A stretch of DNA of 44,952 bases, taken from assembly GCA_018065065.1 (NCBI GenBank), contig JAGHTZ010000017.1, forward strand, positions 1-44,952, read 5' to 3'. Source of the stretch: Candidatus Equadaptatus faecalis (GTDB taxonomy: Bacteria > Synergistota > Synergistia > Synergistales > Synergistaceae). The notes under the pieces are model-generated. The model worked only from the letters and a program-made list of their open reading frames with translations. It did not search any database and was not told the origin of the DNA. Made by a program: the position numbers and the translations under genes. Of the stretch, positions 1 through 44,952 are shown in pieces (within the stretch, counting starts at the first letter, position 1; every line of letters starts with the position of its first letter).

Positions 1-470
1 AACGTTTCAAAACCACCGAGCCGGAACAGGATTAAAAACAACAATTCTGTTCCCCGTCACTCTCTGCACTGTAATGTTCACAGAATAAGAAATTTGTAAC
101 ACCCCCCTGACGGGGAAACGAAGAACTATGAACGCAGAACGAAAAACTGCTGAAAAAACATAGTAATATCAATGCTTTATGTCGTATTTGCAAAAGCGGG
201 ACACTAAATAAGGAATTTGTAACAGGATAACGGGAAATGCTGATAAGGACTGTGTTCGGAGCTTATTAGGAAATAAAAAACGAAAATAATTAAAAAGAAA
301 TGCTAAAGAAATTATTTTTTTTGCTTTTTTATTGCAAAACTGTGTCAATAAGCCGTAAAGCGTTGTAAATACTGCATATATGTTATTTTCGCTAAAGTTA
401 TTCGAGTTTATTCTGCGTAAAATAATGAATGATATTTTAGTCTTGACTGCTTAAAAAAATATGTGGGCAC
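1..470. other. AT-rich non-coding spacer
   Basis: I see no convincing gene in this stretch. It is AT-rich, has stop codons in all frames and contains long A and T runs around 285-330. It holds one 17-base imperfect direct repeat (listed separately). No tRNA fold and no clear terminator hairpin with a T-run was seen before 471. It is probably the intergenic region downstream of a gene outside the window. Confidence 0.6.
84..223. repeat. Pair of 17-base direct repeats
   Basis: The 17-mer at 84-100 and the one at 207-223 have the form AATAAGRAATTTGTAAC and differ at one base (A or G at position 7). The copies are 123 bases apart in non-coding DNA. I did not see further copies in the window. The role is unknown; they could be binding sites or remnants of a small repeat. 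Confidence 0.5.
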
Positions 471-494
471 AAAAAAACCGGCTGACTGCCGGTT
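471..494 (-). terminator. Rho-independent terminator of tRNA-Ala
   Basis: Read on the minus strand, a 7-bp stem (AACCGGC / GCCGGTT, 476-482 with 488-494, loop of 5) is followed by a run of T. It starts 10 bases after the tRNA-Ala 3' end, so it ends that one-gene transcript. Confidence 0.85.
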
Positions 495-503
495 GGATTT
501 TTC

Positions 504-578
504 TGGTGGAGCTGAGGCGATTTGAACGCCCGACCCCCTCCGTGCGAGGGAGGTGCTCTCCCGCTGAGCTACAGCCCC
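504..578 (-). tRNA. tRNA-Ala (anticodon CGC)
   Basis: The minus strand folds into a full cloverleaf: 7-bp acceptor stem, GCTC/GAGC D stem, anticodon stem CCTCC/GGAGG around loop CTCGCAC, five-base variable loop, T loop TTCAAAT and an encoded CCA end. Anticodon CGC reads GCG (Ala). The acceptor stem contains G3:U70, the classic alanine identity pair, which supports the assignment independently. The gene is transcribed away from rqcH from a promoter that overlaps that of rqcH, and ends at the terminator at 471-494. Confidence 0.96.
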
Positions 579-595
579 TTAACGTACCGAAGAAT

Positions 596-623
596 TTTAT
601 ACCAAGGTGCGCAGTTTTGTCAA
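596..623 (-). promoter_or_regulatory. Promoter of tRNA-Ala
   Basis: On the minus strand TTGACA (618-623) is followed after 16 bases by TATAAA (596-601), about 17 bases before the tRNA 5' end. The -35 is a perfect consensus and overlaps the candidate -35 of the divergent rqcH promoter. Confidence 0.75.
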
Positions 624-647
624 ATTAAATTCTTTAACTGCTATAAT
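617..647 (+). promoter_or_regulatory. Candidate promoter of rqcH
   Basis: A perfect TATAAT lies at 642-647, 20 bases before the rqcH start. TTGTCA at 617-622 is the only -35-like hexamer, with a long 19-base spacer. It overlaps, on the other strand, the TTGACA of tRNA-Ala, so polymerase could bind in only one direction at a time. Confidence 0.55.
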
Positions 648-667
648 AGAGCGGAGGAAGTGATTAA

Positions 668-2311
668 ATGTCTTTCGGTCCTGAGCTTGTGTGGTTTTGG
701 AGTGAGCAGCTTAAGGTTTTTGAGAAGCGCCGCCTGTTTAAGGCAGACGGTGCAGATTCATACTGCGTGTTCACTTTTTCCGGCAGCAGGGATTCTCTTC
801 TGCTTTCATGGAACGCACAGTTCTGCGGCGCCGCGTTTGTTTCGGAGAGTGAGAAGAAAAGACTGTTTGCTTCGTCAAAGCAGCTTCCGCCTATTATAAA
901 TCTGTTTAAGAGCCAGCTGACGGGTGCGGAGCTTGTGTCCGTGCGGCAGCTTAACCGCGACAAAATTCTTGAGTTTGCTTTTTCAAAGACTGTCGGCGCG
1001 GGTTTTGTGTCGGAGTTTTATCTCGTTTTTGAGATTATGGAGCGTTACAGCAATTTAATTCTGCTTGATTCGGACAGAAAGGTTGTTGAAGCGGCAAAGC
1101 ACGTGCATCCCGCAGAAAACCGTTACCGTTCCGTTCTGCCCGGTCAGCCGTACACGGCGCCGCCTGAGTTCCGCGGCATTTCGCTTGAAACGTGGCTTGC
1201 GGAGCCTGATAAGGCAATGCTTGACGAGGTGGCGGGTTTCGGCAGAAAGTTCCGTTTCGCGGTTGAGGATAAGACGTGCTCTGAGCTTGTTTCGGGTATG
1301 AAGGATTTCTTCCGTGACAGTTCAAATATGCTGCCTCAGCTTTCCGGAAATTATTTTACGGTTTATCCGTCTTTGGTCAACGAATACGCACAGCCGCTCA
1401 GCGGTTACAGGCTTGGGCGCGAGGAGCTGCTTGCACCGCTTCTGAGGCGTGAGCTTGACGCCGCGAGAAAGAAAACGGCTGACAAAGTTAAGCATGAGCT
1501 TACGCGCAGGGAACGGCAGCTTACGGATATCATGAATCTGCTGAACGGAGAGGAGGCGTCTGAGTTTAAGCGACGGGCGGATCTGATTACGGCTAATTTG
1601 TGGCAGATGAAGCAGGGCACCAGTGCGGAGATTAAGTGCTACAACGATGAGGGAGAGGAAGTTTCCGTTGTCGTGCCGCTTGATCCGGCTTTTACGCCAG
1701 CGAAGAATGCTGAGCGGCTTTACGCGAAATACAAGAAGATTACTGCTGCGCAGAACAGGGCGGCAGCGCTGCTTTTCAAGGTGCAGGGCGAGATCGCAGA
1801 GCTGAATGAGCAGCTTGCGCTTGCACAGACGCTGGAGGATACGGATGAGCTGGAAGCGCTCGGCAGGGAAGTCGGGCTTCGTGATGCCAAGCCCAAAAAC
1901 AAGAAGAATGCCGATACGCTTCCGCCGTACAAGCGTTTTGATTTTGATTACGCGATAGTCGTTGCCGGTCTTTCTGCAAAGGGGAACCGCTACGCTACGT
2001 TTAAGTTTGCAAAGCCGGACGATATATGGTTTCACGCGCAGGGCGTGCCCGGTTCGCACGTTATTCTGCGTTTCACGAGGGCTGTTACGGAGGAGGAACG
2101 CGCTTATGCGGAGAAGTTCTGCGCTTCGCTTGCGTGCTGCTTCTGCAAAACGCCCGTGTACGGCCTGAGAGTGGATTTCTGCGAAAGAAAACAGGTCACA
2201 GGAATTCCAGGGCAGACCGCGAACGTTACGTACAGGGATTTCAAATCCGCCGACGGCGATCCGTTCTTTTGGGACGAGAGCCTGAGAGCTTCCGAAAACG
2301 GGAATAATTAA
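668..2311 (+). CDS. rqcH: RqcH/NEMF-family ribosome quality control factor
   Basis: A 547-residue NFACT-family protein (older name fibronectin-binding protein A). Family members bind stalled 50S subunits carrying peptidyl-tRNA and recruit tRNA-Ala to add a C-terminal alanine tail that marks the peptide for degradation. The NFACT-N domain covers about residues 1-260 and contains LNRDKILEF near 95-103. A charged helical, probably coiled-coil region runs from about 260 to 400. The NFACT-R (DUF814) domain at about 420-530 has DDIWFHAQGVPGSHVIL. The Asp-Arg pair important for tRNA recruitment in this family reads Asp98-Lys99 here, a conservative change. The ATG at 668 follows a GGAGG Shine-Dalgarno motif (653-657). 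It is monocistronic and divergent from tRNA-Ala. No separate C-terminal extension is seen. Confidence 0.93.
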   Translation: MSFGPELVWFWSEQLKVFEKRRLFKADGADSYCVFTFSGSRDSLLLSWNAQFCGAAFVSESEKKRLFASSKQLPPIINLFKSQLTGAELVSVRQLNRDKILEFAFSKTVGAGFVSEFYLVFEIMERYSNLILLDSDRKVVEAAKHVHPAENRYRSVLPGQPYTAPPEFRGISLETWLAEPDKAMLDEVAGFGRKFRFAVEDKTCSELVSGMKDFFRDSSNMLPQLSGNYFTVYPSLVNEYAQPLSGYRLGREELLAPLLRRELDAARKKTADKVKHELTRRERQLTDIMNLLNGEEASEFKRRADLITANLWQMKQGTSAEIKCYNDEGEEVSVVVPLDPAFTPAKNAERLYAKYKKITAAQNRAAALLFKVQGEIAELNEQLALAQTLEDTDELEALGREVGLRDAKPKNKKNADTLPPYKRFDFDYAIVVAGLSAKGNRYATFKFAKPDDIWFHAQGVPGSHVILRFTRAVTEEERAYAEKFCASLACCFCKTPVYGLRVDFCERKQVTGIPGQTANVTYRDFKSADGDPFFWDESLRASENGNN

Positions 2312-2377
2312 TTTCCTGTCTGAGCCGTTAAGTTTTGCCGCATATAATATTTTTGGGCAGAAAATTTGTCGCAGTTG

Positions 2378-2406
2378 TTGACATTTTTTTGTTTTTCTGT
2401 TGTAAT
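2378..2406 (+). promoter_or_regulatory. Promoter of the methyltransferase gene
   Basis: TTGACA (2378-2383), a 17-base T-rich spacer and TGTAAT (2401-2406) lie about 35 bases before the start codon. This is near-consensus, so the gene has its own promoter rather than depending on rqcH. Confidence 0.75.
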
Positions 2407-2441
2407 TTTCTTTGTTCGGCTGTTAAAGGCACGGTGATTTG

Positions 2442-4628
2442 ATGCTCAGAGAAGACAATTTCTGCGTTTCCTGCTCTGTTTCATACGCTTCGCAGTTCAA
2501 TGCGGAGCAGTTTATGCGTACTGCAAGGACGGTTCTGCCTTCACTGAACGAAAAGGACAGCTATATACGCTCAGGTCTGTTTATCCATCCGGAAGCAAGA
2601 GATTTTGTATCCTCTTTCAAGTGCTGCGGAAGTTCGACAGCTGACGGTTCCAGAATAGAGGTTTTGCAGCTTCAGCTGACGGGTATGCTTGACTCTGCCT
2701 CTTTCGATGCGGCGACCGAGTTTGTCTGCCGTCATCTTCTTGAAAATTCATGCGACGCGGCGTTTGTCTCTTTCACGCCTGCTTCGGGAAAAGGCTGGAG
2801 AACCGCGCTTGTCCGTTCGCCGCGTTTCTGCAGTTTTGAAATACCTCAGGACATTGTCCGTTATATGATTGAAAAACTTTTGCGCGTGTATCTTGCAAAA
2901 AATTGTCAGCTGACTGAGGCGGAGCTTGACGTGTGCTTCCCGAAGGAAGGCTCGCTTGTTGACGATACGCAGCTTAAGGATAAGGCACGCATAATTGACG
3001 CCGCGCTGAAAACAATGCGTTTCTGCGACCCTGCGGTCGGCAACGGGCAGCTTGCCAACGCGCTCGTTAATGCGGTTGTCAGCCGCAGACTGAGGCTGAA
3101 TAAATTTTTTACGCATAAAATGGAGCGCACGGAAGAAAAATTTTTCAGAAACGCTCTGGAAAATTCGCTCTGTGCGACAGACTGCGACCCGGGCATCGTT
3201 GAAACGTTCAAGCTTGAAATGCGCCTCAATATGCCCGATGCCGCTCTTGACGGCAGAATTGTGTGGGGCAACGTGCTGCTTGAAGACCTTTTCGGAAGAA
3301 AGCGTTTCCATGCCGTTATTTCCGACCCGCCTCACATGAAACAAGACTATTTCTTCTTTATCAAGAAAGAGCTTGCAAATTATAAAGCCGATTCGCAGAA
3401 TGCCGACATATACTGCTATTATGCGGAACGCTCCTTCGATTTGCTGGAGAGCGGCGGAATTGCAATGCTTCTTACATCAAACCGCTGGATGCGCGCGGAT
3501 TACGGCAGGGGACTGCGCGGTTTCCTTGCCTCCAAAAACGTGCTTGAAATTGTTGACTACGGAAATATTCCGGCGCTTGACGGCTCAAATATGTCAATGT
3601 CGCTTTTTACCGCTGAAAATTCTCCGGCTTCCGGAAATCCCGTCAGATTTGTTTCGACCGATACAGAGCGTTCGATAACCGACCTGCTGAGTTTTGCGGA
3701 AGAAAACGCGGGCTCGCTTGACCTTTCAGCCCTTTCTTCCAAACGCTGGAAACTTGCCCCTGCGTCGGTTTCGTCCCTGCTGGACAAGCTTCAGAGCATT
3801 GGTATCCCGCTTGAGGAATACGCAGGAAAGAAAAAACTTTTCCGCGGAATTCTGACCGGCTGCAACAAGGCTTTTACAATGGAACGCGAAAAGGCGGAAA
3901 AATTGATTGAAAAAGACGCAAAATACGCTGAAATTCTTAAGCCGTTCCTTTCAGGCAGAAACGTAAAACGCTATGCCAAGCCTGTTGTTAAAAAATATCT
4001 GATATGTATACCGCGCGGCTTCACTGACGCGCACAGAAACGGAGCCGACCCTGAAGAATGGTTCGCTGAAAATTATTTTGACGCCGCGCTGCATCTGAGC
4101 AGCTTCCAGAACATTGCAGAACACCGGCGCGACCAGGGGGATTACTGGTGGGAACTGCGTTCGTTCAAGCATTACGAAGCGCTTTCCGAACCTAAAATAA
4201 TTTGTCCGACGATTGTCAGCAAGGTTTCCGCGACAATGGACCTTGACGGTCTGTACTCAAACGACAAAACGTCGGTAATAATCGGGGAAGATTATTATCT
4301 GCTCGGTATTCTCAATTCGCGCGTGATGGATTTTTGGTTCAGGCAGAGAGCAGGCGAACTGCTGAACGGCTATTACGAACTCAAACCTGCCGACATTGCC
4401 CGTGTGCCCGTCGTTAAAGTAAGCCTGACTCGGAAAAGCAGTGTTAAGCTCCGCGACGAGATCGCAGAGTGCGCGAAGCGCCTGCTGAAAATATATGCCG
4501 GAGGCAGCAAAACGCTTCTTCCCGAACAGAGAGACGCTGCGTTTGAAACAGAGCGCAGGCTCAATGCCTGTGTGAACAAGCTGTACAGGCTGACAACAGC
4601 TGAGATAAAGATTACGGAGAATTTCTGA
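2442..4628 (+). CDS. Orphan Eco57I/TaqI-type DNA adenine methyltransferase
   Basis: About 728 residues, class I SAM-dependent DNA methyltransferase resembling the methylase and specificity parts of type IIG enzymes. Motif I is DPAVGNGQL (about residues 195-203), the acidic loop after the second strand is TDCDP (about 246-250), and motif IV is DPPH (about 295-298) where N6-adenine enzymes usually have NPPY. The following block (NADIYCYYAERSFDLL, LLTSNRW) fits the Eco57I family. The C-terminal third has the TaqI-like specificity pattern: ILTGCNKAF, LKPFLSGRNVKRY and ILNSRVMDFWFRQ. I see no PD-(D/E)xK nuclease motif in the first 190 residues and no restriction gene next to it. ATG 2442 is preferred over the TTG at 2439 because GGTGA (2433-2437) is better spaced for it. 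Alternative: a catalytically altered regulator. Confidence 0.82.
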   Translation: MLREDNFCVSCSVSYASQFNAEQFMRTARTVLPSLNEKDSYIRSGLFIHPEARDFVSSFKCCGSSTADGSRIEVLQLQLTGMLDSASFDAATEFVCRHLLENSCDAAFVSFTPASGKGWRTALVRSPRFCSFEIPQDIVRYMIEKLLRVYLAKNCQLTEAELDVCFPKEGSLVDDTQLKDKARIIDAALKTMRFCDPAVGNGQLANALVNAVVSRRLRLNKFFTHKMERTEEKFFRNALENSLCATDCDPGIVETFKLEMRLNMPDAALDGRIVWGNVLLEDLFGRKRFHAVISDPPHMKQDYFFFIKKELANYKADSQNADIYCYYAERSFDLLESGGIAMLLTSNRWMRADYGRGLRGFLASKNVLEIVDYGNIPALDGSNMSMSLFTAENSPASGNPVRFVSTDTERSITDLLSFAEENAGSLDLSALSSKRWKLAPASVSSLLDKLQSIGIPLEEYAGKKKLFRGILTGCNKAFTMEREKAEKLIEKDAKYAEILKPFLSGRNVKRYAKPVVKKYLICIPRGFTDAHRNGADPEEWFAENYFDAALHLSSFQNIAEHRRDQGDYWWELRSFKHYEALSEPKIICPTIVSKVSATMDLDGLYSNDKTSVIIGEDYYLLGILNSRVMDFWFRQRAGELLNGYYELKPADIARVPVVKVSLTRKSSVKLRDEIAECAKRLLKIYAGGSKTLLPEQRDAAFETERRLNACVNKLYRLTTAEIKITENF

Positions 4629-4636
4629 TAAAAGCG

Positions 4637-4645
4637 TGATATAAT
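4637..4645 (+). promoter_or_regulatory. Extended -10 promoter of tRNA-Pro
   Basis: TGATATAAT (TG, one base, then perfect TATAAT at 4640-4645) starts 8 bases after the methyltransferase stop codon and ends 11 bases before the tRNA. No good -35 is visible, as expected for an extended -10 promoter. Confidence 0.65.
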
Positions 4646-4656
4646 TCTTGCGTTTT

Positions 4657-4734
4657 CGGGATGTAGCGCAGTCTGGTTAGCGCACCTGCTTTGGGAGCAG
4701 GGGGTCGTCGGTTCGAATCCGACCATCCCGACCA
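4657..4734 (+). tRNA. tRNA-Pro (anticodon TGG)
   Basis: Complete cloverleaf: acceptor CGGGATG/CATCCCG, D stem GCGC/GCGC, anticodon stem CCTGC/GCAGG with loop TTTGGGA, T stem GTCGG/CCGAC with loop TTCGAAT, encoded CCA. Anticodon TGG reads CCA and related Pro codons. Confidence 0.96.
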
Positions 4735-4768
4735 TAATTTTTGTACAGCACAGCGTTTAGAATTCTGC

Positions 4769-4797
4769 TTGACTATTTTGCGCTTTCGCTGTAATAT
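4769..4797 (+). promoter_or_regulatory. Promoter of tRNA-Gly
   Basis: TTGACT (4769-4774), a 17-base spacer and TAATAT (4792-4797) lie 25 bases before the tRNA-Gly gene. The preceding tRNA-Pro has no visible terminator, so some read-through is possible. Confidence 0.7.
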
Positions 4798-4822
4798 ACT
4801 CTCCGTCGCGAGACGCGAGTAT

Positions 4823-4898
4823 GCGGAAATAGCTCAGTTGGTAGAGCGACGGCCTTCCAAGCCGTAGGTCGCGGGTCCGAATCCCGTTTTCCGCTCCA
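4823..4898 (+). tRNA. tRNA-Gly (anticodon TCC)
   Basis: Cloverleaf with acceptor GCGGAAA/TTTCCGC, D stem GCTC/GAGC, anticodon stem ACGGC/GCCGT with loop CTTCCAA, and encoded CCA. Anticodon TCC reads GGA/GGG (Gly). The T loop reads TCCGAAT, so position 55, normally T (pseudouridine), is C. The other four tRNAs in the window have TTC at positions 54-56. Confidence 0.95.
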
Positions 4899-4910
4899 TT
4901 GAAATCATGG

Positions 4911-4936
4911 CCTCCACGGCAACGCGGAGGTCTTTT
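4911..4936 (+). terminator. Terminator after tRNA-Gly
   Basis: CCTCC (4911-4915) pairs with GGAGG (4926-4930), with an inner CG/CG pair, and is followed by TCTTTTT. It lies between tRNA-Gly and the Shine-Dalgarno of ompH, so ompH may be expressed partly by read-through. Confidence 0.7.
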
Positions 4937-4953
4937 TAACAGGAGGAAACAAT

Positions 4954-5367
4954 ATGAAAAAGACAGTTATAGCATTGCTTGCAGCACTTTCAATCTGCAT
5001 TGTTCCGGCAGTTTCTTTTGCGGCAGAGCTTGTCGGTTACATCAATCCGGCAGAGGTTATGTCCAAACACCCCAAATTCGCATCTGTTCAGAAACAGATA
5101 GCGGCATTTGCCGACCAGAAGGAAAAAGAGGTTGACAAGGAAGTTGAGAAGGCAAAGGACGACAAAACCAAGGAGCAGATAATCCGCAAAAAAGCGAGAG
5201 AAGTCGCCGATAAGGAAAACGCCCTTATGCAGCCGATTTTCAAAGACGTCAGCAATGCAGTTCAGGCAGCGGCAAAGGCAAGCGGCTGCAAGGTCGTAGT
5301 CAATATGCAGTACGTTGTCTGCGGCGGCGTGGACCTTACGAAAGACGCAATAGCGAAGCTTAAATAA
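4954..5367 (+). CDS. ompH: Skp/OmpH-like periplasmic chaperone
   Basis: A 137-residue secreted protein of the Skp/OmpH family, which holds unfolded outer-membrane proteins in the periplasm. Residues 1-23 are a typical signal peptide (MKKTVIALLAALSI..., cleavage expected after VSFA). The mature part starts with a short strand (ELVGYINPAEVM), then a long Lys/Glu-rich helical hairpin (about 45-105), and ends with VVCGGVDLTKDAIAKL, which matches the conserved C-terminal strand and helix of the family (DLT followed by a short helix). It is shorter than E. coli Skp (161 residues). An AGGAGG at 4941-4946 marks the ATG at 4954. Its presence is the clearest sign in the window that the host has an outer membrane. 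Confidence 0.85.
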   Translation: MKKTVIALLAALSICIVPAVSFAAELVGYINPAEVMSKHPKFASVQKQIAAFADQKEKEVDKEVEKAKDDKTKEQIIRKKAREVADKENALMQPIFKDVSNAVQAAAKASGCKVVVNMQYVVCGGVDLTKDAIAKLK

Positions 5368-5388
5368 TTTCTTGCATTAAACGTGTGT

Positions 5389-5410
5389 CGGCGGTAAGAT
5401 TTTACCGCCG
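5389..5410 (+). other. Perfect 9-bp intergenic hairpin
   Basis: CGGCGGTAA (5389-5397) and TTACCGCCG (5402-5410) form a perfect stem with loop GATT in the ompH-tilS gap. There is no T-run behind it, so it may act as an RNA stabiliser for ompH mRNA. A possible promoter (TTGCAT 5372, 17 bases, TAAGAT 5395-5400) overlaps it; I consider that weak. Confidence 0.5.
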
Positions 5411-5427
5411 GTAGGGAACGCAATCAC

Positions 5428-5451
5428 ATCCCGCCGTACGGCGGGATTTTT
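5428..5451 (+). terminator. Terminator abutting the tilS start
   Basis: ATCCCGCC (5428-5435) pairs with GGCGGGAT (5440-5447) around GTAC, and the run of T extends to 5451, only 13 bases before the chosen tilS ATG. It would end ompH transcripts and leave tilS to read-through or an unrecognised promoter. Confidence 0.75.
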
Positions 5452-5464
5452 GTATGGTGATGGT

Positions 5465-6460
5465 ATGGACAGACAGACAGCAGGTTTCAGAAAAAAATTT
5501 GAGGCTGCCGGAAAAAGACAAGGCTGGCTGCAAAGCGCTTCCATTCTTGCCGCCGTTTCGGGCGGCGGGGATTCTGTTGCCCTGCTCTGGCTGCTCAAAA
5601 ATTTTTACAAGGGAAAAATCGCTGCGGCGCATATAGACCACTGCACAAGAAATGGCGCTTCTCACAGAGACGCTGATTTTGTCCGAAAGCTTTGCGAAAA
5701 ATGGGATATTCCCTGTTTCGTTAAAGAAATTGACGTTGAAAAAGAAAAACTGACGGGCGAATCTTTTGAAATGGCGGCGCGCAGAATACGCTACGGATTT
5801 TTTGACGGGCTTGCCGCTGCCGAAAAATTTGATTTTATCGCACTCGGGCATAATCTTGACGATCTTGTTGAAACACAGCTGCTCAATCTTTTCAGGGGAA
5901 CGGGCATTGACGGATTGCGCGGCATTCCCGAAGTGCGCGGCAGGATTGTCCGTCCGGTTATTGATTTTCGCAGGGACGAACTGAGAAAAATTTTGTCGGC
6001 ACGGGAAATTTCCTGGTGCGAAGACGAAACAAATGCAGGGAATACATACAAAAGGAACAAGATCAGAAACGACCTTATCCCGTGGATAAAAGAAAACATG
6101 AACGCCAATTTTGAAATATCTATGGCGGCACTTGCCCGTCAGGCAGCGGAATTGTCCGCCGTGCGCAACGCAAAAGCGGAAACGCTGCTTGCGGATATTT
6201 CCTGCGAAAACGGGACGGCGCTCGCAGCATGGCGCAGAAATGCCGTAAAGGGGCTTGCAGATTCCGATATTTCAGAGCTGTTCCGCTTGCAGGGGAAAAA
6301 GCTCGGACTGCCGGTGCTTGACAGAAAACGCACGGAAGAGCTTGTGAGGCTTGCAAAAGCTGGCGGCAGATGGCGTTTCCAGTGGGCGGCGGATATTGAA
6401 GTGTGCAGAACGGCAGAGGGAATTTTCTGGCTGCACAGAGCAGACGCAGAACGGATATAA
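5465..6460 (+). CDS. tilS: tRNA(Ile)-lysidine synthase
   Basis: TilS modifies C34 of the CAU-anticodon tRNA-Ile to lysidine using ATP and lysine, so that it reads AUA as isoleucine. The N-terminal PP-loop ATPase motif is SGGGDSVAL, followed by HIDHCTRNGASHRDADFV and the GHNLDDLVETQLLNLFRGTG segment (two overlapping parts of one block), all typical. At about 331 residues it is short, like the Aquifex form, keeping the N-terminal domain and a first C-terminal domain and lacking the long second C-terminal domain of E. coli TilS. ATG 5465 is preferred because GGTGA (5456-5460) is suitably placed; an upstream TTG at 5450 lies in the terminator's T-run. The order tilS-hpt-ftsH is common in Gram-positive genomes. 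Confidence 0.93.
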   Translation: MDRQTAGFRKKFEAAGKRQGWLQSASILAAVSGGGDSVALLWLLKNFYKGKIAAAHIDHCTRNGASHRDADFVRKLCEKWDIPCFVKEIDVEKEKLTGESFEMAARRIRYGFFDGLAAAEKFDFIALGHNLDDLVETQLLNLFRGTGIDGLRGIPEVRGRIVRPVIDFRRDELRKILSAREISWCEDETNAGNTYKRNKIRNDLIPWIKENMNANFEISMAALARQAAELSAVRNAKAETLLADISCENGTALAAWRRNAVKGLADSDISELFRLQGKKLGLPVLDRKRTEELVRLAKAGGRWRFQWAADIEVCRTAEGIFWLHRADAERI

Positions 6461-6505
6461 ATAAGAATTTTAAGTCAAATTACCGATAAAAAGCATCATT
6501 ATATG

Positions 6506-6514
6506 TGGTATCAT
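6506..6514 (+). promoter_or_regulatory. Possible extended -10 before hpt
   Basis: TGGTATCAT fits an extended -10 (TG, one base, TATCAT) 43 bases before the hpt start. There is no good -35, so this is tentative. Confidence 0.35.
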
Positions 6515-6557
6515 TACTGGGAAATTTAATTTACGTACGGAACAAGGGGTGCGCTCT

Positions 6558-7097
6558 ATGGATTACAGGCTTGACAAGGTTCTCATAAGCAAAGAGGAAA
6601 TTCAGAAGAAGATTAAAGAGCTCGGAGAGCAGATTGCGCAGGATTACAAAGGCGAAGAACTGATTTGTATCTGTGTTCTGACCGGGGCTTTTGTTTTTCT
6701 TGCCGACATGGTCCGTGCAATAGGCAAAGAGGTTGACGTCAAGGTTGATTTCATGGTCATTTCTTCTTACGGCAGCGGAACGAAAAGCAGCGGGGTAGTG
6801 CAGATTCATAAGGATCTCAGTAACTCCATAGAGGGAAAACACGTCCTTATCATAGAGGATATTATCGATTCCGGACTTTCGCTTTCTTATCTGCTTAAAC
6901 TTCTCGGAGACCGCCATCCCAAGAGTCTCAACGTATGCGTCTGCTTTGACAAGCCTGACCGCCGCAAGAAAGAGATTGAAACGAAATACACCGGCTTTGT
7001 CATTCCCGACGAATTTGTGGTCGGCTACGGTCTTGACGTTGCTGAAAAATACCGCCATCTCGATGCGCTTTATTCGGTAAAGGCTGTTGCGGAATAA
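6558..7097 (+). CDS. hpt: Hypoxanthine phosphoribosyltransferase
   Basis: Purine salvage enzyme that joins hypoxanthine or guanine to PRPP, giving IMP or GMP. It is a type I phosphoribosyltransferase of 179 residues. The PRPP-binding signature is VLIIEDIIDSGLSL, and the C-terminal GYGLDVAEKYRHLDALY block is typical of bacterial Hpt. The early VLTGAFVFLADMVR segment also fits. The ATG at 6558 is chosen because AAGGGG (6544-6549) sits 8 bases before it; a GTG at 6549 would overlap this ribosome-binding site. It sits 97 bases after tilS and 19 bases before ftsH and is probably cotranscribed with ftsH. Confidence 0.94.
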   Translation: MDYRLDKVLISKEEIQKKIKELGEQIAQDYKGEELICICVLTGAFVFLADMVRAIGKEVDVKVDFMVISSYGSGTKSSGVVQIHKDLSNSIEGKHVLIIEDIIDSGLSLSYLLKLLGDRHPKSLNVCVCFDKPDRRKKEIETKYTGFVIPDEFVVGYGLDVAEKYRHLDALYSVKAVAE

Positions 7098-7116
7098 AAA
7101 GAAAAGAGGTCCAGCT

Positions 7117-9039
7117 TTGAACAAATTTAAAAATATCGGCGTTTACATAGTCGTAATCGTTCTTGCAGTAAGTCTTGTGAACATCTTTATAAATCCCGGC
7201 ACTGAAACGGAGAAAAAAACGGTGCTCGATTTCACCTACAGCCAGCTGTTGCAGAACGTTGCGGACGGAAAAGTCAAATCTGTTGAAATAGACCACAACG
7301 AGCATATAAAAGGCGTACTTGCCGACGGCAAAGAGTTCGCGACGGATATTCTCGATGCCGAAACGCTTCCGGCAAAGCTTGCCGAAAAGGGCGTTGAAGT
7401 CAAGGTTATCCCGCCCAAGGAAAGCACGTGGTACAGCACGCTGCTTATTTCTCTGCTTCCTACGCTGCTTCTTGTCGCCGTGTGGATTTTCTTCATGAAC
7501 CGCATGCAGGGCGGAGGCAGAATGATGGACTTTGCAAGAAGCAAAGCCAAAATGTTCCTTGACAACAGAAAGAAAGTCACGTTCGCGGACGTTGCGGGGT
7601 GTGATGAAGCCAAGGAAGAGCTTATGGAAATAGTTGAGTTCCTCAAAAAGCCGGATCGCTTTGCAAACCTCGGCGCGCGTGTTCCCAAGGGCGTGCTGCT
7701 GCTCGGCTCACCCGGCACCGGCAAAACGCTGCTTGCAAGAGCCTGCGCCGGAGAGGCGGAAGTGCCGTTCTTCAGCATAAGCGGTTCAGATTTTGTCGAG
7801 ATGTTTGTCGGCGTCGGCGCTGCCCGTGTCCGTGATATGTTTGACCAGGCGCACAAGATGCATCCGTGCATTATTTTCATAGACGAAATAGACGCGGTCG
7901 GACGCCAGAGAGGTACGGGACTCGGCGGAGGGCATGACGAAAGAGAACAGACGCTCAACCAGCTGCTGATTGAGATGGACGGTTTTGAGGACAATTCCGG
8001 AATAATAGTTATAGCCGCCACCAACAGGGCTGACGTTCTTGACCCTGCTCTGCTGCGCTCAGGACGCTTTGACAGACAGATAGTTGTTGACGTGCCCGAC
8101 GTTAAAGGCAGGGAGGCAATTCTCCGCGTTCATCTGCAAAACAAAAAGGTTGCCGACGGCGTGGATATAGCGACAATTGCCAAACGCACACCGGGCTTTG
8201 TCGGCGCGGATCTTGAAAACATTACGAATGAAGCTGCACTCCTTGCCGCGAGACACGGCAAGGAAAAGATAGAAATGCCGGAATTTGAAGAAGCAATAGA
8301 CAAGGTTATTGCCGGACCCGAACGCAAGAGCTTTGTACTTACGGAAAGGGACAAAAAAATTACCGCCTGCCACGAAGCGGGACACGCCGTTGTCGCGAGC
8401 AAGCTTGACGGAGCCACAAAAGTTCACAAGGTTTCCATTATCCCGCGAGGCAGAGCGCTCGGGCTCACCTGGCAGATACCTGACACAGACAAGGTGCACA
8501 TTGCGAAAAGCGACATGCTGAACGAAATAACTACGCTGCTTGGCGGACGCTGCGCGGAAGTGCTCAAATTCAAAGACGTAACCACGGGTGCGTCCAACGA
8601 CCTTGAAAGAGCCACGCAGGCGGCACGCGACATGGTTACGCGCTACGGCATGAGCGAAAAGCTTGGGCTGGTGGTGCTTGGCAGACAGCAGCATGAAGTA
8701 TTCCTCGGTCGTGATTTTGCGGACGAAAGCAAAAATTACAGCGGGGAAATCGCATACGAAATAGACAAGGAAGTACGCAGCATAATAGACGGCTGCTTTG
8801 CGAAAGCAAAGGAAATTCTTGAAGCCAACGAAGCCGTTCTCGACGATATGACCACGCGCCTGCTTGAAAAAGAGGTGCTTGAAGGAAATGAGCTTGCCGA
8901 GCTTCTCGGCTATCCGCCGGAGGAAGAACCGGAAAAGAAAGACGCGGAAACTGCGGAAACAGACGAAAACGCCGGAAAACAAGAGCAGACGCCGGAAGTC
9001 GCAGCAGAAAACAACGTTTCTGAAAATACTGAAGCGTAA
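7117..9039 (+). CDS. ftsH: ATP-dependent zinc metalloprotease FtsH
   Basis: Membrane-bound AAA+ protease that extracts and degrades membrane and short-lived proteins. About 640 residues: TM1 at about 6-26, a periplasmic domain of some 80 residues, TM2 at about 107-127, AAA domain with Walker A GSPGTGKT (197-204), Walker B IIFIDEID (252-259) and second region of homology ending RSGRFDR (314-320). The peptidase domain has the zinc motif HEAGH (419-423) and the third ligand Asp in [12 protein letters not shown] (about 495). Walker A usually starts GPPGTGKT; here the second residue is Ser. The TTG at 7117 has AGAGGT six bases before it; an upstream in-frame TTG at 7087 lies inside hpt. The acidic, Glu-rich tail is common in this family. 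It ends at a strong bidirectional terminator. Confidence 0.96.
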
Positions 9040-9053
9040 CTAAAAGTATACCG

Positions 9054-9100
9054 AAAAACTCCGCGATTTTAAAGTGTGACTTTAAAATCGCGGAGTTTTT
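9054..9100. terminator. Bidirectional terminator between ftsH and ddh
   Basis: A perfect 22-bp stem (9054-9075 with 9079-9100, loop GTG) starts with AAAAA and ends with TTTTT, so it works on both strands. It separates the convergent genes ftsH (+) and the diaminopimelate dehydrogenase (-). Confidence 0.95.
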
Positions 9101-9144
9101 ATAATCTGTTAAGCGTTTTGGAAGACAGAAATATATTTATTCAT

Positions 9145-10131
9145 TTACAGCAGATGCGCCCTGAGCCACTCTCCGTCTTTTGCGATGAGATACGCCGGCG
9201 GTATATCAAAAATCGTGCGGCAGCCTGTCTGTCCCTCCTGTGACATTCTGTGAGCCGCTCTTGCAAGGGCGACGAGAATGCTGCTTGTGAACTCCGGATT
9301 TGAGTCAAGCGTCAGCTTGTATTCGATTATCTGTTTAGTTTCTTCGTTCCAGCCGGTTTTGCCGCCGCGTATTACGAACCCGCCGTGCGGAAGTCCGCTG
9401 TGTTTGGCAAGCAGTTCTTCTTCGCTTATAAAGTGTACAGTAGTGTCATATTCGTCGAAGTAGTTCGGCATTGTTTTTATCTCGCGTTCGACGCGCTCGG
9501 CGTCCGCGCCTTCCTCAAGCACGACGTAGCATTCGCGCGTATGCTTCTGCCTTGTCGTAAGCTCCGGATTTTCGCCGTTTCTGACAGAATCAAGCGCCGC
9601 CTGCACGGGGCAGGTGTACTGCTTTGCATTCTTTACCCCGTCAATGCGCCTGATTGCGTCGGAATGTCCTTGGCTTACACCGCGTCCCCAGAAGGTGTAA
9701 TCCTTTCCGCTGACGAGAATTGCGTTGGCGTAAAGTCTCTGCAGAGAGAACATGCCCGGGTCCCAGCCGCCTGAAATAACGGCGAGATTGCCGCCTGCTT
9801 TTGCTGAGGCGTTGACGTTTGCAAAATGCTCCGGAATTTTTGCGTGGGTGTCGAAGCTGTCAACGACGTTGAAAAGCTTTGCTGCTTCCGGTGTCTGAAC
9901 GGGAAGATCGCGTGCCGAGCCTCCGCAGAGAATAAGCACGTCTATTCTGCCCTTGTATTTTTCAAGCGACGATACGTTTTCAACGGCCGCCGTGTCTGTC
10001 AGTATTTTTACATCGGAAGGATTTCTCCTTGTGAAAACCGCTTCAAGCTGCATGTCGGGGTTTTGTTTTACGGCGCATTCAACGCCGTGTCCGAGATTGC
10101 CGTAGCCGAGTATGCCTATCTTTGTCGTCAT
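9145..10131 (-). CDS. ddh: meso-Diaminopimelate D-dehydrogenase
   Basis: NADPH-dependent enzyme (EC 1.4.1.16) interconverting L-2-amino-6-oxopimelate plus ammonia and meso-diaminopimelate, a one-step route to the precursor of lysine and DAP-type peptidoglycan. About 328 residues, close to the 320 of Corynebacterium Ddh. The N-terminal Rossmann motif is GYGNLG (residues 9-14). Family signatures seen are DSFDTHAKIPEH, SGGWDPGMFSLQR and FWGRGVSQGHSDAIRRIDG, which hold substrate and cofactor contacts. ATG 10131 is preferred to the upstream TTG at 10149 because GGGAG lies 8-9 bases before it. It is a single gene convergent with ftsH and divergent from uvrB. Confidence 0.94.
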   Translation of the reverse strand: MTTKIGILGYGNLGHGVECAVKQNPDMQLEAVFTRRNPSDVKILTDTAAVENVSSLEKYKGRIDVLILCGGSARDLPVQTPEAAKLFNVVDSFDTHAKIPEHFANVNASAKAGGNLAVISGGWDPGMFSLQRLYANAILVSGKDYTFWGRGVSQGHSDAIRRIDGVKNAKQYTCPVQAALDSVRNGENPELTTRQKHTRECYVVLEEGADAERVEREIKTMPNYFDEYDTTVHFISEEELLAKHSGLPHGGFVIRGGKTGWNEETKQIIEYKLTLDSNPEFTSSILVALARAAHRMSQEGQTGCRTIFDIPPAYLIAKDGEWLRAHLL

Positions 10132-10212
10132 GTGTTTCACTCCCTGCAAGAGATAATTTTCATGCTGAAAGTATACACTAAAAAAGGCGGATTACCGTGT
10201 TAAAATTAAGTC

Positions 10213-12243
10213 ATGAATGAGAAATTTAAGCTTGTGTCTCCGTGGCCCATGTCCGGAGACCAGCCTGAGGCTGTTGAAAAGCTGCTGAAGGGCTTTACAG
10301 AGGAACACGCCGTTCAGACGCTGCTGGGGGTTACGGGCAGCGGAAAGACCTTTACCATGGCGAATATCATTCAGGGGCTTCAGCGCCCTACGCTTATCAT
10401 GGCGCACAACAAAACGCTTGCGGCGCAGCTTTACAGCGAATTTAAGGAGTTTTTCCCCGAAAATTCCGTAAATTATTTTGTAAGCTATTATGACTATTAT
10501 CAGCCGGAAGCGTACATGCCCGCACAGGACATATACATTGAAAAGGACGCTTCCGTCAACGAACGTATTGAAAAGCTGCGGCTCGCGACGACGAAGGCTC
10601 TGCTTGAACGGCGCGACGTTATAGTCGTTGCCTCCGTTTCCAGCATATACGGACTCGGCAAGCGGCAGAATTACGAGGACGCGATTATTTGGCTGAAAAC
10701 AGGTCAGAACTGGGAACGCAGGGCGTTTATGACGAGGCTTCTTGACGCCTATTACACGAGAAACGACCTGACACTTACTCCGGGCACCTTCCGCAGCAGA
10801 GGGGAGTTTATAGAGATATTCCCGTCTTACAGCGATACGGCGGTGCGAATAGGCTTCTTTGACGACGAGATAGACAGGCTTGAAGAGATAGACCCTGTAA
10901 GCGGACACTGCGTAAAGGTTACGGACCACATAGGAATTTATCCGTCAGAACAGTACGTTACAACGAGAGAAGCTATCGAACGCGCCTCAGAAGGCATAAA
11001 ACAGGAGCTTGAAGAATGTCTGCTGAAGCTGAACGGAGAGGGAAAACTGCTCGAAGCCGAACGGCTTAAAATGCGTACGACCTATGACCTTGAAATGCTG
11101 AACGAGGTAGGCTACTGTTCCGGAATTGAAAACTACTCTCGTTTCCTCGAAGGACGAGAGAAAGGGGAGCCGCCCGGAACGCTGCTTGACTTTTTCCCTC
11201 CGGACGCGCTTATATTTGTTGACGAGTCGCACATAACGCTGCCTCAGGTGCGCGGAATGTACAACGGAGACAGGGCGCGTAAGGACGTGCTTGTAGAGCA
11301 CGGTTTCAGGCTTCCGTCCTGTCTTGACAACCGTCCGCTGAAATGGGACGAGTTTGAGCCGAAGCTTCACAGAGATACGCTGTTTGTTTCAGCTACGCCC
11401 GGGGATTACGAATTTTCACATTCGCTCCACGTCGTTGAGCAGCTTATACGGCCGACGGGACTTCCCGACCCTGTTATAGAGGTTCAGCCTGCCACGGGGC
11501 AGGTGGACGCTCTTGTTGCCGAGCTGCGTCCGATTATAGAGCGCGGGGAGAGGGCGCTTGTGACGACGCTTACTAAACGCTCCGCCGAGGATTTGGCTGA
11601 ATATCTTGCCGAACTTGGAATAAAGGTGCGCTACATACATTCAGAGCTTGACACTTTTGAACGCGCCGAACTGCTCAGGGATCTGCGTCTTGGCGTGTTC
11701 AACGTGCTTGTAGGCGTGAACCTGCTGCGTGAAGGGCTTGACCTGCCTGAGGTTTCGCTCGTGGCGATACTTGACGCGGACAAAGAGGGTTTTCTGCGCG
11801 CGCACCGTTCGCTTATACAGATGGTAGGCAGGGCGGCGAGAAACGAAGCGGGACGGGTAATTCTTTTCGCGGACACGATTACGGACAGCATAGACGCAAC
11901 GATAAAGGAAACAGCAAGGCGAAGGGAAGCACAAATTGCATACAATGAAAAGCACGGTATAGTTCCGAAAAGCGTGCAGAAAGCGGTTAAAAATCTGCTG
12001 CCGGAAGAAATGCTTGACGAAGAGGGAACATATGCAGAACACCGCGCGGCAGAACCGGAAGAAAAGGAATACAATATCAAGGAACTTGAAAAAGCAATGT
12101 GGACGGCGGTTGAGAAACTTGATTTTGAAAGAGCCGCCGAACTGAGAGATCTTATACAGGAACTGAGAGGTGGAGAGAAGCTTGAAACAGTGCATAAGCA
12201 TAAAGGGCGCAAGGCAAAACAATTTAAAAAACATAGACGTTGA
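10213..12243 (+). CDS. uvrB: Excinuclease ABC subunit B
   Basis: UvrB is the helicase-like damage verification subunit of nucleotide excision repair, loaded by UvrA and then partnering UvrC. 676 residues. Walker A is GVTGSGKT (39-46). The beta-hairpin that inserts between DNA strands has YYDYYQPEAY (92-101). Walker B is DESH (337-340). Later helicase motifs (LVGVNLLREGLDLPE, QMVGRAARN) are present, and the C-terminal UVR domain for UvrC contact lies at about 617-650. I see no Shine-Dalgarno before ATG 10213 (the upstream bases are AT-rich), which suggests modest translation. It overlaps uvrA by 62 bases in a different frame. Full family length, no defects seen. Confidence 0.97.
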   Translation: MNEKFKLVSPWPMSGDQPEAVEKLLKGFTEEHAVQTLLGVTGSGKTFTMANIIQGLQRPTLIMAHNKTLAAQLYSEFKEFFPENSVNYFVSYYDYYQPEAYMPAQDIYIEKDASVNERIEKLRLATTKALLERRDVIVVASVSSIYGLGKRQNYEDAIIWLKTGQNWERRAFMTRLLDAYYTRNDLTLTPGTFRSRGEFIEIFPSYSDTAVRIGFFDDEIDRLEEIDPVSGHCVKVTDHIGIYPSEQYVTTREAIERASEGIKQELEECLLKLNGEGKLLEAERLKMRTTYDLEMLNEVGYCSGIENYSRFLEGREKGEPPGTLLDFFPPDALIFVDESHITLPQVRGMYNGDRARKDVLVEHGFRLPSCLDNRPLKWDEFEPKLHRDTLFVSATPGDYEFSHSLHVVEQLIRPTGLPDPVIEVQPATGQVDALVAELRPIIERGERALVTTLTKRSAEDLAEYLAELGIKVRYIHSELDTFERAELLRDLRLGVFNVLVGVNLLREGLDLPEVSLVAILDADKEGFLRAHRSLIQMVGRAARNEAGRVILFADTITDSIDATIKETARRREAQIAYNEKHGIVPKSVQKAVKNLLPEEMLDEEGTYAEHRAAEPEEKEYNIKELEKAMWTAVEKLDFERAAELRDLIQELRGGEKLETVHKHKGRKAKQFKKHRR

Positions 12244-15037
12244 AATACCGAAATATCAGCTGGTCGTAATAACGGGACCGTCGGGCAGCGGAAAATCCTC
12301 GCTTGCCTTTGACACGATATACGCCGAAGGGCAGAGCCGTTACGTAGAGTCGCTCTCCTCATACGCAAGACAATTCCTCGGAATGTCGGACAAACCGGAC
12401 GTTGACGAGATAACGGGGCTTTCTCCAGCAATTTCAATAGAACAGAAAGGAACAAACCACAACCCGCGTTCAACGGTCGGCACCGTCACCGAAATATACG
12501 ATTATCTCCGTCTGCTTTTCGGCAGGGCGGGAATTCCGCACTGTCCGAAATGCGGTAAAGAGGTGCACCGTTACAGCGTTGACGAAATAGTTGACAAAAT
12601 TTTCCGCGAATATGACGGTCTGCCGCTTGAAATTTATTCCCCTGTAATAAAAGGCAAAAAAGGCGAATTCAAAAATACTCTGCAAAAACTGCACAAACAG
12701 GGTTATCTCCGCGCTCGCATTGACGGTGACGTCGTGTGGCTGGAGGAAGAAGTGGAACTTGAAAAAAACAAACGTCACACGATAGAATGTGTTATAGACA
12801 GGCTTAAGGTGCGCGAAGACAACAGAATGCGCCTCACGGAAGCGGTTGAAATGGCGCTTAAGCTTTCGGACGGCTTTGTCCTGCTTGTGTCAAAAGACAA
12901 ACCGGAGCTTGAACTGACTGAACGCTACATCTGTCCGGACTGCGAAGTGAGCCTGCCTGAAATTGAACCGAGATTTTTCTCTTTTAACGCGCCATCCGGC
13001 GCGTGTCCCGAATGTTCGGGACTCGGTTTTCACGCGCATTTTTCGGAGGAACTCTCCGTTGACCCGTCGCTGAGTCTTGACGACGGGGCGTTCCTGCCGT
13101 GGAAAACCATGAAATATATGATTGAAAAGGCTCACGCCCTTGCTGATTTCAAAGGCTGGGACATATCAAAACCGTTTGGCGAACTGCCTGAGGAAGTGCG
13201 CCGTGCGCTCGTTTACGGCAGCGACGAAAAAATACCGATGATTTTTGAAACCAAACATGGCGACTGGGAATACAACGGACATTATCCCGGACTTATTCCG
13301 TGGCTTGAAAAACGCTACGGCGAAACCGAGTCCGAAAACTACCGTGAAGAACTGATGCGTTACCGAGTGGAAGACGAATGTTCATCGTGTCACGGGGCAA
13401 GGCTCCGTCCTGAAGCGCTCGCGGTTACGCTCGGCGGTTACAATATTGCGGAGCTTTCCAATCTTACGGTTGAAGAGCATATAAAGGTGCTTGACGGGCT
13501 GAAACTCGGAAAACAGGAACAGAAAATTGTCGGACAGGCGGTCAACGAAGTCCGCAAGCGTCTTGCTTTCCTTGTTGACGTCGGCGCAGGCTATCTCACG
13601 CTTTCCCGCCGTGCGGACACGCTTTCGGGCGGCGAAAGCCAGAGAATACGCCTCGCGACGCAGATAGGCTCACAGCTCACGGGAGTCCTCTACGTGCTGG
13701 ACGAGCCGACGATAGGGCTTCATCCGCGCGACACAAACAAACTGCTCGCGACGCTTAAGGTGATACGCGACCTCGGCAACAGCGTCGTAGTCGTTGAACA
13801 CGATAGGGACACGATGCTTGCCGCAGATTATCTTGTTGAATTAGGTCCCGAAGCAGGGGAAAACGGAGGGTATCTTGTTGCGGAAGGCAGCGCAGACGAA
13901 CTGCGCAAAGGCGATTCCTCCACTGCGAAATATCTGCGCGGGGAAGCAGACGGCGTGTACAGCTCCGTCAAAAAATACAGAAGACCGAACGGCTGGCTGA
14001 AACTTACCGGCTGCCGCGAAAACAATCTGAAAAATATCAAAGCGGAAATTCCGCTCGGCGTGTTCGGAGCAATCAGCGGCGTTTCAGGCTCAGGCAAAAG
14101 CACACTGCTTTACGAAATACTTTACAAAGGGCTGCGCGGAAAATTTGACAGCGAATACCGCGAACGTCCCGGAAAATTCGACGACATCAAAGGCTGGGAA
14201 AAGCTGCGCAACGTTGTTCTTGTTGACCAGAGCCCGATAGGGCGCACGCCGCGTTCAAATCCAGCGACCTATACGGGTGTATTTTCCGCCATACGCGAAT
14301 TTTTCTCCGAACTGCACGAAGCAAAACTGCGCGGCTACGCGCCCGGGCGGTTCAGCTTCAACGTAAAGGGCGGACGCTGCGAAGCGTGCAACGGAGACGG
14401 CGTCCTGAAGGTCTCCATGCTCTTTCTCCCCGACGTCTACGTAAAATGCGACGTCTGCAAAGGACAGCGCTACAACCGCGAAACGCTTGAAGTAAAATAC
14501 AAGGGACACTCCATAGCGGACGTTCTGAACCTGACGGTTGACGAAGCCTGCGAGCTTTTTGCTGGAATACCGAAAATACTCAACAAACTTAAGGTAATTC
14601 AGGAAGCGGGTCTTGGCTACATACGGCTCGGACAGTCGGCTACAACGCTCAGCGGAGGTGAAGCGCAGCGCGTAAAACTCGCCACGGAACTGAGCAAAAA
14701 ATTCCGCGGAAACACGCTCTATCTGCTTGACGAACCAACTACCGGACTGCACTATACGGACGTGCAAAAACTGCTCAAACTTCTGCACAGGCTCGTTGAC
14801 CAGGGAAATTCGGTGATTGTTATAGAGCACAACCTTGACGTGCTTGCCTCATCAGACTACATAATTGACCTCGGACCTGACGGAGGCAAAAACGGCGGCG
14901 AAATATCGGCAAAGGGAACGCCGGCACAGATTGCCGAATCCGGAACGGAAACGGGAAAATATCTTGGACAGTTCCTGAAAGAAACCGCACGCGGCAAAAC
15001 GGAGGAAAAAAATGAGAAAAACAGAAAACAGAAATAA
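12182..15037 (+). CDS. uvrA: Excinuclease ABC subunit A
   Basis: UvrA is the dimeric ABC-type ATPase that finds bulky DNA lesions and loads UvrB. About 951 residues with two ABC modules. Module 1 has Walker A GPSGSGKSS, signature LSGGESQRIRLATQIGS and Walker B VLYVLDEPTIGLHPRD. Module 2 has GVSGSGKSTL, LSGGEAQRVKLATELS and LYLLDEPTTGLHYTD. Zinc-binding cysteine pairs are seen at CPKCG, CPDC with CPEC, and CEAC with CDVC. TTG 12182 gives the usual start (MKQCISIKGARQNNLKNI) and has GGTGGAG six bases upstream; a GTG at 12170 is the alternative. The start lies inside the 3' end of uvrB, and the 3' end overlaps rlmB by 26 bases, indicating a tightly coupled operon. Confidence 0.96.
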   Translation: MKQCISIKGARQNNLKNIDVEIPKYQLVVITGPSGSGKSSLAFDTIYAEGQSRYVESLSSYARQFLGMSDKPDVDEITGLSPAISIEQKGTNHNPRSTVGTVTEIYDYLRLLFGRAGIPHCPKCGKEVHRYSVDEIVDKIFREYDGLPLEIYSPVIKGKKGEFKNTLQKLHKQGYLRARIDGDVVWLEEEVELEKNKRHTIECVIDRLKVREDNRMRLTEAVEMALKLSDGFVLLVSKDKPELELTERYICPDCEVSLPEIEPRFFSFNAPSGACPECSGLGFHAHFSEELSVDPSLSLDDGAFLPWKTMKYMIEKAHALADFKGWDISKPFGELPEEVRRALVYGSDEKIPMIFETKHGDWEYNGHYPGLIPWLEKRYGETESENYREELMRYRVEDECSSCHGARLRPEALAVTLGGYNIAELSNLTVEEHIKVLDGLKLGKQEQKIVGQAVNEVRKRLAFLVDVGAGYLTLSRRADTLSGGESQRIRLATQIGSQLTGVLYVLDEPTIGLHPRDTNKLLATLKVIRDLGNSVVVVEHDRDTMLAADYLVELGPEAGENGGYLVAEGSADELRKGDSSTAKYLRGEADGVYSSVKKYRRPNGWLKLTGCRENNLKNIKAEIPLGVFGAISGVSGSGKSTLLYEILYKGLRGKFDSEYRERPGKFDDIKGWEKLRNVVLVDQSPIGRTPRSNPATYTGVFSAIREFFSELHEAKLRGYAPGRFSFNVKGGRCEACNGDGVLKVSMLFLPDVYVKCDVCKGQRYNRETLEVKYKGHSIADVLNLTVDEACELFAGIPKILNKLKVIQEAGLGYIRLGQSATTLSGGEAQRVKLATELSKKFRGNTLYLLDEPTTGLHYTDVQKLLKLLHRLVDQGNSVIVIEHNLDVLASSDYIIDLGPDGGKNGGEISAKGTPAQIAESGTETGKYLGQFLKETARGKTEEKNEKNRKQK

Positions 15038-15806
15038 ACAACGGGAATATCCGACTGAAAAAAAAGAACCGGCGGAAGAACTCTGCTGGGGCAGAAATCC
15101 GGTAATATCCCTGCTTGAAAACAGCCCCGAACGCTGCTCAAAGGTGCTGCTTGCCAAAAACGTGCAGCCGCACGTAAAGGCAAAAATTGAAGAGCTATGC
15201 CGCGCGTCAAAAATAGTATTCAACAGCGTTGACTCTGCCTCGCTGGACAGGCTCTGCAACGGTGAAAATCATCAGGGAACCGCAGCGTACATGCTCCCCG
15301 TTACGCTCCTTGACGCGGAAGAATTTATACCTTCGCTTCCCAAGGCTCCGGCGCCGTGCCTCGTTCTGCTCTGCGACCATCTCCAAGATCCGCACAATCT
15401 GGGCGCAGTAATCCGAAGCGCCGAGGCGGCGGGGGCAAGCGGGGTAATAATTCCCAAACGCGGAAGTTGCATGCCCACGGGAACGGTTGTCAAAACCAGT
15501 GCCGGAGCGGCTTTGCGCCTGCCTGTTGCCCGTACCGGAAACGTTGCGCAGACGATAAAACTGTTTCAGGACGAAAATTTCTGGACTGTCGGACTTGCCA
15601 TGGAAGGCAGCGAAACGCTCTTCAAAGAAGACATGCCGCCGCGCCTTCTGCTCGTAATAGGTGCAGAGGGAGACGGACTCGGACACGCTGCGGAAAAAGC
15701 CTGCGATGAGCTGAGAAAAATACCCATGCAGGGAAGCACGGGCTCGCTCAACGCCTCAGTTGCAGCCTCGCTTGCGCTCTTTGAATGGACGAGAAGCAGA
15801 AAATAG
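15012..15806 (+). CDS. rlmB: SpoU-family RNA 2'-O-methyltransferase (RlmB-like)
   Basis: TrmH/SpoU (SPOUT) methyltransferase, probably methylating the ribose of a 23S rRNA guanosine as RlmB does. 264 residues with an N-terminal substrate-binding domain starting at WGRNPVISLLE and the three SPOUT motifs: motif 1 DHLQDPHNLGAVIRSAEA, motif 2 LLLVIGAEGDGLG and motif 3 IPMQGSTGSLNASVAASLA, which form the trefoil-knot SAM site. It overlaps the 3' end of uvrA by 26 bases; GGAGG (15002-15006) lies in that gene. The specific target is not certain: TrmH-like paralogues act on other rRNA or tRNA positions. Confidence 0.85.
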   Translation: MRKTENRNKQREYPTEKKEPAEELCWGRNPVISLLENSPERCSKVLLAKNVQPHVKAKIEELCRASKIVFNSVDSASLDRLCNGENHQGTAAYMLPVTLLDAEEFIPSLPKAPAPCLVLLCDHLQDPHNLGAVIRSAEAAGASGVIIPKRGSCMPTGTVVKTSAGAALRLPVARTGNVAQTIKLFQDENFWTVGLAMEGSETLFKEDMPPRLLLVIGAEGDGLGHAAEKACDELRKIPMQGSTGSLNASVAASLALFEWTRSRK

Positions 15807-15826
15807 TTCTTTACGAGATCGCGTAC

Positions 15827-15855
15827 TTGACTTGGTAATTCGCTAAGTATATAAT
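15827..15855 (+). promoter_or_regulatory. Strong promoter of the rimP-nusA-infB operon
   Basis: TTGACT (15827-15832), a 17-base spacer and perfect TATAAT (15850-15855). Transcription should start near 15862, so the leader before rimP is about 70 bases and must pass the hairpin at 15883-15908. Confidence 0.85.
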
Positions 15856-15882
15856 AACTAAGCTATTTCAGGAGCAGTTGCT

Positions 15883-15915
15883 GAAAGAGCGGGCAGTCCC
15901 GCTCTTTCTTTTGTT
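15883..15915 (+). terminator. Leader hairpin/attenuator before rimP
   Basis: GAAAGAGCGGG (15883-15893) pairs perfectly with CCCGCTCTTTC (15898-15908) around CAGT, followed by TTTTGTT. It lies downstream of the operon promoter and 8 bases before the rimP Shine-Dalgarno. It therefore looks like an early terminator inside the leader, not only the end of rlmB transcription. A weak alternative pairing (15866-15871 with 15881-15886) overlaps the first four bases of the stem. Confidence 0.75.
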
Positions 15916-15930
15916 AAAGGGGGGCTTGTT

Positions 15931-16431
15931 TTGGATAACGAAAAGCTTGAAGAAATTTACGCTGAGATGAAGAAGTGCATTGAAACCGAGGGGTACAACT
16001 GCGCAGGTTTCGAGCTTGTTTCCGAATGCGGCATGAATATTCTCCGCGCGTATATTGATATGCCGGGCGGCGTTGATTTGTCGGACTGCGAGACGGTCGC
16101 GAGGGTGGTTACTGATTATCTTGATACGGTTGAGAGTGCTTTGCCCGACCGTTACTATCTTGAGGTGAGTTCTCTCGGTCTTGAGCGTCCGCTTTTCTGT
16201 ATGGAGGATTACGCGGCGCAGTGCGGCAAGAAGATTGCAATAAATCTCAAGAGCGGCAAGAAACTTGAGGCGACGCTTTGCGAGGCAGCCGATGACGAAA
16301 TTGTTGTAATTGACAAATCTGGTGATAAAAGAACGATAGCTTTTGAAGATATCAGAAAAGCCAATCTGATTTACGAGGAAGAGAGCGGTCAGAAAAAGAG
16401 TTTCAAGAAAACGCCGCGCAAGAAAAAATAA
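15931..16431 (+). CDS. rimP: Ribosome maturation factor RimP
   Basis: RimP helps assemble the 30S subunit. 166 residues: an N-terminal alpha/beta domain with RAYIDMPGGVDLSDCETVARVVTDYL, the conserved EVSSLGLERPL block, and a C-terminal Sm-like barrel (KKIAINLKSGKKLEATL ... KANLIYE). The tail is Lys-rich. It starts with TTG at 15931, with AAAGGGGGG six bases upstream. It is the first gene of the rimP-nusA-ylxR-ylxQ-infB-rbfA operon, a conserved order in Gram-positive bacteria. Confidence 0.93.
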   Translation: MDNEKLEEIYAEMKKCIETEGYNCAGFELVSECGMNILRAYIDMPGGVDLSDCETVARVVTDYLDTVESALPDRYYLEVSSLGLERPLFCMEDYAAQCGKKIAINLKSGKKLEATLCEAADDEIVVIDKSGDKRTIAFEDIRKANLIYEEESGQKKSFKKTPRKKK

Positions 16432-16492
16432 CACAGGATACAGACAGTTTTATCCATATAAATTTCAATATTTTTAAGAGGGGGAACAGAAA

Positions 16493-17605
16493 ATGCTTTT
16501 GGTAAAAGATTTCGGAAAACTTCTTCATACCATTGCAGAGGAAAAAAATCTGTCGGAGGATGTTATTCGCGCAAGCCTGCAGGCGGCAATGAGCTCGGCT
16601 TACAAGAAATCCAGTCCGTACAACCAGAACAAAAACGTTGAGGCGTTTATTGACGCTGAAGGCGACCTCAAGATTGAGGAGATTCGTACCGTTGTTGAAG
16701 AGATAAAAAATCCCGACGCGGAACTGACGCTTGAAGAAGCAAGGGAAGAAGGCTATAACGACCTTGAGCTCGGCGACCAGATAAGAAAAGAAGTCAAGGT
16801 GTCTCCGGACAAGTTTGGCAGAATAGCCGCACAGACAGCGCGTCAGGTTATTATTCAGAGACTTAAGGACGCGGAGCGCCAGTATATTTACGAGCAGTTT
16901 GCGGACAAAATAGGCAACGTAATAGTCGGAAATATCTTTAAAGTTGAAGACGACCAGATTCTTATCAATCTTAATGAGAAAACGGAAGCGGTTCTTCCGA
17001 AGGATGAAAAGATTAACGGTGAAAGCTATCATGCAGGTCTGAAGATGAAATTCTTCGTGCTTGACGTCAGACAGACGACAAAAGGCCCGCGCATAGTTGT
17101 TTCAAGAACGCATCCGGGACTGCTCCGCAAGCTTATTGAGGTTGAAGTTCCCGAAATTCAGGACGGTACGGTTGAAATTCGCAGCATCGTCCGCGAAGCA
17201 GGTCTTCGCGCAAAGGTTGCGGTCAACAGCCTTGATCCGAACGTTGAGCCGCTCGGAGCCTGCGTCGGCAAACAGGGTATGCGCATAAAGGCTCTCAGCA
17301 CTGAACTTAACGGCGAAAGAATTGACGTTATAGCCTGGAGCGATGATCCGTATACGTTTATCAGAAGCGCACTGTCGCCGGCAAAAATAGTAAAAATTGA
17401 GCCGGTCGAGGGTGTGGAGCATGCCGTTACGGCTTACGTCCACAGCGAGGATCTTTCGCTTGCAATAGGCAAGGCAGGGCAGAACGTGCGTCTTGCGGCA
17501 AAAATTACAGGCTGGAAGATAGATATCAAGGTGCTTGAAGCAGAAAAGCTTCCTACGATGAAGGAACTTTTTGTTGATATAGCAAGCATTGTAAAAGAGG
17601 ACTAA
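16493..17605 (+). CDS. nusA: Transcription termination/antitermination factor NusA
   Basis: NusA binds RNA polymerase and modulates pausing, termination and antitermination. 370 residues: N-terminal polymerase-binding domain (1 to about 125), S1 domain (about 130-200), then two KH domains with GACVGKQGMRIKALSTEL and LAIGKAGQNVRLAAKIT. There are no C-terminal acidic repeats as in E. coli; this is the short Gram-positive-like form. GAGGGGG lies about 9 bases before ATG 16493. Because NusA often regulates its own operon through leader terminators, the hairpin before rimP may be relevant. Confidence 0.96.
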   Translation: MLLVKDFGKLLHTIAEEKNLSEDVIRASLQAAMSSAYKKSSPYNQNKNVEAFIDAEGDLKIEEIRTVVEEIKNPDAELTLEEAREEGYNDLELGDQIRKEVKVSPDKFGRIAAQTARQVIIQRLKDAERQYIYEQFADKIGNVIVGNIFKVEDDQILINLNEKTEAVLPKDEKINGESYHAGLKMKFFVLDVRQTTKGPRIVVSRTHPGLLRKLIEVEVPEIQDGTVEIRSIVREAGLRAKVAVNSLDPNVEPLGACVGKQGMRIKALSTELNGERIDVIAWSDDPYTFIRSALSPAKIVKIEPVEGVEHAVTAYVHSEDLSLAIGKAGQNVRLAAKITGWKIDIKVLEAEKLPTMKELFVDIASIVKED

Positions 17606-17615
17606 AAACAGGCTG

Positions 17616-17894
17616 ATGAAAAACGCAAATGCGGCAGAGAAAATAAAACAGGCAAGAAGCTGCATAGCCTGTGGCCGGACAGCCCGGAAAAACGAGCTGC
17701 TCAGGATTGTACGCACTCCCGAAGGAAGGGCAGTTTATGACCCGACGGGACGCGCAAACGGACGCGGGGCGTATTTGTGCCGCAAATGCGAGTGTATAGA
17801 ACGCGCTCAGAAGAAAGAACTTGTCGCAAAACATTTGAACGTTGTTCCCGATGCCGATTTTTTTGAGAAGCTTAAGCAGGTTTGCGGCGAATGA
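17616..17894 (+). CDS. ylxR: YlxR/RnpM-family RNA-binding protein
   Basis: A 92-residue protein of the DUF448 family. The B. subtilis member (RnpM) binds and modulates RNase P. The family pattern is clear: CIACGRTARKNELLRIVRTP, a short turn, then the GRGAYLC motif with a second cysteine pair (CRKCEC). The four cysteines could bind a metal. It follows nusA by 10 bases and overlaps ylxQ by 4 bases (ATGA), so it is translationally coupled. Confidence 0.9.
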   Translation: MKNANAAEKIKQARSCIACGRTARKNELLRIVRTPEGRAVYDPTGRANGRGAYLCRKCECIERAQKKELVAKHLNVVPDADFFEKLKQVCGE

Positions 17895-18223
17895 CCGAAA
17901 ACGAACGAAAAATCCTGAATCTGCTCGGCATAGCGAGAAGATCAGGGGCTATATTCATAGGTCAGGATCAGGTTCTCGAAAGCTGCAAAAAGTATAAAGC
18001 TCTGCTTGTGTTAACGTCGGACGACTGCTCTGAAAACGTACTCAAAAGCCTGAAAAACGCGGAGACGCGCATAAACGTTGAAAGAATGAAACTTAATCTT
18101 GACAGGACGCAGATGGGACAGGCAGTAGGAACAAAATCAGCTCAGATTGTATCAATGGATTACGAAAACGGTTTTGCGGGGAAAATTCTCAGTTTAATGA
18201 ACAGGAGTGATGCAGATGAGTAA
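17891..18223 (+). CDS. ylxQ: L7Ae-family ribosomal protein YlxQ-like
   Basis: A 110-residue member of the L7Ae/L30e family, which binds kink-turn RNA. NLLGIARRSGAIFIGQDQVLE is the typical start, followed by the ALLVLTSDDCSENVLK strand-helix unit and, later, GQAVGTKSAQIVSM. ATG 17891 overlaps the ylxR stop codon (ATGA) and gives the family's usual start; an in-frame TTG nine bases upstream lacks support. Its 3' end overlaps the infB start by 8 bases. Confidence 0.88.
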   Translation: MTENERKILNLLGIARRSGAIFIGQDQVLESCKKYKALLVLTSDDCSENVLKSLKNAETRINVERMKLNLDRTQMGQAVGTKSAQIVSMDYENGFAGKILSLMNRSDADE

Positions 18224-20312
18224 AATACGAATATACGATCTTGCCAAAGAGGTCGGTAAAACAAATAAAGAAGTAATGGAAATTCTTGCAGGGCTCGGCA
18301 TTGAAGTGAAATCTGCTTCAAGCTCGATAGAAGAGGCAGAAGCCGGCAAATTAAAGGCTTCCGTTTCGTCAGGCTCCGCTGAAAACAAAACCGCGGAAAA
18401 AAGCTCAAAGCCTGCCGCGGCGCAGCCTAAGCGTGGTTTGCCGCTTGTTAAAATCAAACCCGGGGCAAGCGTTGCGGACGTTGCTTCTTCCGTTGGCGAA
18501 AAATCGGGCAAGGCGGTCAAAATTCTTATGAATGCCGGTCTTATGATTTCAGCGGTTACCGCCGTTGACGACAATCTGCTCGGAGTTCTCGGCGAAGGCT
18601 TCGGCAGAAATTTTGTTTTTGCGGAGGAATACACGGAAACGGAAAATTTTGAAAGTTTTGAAGAAAAGCCCGTTGCCGCTGTCAGGAAGCCCGACAAAAA
18701 ACACGACAAAAAAGCTGAAAAGAAAGCTGAGAAAAAAGCGGAAAGACAGATTGCAAAGCAGTCTGCTGCCGCCAAGGAAGAAGAAACAGAGCAGCTTGAA
18801 CTCACGCCGAGGCCGCCGATTATTACGGTTATGGGACACGTTGACCACGGCAAAACGACGCTGCTTGACTATATACGCAATACTCACGTTACGAACAGGG
18901 AGGCAGGCGGAATTACGCAGCATATAGGCGCTTCCTGCGTAAATTACAACGGAAACACGCTTGTTTTCCTCGATACTCCGGGGCATGAGGCGTTCACTGC
19001 CATGAGGGCGCGCGGCGCTCAGGTTACGGATATCGCGATTCTCGTTGTCGCCGCCGACGACGGTCTTATGCCGCAGACAATAGAGGCTCTGAACCATGCA
19101 AAAGCGGCAAACGTACCGATTATAGTCGCGGTCAACAAAATGGACAAACCGCAGGCAAATCCTGACAGAGTACGCCAGCAGCTTTCCGATTATGGTCTCG
19201 TTCCCGAAGAATGGGGCGGCGATACGGTTATGGTAAATCTTTCAGCCAAAACCGGCGAACACGTGAACGAACTGCTTGAAATGATTATTCTTGTCGCCGA
19301 GCTTCAGGAACTCAAGGCGGCAAAGGAAGCCAAACCGCAGGGTACGGTTGTCGAAGCAAACCTCGACAAGGGCAAGGGACCGGTTGCAACGGTTATAGTT
19401 CAGAACGGAACGCTCAAACGCGGAGACATTATATACACGGATACTGCCTGGGGCAAAATCAGGGCAATGCTTGACGACAAGGGCAATATGGTCAGCAGCG
19501 CCGGACCGAGCATGCCTGTTGAAATTCTCGGACTTGAAAACGTCCCGCAGCCCGGAGAGATTTTCAAGACCTTCCCGTCAGAGCGCGAGGCCCGCGATTT
19601 TATGTCGCAGAAAGAGGTTGAACGCAGAGAGCAGATGTCTGTAAAAGCCAAGAGAGTCACCCTTGAAGAGCTTTATGACAAAATGCAGGGAGGAGAAACC
19701 CCGCAGCTGCACATAGTTCTTAAAACCGACGTTCAGGGCTCGCTTGAAGCTTTCCATGCTTCGCTTGTAAAAATGAGCACCGAAGCCGTCAGCGTGAATA
19801 TTGTTCACGAAGGCGTCGGACGCATTTCCGAATCGGACGTTATGCTTGCCGCCGCCTCGAATGCCGTTATTATAGGCTTCAACGTCAGACCTGACAGCAA
19901 CGCGAAGAAGATTGCCGAAACCGAAGGTATTCAGGTAAGACTTTATCAGGTAATTTACGATATGCTTGATGACGTTAAGGCAGCCATGGAAGGCATGCTT
20001 GCGCCCGAAATCAGGGAAAACACGCTCGGACAGGCTGAAATCCGCGATATTATCAGAGTTCCGAAGGTTGGAAACATTGCAGGCTGCCGTGTTCTTGAAG
20101 GTTCGGTGAAACGCGGAAGCGTGCGCCTTATCCGCGACGGAGTTGTTTTCTGGACGGGCGAACTTGCGAGCCTAAAACATTTTAAGGATGACGCAAGAGA
20201 AGTCAAGGCAGGAAACGAATGCGGTCTCAGCTTCGCCAAATTTCAGGATTTCAGAGTCGGCGACATCGTCGAATCCTTTGAAATTCTTAAAGAGAAGAGA
20301 ACGCTCGATTAA
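18216..20312 (+). CDS. infB: Translation initiation factor IF-2
   Basis: GTPase that brings fMet-tRNA to the 30S subunit and promotes subunit joining. About 698 residues. The N-terminal IF2_N helix unit is [20 protein letters not shown], then a Lys/Ala/Glu-rich linker and a second IF2_N-like unit. G domain: GHVDHGKTT (about 207-214), DTPGHEAFT and NKMD. The C-terminal domains (domain III and the fMet-tRNA-binding C2) follow, ending [21 protein letters not shown] 18216 is chosen because AGGAG (18203-18207) lies 8 bases upstream; in-frame GTG and ATG codons at 18207 and 18210 are too close to it. It is short compared with E. coli IF-2 (890), as in Gram-positives. Confidence 0.97.
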
Positions 20313-20327
20313 CCGTGGGAGTCTGCT

Positions 20328-20720
20328 ATGCGTTCATACCGTATGGGAAGAATAAACAAAGAATTCCAGCGCAGCATATCCGACCTGCTTCAGCTGCGCA
20401 TAAAGAAAGAACACGTCTCCGAGGCGATTATAACGGCGGTTGACGTATCTTCCGATTTGGGCTACGCAAAGGTCTATTACACTCTGCTTGACGAACACGT
20501 CAGGGGCACGGTGCAGAAAGCGCTGGAATCCGTTGCAGGACAGCTTCGCGGAATACTCGGCAGGGAAATGCACCTGCGCACTATTCCGCAGCTGACTTTT
20601 GTGTATGACAATTCAGAAGCCGAAGCGAGAAAAATGGACGAACTGCTTGACAGAGTAGCAAAGCTTGACGCTGAAATCATTAAATCGTCCGAAACGAAAT
20701 CTGAGGAAGATGAAGACTGA
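20328..20720 (+). CDS. rbfA: Ribosome-binding factor A
   Basis: RbfA binds immature 30S subunits and assists processing of the 16S rRNA 5' end. 130 residues, KH-type fold: RMGRINKEFQRSISDLLQ, the AKVYYTLLDE strand and LRTIPQLTFVYDNSEAEARKMDELL are family hallmarks. The tail is acidic. It follows infB by 15 bases and overlaps nrnA by 11 bases. Confidence 0.94.
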   Translation: MRSYRMGRINKEFQRSISDLLQLRIKKEHVSEAIITAVDVSSDLGYAKVYYTLLDEHVRGTVQKALESVAGQLRGILGREMHLRTIPQLTFVYDNSEAEARKMDELLDRVAKLDAEIIKSSETKSEEDED

Positions 20721-21687
20721 GAATATTGCACGGAAACTGAAAGAATACAACAGCTGGACGATTCTCTGCCACGAAAAACCTGACGGGGATACGCTCGGCT
20801 GTGCCCTTGCTCTCTTTTCGCTCGGCAGGCGTATGGGGAAAAAGGTCGTCGCAGGCGGCAGGGACGCCGTTCCGGACAAATATCTTTTTCTCCCGTACAG
20901 CGGAGAATACAGGCAGTTTTCGGCAAATGACGTGCTGCCCGATTCCTTGCTTGTGGTCGTTGATACAAGCACAAAAAACAGATCAATAGAAGGCTTGGAA
21001 ACAATTTTGCCGTTGCACGACAGCGTCGCGATGGACCACCATGCGGACAACGAGAAATTCTGCAAAATCAATCTTGTCTGTCCGGAGGCTTCGGCGGCGG
21101 CTGAAATTGTTGCGGAGCTTATGCACGATAATTTTGACATAAGCAGGGACGAAGCGGTGTGCCTTTACACTGCGCTCGCGACGGACAACGGCAGTTTCTG
21201 TTTTTCTTCGGTAACTCCGCGCAGTCATGAGATAGCATGTATTCTGCTGCAGGCAGGCGCAAAGCCGAATGAAATAGACAGCTACCTGAACGAGTCGATG
21301 ACGCACGAAGCCCTGAAGCTTTGGGGAAGGGCAATGGAAGGTGCAGAACTGTTTGCGGACGGGACTGCCGCCGTGCTGCTCATTTCTGCTTCGGATTTTG
21401 AGGAATTTCATTCCGAGCCGAGTGTTACGGAAAATCTTGTCAATCAGCTGCTCCGCGTTAAGGGCGTCAAAATAGCGCTGTTTGTGTCCGAATTTGACGG
21501 TATGGTCAAGCTCAGCGTGAGAACAAAACAGCCGTACATTGCCCGCGAAATCGCGGCGTTTTACGGCGGCGGAGGACACGACCAGGCGGCGGGCGCAAAG
21601 CTGTGCGGAAATATAGACAAGGTGATTGCGGAACTTAAAGAACGGGTAACGAAATATGCCGAAATCGGGCTTTCTTGTAATAAATAA
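20710..21687 (+). CDS. nrnA: DHH/DHHA1 phosphoesterase (NrnA-like)
   Basis: Probable bifunctional nano-RNase and 3'-phosphoadenosine-5'-phosphate phosphatase. About 325 residues. The DHH domain has HEKPDGDTLGCALAL, VVDTST and the DHH triad (residues 109-111). The DHHA1 domain ends with the GGGGHDQAAGAKL substrate-binding motif. Such a gene sits between rbfA and truB in many Gram-positive bacteria. ATG 20710 lies inside rbfA, with GAGG just upstream (tight spacing). An in-frame TTG at 20665 would overlap rbfA by more than 50 bases and is unlikely. Confidence 0.9.
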   Translation: MKTENIARKLKEYNSWTILCHEKPDGDTLGCALALFSLGRRMGKKVVAGGRDAVPDKYLFLPYSGEYRQFSANDVLPDSLLVVVDTSTKNRSIEGLETILPLHDSVAMDHHADNEKFCKINLVCPEASAAAEIVAELMHDNFDISRDEAVCLYTALATDNGSFCFSSVTPRSHEIACILLQAGAKPNEIDSYLNESMTHEALKLWGRAMEGAELFADGTAAVLLISASDFEEFHSEPSVTENLVNQLLRVKGVKIALFVSEFDGMVKLSVRTKQPYIAREIAAFYGGGGHDQAAGAKLCGNIDKVIAELKERVTKYAEIGLSCNK

Positions 21688-22591
21688 GCCGGTTGGAGAA
21701 CGCAGTACGCGCTGTGTGGAGGTAGTGCACCGCAAGCTTGGCAGAAAAGCAAAGGTGGGGCACGGCGGCACGCTTGATTCCACGGCTTCCGGCGTTCTCG
21801 TTCTGCTGACGGGCGCAGCCACGCGGCTCAGCAATATCGTAATGGGATTTCCGAAATGCTATGCCGCGACGCTTCAGCTCGGAAGCGAAACTGATACTGA
21901 CGACGCGTCAGGAAACGTTATCCGCGAGGCGGAATGGAGCCATTTGTCCGTTTCTGACATTGACGACGCTATGGCGGAGTTTTCCGGCTGGCGCCTGCAG
22001 ACGCCTCCGAACGTTTCCGCGGTTCACGTCAACGGACAGAGGGCGCACGAATTGAGCCGCAGCGGACAGGAAGTTAAAATAGCTCCCAAGCCTGTATATT
22101 TTGAAAAAGTATTAAGGACAACGGATATATCTTCAGACGGAAAACTCTCTTTTGAAATATACTGCCAGAAGGGAACCTACGTGAGAAGCTTCGGCAGGGA
22201 TCTCGCCCGCGTCCTCGGCACGGCAGGGCATGTCTGCAGGCTGGAAAGAAAATTTGCAGGACCTTTCAATTTGGATAACGCGGTTGATTTCTCCGAAATT
22301 GAAACGATGACGGCTGACGGCATATATGCCCGTCTGCTTGAACTTTCTGTTATTTCTGACGTACTGCCCATGTACGCCGGAGACAAAAAAGCAGAAAAAA
22401 AACTTGCGCTGGGACAAAACGTTCCGATGGAACTTCTGTCTGTCAGAAGCAGGGGAAAAACCGAAAATTATTTCGGCGAAGACGTACTGCTTGCCGCGGG
22501 AAACTATTTTTCAGTCTGCAGTTTTGCAACTGAGGACGGCAGAGTAATGCTGCACCCGTCAGTCAATCTGTATCTCGGTGGAGAATTATGA
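21656..22591 (+). CDS. truB: tRNA pseudouridine-55 synthase
   Basis: TruB makes pseudouridine 55 in the T loop of tRNAs. 311 residues. Motif I is INKPVG and the catalytic block is KVGHGGTLDSTASGVLVL with Asp41; most family members have Pro after that Asp, here Ser. The YVRSFGRDLARVLGTAGHV block and the LLELSVI region fit the family, and a C-terminal PUA-like domain follows. It overlaps nrnA by 32 bases and ribF by 4 bases (ATGA). The tRNA-Gly gene in this window has C at position 55, so that tRNA would not be a substrate. Confidence 0.94.
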   Translation: MPKSGFLVINKPVGERSTRCVEVVHRKLGRKAKVGHGGTLDSTASGVLVLLTGAATRLSNIVMGFPKCYAATLQLGSETDTDDASGNVIREAEWSHLSVSDIDDAMAEFSGWRLQTPPNVSAVHVNGQRAHELSRSGQEVKIAPKPVYFEKVLRTTDISSDGKLSFEIYCQKGTYVRSFGRDLARVLGTAGHVCRLERKFAGPFNLDNAVDFSEIETMTADGIYARLLELSVISDVLPMYAGDKKAEKKLALGQNVPMELLSVRSRGKTENYFGEDVLLAAGNYFSVCSFATEDGRVMLHPSVNLYLGGEL

Positions 22592-23520
22592 TTTACGCCA
22601 TCGGTGCGTTTGACGGTTTCCATACGGGACACTGCGAACTGCTGAAAACAGCACGGCGTACGGCAGAAGCAGAAAACTGCAGATGGGGTGTTCTGACCTT
22701 TGACCGTAATCCGCAGCAGTTTTTGTCCGGCGGTAATTTCAAGCAGCTGTTTACGGACGCGGAGCGTGATTTTTACGCCAAACTGCTTAATATACCTGAG
22801 CTTGTAAAAATTCCGTTCACAAAAGAACTTGCCGGACTTGCACCGGACGAATTTATGCGGCTTATGAAAGAGAAATACGAAGCCTGCGGAATTGTCGTCG
22901 GCGAAGATTTCCGTTTCGGAGCAGGACGCAGGGGGGACGCGTTGTTTATCAGGGATTACTGCGCGGAAAACAATATGGCGTTTTCGTCAGTAAAAACTCT
23001 GGAATTCAACGGAGGCACCGTCAGTTCCACACGGATAAGAAAGCTTGTATGCGAGGGAAAAATCAAAACTGCAAACGAACTGCTCGGGCTTCCTTATTAT
23101 TTGTCAGGAGAAGTTGTTACAGGTGAGCAGCGCGGCAGACTTATAGGTTTTCCGACTGCAAATCTGCTGCCGGAGAACGGCAAGGTTTATCCGAAAAACG
23201 GAAGCTATTTTACAATCACGCTTGTTGAAAACGAGTTGTACCCTTCGGTAACAAACATAGGCTTCAATCCCACGTTCGACGGAAAAAAACTGATATGCGA
23301 AACACACCTGCCAAACTTTGCAAAAGATATTTACGGAAAAAAAATTACCGTTTTCTTTGCGGAAGAAAACAGGGGAGAAATGAAGTTTGAAAGCAGCGAA
23401 AAGCTTGCAGAACAGCTGCGCACCGACACGCAGAAGTCGGCGGCTGTGCTGAAACGGTTTATGAAAGACAATGCCGCACTGCTTGACAATATTAAGGCGC
23501 AAGCTTTGACATGGCTGTAA
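22588..23520 (+). CDS. ribF: Bifunctional riboflavin kinase / FAD synthetase
   Basis: Converts riboflavin to FMN and then FAD. 310 residues. The N-terminal nucleotidyltransferase domain has GAFDGFHTGHCELL (family form GNFDGVHxGH) and STRIRKLVCEG. The C-terminal riboflavin kinase domain has GRLIGFPTANLLPENGKVYP, NIGFNPTF and DIYGKKI. It starts with ATG overlapping the truB stop, with GGTGGAG upstream. It is the last gene of the operon; the promoter of the next gene begins inside its final codons. There is no visible terminator behind it. Confidence 0.94.
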   Translation: MIYAIGAFDGFHTGHCELLKTARRTAEAENCRWGVLTFDRNPQQFLSGGNFKQLFTDAERDFYAKLLNIPELVKIPFTKELAGLAPDEFMRLMKEKYEACGIVVGEDFRFGAGRRGDALFIRDYCAENNMAFSSVKTLEFNGGTVSSTRIRKLVCEGKIKTANELLGLPYYLSGEVVTGEQRGRLIGFPTANLLPENGKVYPKNGSYFTITLVENELYPSVTNIGFNPTFDGKKLICETHLPNFAKDIYGKKITVFFAEENRGEMKFESSEKLAEQLRTDTQKSAAVLKRFMKDNAALLDNIKAQALTWL

Positions 23521-23534
23521 AAATGTAATATCAT
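23506..23534 (+). promoter_or_regulatory. Promoter of the PpiD/SurA-like gene
   Basis: Perfect TTGACA (23506-23511) in the last codons of ribF, a 17-base spacer and TATCAT (23529-23534). It gives a leader of about 35 bases. Confidence 0.8.
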
Positions 23535-23575
23535 ATCCAAGTTGTGCATGAGGCAACAATTCCCTAAGGAGGATG

Positions 23576-24625
23576 ATGGGTTTGTTTAAATGGATGAGAG
23601 AAAATCTCAAATTGATAATGATAGCGGTTGTCATCGTTTTTGTAATTACCTGCGGTGTTATGTACGGCGTAGGCGGGGGCAAAGGCGCTGACGGTAAGGG
23701 TCCCAACGACGCAGTCGCAAAGGTCAACGGTAAAAAAGTTGCCCGCGCCGACGTGGAACGTATTGCTCTGCGCATAGCTGAACAGCAGTCGGCAAGTATG
23801 CCAGGCGTGAAAGCTTCTGAAGACGATATCTATCTGTTCAGAAAACAGGCTGTGGAATCAATGGGTCTCGAACGCGAACTCAAAAAAGAAATCAAAGCAC
23901 GCGGCGTAAAGGTTGACAGAAAAGAGCTTAAGGAACAGGTTAACGCCATTATTGCCCGGTTCCCCACAAAAGAAGAATTTGAAAGCTATCTCAGCCGCGC
24001 CGACAAATCAATGGCTGATTTCAAGGACGAAGTGAGATTCCAGATGGAACAGCAGAAACTGGTTGATAAAATTACGTCGGAAATAAAAGTAACGGACGAA
24101 GACTTGAAAAAATTCTACGAGGACGGCAAAGATTCAATTTTCAAACGTCCTGCCGGAAGCAACCTCCTTATAGCGGTTTTCGGCAACAAAGCAGCTGCGG
24201 AGCTTGCGAAAAAGGCTCTTGAATCAGGCGCCAAATGGGACGGTATAATGAAAGAACAGAAGGCAGAGAACTCAACGAAAGAAGAAAAGCCTGATTTTAT
24301 TCCTGCCGCGCAGCTTTCAACAGAACCGTTCACAACAGTCAAGACTCTTGAAGCCGGTAAGGTTTCCAATGTAATTCAGATGCCCGGAGCAGAAAAATAT
24401 TTCCTCTTCCTTAAGAAAAGCGACGAAGCGGAAAAGATACTTTCATTTGACGAGGCAAAAGACGACGCTGTTAAAATGATACAGAACCAGCGCGGCAGAA
24501 TGGAAGTCCTCAGGCTTGTAAGAAAGCTCAGAAAGAACGTTGAAGTCGAAATAATCGAAGACAGTTTCTTCATTCCGCAGAAAACGGAAGCAAAACCCGA
24601 AGAAAGCGCACCGGCGAAGCAGTAG
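23576..24625 (+). CDS. Membrane-anchored SurA/PpiD-like chaperone
   Basis: About 349 residues. One hydrophobic segment (about 9-28) anchors it with the rest outside the membrane, as in PpiD. The SurA_N-like part (about 42-170) has VAKVNGKKVARADVERIALR and a long helical region. Residues about 170-290 align loosely with a parvulin (PPIC) domain: EDLKKFYEDGKDSIF, AGKVSNVIQMPGAEKYFLFLKK, then the usual closing helix. Catalytic positions are not recognisable, so it is probably a chaperone without prolyl isomerase activity. Three starts are possible: ATG 23573, ATG 23576 and TTG 23582, all just behind AAGGAGG (23566-23572). The TTG has the best spacing; the ATG is kept as the conservative choice. 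With OmpH it suggests an outer-membrane biogenesis path. Confidence 0.75.
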   Translation: MGLFKWMRENLKLIMIAVVIVFVITCGVMYGVGGGKGADGKGPNDAVAKVNGKKVARADVERIALRIAEQQSASMPGVKASEDDIYLFRKQAVESMGLERELKKEIKARGVKVDRKELKEQVNAIIARFPTKEEFESYLSRADKSMADFKDEVRFQMEQQKLVDKITSEIKVTDEDLKKFYEDGKDSIFKRPAGSNLLIAVFGNKAAAELAKKALESGAKWDGIMKEQKAENSTKEEKPDFIPAAQLSTEPFTTVKTLEAGKVSNVIQMPGAEKYFLFLKKSDEAEKILSFDEAKDDAVKMIQNQRGRMEVLRLVRKLRKNVEVEIIEDSFFIPQKTEAKPEESAPAKQ

Positions 24626-24650
24626 ATTTCCCCTGTACAGTTTATTGCTA

Positions 24651-24679
24651 TTGACAAAAGTACGTTTCTGAAATAAAAT
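24651..24679 (+). promoter_or_regulatory. Promoter of tRNA-Ser and tRNA-Arg
   Basis: Perfect TTGACA (24651-24656), 17-base spacer, TAAAAT (24674-24679), ending 11 bases before tRNA-Ser. The two tRNA genes and one terminator form a unit. Confidence 0.85.
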
Positions 24680-24690
24680 GTTTCACCGTT

Positions 24691-24786
24691 GGTGAGGTGG
24701 CCGAGCTAGGCTGAAGGCGCTCGCCTGCTAAGCGGGTAGGGGGACAAAAATCTCCCTCAAGGGTTCAAATCCCTTCCTCACCGCCA
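24691..24786 (+). tRNA. tRNA-Ser (anticodon GCT)
   Basis: Class II tRNA with a long variable arm. Acceptor GGTGAGG/CCTCACC, anticodon loop CTGCTAA with anticodon GCT (reads AGC/AGU), a variable arm built from GGGGGA...TCTCCC, T loop TTCAAAT and encoded CCA. Confidence 0.96.
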
Positions 24787-24799
24787 CTATTTAAATATT

Positions 24800-24876
24800 G
24801 CGCCGGTAGCTCAATTGGATAGAGCGTTAGACTACGGATCTAAAGGTTACGGGTTCAAGTCCTGTTCGGCGCGCCA
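24800..24876 (+). tRNA. tRNA-Arg (anticodon ACG)
   Basis: Acceptor GCGCCGG/TCGGCGC, D stem GCTC/GAGC, anticodon stem TTAGA/TCTAA with loop CTACGGA, T loop TTCAAGT, encoded CCA. Anticodon ACG is normally edited to ICG and reads CGU, CGC and CGA. It is 13 bases after tRNA-Ser. Confidence 0.96.
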
Positions 24877-24885
24877 GAGATTTGG

Positions 24886-24909
24886 GGGACTCCGTAAGGA
24901 GTCCCTTTT
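24886..24909 (+). terminator. Terminator of the tRNA-Ser/Arg unit
   Basis: GGGACTCC (24886-24893) pairs with GGAGTCCC (24898-24905) around GTAA, followed by TTTT. Confidence 0.9.
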
Positions 24910-24963
24910 GTATGTCGCCGCGTAAAGTAAACGAACAATATTGCTGATTGTTTCAATTTACGT

Positions 24964-24992
24964 TTGCAAAGCTGCGAATTATTTACTATTAT
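24964..24992 (+). promoter_or_regulatory. Promoter of the membrane module
   Basis: TTGCAA (24964-24969), 17-base spacer, TATTAT (24987-24992). It would give a leader of about 80 bases before the GTG start at 25080. I see no clear structure in that leader. Confidence 0.6.
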
Positions 24993-25079
24993 TATGTTCG
25001 TACCTTATGCGGTCATCTGCGCTGTACATCAGACCGGCGTAAGATACGAGCGATAAGCGAATCGGAGGAAGATAAAGCA

Positions 25080-26666
25080 GTGCTGAAATTTCCTTTGCCT
25101 GTTTTTACTATATATCTGCCCTGCATTGTATGTCTGTTTATGTCGTTTTTTATCGTGTACGTGCATTACGCGAAAGGCAGACTGGGCATTAACGTCGTTG
25201 TCCGCCGCAAGCCGCTTAACATACTTTTTCTTGCGGTGCTTGTAATTAATTTTATTCTTGTTCTTCTCGTTTTTAAATTCTACAGAACTGAACTGCAGAT
25301 GCCGGCTCCTTTTGTGAACCGCGTTACGACTGACGTGCTGAGCAGCGGAGAGCAGTTTGATACCGGGAAAAATTATTTTGTTGACTTTCTTTCGGCATGC
25401 GCTGCCGCCCTGTCCGCGTTTGCTGCTTTGCTTGTAGGTCTCAGGGCAATGGCAGACAGAAAAAACGCTTTGAGCATATCAAAAATGGCGTGTATTTTCC
25501 TTGTTATCGCGTCGGTAGAAGGTATGTATTATTCCAACAGTCTCTACGGAATACTTTTTTTTAATATTATGTCTCAGACAGCTTCCTACGGACTTTACAG
25601 ACATTCTGCGGTTTACGGCAGAAAAGCAGTTCCCGTATTTATGCATCATCTTTCCAGAATAGTTTCGATGCTGCTTTTTCTTGCCGGAGTTGTAATACTC
25701 AGTTCAAAATACGGACCGTCGCTTACAAGGCTTATATCATGCAGTTTTACAGTCGGAATGAGAGAAAAAATTGCTTTTGCCCTGATGTTTGCGCCGATGG
25801 CGGCTCTTTTCCTGCGGCCTGCAACTCATACCAAGGACCCTGTCTACCGCGCGTTTTTCGTTATGCGCAGCCAGGCTGTATTTTATGTAATCATCAGAAT
25901 CATTTTCTCAATATTCGGCGTTTCCGCGGGACTTGAAAAAGTGCCGAACATAATGATATTTACGGGCTGCGCGGCGGTACTTTTCTCCGTGCTTATGACA
26001 ACCTCAACAAAAGAGCCGTGCAAATATTCCGCTTTTATGGACCTGTTCGCCAAGGGGTTTCTGCTTGTTTCTGCCGGAATTGCGTATTACGGCTGTTTCA
26101 GCGCGGAAGGTCTTGCGCAGTACGGTTTTACAGCCCTTGAAAGTATGATTTCACTTTGGCTGCTCTATCTGCCAATGTTCACAATATTGACTATTTCTTC
26201 TGCGCTTATTGAAACTCCTGCCGATGACGGGATTGAGCTTTATCGCAAGAGCGGACTGCTGAGCATAACGCCTGTCGCCGTTTTTGCGCTCTATTTTGTT
26301 CTTTTCGGTTTCTGCGGTATGCCTCCGCTTGTAACCTATCCGTTTATTCAGCTGATATTCAGAGCCGCAAACTTTATATGGCCGTTTTTGGCAGTATTTC
26401 TTGTTTTGGCTGTATTCTCCATGTTTATCATAGGACTTTACATGATTTCTACGGTTGCTTTCGGCAAAGCATGGACAAAGGAAGACAAAGAAAAAAGTAC
26501 TGTTCGGGACAGGGAAATTATCCTTGTAACTTCAATTTTTATGTTCTGGATTTTACTCTTGTCCGTTTCCCCCGGTCTTCTGCTGCAGAATTTTGCGGCA
26601 CCGTCGGCTGAATCTTTGATGAATACGGGCTATTCCATTAACGTAATTGAGGAGGCAGAAAAATGA
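25080..26666 (+). CDS. Divergent NuoL/M/N (antiporter-like) membrane protein
   Basis: About 528 residues with some 13-14 hydrophobic segments. It resembles the antiporter-like subunits of complex I and energy-converting hydrogenases. The best matches are the SQTASYGLYRH segment (about 165-175, like SYLLIGFW), HTKDPVYRAFF...AVFYVIIRI (about 250-274, like GPTPVSALIH...AGVYLLIR) and GMPPL (413-417) with the long helix after it. By these alignments the usual Glu of TM5, the Lys of the broken helix and the Lys/Glu after GxPP are replaced by hydrophobic residues. GTG 25080 is chosen because GGAGG lies 11 bases upstream and the first TM follows directly; an open frame extends up to TTG 24948 but reads as leader. 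It overlaps the next gene by 4 bases (ATGA). Confidence 0.65.
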   Translation: MLKFPLPVFTIYLPCIVCLFMSFFIVYVHYAKGRLGINVVVRRKPLNILFLAVLVINFILVLLVFKFYRTELQMPAPFVNRVTTDVLSSGEQFDTGKNYFVDFLSACAAALSAFAALLVGLRAMADRKNALSISKMACIFLVIASVEGMYYSNSLYGILFFNIMSQTASYGLYRHSAVYGRKAVPVFMHHLSRIVSMLLFLAGVVILSSKYGPSLTRLISCSFTVGMREKIAFALMFAPMAALFLRPATHTKDPVYRAFFVMRSQAVFYVIIRIIFSIFGVSAGLEKVPNIMIFTGCAAVLFSVLMTTSTKEPCKYSAFMDLFAKGFLLVSAGIAYYGCFSAEGLAQYGFTALESMISLWLLYLPMFTILTISSALIETPADDGIELYRKSGLLSITPVAVFALYFVLFGFCGMPPLVTYPFIQLIFRAANFIWPFLAVFLVLAVFSMFIIGLYMISTVAFGKAWTKEDKEKSTVRDREIILVTSIFMFWILLLSVSPGLLLQNFAAPSAESLMNTGYSINVIEEAEK

Positions 26667-26956
26667 TTACCTCCGTTTCCGTAGCACGCTTTTACTGGAT
26701 GCCTCTTGTATGGATGTTTGTTGTTTTTCTCTCGTTGCTTATTGTTGCTCTTATATGCAATATTTTTGACAGCCGCGCTGAAAATGAAATTGAGATGCGA
26801 GACAAAAGCAGTATTGACGAAAACGAGATTGTTAACGAAGAACATCTCTCTCTGGCAAGAAAATATCTGACAGTCTGGATGAGCAACCGCTATAAATACG
26901 TGATTTTGCCGTTCATACTTTTTGCGGTGTGCCTGGCTGTGCTTTTTACGGAGTAA
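26663..26956 (+). CDS. Small membrane protein of unknown function
   Basis: 97 residues, two hydrophobic segments (about 12-33 and 78-95) joined by an acidic loop of about 45 residues (NEIEMRDKSSIDENEIVNEE). It starts in the stop codon of the antiporter-like gene and ends 4 bases before the NuoH-like gene, so it is surely cotranslated with them. I do not recognise a family. It is too short and too polar in the middle for a typical NuoK or MrpC-like subunit. By position it is probably an accessory subunit of the same complex. Confidence 0.7.
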   Translation: MITSVSVARFYWMPLVWMFVVFLSLLIVALICNIFDSRAENEIEMRDKSSIDENEIVNEEHLSLARKYLTVWMSNRYKYVILPFILFAVCLAVLFTE

Positions 26957-26960
26957 ACAG

Positions 26961-27971
26961 ATGAGCGTACTATATTTGATTGTCCGTTATATACTTCTGC
27001 TTGCAGCCCTGGCGGTATGGATTTGCCTTATTGTCCTGACGGAAGGCGTTTATACCTCAGTTATGCGTATGCTGCTGAAAAAACGCGACAGAAACAAATA
27101 TCATAAGTTTATTGATTTCTTTAGGCAGGATTACGGTTTGTCGGGGCAGGGCTACAGAAAGACAGTGCTTTTTGCCTTGTCAATTTCATTTGCGCTGCTG
27201 TGCTCCGTTTTCGCCTGTATACCCTCGGGGGCGGCTGTCCCCGTGATTGAAAACGGCGGTGACCTTTTGCAAATGCTGTTTTCGATTATAATGTCAGTGG
27301 GTTTTGTGTTTGTCGCTCTTGAAGCGCTTAATTTCAGCGACAAAAAATACGTGTTCAAAAAGCTGCTGATTTCTGTCGCAAGACTGTATATCCCTCTGGC
27401 GGCGTGTATTGTTTCCATTGCCTCTTATCTTGAGACCATAGGTATTGCGGGCGATACATTCAGCCTCTCTCTGCTGATATCCGCTACGCCTTATAATTCA
27501 ATGTCCAAGTACGGCATAGCAGGGCTGCTTCTGTTCGGATTTATTATTTTCAGCCAAATTTATTCGGAGGATAAAGAGCCCGGAGAAGACTGCATGCTTA
27601 TCTCGGTGAACGATATGCCTGAATTTACCGGCAAAACAAGATTTGTTCTTCAGTTGTGGAGCTTGGTTATTCCATATTTGGTAATTTTGCTGACAGAACA
27701 GATATTTTTCCCCTGGAAATGGTTCGTGCGTATAGACAAAGGCCCTTTAATCGCATTGCTGATGACGCTCGCCGCATTTGTCGTTTTCTGGGTGATGCTT
27801 GTGCTGCTCAGAATTGTCGTGGTCAGCCTCTGCTGGTCAGTGATGCATTTTATTAAAACGCACGTCTCGAAAAAAGTATATTTCTTTATCCTGCCGCTTC
27901 TTGTACTTATCGCCATGGGACTTGTATTCTATGACAGTATTATAATCGCGGCAGAAATGATTGCATATTAA
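26961..27971 (+). CDS. Divergent NuoH/EchB-like membrane protein
   Basis: About 336 residues, roughly eight membrane segments. The pattern near residue 215-250, MPEFTGKTRFVLQLWSLVIP, resembles the NuoH segment around EYSGMRFALFFLAEY, the part next to the quinone or hydrogenase interface. Just before it, the NuoH acidic cluster (form EAExEL) reads GEDCML, so only part of the charges remain. The N-terminal amphipathic helix and R-x-GP region of NuoH are not recognisable. ATG 26961 follows GGAG by 7 bases. The gene order antiporter-like, small, NuoH-like recalls echA-echB or hycC-hycD, but no hydrophilic subunits follow; the next gene is glnS. Homology is an inference from short motifs. Confidence 0.5.
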   Translation: MSVLYLIVRYILLLAALAVWICLIVLTEGVYTSVMRMLLKKRDRNKYHKFIDFFRQDYGLSGQGYRKTVLFALSISFALLCSVFACIPSGAAVPVIENGGDLLQMLFSIIMSVGFVFVALEALNFSDKKYVFKKLLISVARLYIPLAACIVSIASYLETIGIAGDTFSLSLLISATPYNSMSKYGIAGLLLFGFIIFSQIYSEDKEPGEDCMLISVNDMPEFTGKTRFVLQLWSLVIPYLVILLTEQIFFPWKWFVRIDKGPLIALLMTLAAFVVFWVMLVLLRIVVVSLCWSVMHFIKTHVSKKVYFFILPLLVLIAMGLVFYDSIIIAAEMIAY

Positions 27972-28004
27972 ATCATTACAAATACAAAGCCGGAGGCAGT
28001 CAAA

Positions 28005-29681
28005 ATGGAAGAAAACAAAAAGATGAATTTCGTTGAGGAAATAGTTGCCAAAGATTTAGAGGAAGGCAAAATTTCAAAAGTTATTACGCGCTTTCCGCCC
28101 GAGCCTAACGGTTATCTGCATATAGGGCACGCCAAATCGATCTGTCTGAATTTCGGAATAGCAGAAGAATTCGGCGGCCAGTGCAACCTGCGTTTTGATG
28201 ATACAAACCCTGCAAAGGAAGAAACAGAATACGTTAACGCTATTCAGGAAGATTTGAAATGGCTCGGCTTTAAATGGGCAAATCTTTGTTACGCTTCAAA
28301 CTATTTCGATCAGTTCTATGAATGGGCGCTTGACCTTATAAAAGCCGGAAAAGCTTATGTGGACAATCAGAATGCCGAAGAAATACGCATTAACCGCGGA
28401 ACGCTGACAGCCCCGGGCAAAGAATCGCCCTACAGAAACAGAACAGTTGAAGAAAATCTTGAACTGTTTGACAGAATGACAAAAGGGGAGTTTGAAGAAG
28501 GCTCATGCGTGCTGCGTGCCAAGATTGACATGGCGAGCAACAACATGAATATGCGTGACCCTGTAATATACCGCATACTCAAACGTTCGCATCACAGAAC
28601 CGGCGGCAAATGGAATGTATATCCCATGTATGACTTTGCTCACGGCTTTGAAGACGCCATTGAAGGTGTTACTCATTCAATATGCACGCTTGAATTTCAG
28701 GATCACAGACCGCTTTACGACTGGTTCATCGCAAACGTCAATACGCCGCATACACCGCACCAGTATGAATTTGCAAGGCTTAACCTCACCTATACCGTAA
28801 TGAGCAAACGCAAGCTGCTTGAGCTTGTAACGCTCGGCATAGTCTCAGGCTGGGACGACCCGCGTATGCCGACAATTTCCGGTTTCAGACGCCGCGGATA
28901 CACCCCGTCTTCCATACGCCGTTTCTGCAAAGAAGTAGGAGTTGCCAAATCGGACAGCATGGTTGAAATAGAGCTTCTTCAGCACTGCCTCCGCGAGGAA
29001 CTGAACAAAACGGCACAAAGAAGAATGGCTGTACTTAAACCGCTGAAGGTTGTTCTTGACAACTGGCAGGAGGATTTTGTCGACGAACTGCCTGCGGAAA
29101 ACAATCCGGAAGACGAAGCTGCGGGAAAACGCACGGTAAAAATCGGCAAAGTTATTTACATTGAGCAGGACGATTTTATGGAAGAACCGCCGAAAAAATA
29201 TTTCCGCCTTGCCCCCGGCGCCGAAGTGCGGCTTAAATACGCGTACCTCGTCAAATGTACGGACGTGATAAAAGATGCAGCCGGAAACGTTGTCGAGCTT
29301 CACTGCACGGTTGACATGGAAAGCCGCGGCGGGGAAGCGCCGGACGGACGCCGCGTAAAGGGAACGCTTAACTGGGTATGGGAAGGCGACGCGGTAAAAG
29401 CCCGTATTAACCTTTACGACCATCTCTTCACAATAAGAAACCTCGGCGACATGGAAGAAGGAAAGGATTACAAAGACTATCTGAACCCCGAATCCCTTAA
29501 GGTTATTGAAAATGCCCTTGTAGAGCCATCGCTTGCGGATTCCGCGCCGCTGGATAAATTCCAGTTCCTCCGTCACGGATATTTCTGCACGGACAAGGAT
29601 TCAACGCCGGAAAAGCCAGTATTCAACCTTGCGGTAACGCTCAAAGATTCATGGGGCAAAGAGGTCAAAAAACAGGGATAG
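28005..29681 (+). CDS. glnS: Glutaminyl-tRNA synthetase
   Basis: Charges tRNA-Gln directly with glutamine. 558 residues, class I synthetase. The HIGH motif is in [15 protein letters not shown] (H39-H42) and the KMSKS equivalent is VMSKRKL (about 265-271). GlnRS-specific blocks include [13 protein letters not shown] and [24 protein letters not shown], and the C-terminal beta-barrel anticodon-binding domain is complete. GGAGG lies before ATG 28005. It follows the membrane module by 33 bases without a terminator and may be cotranscribed. A separate GluRS is encoded at 39510-40853, so the indirect Glu-tRNA-Gln route may not be needed. Confidence 0.97.
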
Positions 29682-29711
29682 TGATTAGTCGCAGTACAAG
29701 TTTATCCTCGT

Positions 29712-29751
29712 AAAAAAACATTCTCCGCTGTATGCGGAGAATGTTTTTTTT
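29712..29751. terminator. Bidirectional terminator between glnS and the ABC operon
   Basis: A 17-bp stem (29712-29728 with 29734-29750, loop TGTAT) begins with seven A and ends with seven T, plus one more T. It ends glnS on the plus strand and the ABC importer operon on the minus strand. Confidence 0.95.
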
Positions 29752-29763
29752 GAACTTAATTTT

Positions 29764-30834
29764 TTAGTCGTCCATCTGATACCAGAACGGGCGGAGGAAT
29801 TTAAGGCTGCAGCCCTGTTCAACTTCCGGTCCCTGATCTCTGCGTCCTGTCTGAACGCGGATTTCCTGATCGCCGACTTTAATAAGGTAGTCGATAATTT
29901 CGCCGAGGAATGCCTTGCGGAGTACAAAGCCGCGTACCCCGTCAGGGTCGCTTTCGCTCGTGAAGTTGATTTCAGTCGGACGGCTTGCGAGGCTGAACGT
30001 GCGTTCGTCTTTCATGCTGTTCGGCACGACAAGAGACGCAGGAAGCGCAAGCTCTGAGCCGGATATGTGCGCTGTGTCTCCCTTCCACTGAACGTCAGTG
30101 AAGTTTGATACGCCGATGAAACTGAAAACGAATTTGTTCGCAGGGTCGTTGTAAATGTTGAGTGGCGTGTCAACCTGCTGCATAACGCCGAGCTTCATAA
30201 CGAGGATTCTGTCGGAAAGCGCCATGGCTTCGGACTGGTCGTGCGTTACGTAGATTATGGAGAAGCCGTATTTGTTCTGCAGTTCTTTAATTTCAAACCG
30301 CATTTCTTCCCTGAGATGCGGGTCGAGGGAGGAAAGAGGTTCGTCAAGAAGCATAACGTCAGGGTTGATTGCAAGGGCGCGGGCAAGCGCTACGCGCTGT
30401 TTGCCGCCGCCTGAAAGATCCGCGGGGCTGTCATTTGCAGAGTCCAGCAGGTTGGTGGCGGTCAAAGCATCTTTGGTACGGCGCTCTATTTCAGCCTTTT
30501 CAAGCTTCCTGAGGCGGAGAGGGAACGCTATGTTTTCGTAGACGCTCATGTGCGGCCATACTGCAAACGCCTGGAAGACCATTCCGAAGTTTCTGTTTTC
30601 GGGCGGTGTGTAATGATGCTTCTTCGGTGACGAGAAAAGTTTGTCGCCAACCCAGACTTCACCGTCGGTAAGGTCTTCGAAGCCTGCTACCATGCGCAGG
30701 GTCGTCGTTTTGCCGCAGCCTGACGGTCCGAGCATTGAGAAGCATTCGCCTTTGTCTATTTTCAGGTTGAGTTTGTTGACTGCCGTAACGTCTCCGAAGC
30801 GTCTTGTTACGTCTATTAAGCGGACAAAGGACAT
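29764..30834 (-). CDS. ABC importer ATPase with LSGGG signature
   Basis: About 356 residues, ATPase of the Fbp/Pot type. Walker A GPSGCGKTTT, Q-loop in MVFQAFAVWPHM, signature LSGGGKQR, Walker B VMLLDEPLSSLD, switch histidine in YVTHDQSEA, then a C-terminal TOBE-like domain (about 240-356). The signature usually reads LSGGQQQR; the Gln is Gly here. It is the last gene of a minus-strand operon: its ATG lies one base after the permease stop codon, with AGGTG just upstream. A second, different ATPase is the second gene of the same operon, which is unusual because this importer type normally uses an ATPase homodimer. Confidence 0.9.
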   Translation of the reverse strand: MSFVRLIDVTRRFGDVTAVNKLNLKIDKGECFSMLGPSGCGKTTTLRMVAGFEDLTDGEVWVGDKLFSSPKKHHYTPPENRNFGMVFQAFAVWPHMSVYENIAFPLRLRKLEKAEIERRTKDALTATNLLDSANDSPADLSGGGKQRVALARALAINPDVMLLDEPLSSLDPHLREEMRFEIKELQNKYGFSIIYVTHDQSEAMALSDRILVMKLGVMQQVDTPLNIYNDPANKFVFSFIGVSNFTDVQWKGDTAHISGSELALPASLVVPNSMKDERTFSLASRPTEINFTSESDPDGVRGFVLRKAFLGEIIDYLIKVGDQEIRVQTGRRDQGPEVEQGCSLKFLRPFWYQMDD

Positions 30835-30835
30835 G

Positions 30836-32533
30836 TTATTCACCTGCTTTCTTGGTTATGCGGTTGATGATCGACTGGCAGATTACTATAAGTATCAGTG
30901 CGATACCTGCGAGAGCTGCCGACATAACCGTTTCGCCGTCTTCATTCAGCGTGTAAATCGCAACGCCGATTGTTCTTGTGGTCGGGGCGTAGAGCATAAT
31001 TGAAACCGTAAGCTCGCGGAGCGCCGGAAGGAAGATAAGGAAGAACGCGCTTATCATGCCCGGGCGCACGAGAGGTATAACGATATCCTTAAGCGACTGC
31101 CACATGGTTGCGCCGCAGGAACGGGAAGCTTCCATAAGAGAGTCGTGAACCTGCTCCAAAGCAGCCGTGTTTGCACGCAGCGAGAACGCCATGTAACGCG
31201 CGATGTAGGCGACAAGGATAATCCATACCGTGTTGTAAAGGTTTATTCCGAATTTGCCGCTCCATGCAAGGATAACGCCCAATGCGATAACGGATCCCGG
31301 AACTGAGAAAGGAAGCATGCCGAGGAATTCGAGAATGCCTTTTCCCTTTACCTTCATCTTGACTATAACGTAGGATATCATAACGCCTGCGAACATGGTA
31401 ATCGCGGCAGCTGCCAGACCGAGGGAGAGACTGTTGAAGATTGCGTCCTTGGTTACGTCGTATTCCGTCAGTATGTACTTGTAGTTGGCAAGCGACATAT
31501 TCGCCCACGTGAGAGGAACTCCGTAGGTGTCAACGGAACCGATCATAAAGATGATGGCTGTCGGAAGCAGAATCGTGAAACCGATGTAGGCAAGGCAGAA
31601 GAAAAGCAGCGGATAGCGGAGACCGCGGAGCTTGAGTTCCATAGGTCTGAAGGATTTTCCGCCGATAATCTGATAGTGCCCTTTGCTGAGTATTTTCTGC
31701 TGTGCCCAAATAATGGCGGCGGCGGTTACGACGAGAACCGTTGAAAGAACCGCGCCGGTACGTATTGAGGCAAAAGATCCCGCGCTTTGGTGAATCTTTT
31801 CGTAAATAAGTGTCGGTATGTTGTAAATACCCTGTTCAATACCCAAAACCGCGACGGTTCCGAAGTGCGCCATTGAATAAAGCATAATCAGAAGTGCGCC
31901 TGACATAATTGAAGGAAGAACGAGTGGTATCGTGATTTTGCGTGTGATTGTGAAAAGTCCTGCGCCGGAAATTCTTGCAGATTCCTCAAGCGTCGGGTCC
32001 ATGCGCTCAAGAGCGCCGCAGACCTGAATAAAGACAAACGGGAACAGATACATGACCTCGACAAGGCTTATGCCGAGATAGCTGTAAATGTTAAACAGCG
32101 GCTGATCCGTTTCAAAAACTCTCATAAACAGTCTGTTGATGTAGCCTGCGTTCGGGGAAAGAAGCATTTTCCACGCGAGAGCGCCGATGAATGACGGAAG
32201 CATGAAAGGAACGAGGAAAAGTCCCTTCATAAATTTTTTGTAGGGAAGGTCGGTACGTGTGACCAGCCATGCAAAAAACGTGCCGACAATCGTTGAACCG
32301 ATCGTCGTCATACTTGCGATTACGAGAGAATTTTTCAGCGCGGAGAAGGTGTCAGGCTCGGTAAGAACAGCGATAAAGTCTTTGCTGTTGAATTTCCCGC
32401 CGACGAAAAACGCGTTGAAAAGTATAAGAAGCACCGGCCATGCAACAAATATAACGAGAATTGCTATGGCGAGGAAAAGAATTATATGTGCAACGCCGAA
32501 GCTGCTTTCTTTTTTGATTGCACTCTGACTCAT
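30836..32533 (-). CDS. Fused two-domain ABC importer permease (FbpB-type)
   Basis: 565 residues with about 12 membrane segments in two homologous halves, as in FbpB/AfuB-type permeases. Each half carries an EAA loop that docks an ATPase: EESARISGAGLFTITRKITI in the first half and MEASRSCGATMWQSLKDIVI in the second. The ATG overlaps the upstream ATPase stop codon (TAATG). Since the halves differ, each could prefer one of the two ATPases of the operon. Confidence 0.92.
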   Translation of the reverse strand: MSQSAIKKESSFGVAHIILFLAIAILVIFVAWPVLLILFNAFFVGGKFNSKDFIAVLTEPDTFSALKNSLVIASMTTIGSTIVGTFFAWLVTRTDLPYKKFMKGLFLVPFMLPSFIGALAWKMLLSPNAGYINRLFMRVFETDQPLFNIYSYLGISLVEVMYLFPFVFIQVCGALERMDPTLEESARISGAGLFTITRKITIPLVLPSIMSGALLIMLYSMAHFGTVAVLGIEQGIYNIPTLIYEKIHQSAGSFASIRTGAVLSTVLVVTAAAIIWAQQKILSKGHYQIIGGKSFRPMELKLRGLRYPLLFFCLAYIGFTILLPTAIIFMIGSVDTYGVPLTWANMSLANYKYILTEYDVTKDAIFNSLSLGLAAAAITMFAGVMISYVIVKMKVKGKGILEFLGMLPFSVPGSVIALGVILAWSGKFGINLYNTVWIILVAYIARYMAFSLRANTAALEQVHDSLMEASRSCGATMWQSLKDIVIPLVRPGMISAFFLIFLPALRELTVSIMLYAPTTRTIGVAIYTLNEDGETVMSAALAGIALILIVICQSIINRITKKAGE

Positions 32534-33627
32534 TATTCTTCAACCTCCTTCAGCTGTTCTGCGTCAAACCAGTGCAGAGCCTTAAACGTGACGAAAATTT
32601 CTTCGCCTTCCTTAAACATAAGGCCGCTGCTGATAGCCTCATGCGTAACGATTTCGGTACGGAGCGTTTCGCCGTCAATGTCAATGGCGTAGTCCATCGT
32701 TGCGCCGAGGAAGTTTGCTCTTCTGACAACGCCTTTAAGCGTTCCCTCGGTTCTGCTGACGGAAACGTCCGATGGACGGAAACCGACGACCCATTCGTGT
32801 CCCGCATTTGCCTCAGGAGCGTTCAGCGAAACTTCCTGCGTACCGTTTCCAACGCAGAATTTTCCGTCCGCTTCGCGGATTTTAAGGAAGTTTGCTATGC
32901 CCATAAATTTGAATACGAACATATCGGCAGGTTCTTCAAAAATCTCGTACGGAGTTCCAATCTGACGGATTTTGCCCTGTTTGTCCATAATCGCGATACG
33001 GTCGGAAATCGCGAGAGCAACCTCCTGGTCGTGCGTGACGTAGAGAACCGTAATGCCGAATTTGCGCTGAAGGTCTTTGATTTCAAAACGCATCTCTTCG
33101 CGGAGGTTCGCGTCAAGGTTGCTCAGCGGTTCGTCAAGAAGCATAACCGCCGGATCCGCAACGAGGGCGCGCGCGAGCGCTACGCGCTGCTGCTGACCGC
33201 CTGAAAGCTCCGAAGGCAGACGTTTGTCCAGCCCGTTCATGCCCACGACGTCTATCATGCGCATAACGAGCTGATCGATTTCATCCTTGGGGCGTTTTTC
33301 CATTTTAAGGGGATACGCGATATTCTGATAGACATTCATGTGAGGCCAGACCGCGTAATCCTGAAAAACGATGCCGAGCGTGCGGCGTTCCGGAGCGACG
33401 TAGGCGCCGGTTTCGCTGTCCGCAACGACAACGTTGTCTATTTCAATTTTTCCCGCGTCAGGCACTTCGTGACCGGCGATAAGACGGATGAGCACGGTCT
33501 TGCCGCAGCCTGACGGACTGAGCAGCGTAAAGCATTCGCCCTTGACGATGTCAAGGTTAAGGTTTTCGTAAACGGTATGTTTGCCGAATGCCTTTGCCAC
33601 TCCTTTTATGCTGATAATATTTTCCAT
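32533..33627 (-). CDS. ABC importer ATPase with SPSGCGKT Walker A
   Basis: About 364 residues, same family as the ATPase at 29764-30834 but clearly divergent from it. Walker A is SPSGCGKT, with Ser in place of the first Gly of the usual GPSGCGKT; Q-loop in IVFQDYAVWPHM, canonical signature LSGGQQQR, Walker B VMLLDEPLSNLD, switch His in YVTHDQEVA, then a TOBE-like domain. ATG 33627 follows AGGAGG; an in-frame start 18 bases upstream lies before this site and is unlikely. It is second in the operon, separated from the binding-protein gene by a terminator-like hairpin. Confidence 0.9.
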   Translation of the reverse strand: MENIISIKGVAKAFGKHTVYENLNLDIVKGECFTLLSPSGCGKTVLIRLIAGHEVPDAGKIEIDNVVVADSETGAYVAPERRTLGIVFQDYAVWPHMNVYQNIAYPLKMEKRPKDEIDQLVMRMIDVVGMNGLDKRLPSELSGGQQQRVALARALVADPAVMLLDEPLSNLDANLREEMRFEIKDLQRKFGITVLYVTHDQEVALAISDRIAIMDKQGKIRQIGTPYEIFEEPADMFVFKFMGIANFLKIREADGKFCVGNGTQEVSLNAPEANAGHEWVVGFRPSDVSVSRTEGTLKGVVRRANFLGATMDYAIDIDGETLRTEIVTHEAISSGLMFKEGEEIFVTFKALHWFDAEQLKEVEE

Positions 33628-33652
33628 CCTGTTTCCTCCTGACAATTAAATC

Positions 33653-33683
33653 AAAAGGCAGAACAGGGTAACCCCGTTCTGCC
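33653..33683 (-). terminator. Intercistronic terminator after the binding-protein gene
   Basis: On the minus strand GGCAGAACGGGG pairs with CCCTGTTCTGCC (33672-33683 with 33657-33668, loop TTA, one G-U pair), followed by TTTTGATTT. It lies between the binding-protein gene and its transporter genes and probably lets only part of transcription continue. Confidence 0.8.
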
Positions 33684-33700
33684 TCTGAAAGTAATCAGAA

Positions 33701-34705
33701 CTATCTCTTTTTCATTATCTCGGAGAATTTCTTGATTGTGTCTTCCTTTGTTTTGACTGCTTCGTTGTAGTCTATTTTGATTGACTGTGCAAGAGCCGCT
33801 TTCGGTTTCGGAAGCGTGAAGTTTTTGTTGGGCATTACAACGTCTTCGCGGACAGGAATTGTGCCCTGAGCTGCTACGAGCGTCTGAGCCTCTTTGCCGA
33901 GCATGTAGTCAACAAATTTCTTTGCTGCTGCAAGGTGCGGCGTGCCTTTGAAAATCGCGATCGGTGAAGGAACGACGAGGAGTTCTTTCGGATAGCACAT
34001 CTTGATGTGTGCGCCTTTTGTGATTTTGTTGTCTGTGATGTAGTCAACTGCGAGTGAGGCAAGGAGTTCGCCTGACGCCGTGTCGTCGATAACCTGGCCT
34101 GAGCCTTTACCGATGCGTCCGCCGTTGGCTTTAACGTCTTCCCAGAATTTCCAGCCGAATTTCTTTGCGAGAAGCGCTACACTCATGTATGATGTTCCTG
34201 AAAGCGCGGGGTCTGCAACGCCGAAGCCGTTTTTGAATTCAGGTTTCATAAGGTCGCTCCATGCTGTCGGGTCTTTTTTCACTCTGTCGGTGTTGACGAT
34301 GATTCCGAGCGTGCCGAGACGCGCAGCGTGGAATGAACCGTCATAGTCCTTGAACGGGTTGACTGTCTCTTTGAATTTCGGGCTCTTGTATTTCTCAAGA
34401 ATGCCTTCCATGCGCATCTTGTAGAAATCGGGAACTTCTGACGTCCAGAGAACGTCTGCGAGGATCTTGCCGCTCTGGCGTTCTGCTGCTATTTTTGCCA
34501 TGAGCTTTCCGGCGCCGGCTGACTGATAGCTGACCTTGATGCCGGGGTTCTGTGCTTCGAATCCCTGTACGATACCCTTAATGAGGGATTCCTTCATCGA
34601 CGTGTAGACGATGAGCTCTTCTGCTGCTTCCGCTTTGCTGACGAGACCTGCAAATCCGGCTGTCAGTATCGCGAGAACGAGTACTGCTGAGAAAACTTTG
34701 CGCAT
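33701..34705 (-). CDS. Fbp/Afu-type periplasmic binding protein
   Basis: 334 residues. Signal peptide 1-27 (MRKVFSAVLVLAILTAGFAG..., cleavage after KAEA), then ELIVYTSMKESLIKGIVQGFE, the usual opening of the ferric-iron/sugar-phosphate binding-protein family, and CYPKELLVVPSPIAIFKGTPH, AKKFVDYMLGKEAQ near the end. The adjacent Tyr-Tyr pair that binds ferric iron in FbpA is not seen, so iron is uncertain; family relatives bind sugar phosphates, phosphonates or thiamine. ATG 34705 has AGGAGG upstream; the frame stays open further upstream but has no signal peptide there. It is the first gene of the importer operon, and the hairpin behind it should raise its expression over the transporter. Confidence 0.88.
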   Translation of the reverse strand: MRKVFSAVLVLAILTAGFAGLVSKAEAAEELIVYTSMKESLIKGIVQGFEAQNPGIKVSYQSAGAGKLMAKIAAERQSGKILADVLWTSEVPDFYKMRMEGILEKYKSPKFKETVNPFKDYDGSFHAARLGTLGIIVNTDRVKKDPTAWSDLMKPEFKNGFGVADPALSGTSYMSVALLAKKFGWKFWEDVKANGGRIGKGSGQVIDDTASGELLASLAVDYITDNKITKGAHIKMCYPKELLVVPSPIAIFKGTPHLAAAKKFVDYMLGKEAQTLVAAQGTIPVREDVVMPNKNFTLPKPKAALAQSIKIDYNEAVKTKEDTIKKFSEIMKKR

Positions 34706-34803
34706 TGCTATTCCTCCTGTAAAAATATTGTTTCGGGCGTTTGCAAAGGCGTTCGCCTTATAATGACAGCGAAAGCTTTGCTCGCATAAACCCTTACGCG
34801 AGA

Positions 34804-34812
34804 ATTGTACCA
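34804..34812 (-). promoter_or_regulatory. Candidate extended -10 of the ABC importer operon
   Basis: On the minus strand TGGTACAAT (TG, one base, TACAAT) lies about 100 bases before the binding-protein start. No good -35 is visible. The leader contains a small AAGGCG/CGCCTT hairpin (34745-34759). Confidence 0.45.
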
Positions 34813-34859
34813 CGCTTCTGCATAAATGGAACAGAAAAATTTAAGAAATTTAAGAAATT

Positions 34860-34901
34860 TTGCTTTATCGGATTTGTCTGCCTTATAATACGTAGTATAA
34901 T
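34860..34901 (+). promoter_or_regulatory. Two overlapping promoters before the histidine phosphatase gene
   Basis: Two perfect TATAAT hexamers lie at 34884-34889 and 34896-34901. The first has TTGCTT (34860-34865) 18 bases upstream, the second TTGTCT (34874-34879) 16 bases upstream. Between and across them runs an imperfect 14-base palindrome (ATAATACGTAGTAT) that could be an operator. Confidence 0.55.
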
Positions 34902-34919
34902 TTCGGCGGGTGATGTGAT

Positions 34920-35564
34920 ATGAACGGCAGCAGGAAATTCTACTTTGTGCGCCACGGTCTGACGGACTGGAACGCTGAGTCAAGATTTCAGGGACGAAAC
35001 GACATCCCTTTGAACGAAGAAGGAATAGCGCAGGCAAAGACAGCTGCTCTCAGGCTTGAACAGAGCAGTGCGAAAACCGTGCTTTCAAGTCCTTTGTCGC
35101 GCGCCAGACAGGCTGCTGAAATTATCGCCGGAGACAAAAGAAAGTTAATTGTATGGGACGAACTGACAGAGCAGTGCTTCGGCGACTGGGAAAGAAAAAT
35201 ATTTGCCGACATACGCACGCAGTACAGGGAGGAATACAAAGCGTGGCGCATGGGAAAGGCTGATGTTCCGGGCGGGGAAACTGAGGCGGAAATATACGCC
35301 CGTGCCAGGAAAGTCGTTGAAAAACTCGGGGAAATTGAGGACGAAGAAACCATAATTGTATCGCACGGCAGCATACTCCGTCTGATACTCCTCGCCTGCC
35401 TGAAATCGGAATACAGCTCGATATTCTGGAGAATAAGACTTGACAACTGCTCAATAACCACGGCTGAAATCAGGGACGGAAAACTAACCCTTCTTAATAT
35501 GAATGATACACTTCATTTTAAGATGAAAAGCGAAAACGAAATCAGAAACCTGCCGCTTGCGTAG
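34920..35564 (+). CDS. Histidine phosphatase (phosphoglycerate mutase-like)
   Basis: 214 residues of the histidine phosphatase superfamily (PhoE/CobC/GpmB type). The phosphohistidine motif is FYFVRHGLTDWN with Arg11-His12, the second catalytic His is His149 in IVSHGSILRL, and the acidic loop has ELTEQCFGDWE. The substrate cannot be told: known relatives dephosphorylate sugar phosphates, phosphoglycerates or alpha-ribazole phosphate. ATG 34920 has GGTGAT six bases upstream. It is divergent from the ABC importer; a functional link is possible but not shown. Confidence 0.9.
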   Translation: MNGSRKFYFVRHGLTDWNAESRFQGRNDIPLNEEGIAQAKTAALRLEQSSAKTVLSSPLSRARQAAEIIAGDKRKLIVWDELTEQCFGDWERKIFADIRTQYREEYKAWRMGKADVPGGETEAEIYARARKVVEKLGEIEDEETIIVSHGSILRLILLACLKSEYSSIFWRIRLDNCSITTAEIRDGKLTLLNMNDTLHFKMKSENEIRNLPLA

Positions 35565-35612
35565 ATAAATGCAGCTGTACGGCGGCTGAAAAGGCATAAG
35601 GTATTTTTTGCT

Positions 35613-35641
35613 TTGCTTTTTCCGGTGGCTTGGGATATAAT
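35613..35641 (+). promoter_or_regulatory. Promoter of the metallo-beta-lactamase-fold gene
   Basis: TTGCTT (35613-35618), 17-base spacer, perfect TATAAT (35636-35641), 35 bases before the TTG start. Confidence 0.7.
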
Positions 35642-35676
35642 ACCAACGTAAAATCCAAGACGGGAGAGATTTCATC

Positions 35677-36498
35677 TTGAAGATTACGGTGCTGATGGAC
35701 GATAAAGGTTCTGAAAATCTCGCTCTTCAGAGCGAGCACGGTCTTTCCATGTGGGTAGAGTACAACGGCACGAAGCTGTTGTTTGATTTCGGCTCAACCT
35801 CGCTTCCTTTTTTCAATGCAGAGCAGCTTGGCATAGACGTTTCAACGGCTGATTTTATGCTGTGCAGCCACGCGCATTACGACCATGCGGGCGGTTTTCA
35901 CCACGTTATGAAGCAGGGCTGGGCTAAGCAGCTTATAACGGGAAAGCACTTTTGGGAAGAAAAATTCGGATTTAACGGTGTTAAGTACACCTATCTCGGT
36001 ACCGGTTTCGGAAAAGCTGATTTAGACAGGCTCGGAATTGAACACAAGGTGTGCGAAGATATGCTTGAACTTGTTCAGGGGTGCTTTGTGCTGACCGGTT
36101 TTGAACGCAGGTACGCGTTTGAGAAAATTCCTGAGCGCTTTGTTAAAAAGACTGCGGACGGGTACGTGCGCGACAGCTTTGACGATGAAATATGTCTTGC
36201 TTTTGACACGGACAAGGGGCTTGTGGTTCTTGTGGGCTGTTCGCACCCGGGCATACTTAACATTCTGTCATCGGTAAGCGAAAGACTCGGCAAAAACATC
36301 GTCGCGATTTTCGGCGGGACGCACTTAATGGAAGCAGACGAAGAACGCATAGCATATACTCTTGCTGAAATGAAAGAACTCGGCGTTGGTATCAACGGCT
36401 TTTCCCACTGCTCGGGACAGACCGTGCAGGAAGCGCTGAAAGACGACGCGTCGCTTTGCGGCTGTCATCTCGCGACAGGCGACATTATAGAAATATAG
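35677..36498 (+). CDS. Metallo-beta-lactamase-fold hydrolase (DHPPP synthase-like)
   Basis: 273 residues. The metal motif HxHxDH is CSHAHYDHAGG (His65, His67, Asp69, His70); further ligands sit in VGCSHPGI and GGTHL. The overall pattern (MDD... SEHGLSMWVEYNGTKLLFDFG ... HCSGQTVQEAL) fits the family related to archaeal 7,8-dihydropterin-6-yl-methyl-4-(beta-D-ribofuranosyl)aminobenzene-5'-phosphate synthase. In bacteria most members have no known substrate, so no function is assigned. It starts with TTG 35677 with GGGAGAG 8 bases upstream. Monocistronic by its own promoter and the hairpin behind it. Confidence 0.88.
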   Translation: MKITVLMDDKGSENLALQSEHGLSMWVEYNGTKLLFDFGSTSLPFFNAEQLGIDVSTADFMLCSHAHYDHAGGFHHVMKQGWAKQLITGKHFWEEKFGFNGVKYTYLGTGFGKADLDRLGIEHKVCEDMLELVQGCFVLTGFERRYAFEKIPERFVKKTADGYVRDSFDDEICLAFDTDKGLVVLVGCSHPGILNILSSVSERLGKNIVAIFGGTHLMEADEERIAYTLAEMKELGVGINGFSHCSGQTVQEALKDDASLCGCHLATGDIIEI

Positions 36499-36517
36499 CC
36501 GCTTAAATCTGTGTATT

Positions 36518-36541
36518 ATTACTGCCTTGCGCAGTAATTTA
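36518..36541 (+). terminator. Probable terminator before the GntP permease gene
   Basis: ATTACTGC (36518-36525) pairs with GCAGTAAT (36531-36538), loop of 5, followed by TTAAT. The T-run is short, so termination may be partial. A promoter for the permease gene is not clear. Confidence 0.5.
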
Positions 36542-36570
36542 ATACAAATACAAATCAAGGGGGACTGAAA

Positions 36571-37911
36571 ATGTCCAGCGCGTTTATGTTCTCAGTTATT
36601 TTCCTTTCAGTTATCGCGATGATATTTGCTATTTCAAAACTGAAACAGCATCCGTTCATCGTAATGGTCATTATCGCGATACTCGTCGGTCTTATCTGCG
36701 GAATGGACCCCGAAGAGGTCATTAAGACAGTTAAAACCGGCTTCGGCAACATACTCGGCAACATCGGTATCGTTATCCTTTGCGGAACCATCATCGGAAC
36801 AATCCTTGAAAAAACCGGTGCGGCTCTCACAATGGCTAACACGATTCTCGGAATCGTCGGAAAAGAACGCTCCGTCCTTACGATGGGTATAGTCGGTTAC
36901 ATCACCGGTATCCCTGTCTTCTGCGACTCAGGCTTCGTTATCCTTTCCCCGATTTCAAGAGCTCTTGCAGCCCAGTCCAACAAGTCACTCGCCGTTATAG
37001 CGACAGCCCTTTCAGGCGGTCTCTATGCAACGCACTGCCTTGTTCCGCCGACGCCGGGCCCGATCGCCATTGCCGGTAACCTCGGTGCAGACCTCGGTCT
37101 CGTCATTATGACCGGTCTTGTAATATCAATCCCTGCGGTCGCATTTGCAATTTTCTACGCAAACAAAGTCGCATCAACGATTGATATTCCTGCCAACCCG
37201 CAGTTCACGGTTGAAGAACTTCTCGAAAAATACGGCAAACTTCCGGGCGCTCTTCACAGCTTCTCACCGATCATTCTTCCGATCATCCTTATCGCTCTCA
37301 AATCAATAGGCGATTTCAAAACCCATCCGCTCGGAGAAGGTGCGCTTCAGCACTTCGTTTCCTTCATCGGAAACCCTGTCATCGCCCTTATCATCGGTGT
37401 ATTCCTTGCCATGACGCTTATCCCTGTCCATGACAAAGATACAGACCTCGCATGGGTAACGGAAGGCGTACAGAACTCAGCGGCAATCCTCGTTATCACG
37501 GCTGCCGGCGGCTCATTCGGCGCAATTCTCGGAAAACTTCCGATCGCAGACGCGCTTCAGGGCTCACTGCTTAACCTCGGACTCGGTATCCTTATCCCGT
37601 TCCTCATCTCAACAATTCTTAAACTCTCCATGGGTGCCTCAACGGTTGCCATGATCGTAACCTCACAGATGGTTGCACCGCTGCTCGGAACGCTCGGTTT
37701 CGATTCAACGATGGGCAAAGTCCTCGTCACAATGGCAATCGGCGCCGGCTCAATGACAGCCTCACACGCAAACGACTCCTACTTCTGGGTTGTATCACAG
37801 TTCTCAGATATGAAGCCGTCAGAAGCTTACAAGTGCCAGACCGGTATGACCGGCGCAATGGGTCTTGTCTGCCTCGTAGTAATCTACATCGCATCACTTA
37901 TTCTTCTTTAA
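36571..37911 (+). CDS. GntP-family permease, probably for D-glycerate
   Basis: 446 residues, about 12 membrane segments, GntP family (gluconate and related organic acids, with H+). Family blocks include FGNILGNIGIVILCGTIIG, GIPVFCDSGFVILSPI, ATHCLVPPTPGPIAIAGNLG and GSMTASHANDSYFWVV. The glycerate kinase gene behind it suggests D-glycerate as substrate, as proposed for the similar gene pair of Haemophilus influenzae. The reading frame is unusually rich in ATC, CTC and other C-ending codons compared with its neighbours, a sign of strong translation selection. AAGGGGG precedes ATG 36571. A terminator-like hairpin separates it from the kinase. Confidence 0.9.
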   Translation: MSSAFMFSVIFLSVIAMIFAISKLKQHPFIVMVIIAILVGLICGMDPEEVIKTVKTGFGNILGNIGIVILCGTIIGTILEKTGAALTMANTILGIVGKERSVLTMGIVGYITGIPVFCDSGFVILSPISRALAAQSNKSLAVIATALSGGLYATHCLVPPTPGPIAIAGNLGADLGLVIMTGLVISIPAVAFAIFYANKVASTIDIPANPQFTVEELLEKYGKLPGALHSFSPIILPIILIALKSIGDFKTHPLGEGALQHFVSFIGNPVIALIIGVFLAMTLIPVHDKDTDLAWVTEGVQNSAAILVITAAGGSFGAILGKLPIADALQGSLLNLGLGILIPFLISTILKLSMGASTVAMIVTSQMVAPLLGTLGFDSTMGKVLVTMAIGAGSMTASHANDSYFWVVSQFSDMKPSEAYKCQTGMTGAMGLVCLVVIYIASLILL

Positions 37912-37922
37912 GAAATACCAAT

Positions 37923-37956
37923 AAAACAGGGCGGGCAAATGCCTGCCCTGTTTTTT
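37923..37956 (+). terminator. Intercistronic terminator between permease and glycerate kinase
   Basis: AAAACAGGGCGGGC (37923-37936) pairs with GCCTGCCCTGTTTT (37941-37954, one G-U pair) around AAAT, followed by TT. The kinase Shine-Dalgarno follows within 10 bases, so this looks like a partial terminator that lowers kinase mRNA relative to permease mRNA. Confidence 0.85.
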
Positions 37957-37974
37957 CAAAAAGGGGTGCTGAAA

Positions 37975-39108
37975 ATGAAAAAAGTAGTAGTTGTATCGGA
38001 TTCTTTCAAAGGCTCTATCGATTCAATTGAAATCTGCCACATTGCCAAAGAAGTTATTAACGAAAGCTTTCCGGAATGTGAAATAATAAATCTCCCCGTT
38101 GCCGACGGCGGTGAAGGAACAGTGGAATGTTTCCGTCAGGCAATCGGCGGCGAACTTGTCGAAACTACAGTCCACGGGCCGCACATGGAGCTACTTGACG
38201 CGCGTTATCTCCGCCACGGAAACACCGCAATAATAGAAATGGCGGCAGCCGCCGGTCTTCCGCTTGTTGGAACCAACAGAAACCCGTCCGTAACAACAAC
38301 CTACGGGGTAGGCGAGCAGATCAGGCACGCCGTTGAAAACGGCGCAAAAGAAATCCTTCTCGGACTCGGCGGAAGCTCGACAAACGACGGCGCTTGCGGA
38401 CTCGCGGCAGCCATAGGCGTTAAATTCAAAGACATCAACGGAAAAGAATTTGTACCGACAGGCGGCACACTCTCCAAAATTGAAGTCATAGACATGACCG
38501 AAGCGAAAAAGCTTCTCGAAGGCGTCAAGGTAACGGCAATGTGCGACATTGACAGCCCTATGCACGGGCCGAAAGGCGCGGCATACATTTTCGCGCCGCA
38601 GAAAGGCGCGGACGCCAATATGGTGCTCAAACTGGACGAGGAACTCAAAGCGCTTGACAGAATAATCGTCCGCGAACTCGGCATAGAATCAGTAGCCGAA
38701 GTCCCCGGAGCGGGGGCAGCCGGCGGCATGGGCGGCGGCGTGATAGCCTTTATGGGTGCGCAGCTCAAACCCGGAATTCAGGCTGTGCTTGACACGGTTG
38801 AATTTGAAAAGCAGCTCGAAGGCGCGGACCTTGTAATCACGGGCGAAGGCAAACTCGACTCGCAGAGCCTCACCGGCAAAGTCGTAATCGGCGTTTCACG
38901 CAGGGCAAAAGAATGCGGAGTCCCCGTCGTAGCGGTCGTCGGTGACGTTGCGGACGATGCCTACGGCGCGTACGAACTCGGCGTAAGCGCGATATTCAGC
39001 ATTAACCGCCTTGCAATACCGTTCAGCGAAGCAAAACCGCGCAGCAAAAAAGACTACGAAAACACGCTTCGCGACATCTTCAGATTTGTAAAAGCAATAG
39101 GGAAATAA
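37975..39108 (+). CDS. glxK: Glycerate kinase (GarK/GlxK family)
   Basis: Phosphorylates D-glycerate, giving 2-phosphoglycerate in most family members. 377 residues. Family blocks: SDSFKGSIDSIEICHIA, LPVADGGEGT, GLGGSSTNDGACGLAAAIG, GAGAAGGMGGGVIAFMGA and DLVITGEGKLDSQSLTGK. AAGGGG lies before ATG 37975; the frame is open upstream to 37939 but that part runs through the terminator hairpin and is not coding. With the GntP permease it forms an uptake and activation pathway for glycerate that feeds lower glycolysis. Confidence 0.95.
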   Translation: MKKVVVVSDSFKGSIDSIEICHIAKEVINESFPECEIINLPVADGGEGTVECFRQAIGGELVETTVHGPHMELLDARYLRHGNTAIIEMAAAAGLPLVGTNRNPSVTTTYGVGEQIRHAVENGAKEILLGLGGSSTNDGACGLAAAIGVKFKDINGKEFVPTGGTLSKIEVIDMTEAKKLLEGVKVTAMCDIDSPMHGPKGAAYIFAPQKGADANMVLKLDEELKALDRIIVRELGIESVAEVPGAGAAGGMGGGVIAFMGAQLKPGIQAVLDTVEFEKQLEGADLVITGEGKLDSQSLTGKVVIGVSRRAKECGVPVVAVVGDVADDAYGAYELGVSAIFSINRLAIPFSEAKPRSKKDYENTLRDIFRFVKAIGK

Positions 39109-39134
39109 CAGGACTGATACAGAAATATTACCCG

Positions 39135-39162
39135 CAAACGGGCGCAAGCCCGTTTGTTTTTT
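39135..39162 (+). terminator. Terminator of glycerate kinase
   Basis: CAAACGGGC (39135-39143) pairs with GCCCGTTTG (39148-39156) around GCAA, followed by TTTTTT. Confidence 0.92.
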
Positions 39163-39225
39163 ATATGCAGACTGTAGTACTGTGTCAATAATTTTTAAGC
39201 AAAACGAAAATATTGAAATTTCAGT

Positions 39226-39254
39226 TTGACAAACAGTTTGAAAGAGAGTAGTAT
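39226..39254 (+). promoter_or_regulatory. Promoter of the intergenic small-RNA candidate
   Basis: Perfect TTGACA (39226-39231), 17-base spacer, TAGTAT (39249-39254). No gene follows on this strand before the convergent gltX; the transcript would end at the hairpin at 39297-39331. Confidence 0.7.
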
Positions 39255-39260
39255 CTGCAT

Positions 39261-39331
39261 TGTGTTTGTACTATGTGCATGACACATCTCCGATAGGGCA
39301 GCCGAACCAACCGCCTCGGCTGTCTTTTTTT
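39261..39331 (+). ncRNA. Candidate small RNA, about 70 nt
   Basis: The stretch lies between a consensus promoter and an intrinsic terminator and encodes no protein of note. It contains a 5-bp hairpin ATGTG/CACAT (39273-39287) and a 9-bp terminator stem with a C-rich 10-base loop (ACCAACCGCC), which could pair with G-rich ribosome-binding sites. It does not match tmRNA, SRP RNA, 6S or a riboswitch class I know. It stands alone between glxK and the convergent gltX. Exact ends are estimates. Confidence 0.55.
39297..39331 (+). terminator. Terminator of the small-RNA candidate
   Basis: GGCAGCCGA (39297-39305) pairs with TCGGCTGTC (39316-39324, one G-U pair), loop of 10, followed by seven T. Confidence 0.85.
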
Positions 39332-39466
39332 GTGTGTCAGTAGTATTCTGTGAGGATTTTGGGCAGGGAAAAATCGTTAGGATTTTATAATGACCTATAA
39401 TATTTTTAACGTTGTGAATTCTGCCAAAAATAAATATTATTGAAATTATAAGACATAAGATTGGAT
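39332..39466. other. AT-rich intergenic DNA with an inverted repeat
   Basis: No gene seen. ATTTTGGGCAG (39356-39366) and CTGCCAAAAAT (39421-39431) form an 11-base inverted repeat with one mismatch. Between them are two TATAAT hexamers (39386-39391, 39396-39401) without good -35 partners. I cannot assign a role. Confidence 0.4.
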
Positions 39467-39502
39467 AAAAAAATATACCCCGTGTTTGGGGTATATTTTT
39501 TT
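39467..39502. terminator. Bidirectional terminator behind gltX
   Basis: A perfect 15-bp stem (39467-39481 with 39488-39502, loop GTGTTT) with A7 on one side and T7 on the other. It ends gltX on the minus strand and would stop any plus-strand read-through. Confidence 0.92.
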
Positions 39503-39509
39503 ATTAAAA

Positions 39510-40853
39510 TTAGTCAACGAGGTTGTAATGTTTGAGGCGCGTTTCGGTTTCAGCTTTGCCGAGCTGCTCCGCACATTCAAATACGCCCGGGCTGACTTTT
39601 CTTCCGGTAAGCACCCAGCGGAGAGGCAGGCAGAGCTCTCTCATGCTGCTGCCGTTCGTTTCAATCCAGTCTTTTGTGAATTGTTCAAGCACTGGTGCTT
39701 TCCATTCGGAAGCATTGTCAAGCAGCTGACGGTAGAAGCCTTTAAGGACGGGACGGCGATCTTCGCTGATTTCCGAAGCGTCGTAACGTTCCTTTACAAC
39801 GTCAAAGCTGAGGAAGTAATCGCTGTATTCCGCAACCTGAAGCGTTGTCTGTCCGCGTCCGCCCATTGTTTTGAGCGAGGACGCAAGGTATTCGTCGCTG
39901 TAGTTCTGCGGATTCAAGCCGAGCTTTTCCCAGAAGGGGCGGATGATTTCAAGCAGTTTGTACGGATCCATGCGTTTCATCTGTTCCTGATTTATGTGGT
40001 TCAGCTTGTCCATGTCAAAGACTGCCGCCTTTGTCGTTACCTGTTTGAGCTCAAACTGCGCAACTGCTTCGTCTCTTGAGAATACTTCGCCCGTTTCCCT
40101 CGGTGTCCAGCCGAGCAGCGCGAGGAAATTGAATACGCCGTCAGGCAGATAGCCGAGGTCGTTGTATTCGAATACGCTGGTTGCGCCCTGACGTTTAGAG
40201 AGTTTCTTTTTGTCTTTGCCGAGTATCATCGGAAGGTGTCCGAAGGTTGGGACGTTCCAGCCGAGCGCCTGATAGACGAGTATCTGTTTCGGCGTGTTGA
40301 TTACGTGGTCTTCGCCGCGGATTACGGTGTTTATGTCCATATAGTGGTCGTCTATTACGCAGGCGTAGTTGTAGGTGGGCATTCCGTCGCGTTTCATGAG
40401 GACAATGTCTTTTATTGTTCCGTCCTGATTGACCGAGCAGCGTTCGCTGCGGACTTCAATATGTCCGTAGACTGCATCGTCAAAGGTAAGCAGTCTGCCT
40501 TCCGGCACGCGGAAGAAAACAGCGTCGTCTTTAACGTACGCCATGTCTTTGTCAATGAGCTCCTGCGCGTGTTTTCTGTAAAGCTCCATGCGTTCCGACT
40601 GGCGGTAAGGTCCATAGCTTCCGCCGACGTCGGGACCTTCGTCCCAGTCGAAGCCCATCCAGCGCATACCGTCCATTATGCTCTGTTCATATTCCTTTGT
40701 TGAACGTTCGAGGTCTGTGTCCTCTATGCGGAGTATGAATTTTCCCCCGTTGTGGCGCGCCCAAAGCCAGTTAAAAAGCGCCGTGTGGGCTCCGCCGATG
40801 TGCAGTGCGCCTGTCGGACTCGGCGCAAATCTTACTCTTACGTTGCTGTCCAT
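39510..40853 (-). CDS. gltX: Glutamyl-tRNA synthetase
   Basis: Charges tRNA-Glu with glutamate. 447 residues, class I. The HIGH region is RFAPSPTGALHIGGAHTALF and the KMSKS equivalent is KKLSKRQG. The segment YNYACVIDDHYMDINTVIRG is typical of bacterial GluRS. It is somewhat shorter than the usual 460-500 residues, at the C-terminal anticodon-binding part. GGAG lies before ATG 40853. It is monocistronic and divergent from polA. Confidence 0.95.
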   Translation of the reverse strand: MDSNVRVRFAPSPTGALHIGGAHTALFNWLWARHNGGKFILRIEDTDLERSTKEYEQSIMDGMRWMGFDWDEGPDVGGSYGPYRQSERMELYRKHAQELIDKDMAYVKDDAVFFRVPEGRLLTFDDAVYGHIEVRSERCSVNQDGTIKDIVLMKRDGMPTYNYACVIDDHYMDINTVIRGEDHVINTPKQILVYQALGWNVPTFGHLPMILGKDKKKLSKRQGATSVFEYNDLGYLPDGVFNFLALLGWTPRETGEVFSRDEAVAQFELKQVTTKAAVFDMDKLNHINQEQMKRMDPYKLLEIIRPFWEKLGLNPQNYSDEYLASSLKTMGGRGQTTLQVAEYSDYFLSFDVVKERYDASEISEDRRPVLKGFYRQLLDNASEWKAPVLEQFTKDWIETNGSSMRELCLPLRWVLTGRKVSPGVFECAEQLGKAETETRLKHYNLVD

Positions 40854-40905
40854 TTTGCTCCTCCAAATGACCTGTTATGGTTTATAATTATGCAAGCACC
40901 TGAGC

Positions 40906-40911
40906 ATTATA
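40906..40911 (-). promoter_or_regulatory. Possible -10 of gltX
   Basis: Perfect TATAAT on the minus strand, 52 bases before the gltX start. The -35 region at the proper distance does not resemble the consensus, so this is tentative. A TATAAT on the plus strand at 40883-40888 could serve polA in the same way. Confidence 0.35.
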
Positions 40912-40960
40912 CCGCAAAAATCGCATATTTGACCCTTTTTCGCTGACGGAGGCAGATAAA

Positions 40961-43573
40961 ATGAATAAAAAAATTCTTCTTATAGACGGGCACGGGCTTG
41001 CTTTTCGCGGCTTTTACGCCGTTCCGGAGGGGCTTTCCGCTCCTGACGGCACCCCTACGAATGCCATAGTGGGCTTTATGAACATGCTGCTGAAAACCTT
41101 TGAAAAGTGGCAGCCTGACGGTGTCGCGCTGTTTTTTGACCCTAAGGGCGAGACCGTGCGCAAGAAGGCGTACGCGCAGTACAAGGAAGGGCGCAAGCCC
41201 GCTCCCGACGCGTTTAAGGCGCAGATGCCGCTTATTATCGAACTCAGCAGAGCGGCGGGCGTTCCCGTTTTTATCAGGGACGGAATAGAAGCCGACGACT
41301 GTATAGTTTCAACAGCCAGAAGCCTTGCGGCTGGCGGGGACACCGCGCTTATCCTTTCAGCAGACAAGGATCTGCTTCAAATTCTTGACAAGAATATTTT
41401 TGTTATACGCCCGACCAAAGGCGTCAGCGAATTTGATTTTTATGACAAAGCTTTTTTTGAAAATAAGTACGGCTTTCCCTCGGAGCGCATGAGCGATTAT
41501 CTCGCGCTGCTCGGCGACGCCGTGGACAATATTCCGGGTGTTGCCGGAATCGGCGAAAAAAGCGCTGCGGAGCTTGTTCAGAAATATTCAAGCATTGAAG
41601 ACATTTACGAGCATATTGAGGATTTTAAGGGCGCAAAGAGACTGCGGCTTGAGGAGGGAAAGCAGTCAGCGTTTGACAGCCGTGCGCTTGTGCTGCCGAT
41701 AGAGGTGGAAGCGGTTGACGCTGAGGATACAAAAATCAGGAGTGCGGATTCCGAGCTTCTGAAACAGCTGTGCGAAAGACTGGGGCTTCGGAAAATATAC
41801 GCGCAGCTGAAAATCCTGACCGGCGATTTCACGCTTCAGGACGATTCTTCCGATACGCCTGCCAAAAACGCGAAAAGCAAAGCGGAGTTTGGGAATTTTT
41901 TGTTCGGTCAGGAAAATTACGTTCCCCAGAACGCCGTAAATCTGAAAGAAGTTGAGCTTGGGCGATTACTATCCTCAGAAAACGCAAGTATGCTTGTTAA
42001 AACGGCTTCTGACGGCAAAACCGGCGTTTTGTGCGCAAACGGGAACGGCGAATATTGTTTTGCGGATACTGAACGTCTGAAAAACGACGAAGCATGGAAA
42101 AAATGGACGGAGAAGGGTGTTCTTACCGTGTTTGGTCTTCGCGGACTGCTTGTGGACGAAACGATTCCCGTGCCGCCTGCTGAAAGAATTAACGACGTTG
42201 AAGCAGCACATTACATGCTGCATCCCGACAGGGGAGGCAGAGGAATTGAAAAAACTCTCGGTAAACTGCCTGAAGATAAAACGCTTGCTGTTCAACTTTT
42301 AAATATTTATAAGACATTTGAAAATCAGCTGACGGAACACCAAAAAGAGCTGATGAAAAAACTGGACAACGCGCTGAGCTTTACGCTGACGAAAATGCAG
42401 CGCCGCGGGCTTCCTGCGGACGCTAAAATGCTGTCTGATTTAAGCTCTGATTTGAAGACCGCAATAGCAAAAACTGAGACTGAAATATGGGAAAAAGCAG
42501 GAAAAGAATTTAACCTTAATTCACCAAAGCAAGTGGGACACGTTTTGTTTGAGGAATTGGGACTGCCTGCGATAAAGAAAACCAAGACGGGCTACTCTAC
42601 CGGAGCTGAGGTGCTTGAAGAGCTCGCGCAGCTGCCCAGGCCGCTTTGCGACGTTCCGAAGCTGCTTATGAATTTCCGTGAGGAGTCGAAAATACTGTCC
42701 GGTTTTGTCGAGCCGTTTCTTGCACTGGCACAAGAGAGAGAAGGCAGAATACATTCCACTTTTGACCAGCTTGAGACGGGAACGGGGCGCCTTGCGAGCT
42801 ATTCGCCAAACGTGCAGAACATTCCGCAGTTCGGGGAGTGGGCGGAAAGATTTAAAAAATGTCTGCACCCTGCCGCTGAAGACAGAACGTTTGTCTCTGC
42901 GGACTATTCGCAGATAGAGCTTCGCATTCTTGCGCACCTTTCGCAGGAAGAAAGGCTGCTTTCCGCTTTCCGCGAAGAACAGGACGTTCATCTTGAAACC
43001 GCGTCATGGGTGTTCGGACTTCCGCCGGAGGATATTACGAAAGAACAGCGCCGCTTTGCAAAGGTTGTCAACTTCGGGCTGCTCTACGGCATGAGCGCCT
43101 TCGGGCTTGCTCAGAGGCTCGGCGTTCCGCGTCCGCAGGCGGCAAGTATCGTCAAACGCTACTTCAGCGTTCTGCCCGGCGTTGAAAAATATATAGAACA
43201 GAGTATCAAAACGGCGAAAGAAAAGGGTTATACGGAGTCTGTTTTCGGCAGGCGCCGTCCGCTTTCCGAGGTCGCGACAATAGAGGGGCGCGGAAACAAT
43301 CCGATAGACAGAATAGCGGTCAACACGCCTGTGCAGAGCGCCGCTTCCGACATCGCCAAAATGGCGCTTGCGGAATTTGACAAACGCCTTGCGGAAAAAT
43401 TTCCGAACGCCGCGGTTATCCTGCAGGTACACGACTCTATCGTCTGCGAATGTGACGAAAACGACGCTGACGCAGTTGAAAAACTGCTTGTTGAGACTAT
43501 GGAGGGCGTATGCAAGATTTCCGTGCCGCTCAAGGTGGAGACCAAGCGCGGAAAAAGCTTGAACGAAGTGTAA
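40961..43573 (+). CDS. polA: DNA polymerase I without active proofreading domain
   Basis: 870 residues. The 5' nuclease domain (1 to about 290) has LLIDGHGLAFRGF, GIEADDCI, SADKDLLQIL and GDAVDNIPGVAGIGEKSA with its metal-binding Asp residues. The middle domain (about 310-450) aligns with the 3'-5' exonuclease region but has no DxE motif or other catalytic acids, as in Taq and Bacillus Pol I. The polymerase domain is complete: motif A ADYSQIELRILAHLS (Asp about 648), motif B RRFAKVVNFGLLYGMS, motif C QVHDSIVCE (His-Asp about 824-825; most have HDEL, here HDSI). It fills gaps in repair and removes RNA primers. GGAGG precedes ATG 40961. Confidence 0.96.
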   Translation: MNKKILLIDGHGLAFRGFYAVPEGLSAPDGTPTNAIVGFMNMLLKTFEKWQPDGVALFFDPKGETVRKKAYAQYKEGRKPAPDAFKAQMPLIIELSRAAGVPVFIRDGIEADDCIVSTARSLAAGGDTALILSADKDLLQILDKNIFVIRPTKGVSEFDFYDKAFFENKYGFPSERMSDYLALLGDAVDNIPGVAGIGEKSAAELVQKYSSIEDIYEHIEDFKGAKRLRLEEGKQSAFDSRALVLPIEVEAVDAEDTKIRSADSELLKQLCERLGLRKIYAQLKILTGDFTLQDDSSDTPAKNAKSKAEFGNFLFGQENYVPQNAVNLKEVELGRLLSSENASMLVKTASDGKTGVLCANGNGEYCFADTERLKNDEAWKKWTEKGVLTVFGLRGLLVDETIPVPPAERINDVEAAHYMLHPDRGGRGIEKTLGKLPEDKTLAVQLLNIYKTFENQLTEHQKELMKKLDNALSFTLTKMQRRGLPADAKMLSDLSSDLKTAIAKTETEIWEKAGKEFNLNSPKQVGHVLFEELGLPAIKKTKTGYSTGAEVLEELAQLPRPLCDVPKLLMNFREESKILSGFVEPFLALAQEREGRIHSTFDQLETGTGRLASYSPNVQNIPQFGEWAERFKKCLHPAAEDRTFVSADYSQIELRILAHLSQEERLLSAFREEQDVHLETASWVFGLPPEDITKEQRRFAKVVNFGLLYGMSAFGLAQRLGVPRPQAASIVKRYFSVLPGVEKYIEQSIKTAKEKGYTESVFGRRRPLSEVATIEGRGNNPIDRIAVNTPVQSAASDIAKMALAEFDKRLAEKFPNAAVILQVHDSIVCECDENDADAVEKLLVETMEGVCKISVPLKVETKRGKSLNEV

Positions 43574-43580
43574 ATAACAT

Positions 43581-43678
43581 AATTCAAAATGAAAAATTAA
43601 TAATGAAGAATGTAAATGCCGGTTACTAACGAACTTTTGACTTTATAAATTCTTCACTATTCATTGTTTATTGTAATT
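43581..43678. repeat. Imperfect terminal inverted repeat element, about 98 bp
   Basis: An AT-rich arm of 31 bases (43581-43611) is repeated in inverted form at 43649-43678; the inner 20 bases next to the spacer match at 17 positions (both start ATTCTTCA or end TGAAGAAT). The 37-base spacer has no gene. It lies between polA and the next gene and looks like a small MITE-like or degenerate repeat element. I saw no flanking target duplication. Confidence 0.5.
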
Positions 43679-43700
43679 GTATCTCTAAGGAGGCGTGATT

Positions 43701-44669
43701 ATGAAACCTGTAATTTGGATAATTGACGAAGAGTGGCTTGATTACGACGTGGAGAACAAGACGCTGAACGATCAGTTTCCTGACTGCGAAATACATTATT
43801 CAGGCTATGATTACAAAAAAGATTTGGAAGATTTCGGCGGCAGAGTTGACGGAATTCTCGCCCAGGTGTACACGAGAATCGGCAGAGAGGAAATGGAGCA
43901 GCTGAAAAACTGCGAGGTCATATCTGTTTTCGGGGGAGGTTATGACAGAATTGATGTTTCCGCCGCAAAAGAAAAGGGAATTAAAGTCGCTTTTGTTCCG
44001 GGGTACTGTGTCGAGGACGTTTCGGATTACGCGATAGCGGCGATTTTCCAATGCAACAAGCACGTAACCTCCTACAAAAAAGAAATGGCGGAGAAGCTTT
44101 GGGGTAGTCCCGCACTGCCGAAGCCCGCAAACAGAATAAAGGGTTCAAATCTTCTCATAATCGGCATAGGCAGAATAGGCAGCGCAACGGCTAAAAAAGC
44201 CGTATCGCTCGGTATGAACGTGTACGCGTACGATCCGTACGTTTGTGAAGAAAAAATGGCTTCGATTGGCGTAAAAAAAGCGGAGAAACTTGACGAGGCA
44301 CTCGGAAATGCAGACTACGTCAGCATTCATGCCAAACTTACCGATGAAACAAAGGGTATGCTTAACGCAGAAAAACTTACCTGTCTCAAAGCCTCGGCTT
44401 ACGTAATCAATACGGCGCGCGGCTGCATAATTGACGAAAAAGCTCTGATAAATGCCGTCAAAAACGGGAAATTAGCCGGCGCGGTGCTTGACGTTGTTGA
44501 CGTTGAACCGCCTTCCTTTGACGAAGAAATATTCAGAACGGACGGAATTATAGTTACGCCGCACATTTCCTATCTGTCCGTACAGGCTTACGAGGAGCTG
44601 AAACTCAGGGCGGCAATGAACCTTGTAAACGTTATAAAAGGAAATGAAATAGAAGACATAGCGGAGTAA
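43701..44669 (+). CDS. D-isomer-specific 2-hydroxyacid dehydrogenase
   Basis: 322 residues, NAD(P)-dependent reduction or oxidation of 2-oxo/2-hydroxy acids. The NAD-binding motif is GIGRIG (155-160), and the catalytic triad is Arg240 (in NTARG), Glu269 (in DVEPP) and His288 (in TPHIS), at the normal family spacing. There is no C-terminal ACT domain, so it is not the usual SerA. Possible substrates are glyoxylate or hydroxypyruvate, which would connect to glycerate, or other keto acids; the sequence does not decide. AAGGAGG (43687-43693) is 7 bases before ATG 43701. Confidence 0.9.
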   Translation: MKPVIWIIDEEWLDYDVENKTLNDQFPDCEIHYSGYDYKKDLEDFGGRVDGILAQVYTRIGREEMEQLKNCEVISVFGGGYDRIDVSAAKEKGIKVAFVPGYCVEDVSDYAIAAIFQCNKHVTSYKKEMAEKLWGSPALPKPANRIKGSNLLIIGIGRIGSATAKKAVSLGMNVYAYDPYVCEEKMASIGVKKAEKLDEALGNADYVSIHAKLTDETKGMLNAEKLTCLKASAYVINTARGCIIDEKALINAVKNGKLAGAVLDVVDVEPPSFDEEIFRTDGIIVTPHISYLSVQAYEELKLRAAMNLVNVIKGNEIEDIAE

Positions 44670-44751
44670 AAATACCGAAAACTTAACGCGGAGGCGGAAT
44701 CACCGGAATAGCGGGAAAAGCTTTTGAAACTGAAATAATCAAACAAATCCC

Positions 44752-44779
44752 AACGGGCTGATGAAAGTCAGCCCGTTTT
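44752..44779 (+). terminator. Terminator of the 2-hydroxyacid dehydrogenase gene
   Basis: AACGGGCTGA (44752-44761) pairs with TCAGCCCGTT (44768-44777) around TGAAAG, followed by TT and a C. Confidence 0.8.
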
Positions 44780-44952
44780 CGAAAATCTATAAAACATATT
44801 GAGGGAACGAAAAACAAAGGCGAAAAGATAAATCAAATATTGAAAATTATCGTTCAGTTTTTCTTTCTCAATAAACTTTAATAACTTTTACAAAAACGAA
44901 AATATTCAGCATTTTCAACACTCTATGTAAATTTAGCCTGATTTTTGTCTGT
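44780..44952. other. AT-rich non-coding end of the window
   Basis: No gene, tRNA or clear promoter seen in the last 173 bases. Rich in A and T runs. Confidence 0.5.

Follow-up and report, generated by a model that had tools for sequence, protein, structure and literature searches.

The 5' leader of the rimP-nusA-ylxR-(L7Ae-like)-infB-rbfA operon in the window (the whole stretch of 44,952 nt analyzed here) carries a hairpin that we regard with considerable confidence as a premature intrinsic terminator, the Synergistota form of the rimP-leader, where NusA most likely raises the proportion of polymerases that stop. Judging from the promoter, RNA polymerase would start near position 15862; a fraction would stop at about 15912-15915 and release an RNA of about 50-54 nt, and the remaining polymerases would read through into the operon mRNA. 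NusA, itself an operon product, would most likely increase the stopping fraction, such that the operon would sense NusA activity. More NusA is expected to give less readthrough, because NusA aids terminator hairpin formation and promotes polymerase pausing where a U-tract is interrupted (PMC8060035). Start site and termination are predicted from the letters, and the NusA dependence is carried over from other bacteria.

The gap between the end of rlmB (15806) and rimP contains, in this order, a promoter, the hairpin, TTTTGTT, the ribosome-binding site and the TTG start of rimP (Table 1). The near-consensus promoter ranks best among 5 promoter-like sites found between 14500 and 17000, where shuffled sequences give 1.6. 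The hairpin, GAAAGAGCGGG-CAGT-CCCGCTCTTTC, has 11 perfect pairs, 7 of them G-C, folds by itself at -18.1 kcal/mol, is present in the minimum-energy fold of the predicted 54-nt terminated RNA and lies 22 nt from the rimP start (between 15908 and 15931). The same interval holds 7 terminator-like sites for 4.3 (sd 2.7) expected, a total that is not unusual; the leader stem is the longest among them, the other 6 having 5-8 pairs. The earlier note on this DNA had described a near-perfect promoter ahead of the operon, and a perfect 11-bp stem with TTTTGTT before the rimP ribosome-binding site; both descriptions hold. According to Pfam, the genes are, in order, a SpoU methylase (rlmB-type), RimP, NusA, YlxR, an L7Ae-like protein, IF2, RbfA, a DHH phosphoesterase, TruB and a riboflavin kinase/FAD synthetase (ribF). 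The window comes from a member of the Synergistaceae; its RimP is 96% identical to that of 'MAG: Synergistaceae bacterium' JAUNNW010000016.1, the only named match.

Table 1. Features of the rimP leader and operon in the window
Feature	Position	Strand	Remark
Sigma-70-type promoter TTGACT-17-TATAAT of the rimP-nusA-infB operon	15827..15855	+	11/12 matches
Approximate transcription start	15862	+	inferred from promoter position, 7 nt past the -10 box
Weak alternative pairing TTTCAG/CTGAAA, which shares bases with the lower end of the hairpin's 5' arm	15866..15886	+	
Terminator hairpin, 11-bp stem, CAGT loop, core GAGCGGG/CCCGCTC (rimP-leader element)	15883..15908	+	
U-tract TTTTGTT, expected 3' end of the short leader RNA	15909..15915	+	end position inferred
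rimP ribosome-binding site AAAGGGGGG	15916..15924	+	by inspection
rimP, TTG start	15931..16431	+	PF02576, PF17384
nusA, proposed feedback factor	16493..17605	+	PF08529, PF13184
infB	18207..20312	+	Pfam

The arrangement was compared with a baseline from the same genome, an assembly of 100 contigs of which the window is contig 17. This baseline covers 247,937 bases in 21 pieces, with 199 codon-scored gene calls, and holds 61 terminator-like hairpins, 14 of which are found no more than 80 nt ahead of a gene start. A promoter-like site stands 15-65 nt upstream of 5 of the 61, and 4 of these 5 hairpins are not before a gene start. The order promoter, hairpin, gene start occurs once, at the rimP leader.

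Our results showed that the hairpin is conserved among the bacterial relatives examined. Of 52 family genomes, 44 contained the pattern AGAGYGGG-N2-10-CCCRCTCTT, while the reversed-pattern control gave 0; 42 of these 44 had it once, G014 had one extra site and G045 two. The pattern lies just upstream of rimP in all 43 genomes that have rimP together with upstream sequence. Altogether, 43 of the 47 sites are at rimP, 3 are elsewhere (in 2 genomes) and 1, in G027, is unassigned, as it could not be linked to a rimP match. Six of the 8 genomes without the pattern lack a rimP match (G003, G010, G012, G034, G035, and G039), and in the other 2 a contig ends just upstream of rimP (G019 and G022). The three hairpins away from rimP (G045 C4:43763 and C5:19210; G014 C1:360194) have a AGAGCGGG/CCCGCTCTT stem.

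For the wider phylum, we examined the region upstream of rimP at 114 loci in 55 genera; at 113 of them it holds a hairpin of the GAGNGGG...CCCNCTC type followed by a T-rich tail. The pattern also admits close forms (a few GAGCAGG or CCTGCTC), and loci of one genus are not independent. Of the 114 loci, 44 (L002 among them) belong to the family and 70 come from a set of 108 further genomes in which rimP was matched; L032 and L041, at contig ends, were excluded. The sole miss, L096, shows by eye a shorter GGAGTGG..CCTCTCC. As 113 of 114 upstream regions fit the pattern, the hairpin is not a product of chance. The comparison of leaders in relatives, proposed in the earlier note as a check, supports a leader terminator.

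The stem letters vary in a paired manner. At the pair between GAG/CTC and GGG/CCC (pair 3), 43 genera have T-A, 4 have C-G (including that of the window) and 8 have T-G; at the next pair inward (pair 4), 51 genera have G-C and 3 have A-T, and the foot pairs vary among A-T, G-C and G-T over the 113 loci. The other five core pairs have identical letters in 113/113 loci, but these letters (GAG/CTC and GGG/CCC) were required by the search patterns, so that their constancy is partly by construction and the informative figure is the number of regions that meet the demand, not the constancy. Mismatches in the core are limited to genus g22, whose leaders (L089, L090, L091, L096, L098, L100, L103, L105, L108, L116, and L117) show an internal mismatch or shifted pairing. 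The mismatch or shift sits where others have T-A or C-G, which gives a weaker stem that the automatic stem search missed.

A stem variant is also seen in six leaders of family f5 (L071, L072, L078, L109, L111, and L114), reading GCGAAGAGCAGG...CCTGCTCTTCG in four and GCGAAGAGTGGG...CCTGCTCTTCGCC in two. In these leaders the foot of the stem has a complement farther upstream, GCGCCTT or CCGCCTT, and by eye the foot complementarity is clearest here (against AAGGCG or GGGGCG). This upstream element is a possible antiterminator; its pairing gives p 0.21-0.51 in the four genera tested. Since GAG-GG/CC-CTC is kept at nearly all loci and other pairs covary, the stem may be a sequence-specific binding site. 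That a protein (NusA, RimP, YlxR or L7Ae-like) reads the GAGYGGG/CCCRCTC stem, with a lineage-specific antiterminator in some genera, is a tentative reading of these letters that we consider unlikely. The leader set, in which covarying pairs stand against near-constant letters, makes the question of what, if anything, recognizes the stem specifically testable.

The hairpin keeps company with a promoter and with rimP, and not with the gene upstream. Promoter-like hexamer pairs precede it in 112 of 113 loci, as the best hit of a scan that had no shuffle control, with a median of 32 nt (range 16-84) from the -10-like box to the stem core; such a site is absent in L035. The upstream neighbor was surveyed with Pfam for 10 frames at 10 loci, taking at each locus the closest long frame, which stood 74-304 nt ahead of the core; 2 of the frames had no match. 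In place of the rlmB-type gene of the window, we found an oxidoreductase, an IMP dehydrogenase, a UPF0227 protein and an indigoidine-synthase-like protein, and in two loci frames on the opposite strand (a symporter and a methyltransferase). Because of the conservation, the stem covariation, the similar distance to promoter-like sites and the independence from the upstream gene, it is well supported that a leader terminator would be passed by every transcript from this promoter, as the earlier note had it.

Very probably, the hairpin represents an attenuator known from earlier work, the rimP-leader. Naville & Gautheret (2010, PMC2965389) called it the most ubiquitous transcription attenuator and proposed feedback by NusA; their rimP-leader section describes a GGGc...gCCC hairpin (c and g in lower case), a T-stretch and a stem-to-start distance of 4-130 nt. 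With this description the leader of the window shares a premature terminator upstream of rimP-nusA-infB, a G-rich 5' arm and a C-rich 3' arm, the GGG...CCC with T-stretch (here GAGCGGG-CAGT-CCCGCTC followed by TTTTGTT), the lack of an evident antiterminator and a fitting stem-to-TTG distance. Within the family, a motif specific to the leader is shared as well. The Synergistota core is mostly GAGYGGG...CCCRCTC, so that GAG/CTC is added relative to the published motif. The c...g beside GGG/CCC is not found in the window, where c stands opposite t (GGGcagtCCC), and occurs in 17 of 104 loci with a plain core; we take the lower-case letters of that description as a tendency, not a strict requirement. 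Its rimP-leader section does not name a Synergistota leader, and we found no publication on one in the literature searched, which was scarcely aimed at Synergistota.

Related leaders are known from other bacteria. For the same operon of S. agalactiae (gbs0413-gbs0418), RNA-seq detected two RNAs, short and long, that share a start site; the short RNA stops 31 nt downstream of this start, where an intrinsic terminator is predicted, and NusA feedback was proposed (PMC4448216). That 31-nt leader is supported by RNA-seq, whereas the Synergistota leader of about 50-54 nt is predicted from sequence only. In B. subtilis, a 2025 review (PMC12288461, citing Mondal 2016) describes NusA as autoregulated through NusA-stimulated intrinsic termination in the nusA 5' leader; this was reported from experiments, in contrast to the present case. 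For E. coli, PMC6511841 mentions two terminators upstream of rimP and describes the operon as regulated by its own product NusA. We find tandem terminators in the MG1655 rimP leader, GCCCCG..CGGGGT upstream and GGGC..GCCC with T7, which agrees with what is written in PMC2965389 about Gammaproteobacteria. The suggestion of the earlier note, a candidate feedback attenuator, is therefore right in kind but not new: the leader terminator is supported here, and NusA feedback is the published reading for other bacteria.

Rfam RF01770 (rimP, a model of 102 positions) is named for the same leader, yet it gave no match in the genome of the window, while it matches E. coli among 14 control genomes. At the gathering cut-off, Rfam found 5 tRNAs only in the window, and relaxed searches of the window returned weak matches only (mir-2217, 17.3 bits for a cut-off of 60; L20 leader, 16.7 for 58.7). 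The model thus misses the Synergistota leader in the one genome searched with it. The present set extends the rimP-leader attenuator across 55 Synergistota genera with strong comparative support.

Other explanations of the hairpin were weighed against a NusA-responsive terminator. It begins 76 nt past the rlmB stop codon and could also end rlmB transcripts; as an ordinary 3' terminator of rlmB, however, it would be separated from its gene by a promoter, and the nearest long upstream frame of relatives is another gene or lies on the opposite strand while the hairpin stays with rimP. We rejected this explanation, which has hardly any probability left. Almost as improbable is the idea that the short terminated RNA serves as an independent small RNA that has a target of its own. 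PMC5391140 counts the rimP leader among the attenuator-derived RNAs associated with ProQ, but the leaders upstream of the stem differ by eye between genera and the terminator stays. A constitutive, NusA-independent partial terminator, giving a fixed low output or insulation from upstream readthrough without regulation, deserves more weight, and we still consider it improbable. A stem as perfect and stable as this one speaks for it, as a strong terminator can work without NusA, and so does the lack of a clearly conserved antiterminator. It would not need, on the other hand, a pattern that fixes most core letters beyond mere pairing at nearly all loci, nor one whose close form is nearly exclusive to the rimP leader in the family, which is more than a plain terminator needs. 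Moreover, the corresponding leader terminator is reported to be NusA-stimulated in B. subtilis (PMC12288461) and proposed to be so in S. agalactiae (PMC4448216).

To the same degree doubtful is a switch in which an upstream helix (TTTCAG/CTGAAA in the window) acts as antiterminator against the terminator foot. The weaker upstream pairing described in the earlier note does exist and overlaps the 5' arm: TTTCAG (15866-15871) pairs with CTGAAA (15881-15886), covering the lowest 4 stem bases of the hairpin. At -4.5 kcal/mol, against -18.1 for the hairpin, it is not clearly beyond chance (p 0.075 versus shuffles). Relatives give weak encouragement at best: of 12 family leaders that were aligned (out of 44), 11 retain TTCAG together with CTGGA or CTGAA, but by eye no compensatory change was seen in these 12, where changes were one-sided or broke the helix. 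A pairing test was run on one locus per genus, with a promoter distance of 22-63 nt and no fewer than 10 nt ahead of the stem, which covered 49 of the 55 genera; for g5 the locus, L009, starts at a contig edge and the promoter call is doubtful. Compared with their reversed counterparts, the real upstream strings gave better pairing in 29 genera, poorer pairing in 13 and the same in 7 (Wilcoxon p 0.011). Against this, p was below 0.05 in 5 of 49 genera with a combined p of 0.062, and a phylum-wide antiterminator is not established by these values. The 2010 description, where it treats this leader, likewise sees no visible antiterminator, several Gammaproteobacteria excepted (PMC2965389).

Several minor observations concern the leader and its surroundings. 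The CGCTCTTT of the 3' arm resembles an rrn boxA; this reading was dropped, as CTCTT plus one base was found within 260 nt in 3 of 15 rrn upstream regions (9 genomes), in three different places. A leader peptide was also dropped on inspection by eye: L005, L008 and L015 have an ATG behind a GGAG stretch, and no such ATG was seen in the window, L009, L011, L012, L014 or L018. On the minus strand, an open frame of 188 aa (15868-16434) runs antisense to rimP and its leader; it exceeds rimP in length but is probably spurious, codon scoring favoring rimP. The genome of the window gave no 16S rRNA match despite a stated completeness of 100, which is probably an assembly gap. Elsewhere in this genome, another terminator-like hairpin before a gene start (L131:8418-8448, AAAGAGTGAGAG...CTCTCACTCTTTTTTT) has a stem resembling that of the rimP leader, without GGG/CCC. 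Finally, the fold of the longer leader (15862-15945) has a z of -2.13, with 6 of 200 shuffles equally good. In this model, bases 5' of the hairpin pair with the stretch of the rimP ribosome-binding site and start, a pairing that could hide the rimP start in the read-through RNA.

Follow-up and report, generated by a model that had tools for sequence, protein, structure and literature searches.

The window analysed here, a stretch of 44,952 nucleotides from the uncultured Synergistaceae bacterium Candidatus Equadaptatus faecalis, contains a candidate small RNA gene between glxK and gltX (Table 1). The upstream neighbour glxK, which encodes a glycerate kinase (PF02595), is itself preceded by a GntP permease gene and is separated from the candidate unit by its own terminator. 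The downstream neighbour gltX (39510-40853) converges on the unit, and no gene lies downstream of the unit on the + strand; the gene map agrees with the earlier note on both points. Because the neighbours have their own terminators and gltX converges, the unit does not look like a leader or a 3' end of an adjacent gene.

The promoter consists of TTGACA (39226-39231), a 17-nt spacer and TAGTAT (39249-39254) and matches the consensus at 10 of 12 positions. The organism appears to use such a TTGACA-type consensus, since intergenic TTGACA promoters elsewhere in the window are found before tRNAs (24651 on the + strand, 623 on the - strand) or a protein gene (promoter at 23506, gene at 23573). A housekeeping sigma factor would transcribe the unit from about 39259-39262; this start and the end of the RNA are positions that we infer.

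The RNA (about 39260-39332) is predicted to fold with -26 kcal/mol (z = -3.8 against shuffles) into a 5' hairpin, an unpaired linker and a terminator hairpin. The terminator stem of 11 bp (39295-39305 with 39316-39326) encloses the C-rich loop ACCAACCGCC (39306-39315) and leads into a T7 tail (39325-39331). The terminator is absent from the list of our terminator scanner because the scanner allows loops of at most 8 nt; in the fold it is clearly visible. The product released by termination would be ~70 nt long and would carry a 5' hairpin, the linker motif UCUCC and a C-rich terminator loop. The earlier note had read the promoter hexamers, their spacing and the T7 terminator at these same positions, and its short hairpin and C-rich loop on a transcript of this length match the predicted fold.

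Table 1. Features of the candidate unit and its immediate context.
Feature	Position	Strand	Basis or remark
Sigma-70 type promoter	39226..39254	+	Hexamers and spacing same in sister species
Predicted small RNA, ~70-73 nt	about 39259..39331	+	Fold, covariance model
5' hairpin	39261..39286	+	Predicted fold; sister comparison
Unpaired linker UCUCCGAU	39287..39294	+	Possible anti-Shine-Dalgarno segment (putative role)
Intrinsic terminator	39295..39331	+	Sequence and predicted fold
glxK terminator	39134..39162	+	Terminator scan; also in sister; context, outside unit
Apparent bidirectional terminator, gltX end	39468..39508		Sequence; kept in sister; context

Retention of the unit in a sister species

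We compared two species, this genome (G000) and that of one other species of the genus (G001). The sister has one copy of the unit in the same place, between glxK and gltX. All 12 hexamer positions, the 17-nt spacing, both hairpins and the T tail are common to the two copies. Predicted separately, the sister RNA folds alike (z = -3.9). The 5' hairpin has 9 pairs in common, with one U-G/C-G change that keeps the pair, and the sister's loop has 6 extra nt. Two changes in the terminator stem (G-U/A-U and A-U/G-U) also preserve pairing, and the linker reads UUCUCCUUU in the sister. Substitutions affect 3 of 40 paired columns versus 7 of 32 unpaired columns (Fisher p = 0.10). The lower number of changes in stems is only suggestive, and all 3 stem changes are transitions on one side; two-sided changes do not occur between the two species.

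In the sister, the glxK terminator and the sRNA promoter lie ~500 bp further apart (39172-39208; L002 about 991-1500). This additional sequence contains a frame of 133 aa that has a hydrophobic stretch at the N terminus and matches nothing in Pfam.

The two-species comparison reveals no coding constraint in any of the six frames on both strands. A rival explanation is a short peptide encoded on either strand, for example in the minus-strand frame from 39287, where an ATG with a preceding GGAG is present in both species. The substitution pattern leads us to reject this explanation as hardly credible: replacements outnumber silent changes in every frame, in one minus-strand frame none of 12 changed codons is silent, and the lengths of the peptide frame differ (30 vs 66 aa). 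The unit thus has its own promoter and intrinsic terminator, is intergenic and is non-coding, as a stand-alone sRNA gene should be.

How strong is the conservation of the unit? Promoter and terminator are 92% identical between the two species and the transcript is 86% identical. Fourfold-degenerate sites of the window genes are 75% identical (glxK 70%, gltX 82%), a loose average that varies strongly along the window and is based on a crude handling of frames across gaps. The remainder of the intergenic region towards gltX has the same identity as the transcript, 86%, and other intergenic regions of the species pair range from 74 to 100%. On these alignments the conservation of the unit looks not very strong, with a transcript identity (0.86) no higher than that of other intergenic DNA.

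This last comparison fits a rival explanation, namely that the promoter-like and terminator-like sequences arose by chance and were retained merely because the two species are close. We consider it improbable. The combination of a perfect TTGACA promoter and a strong terminator at most 200 nt downstream is unique in the 45-kb window. When the 401-bp intergenic region was shuffled 1000 times with dinucleotide composition preserved, no such unit arose. Furthermore, all 12 hexamer positions, the spacing, the stems and the T tail are kept while fourfold sites are ~75% identical.

Fourfold-site identity itself differs between blocks of the window: it is 0.87-0.95 at about 15000-20700 vs 0.5-0.57 at 8500-15000. 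Recombination may possibly account for this contrast, or possibly frame slips at gaps.

Distribution and RNA families

The candidate RNA is so far known only from this bacterium and one sister species, as judged by sequence and structure searches. A covariance model (R1) matches 2 of 183 Synergistales genomes, both from this genus and once per species. The remaining 181 genomes have no match, and among 53 genomes of the family only the two genus members match; these searches used Infernal's stricter filters, which weak relatives could escape. A terminator pattern search in the 53 family genomes gives matches outside the genus at control level. At eleven additional gltX loci, taken from other Synergistaceae-like MAGs, inspection of the 3' flank by eye showed different neighbours and no such unit. 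No exact terminator match occurs in the viral contigs searched. As the unit is absent from all other genera searched and the gltX flanks differ, it is either young, fast-evolving or lost elsewhere.

The earlier note recognised no known RNA class in the unit, and our Rfam search bears this out. With Rfam 15 at gathering scores the window contains five tRNAs only. A relaxed search yields sub-threshold matches, none of them on the + strand over the unit.

A possible role in trans

We consider it quite likely, from the sequence elements and their retention, that the unit produces a real sRNA. That it is an independent stand-alone small RNA gene acting in trans is likely and the best explanation we have. 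The earlier note's reading of a stand-alone non-coding unit gains support from the syntenic copy in the sister, its matching fold and the lack of a constrained frame. Its second idea, pairing of the loop with ribosome-binding sites, is still a guess and no target has been singled out.

The following mechanism can be proposed. UCUCC and/or ACCAACCGCC would pair in trans with G-rich ribosome-binding sites and block translation. Both species keep two C-rich segments unpaired: the linker has UCUCC, the terminator loop A(C)(C/A)AACCGCC. As an anti-Shine-Dalgarno candidate, the linker ranks level with the loop. Judged by these segments, we hold the pairing mechanism only tentatively.

A target prediction for the C-rich loop, proposed in the earlier note, gave no convincing target. 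The loop complement GGCGGTTKG has 27 sites in this genome and 29 in the sister, counts that include the unit's own antisense strand, compared with 23 and 17 for controls. The excess over controls is thus slight in both genomes. Among 30 sites inspected as loci there is one orthologous pair, and no gene start is recognisable at its position. When duplex energies are calculated over the genes of the window, no target leads in both species.

Alternatively, the unit may be transcribed without any role in trans. The act of transcription itself could matter, for example by interfering with read-through transcription from gltX, or the transcript could be noise. The empty target search, the confinement to one genus and the orientation of the unit, which faces the 3' end of the converging gltX, all fit this scenario. 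However, the gltX terminator sits before the unit, which argues against read-through interference, and the 5' hairpin is kept although a unit without a role in trans could dispense with it. We therefore rate transcription without a trans role as quite unlikely.

If the RNA does act in trans, then pairing would proceed without Hfq. Hfq (PF17209) has no match in this genome, which is listed as 100% complete, but has matches in 5 of 14 controls; CsrA (PF02599) has no match either (3 of 14 controls match). Since neither protein is detected in the genome, the candidate belongs neither to the Hfq-dependent trans-acting sRNAs nor to the CsrA-titrating RNAs of the CsrB type. Two proteins of the KhpA/KhpB family are present and perhaps assist pairing, but that they serve this RNA is speculation. 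The combined proposal, a genus-specific regulatory RNA independent of Hfq and CsrA that has two C-rich pairing segments and may use a KhpA/KhpB chaperone, is unlikely to hold in full.

RNAs of other bacteria provide a precedent for the proposed pairing. RepG, an intergenic sRNA of Helicobacter pylori, uses its C/U-rich terminator loop to pair with a G-repeat in an mRNA leader (PMC8295292). Like RepG, the candidate has a C-rich terminator loop, and its host genome lacks detectable Hfq. Unlike RepG, it belongs to a different phylum, has no sequence or family match and no G-repeat target was found for it, so the parallel is only an analogy of how the RNA may work. In Staphylococcus aureus, unpaired UCCC motifs of Rsa-type sRNAs have been proposed to pair with Shine-Dalgarno sequences (PMC3861533). 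The candidate shares an unpaired C-rich motif with them, but its motif is UCUCC in a linker instead of UCCC in a hairpin, and there is no Rfam match.

The candidate is credible yet ordinary: the kind of sRNA gene is already known, and this is still another lineage-specific candidate. Nevertheless, it is well delimited, and neither Hfq nor CsrA is detected in its genome; such a candidate would offer a handle on RNA regulation in the phylum. It would be useful in this respect because very few sRNAs are annotated there: a survey of annotated sRNAs lists only one from Synergistetes (PMC9029176).

Other features near the unit

The gene for the GntP permease is followed, ahead of glxK, by a strong terminator-like hairpin with T6 (37925-37955, + strand) that overlaps the ATG at 37939. 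The true start of glxK is probably 37975, behind AAAGGGGTG, rather than 37939.

On the minus strand, a divergent promoter-like site at 39160-39188 (TTGACA, 17 nt, TATAAA; 11/12) would drive antisense transcription into the glxK 3' end. In the sister this region is replaced, and no TTGAC(A/T) occurs there on the minus strand.

The segment at 39333-39430, which separates the sRNA terminator from that of gltX, equals the sRNA in conservation and includes the imperfect palindrome CGTTAGGATTTTATAATGACCTATAATATTTTTAACG.
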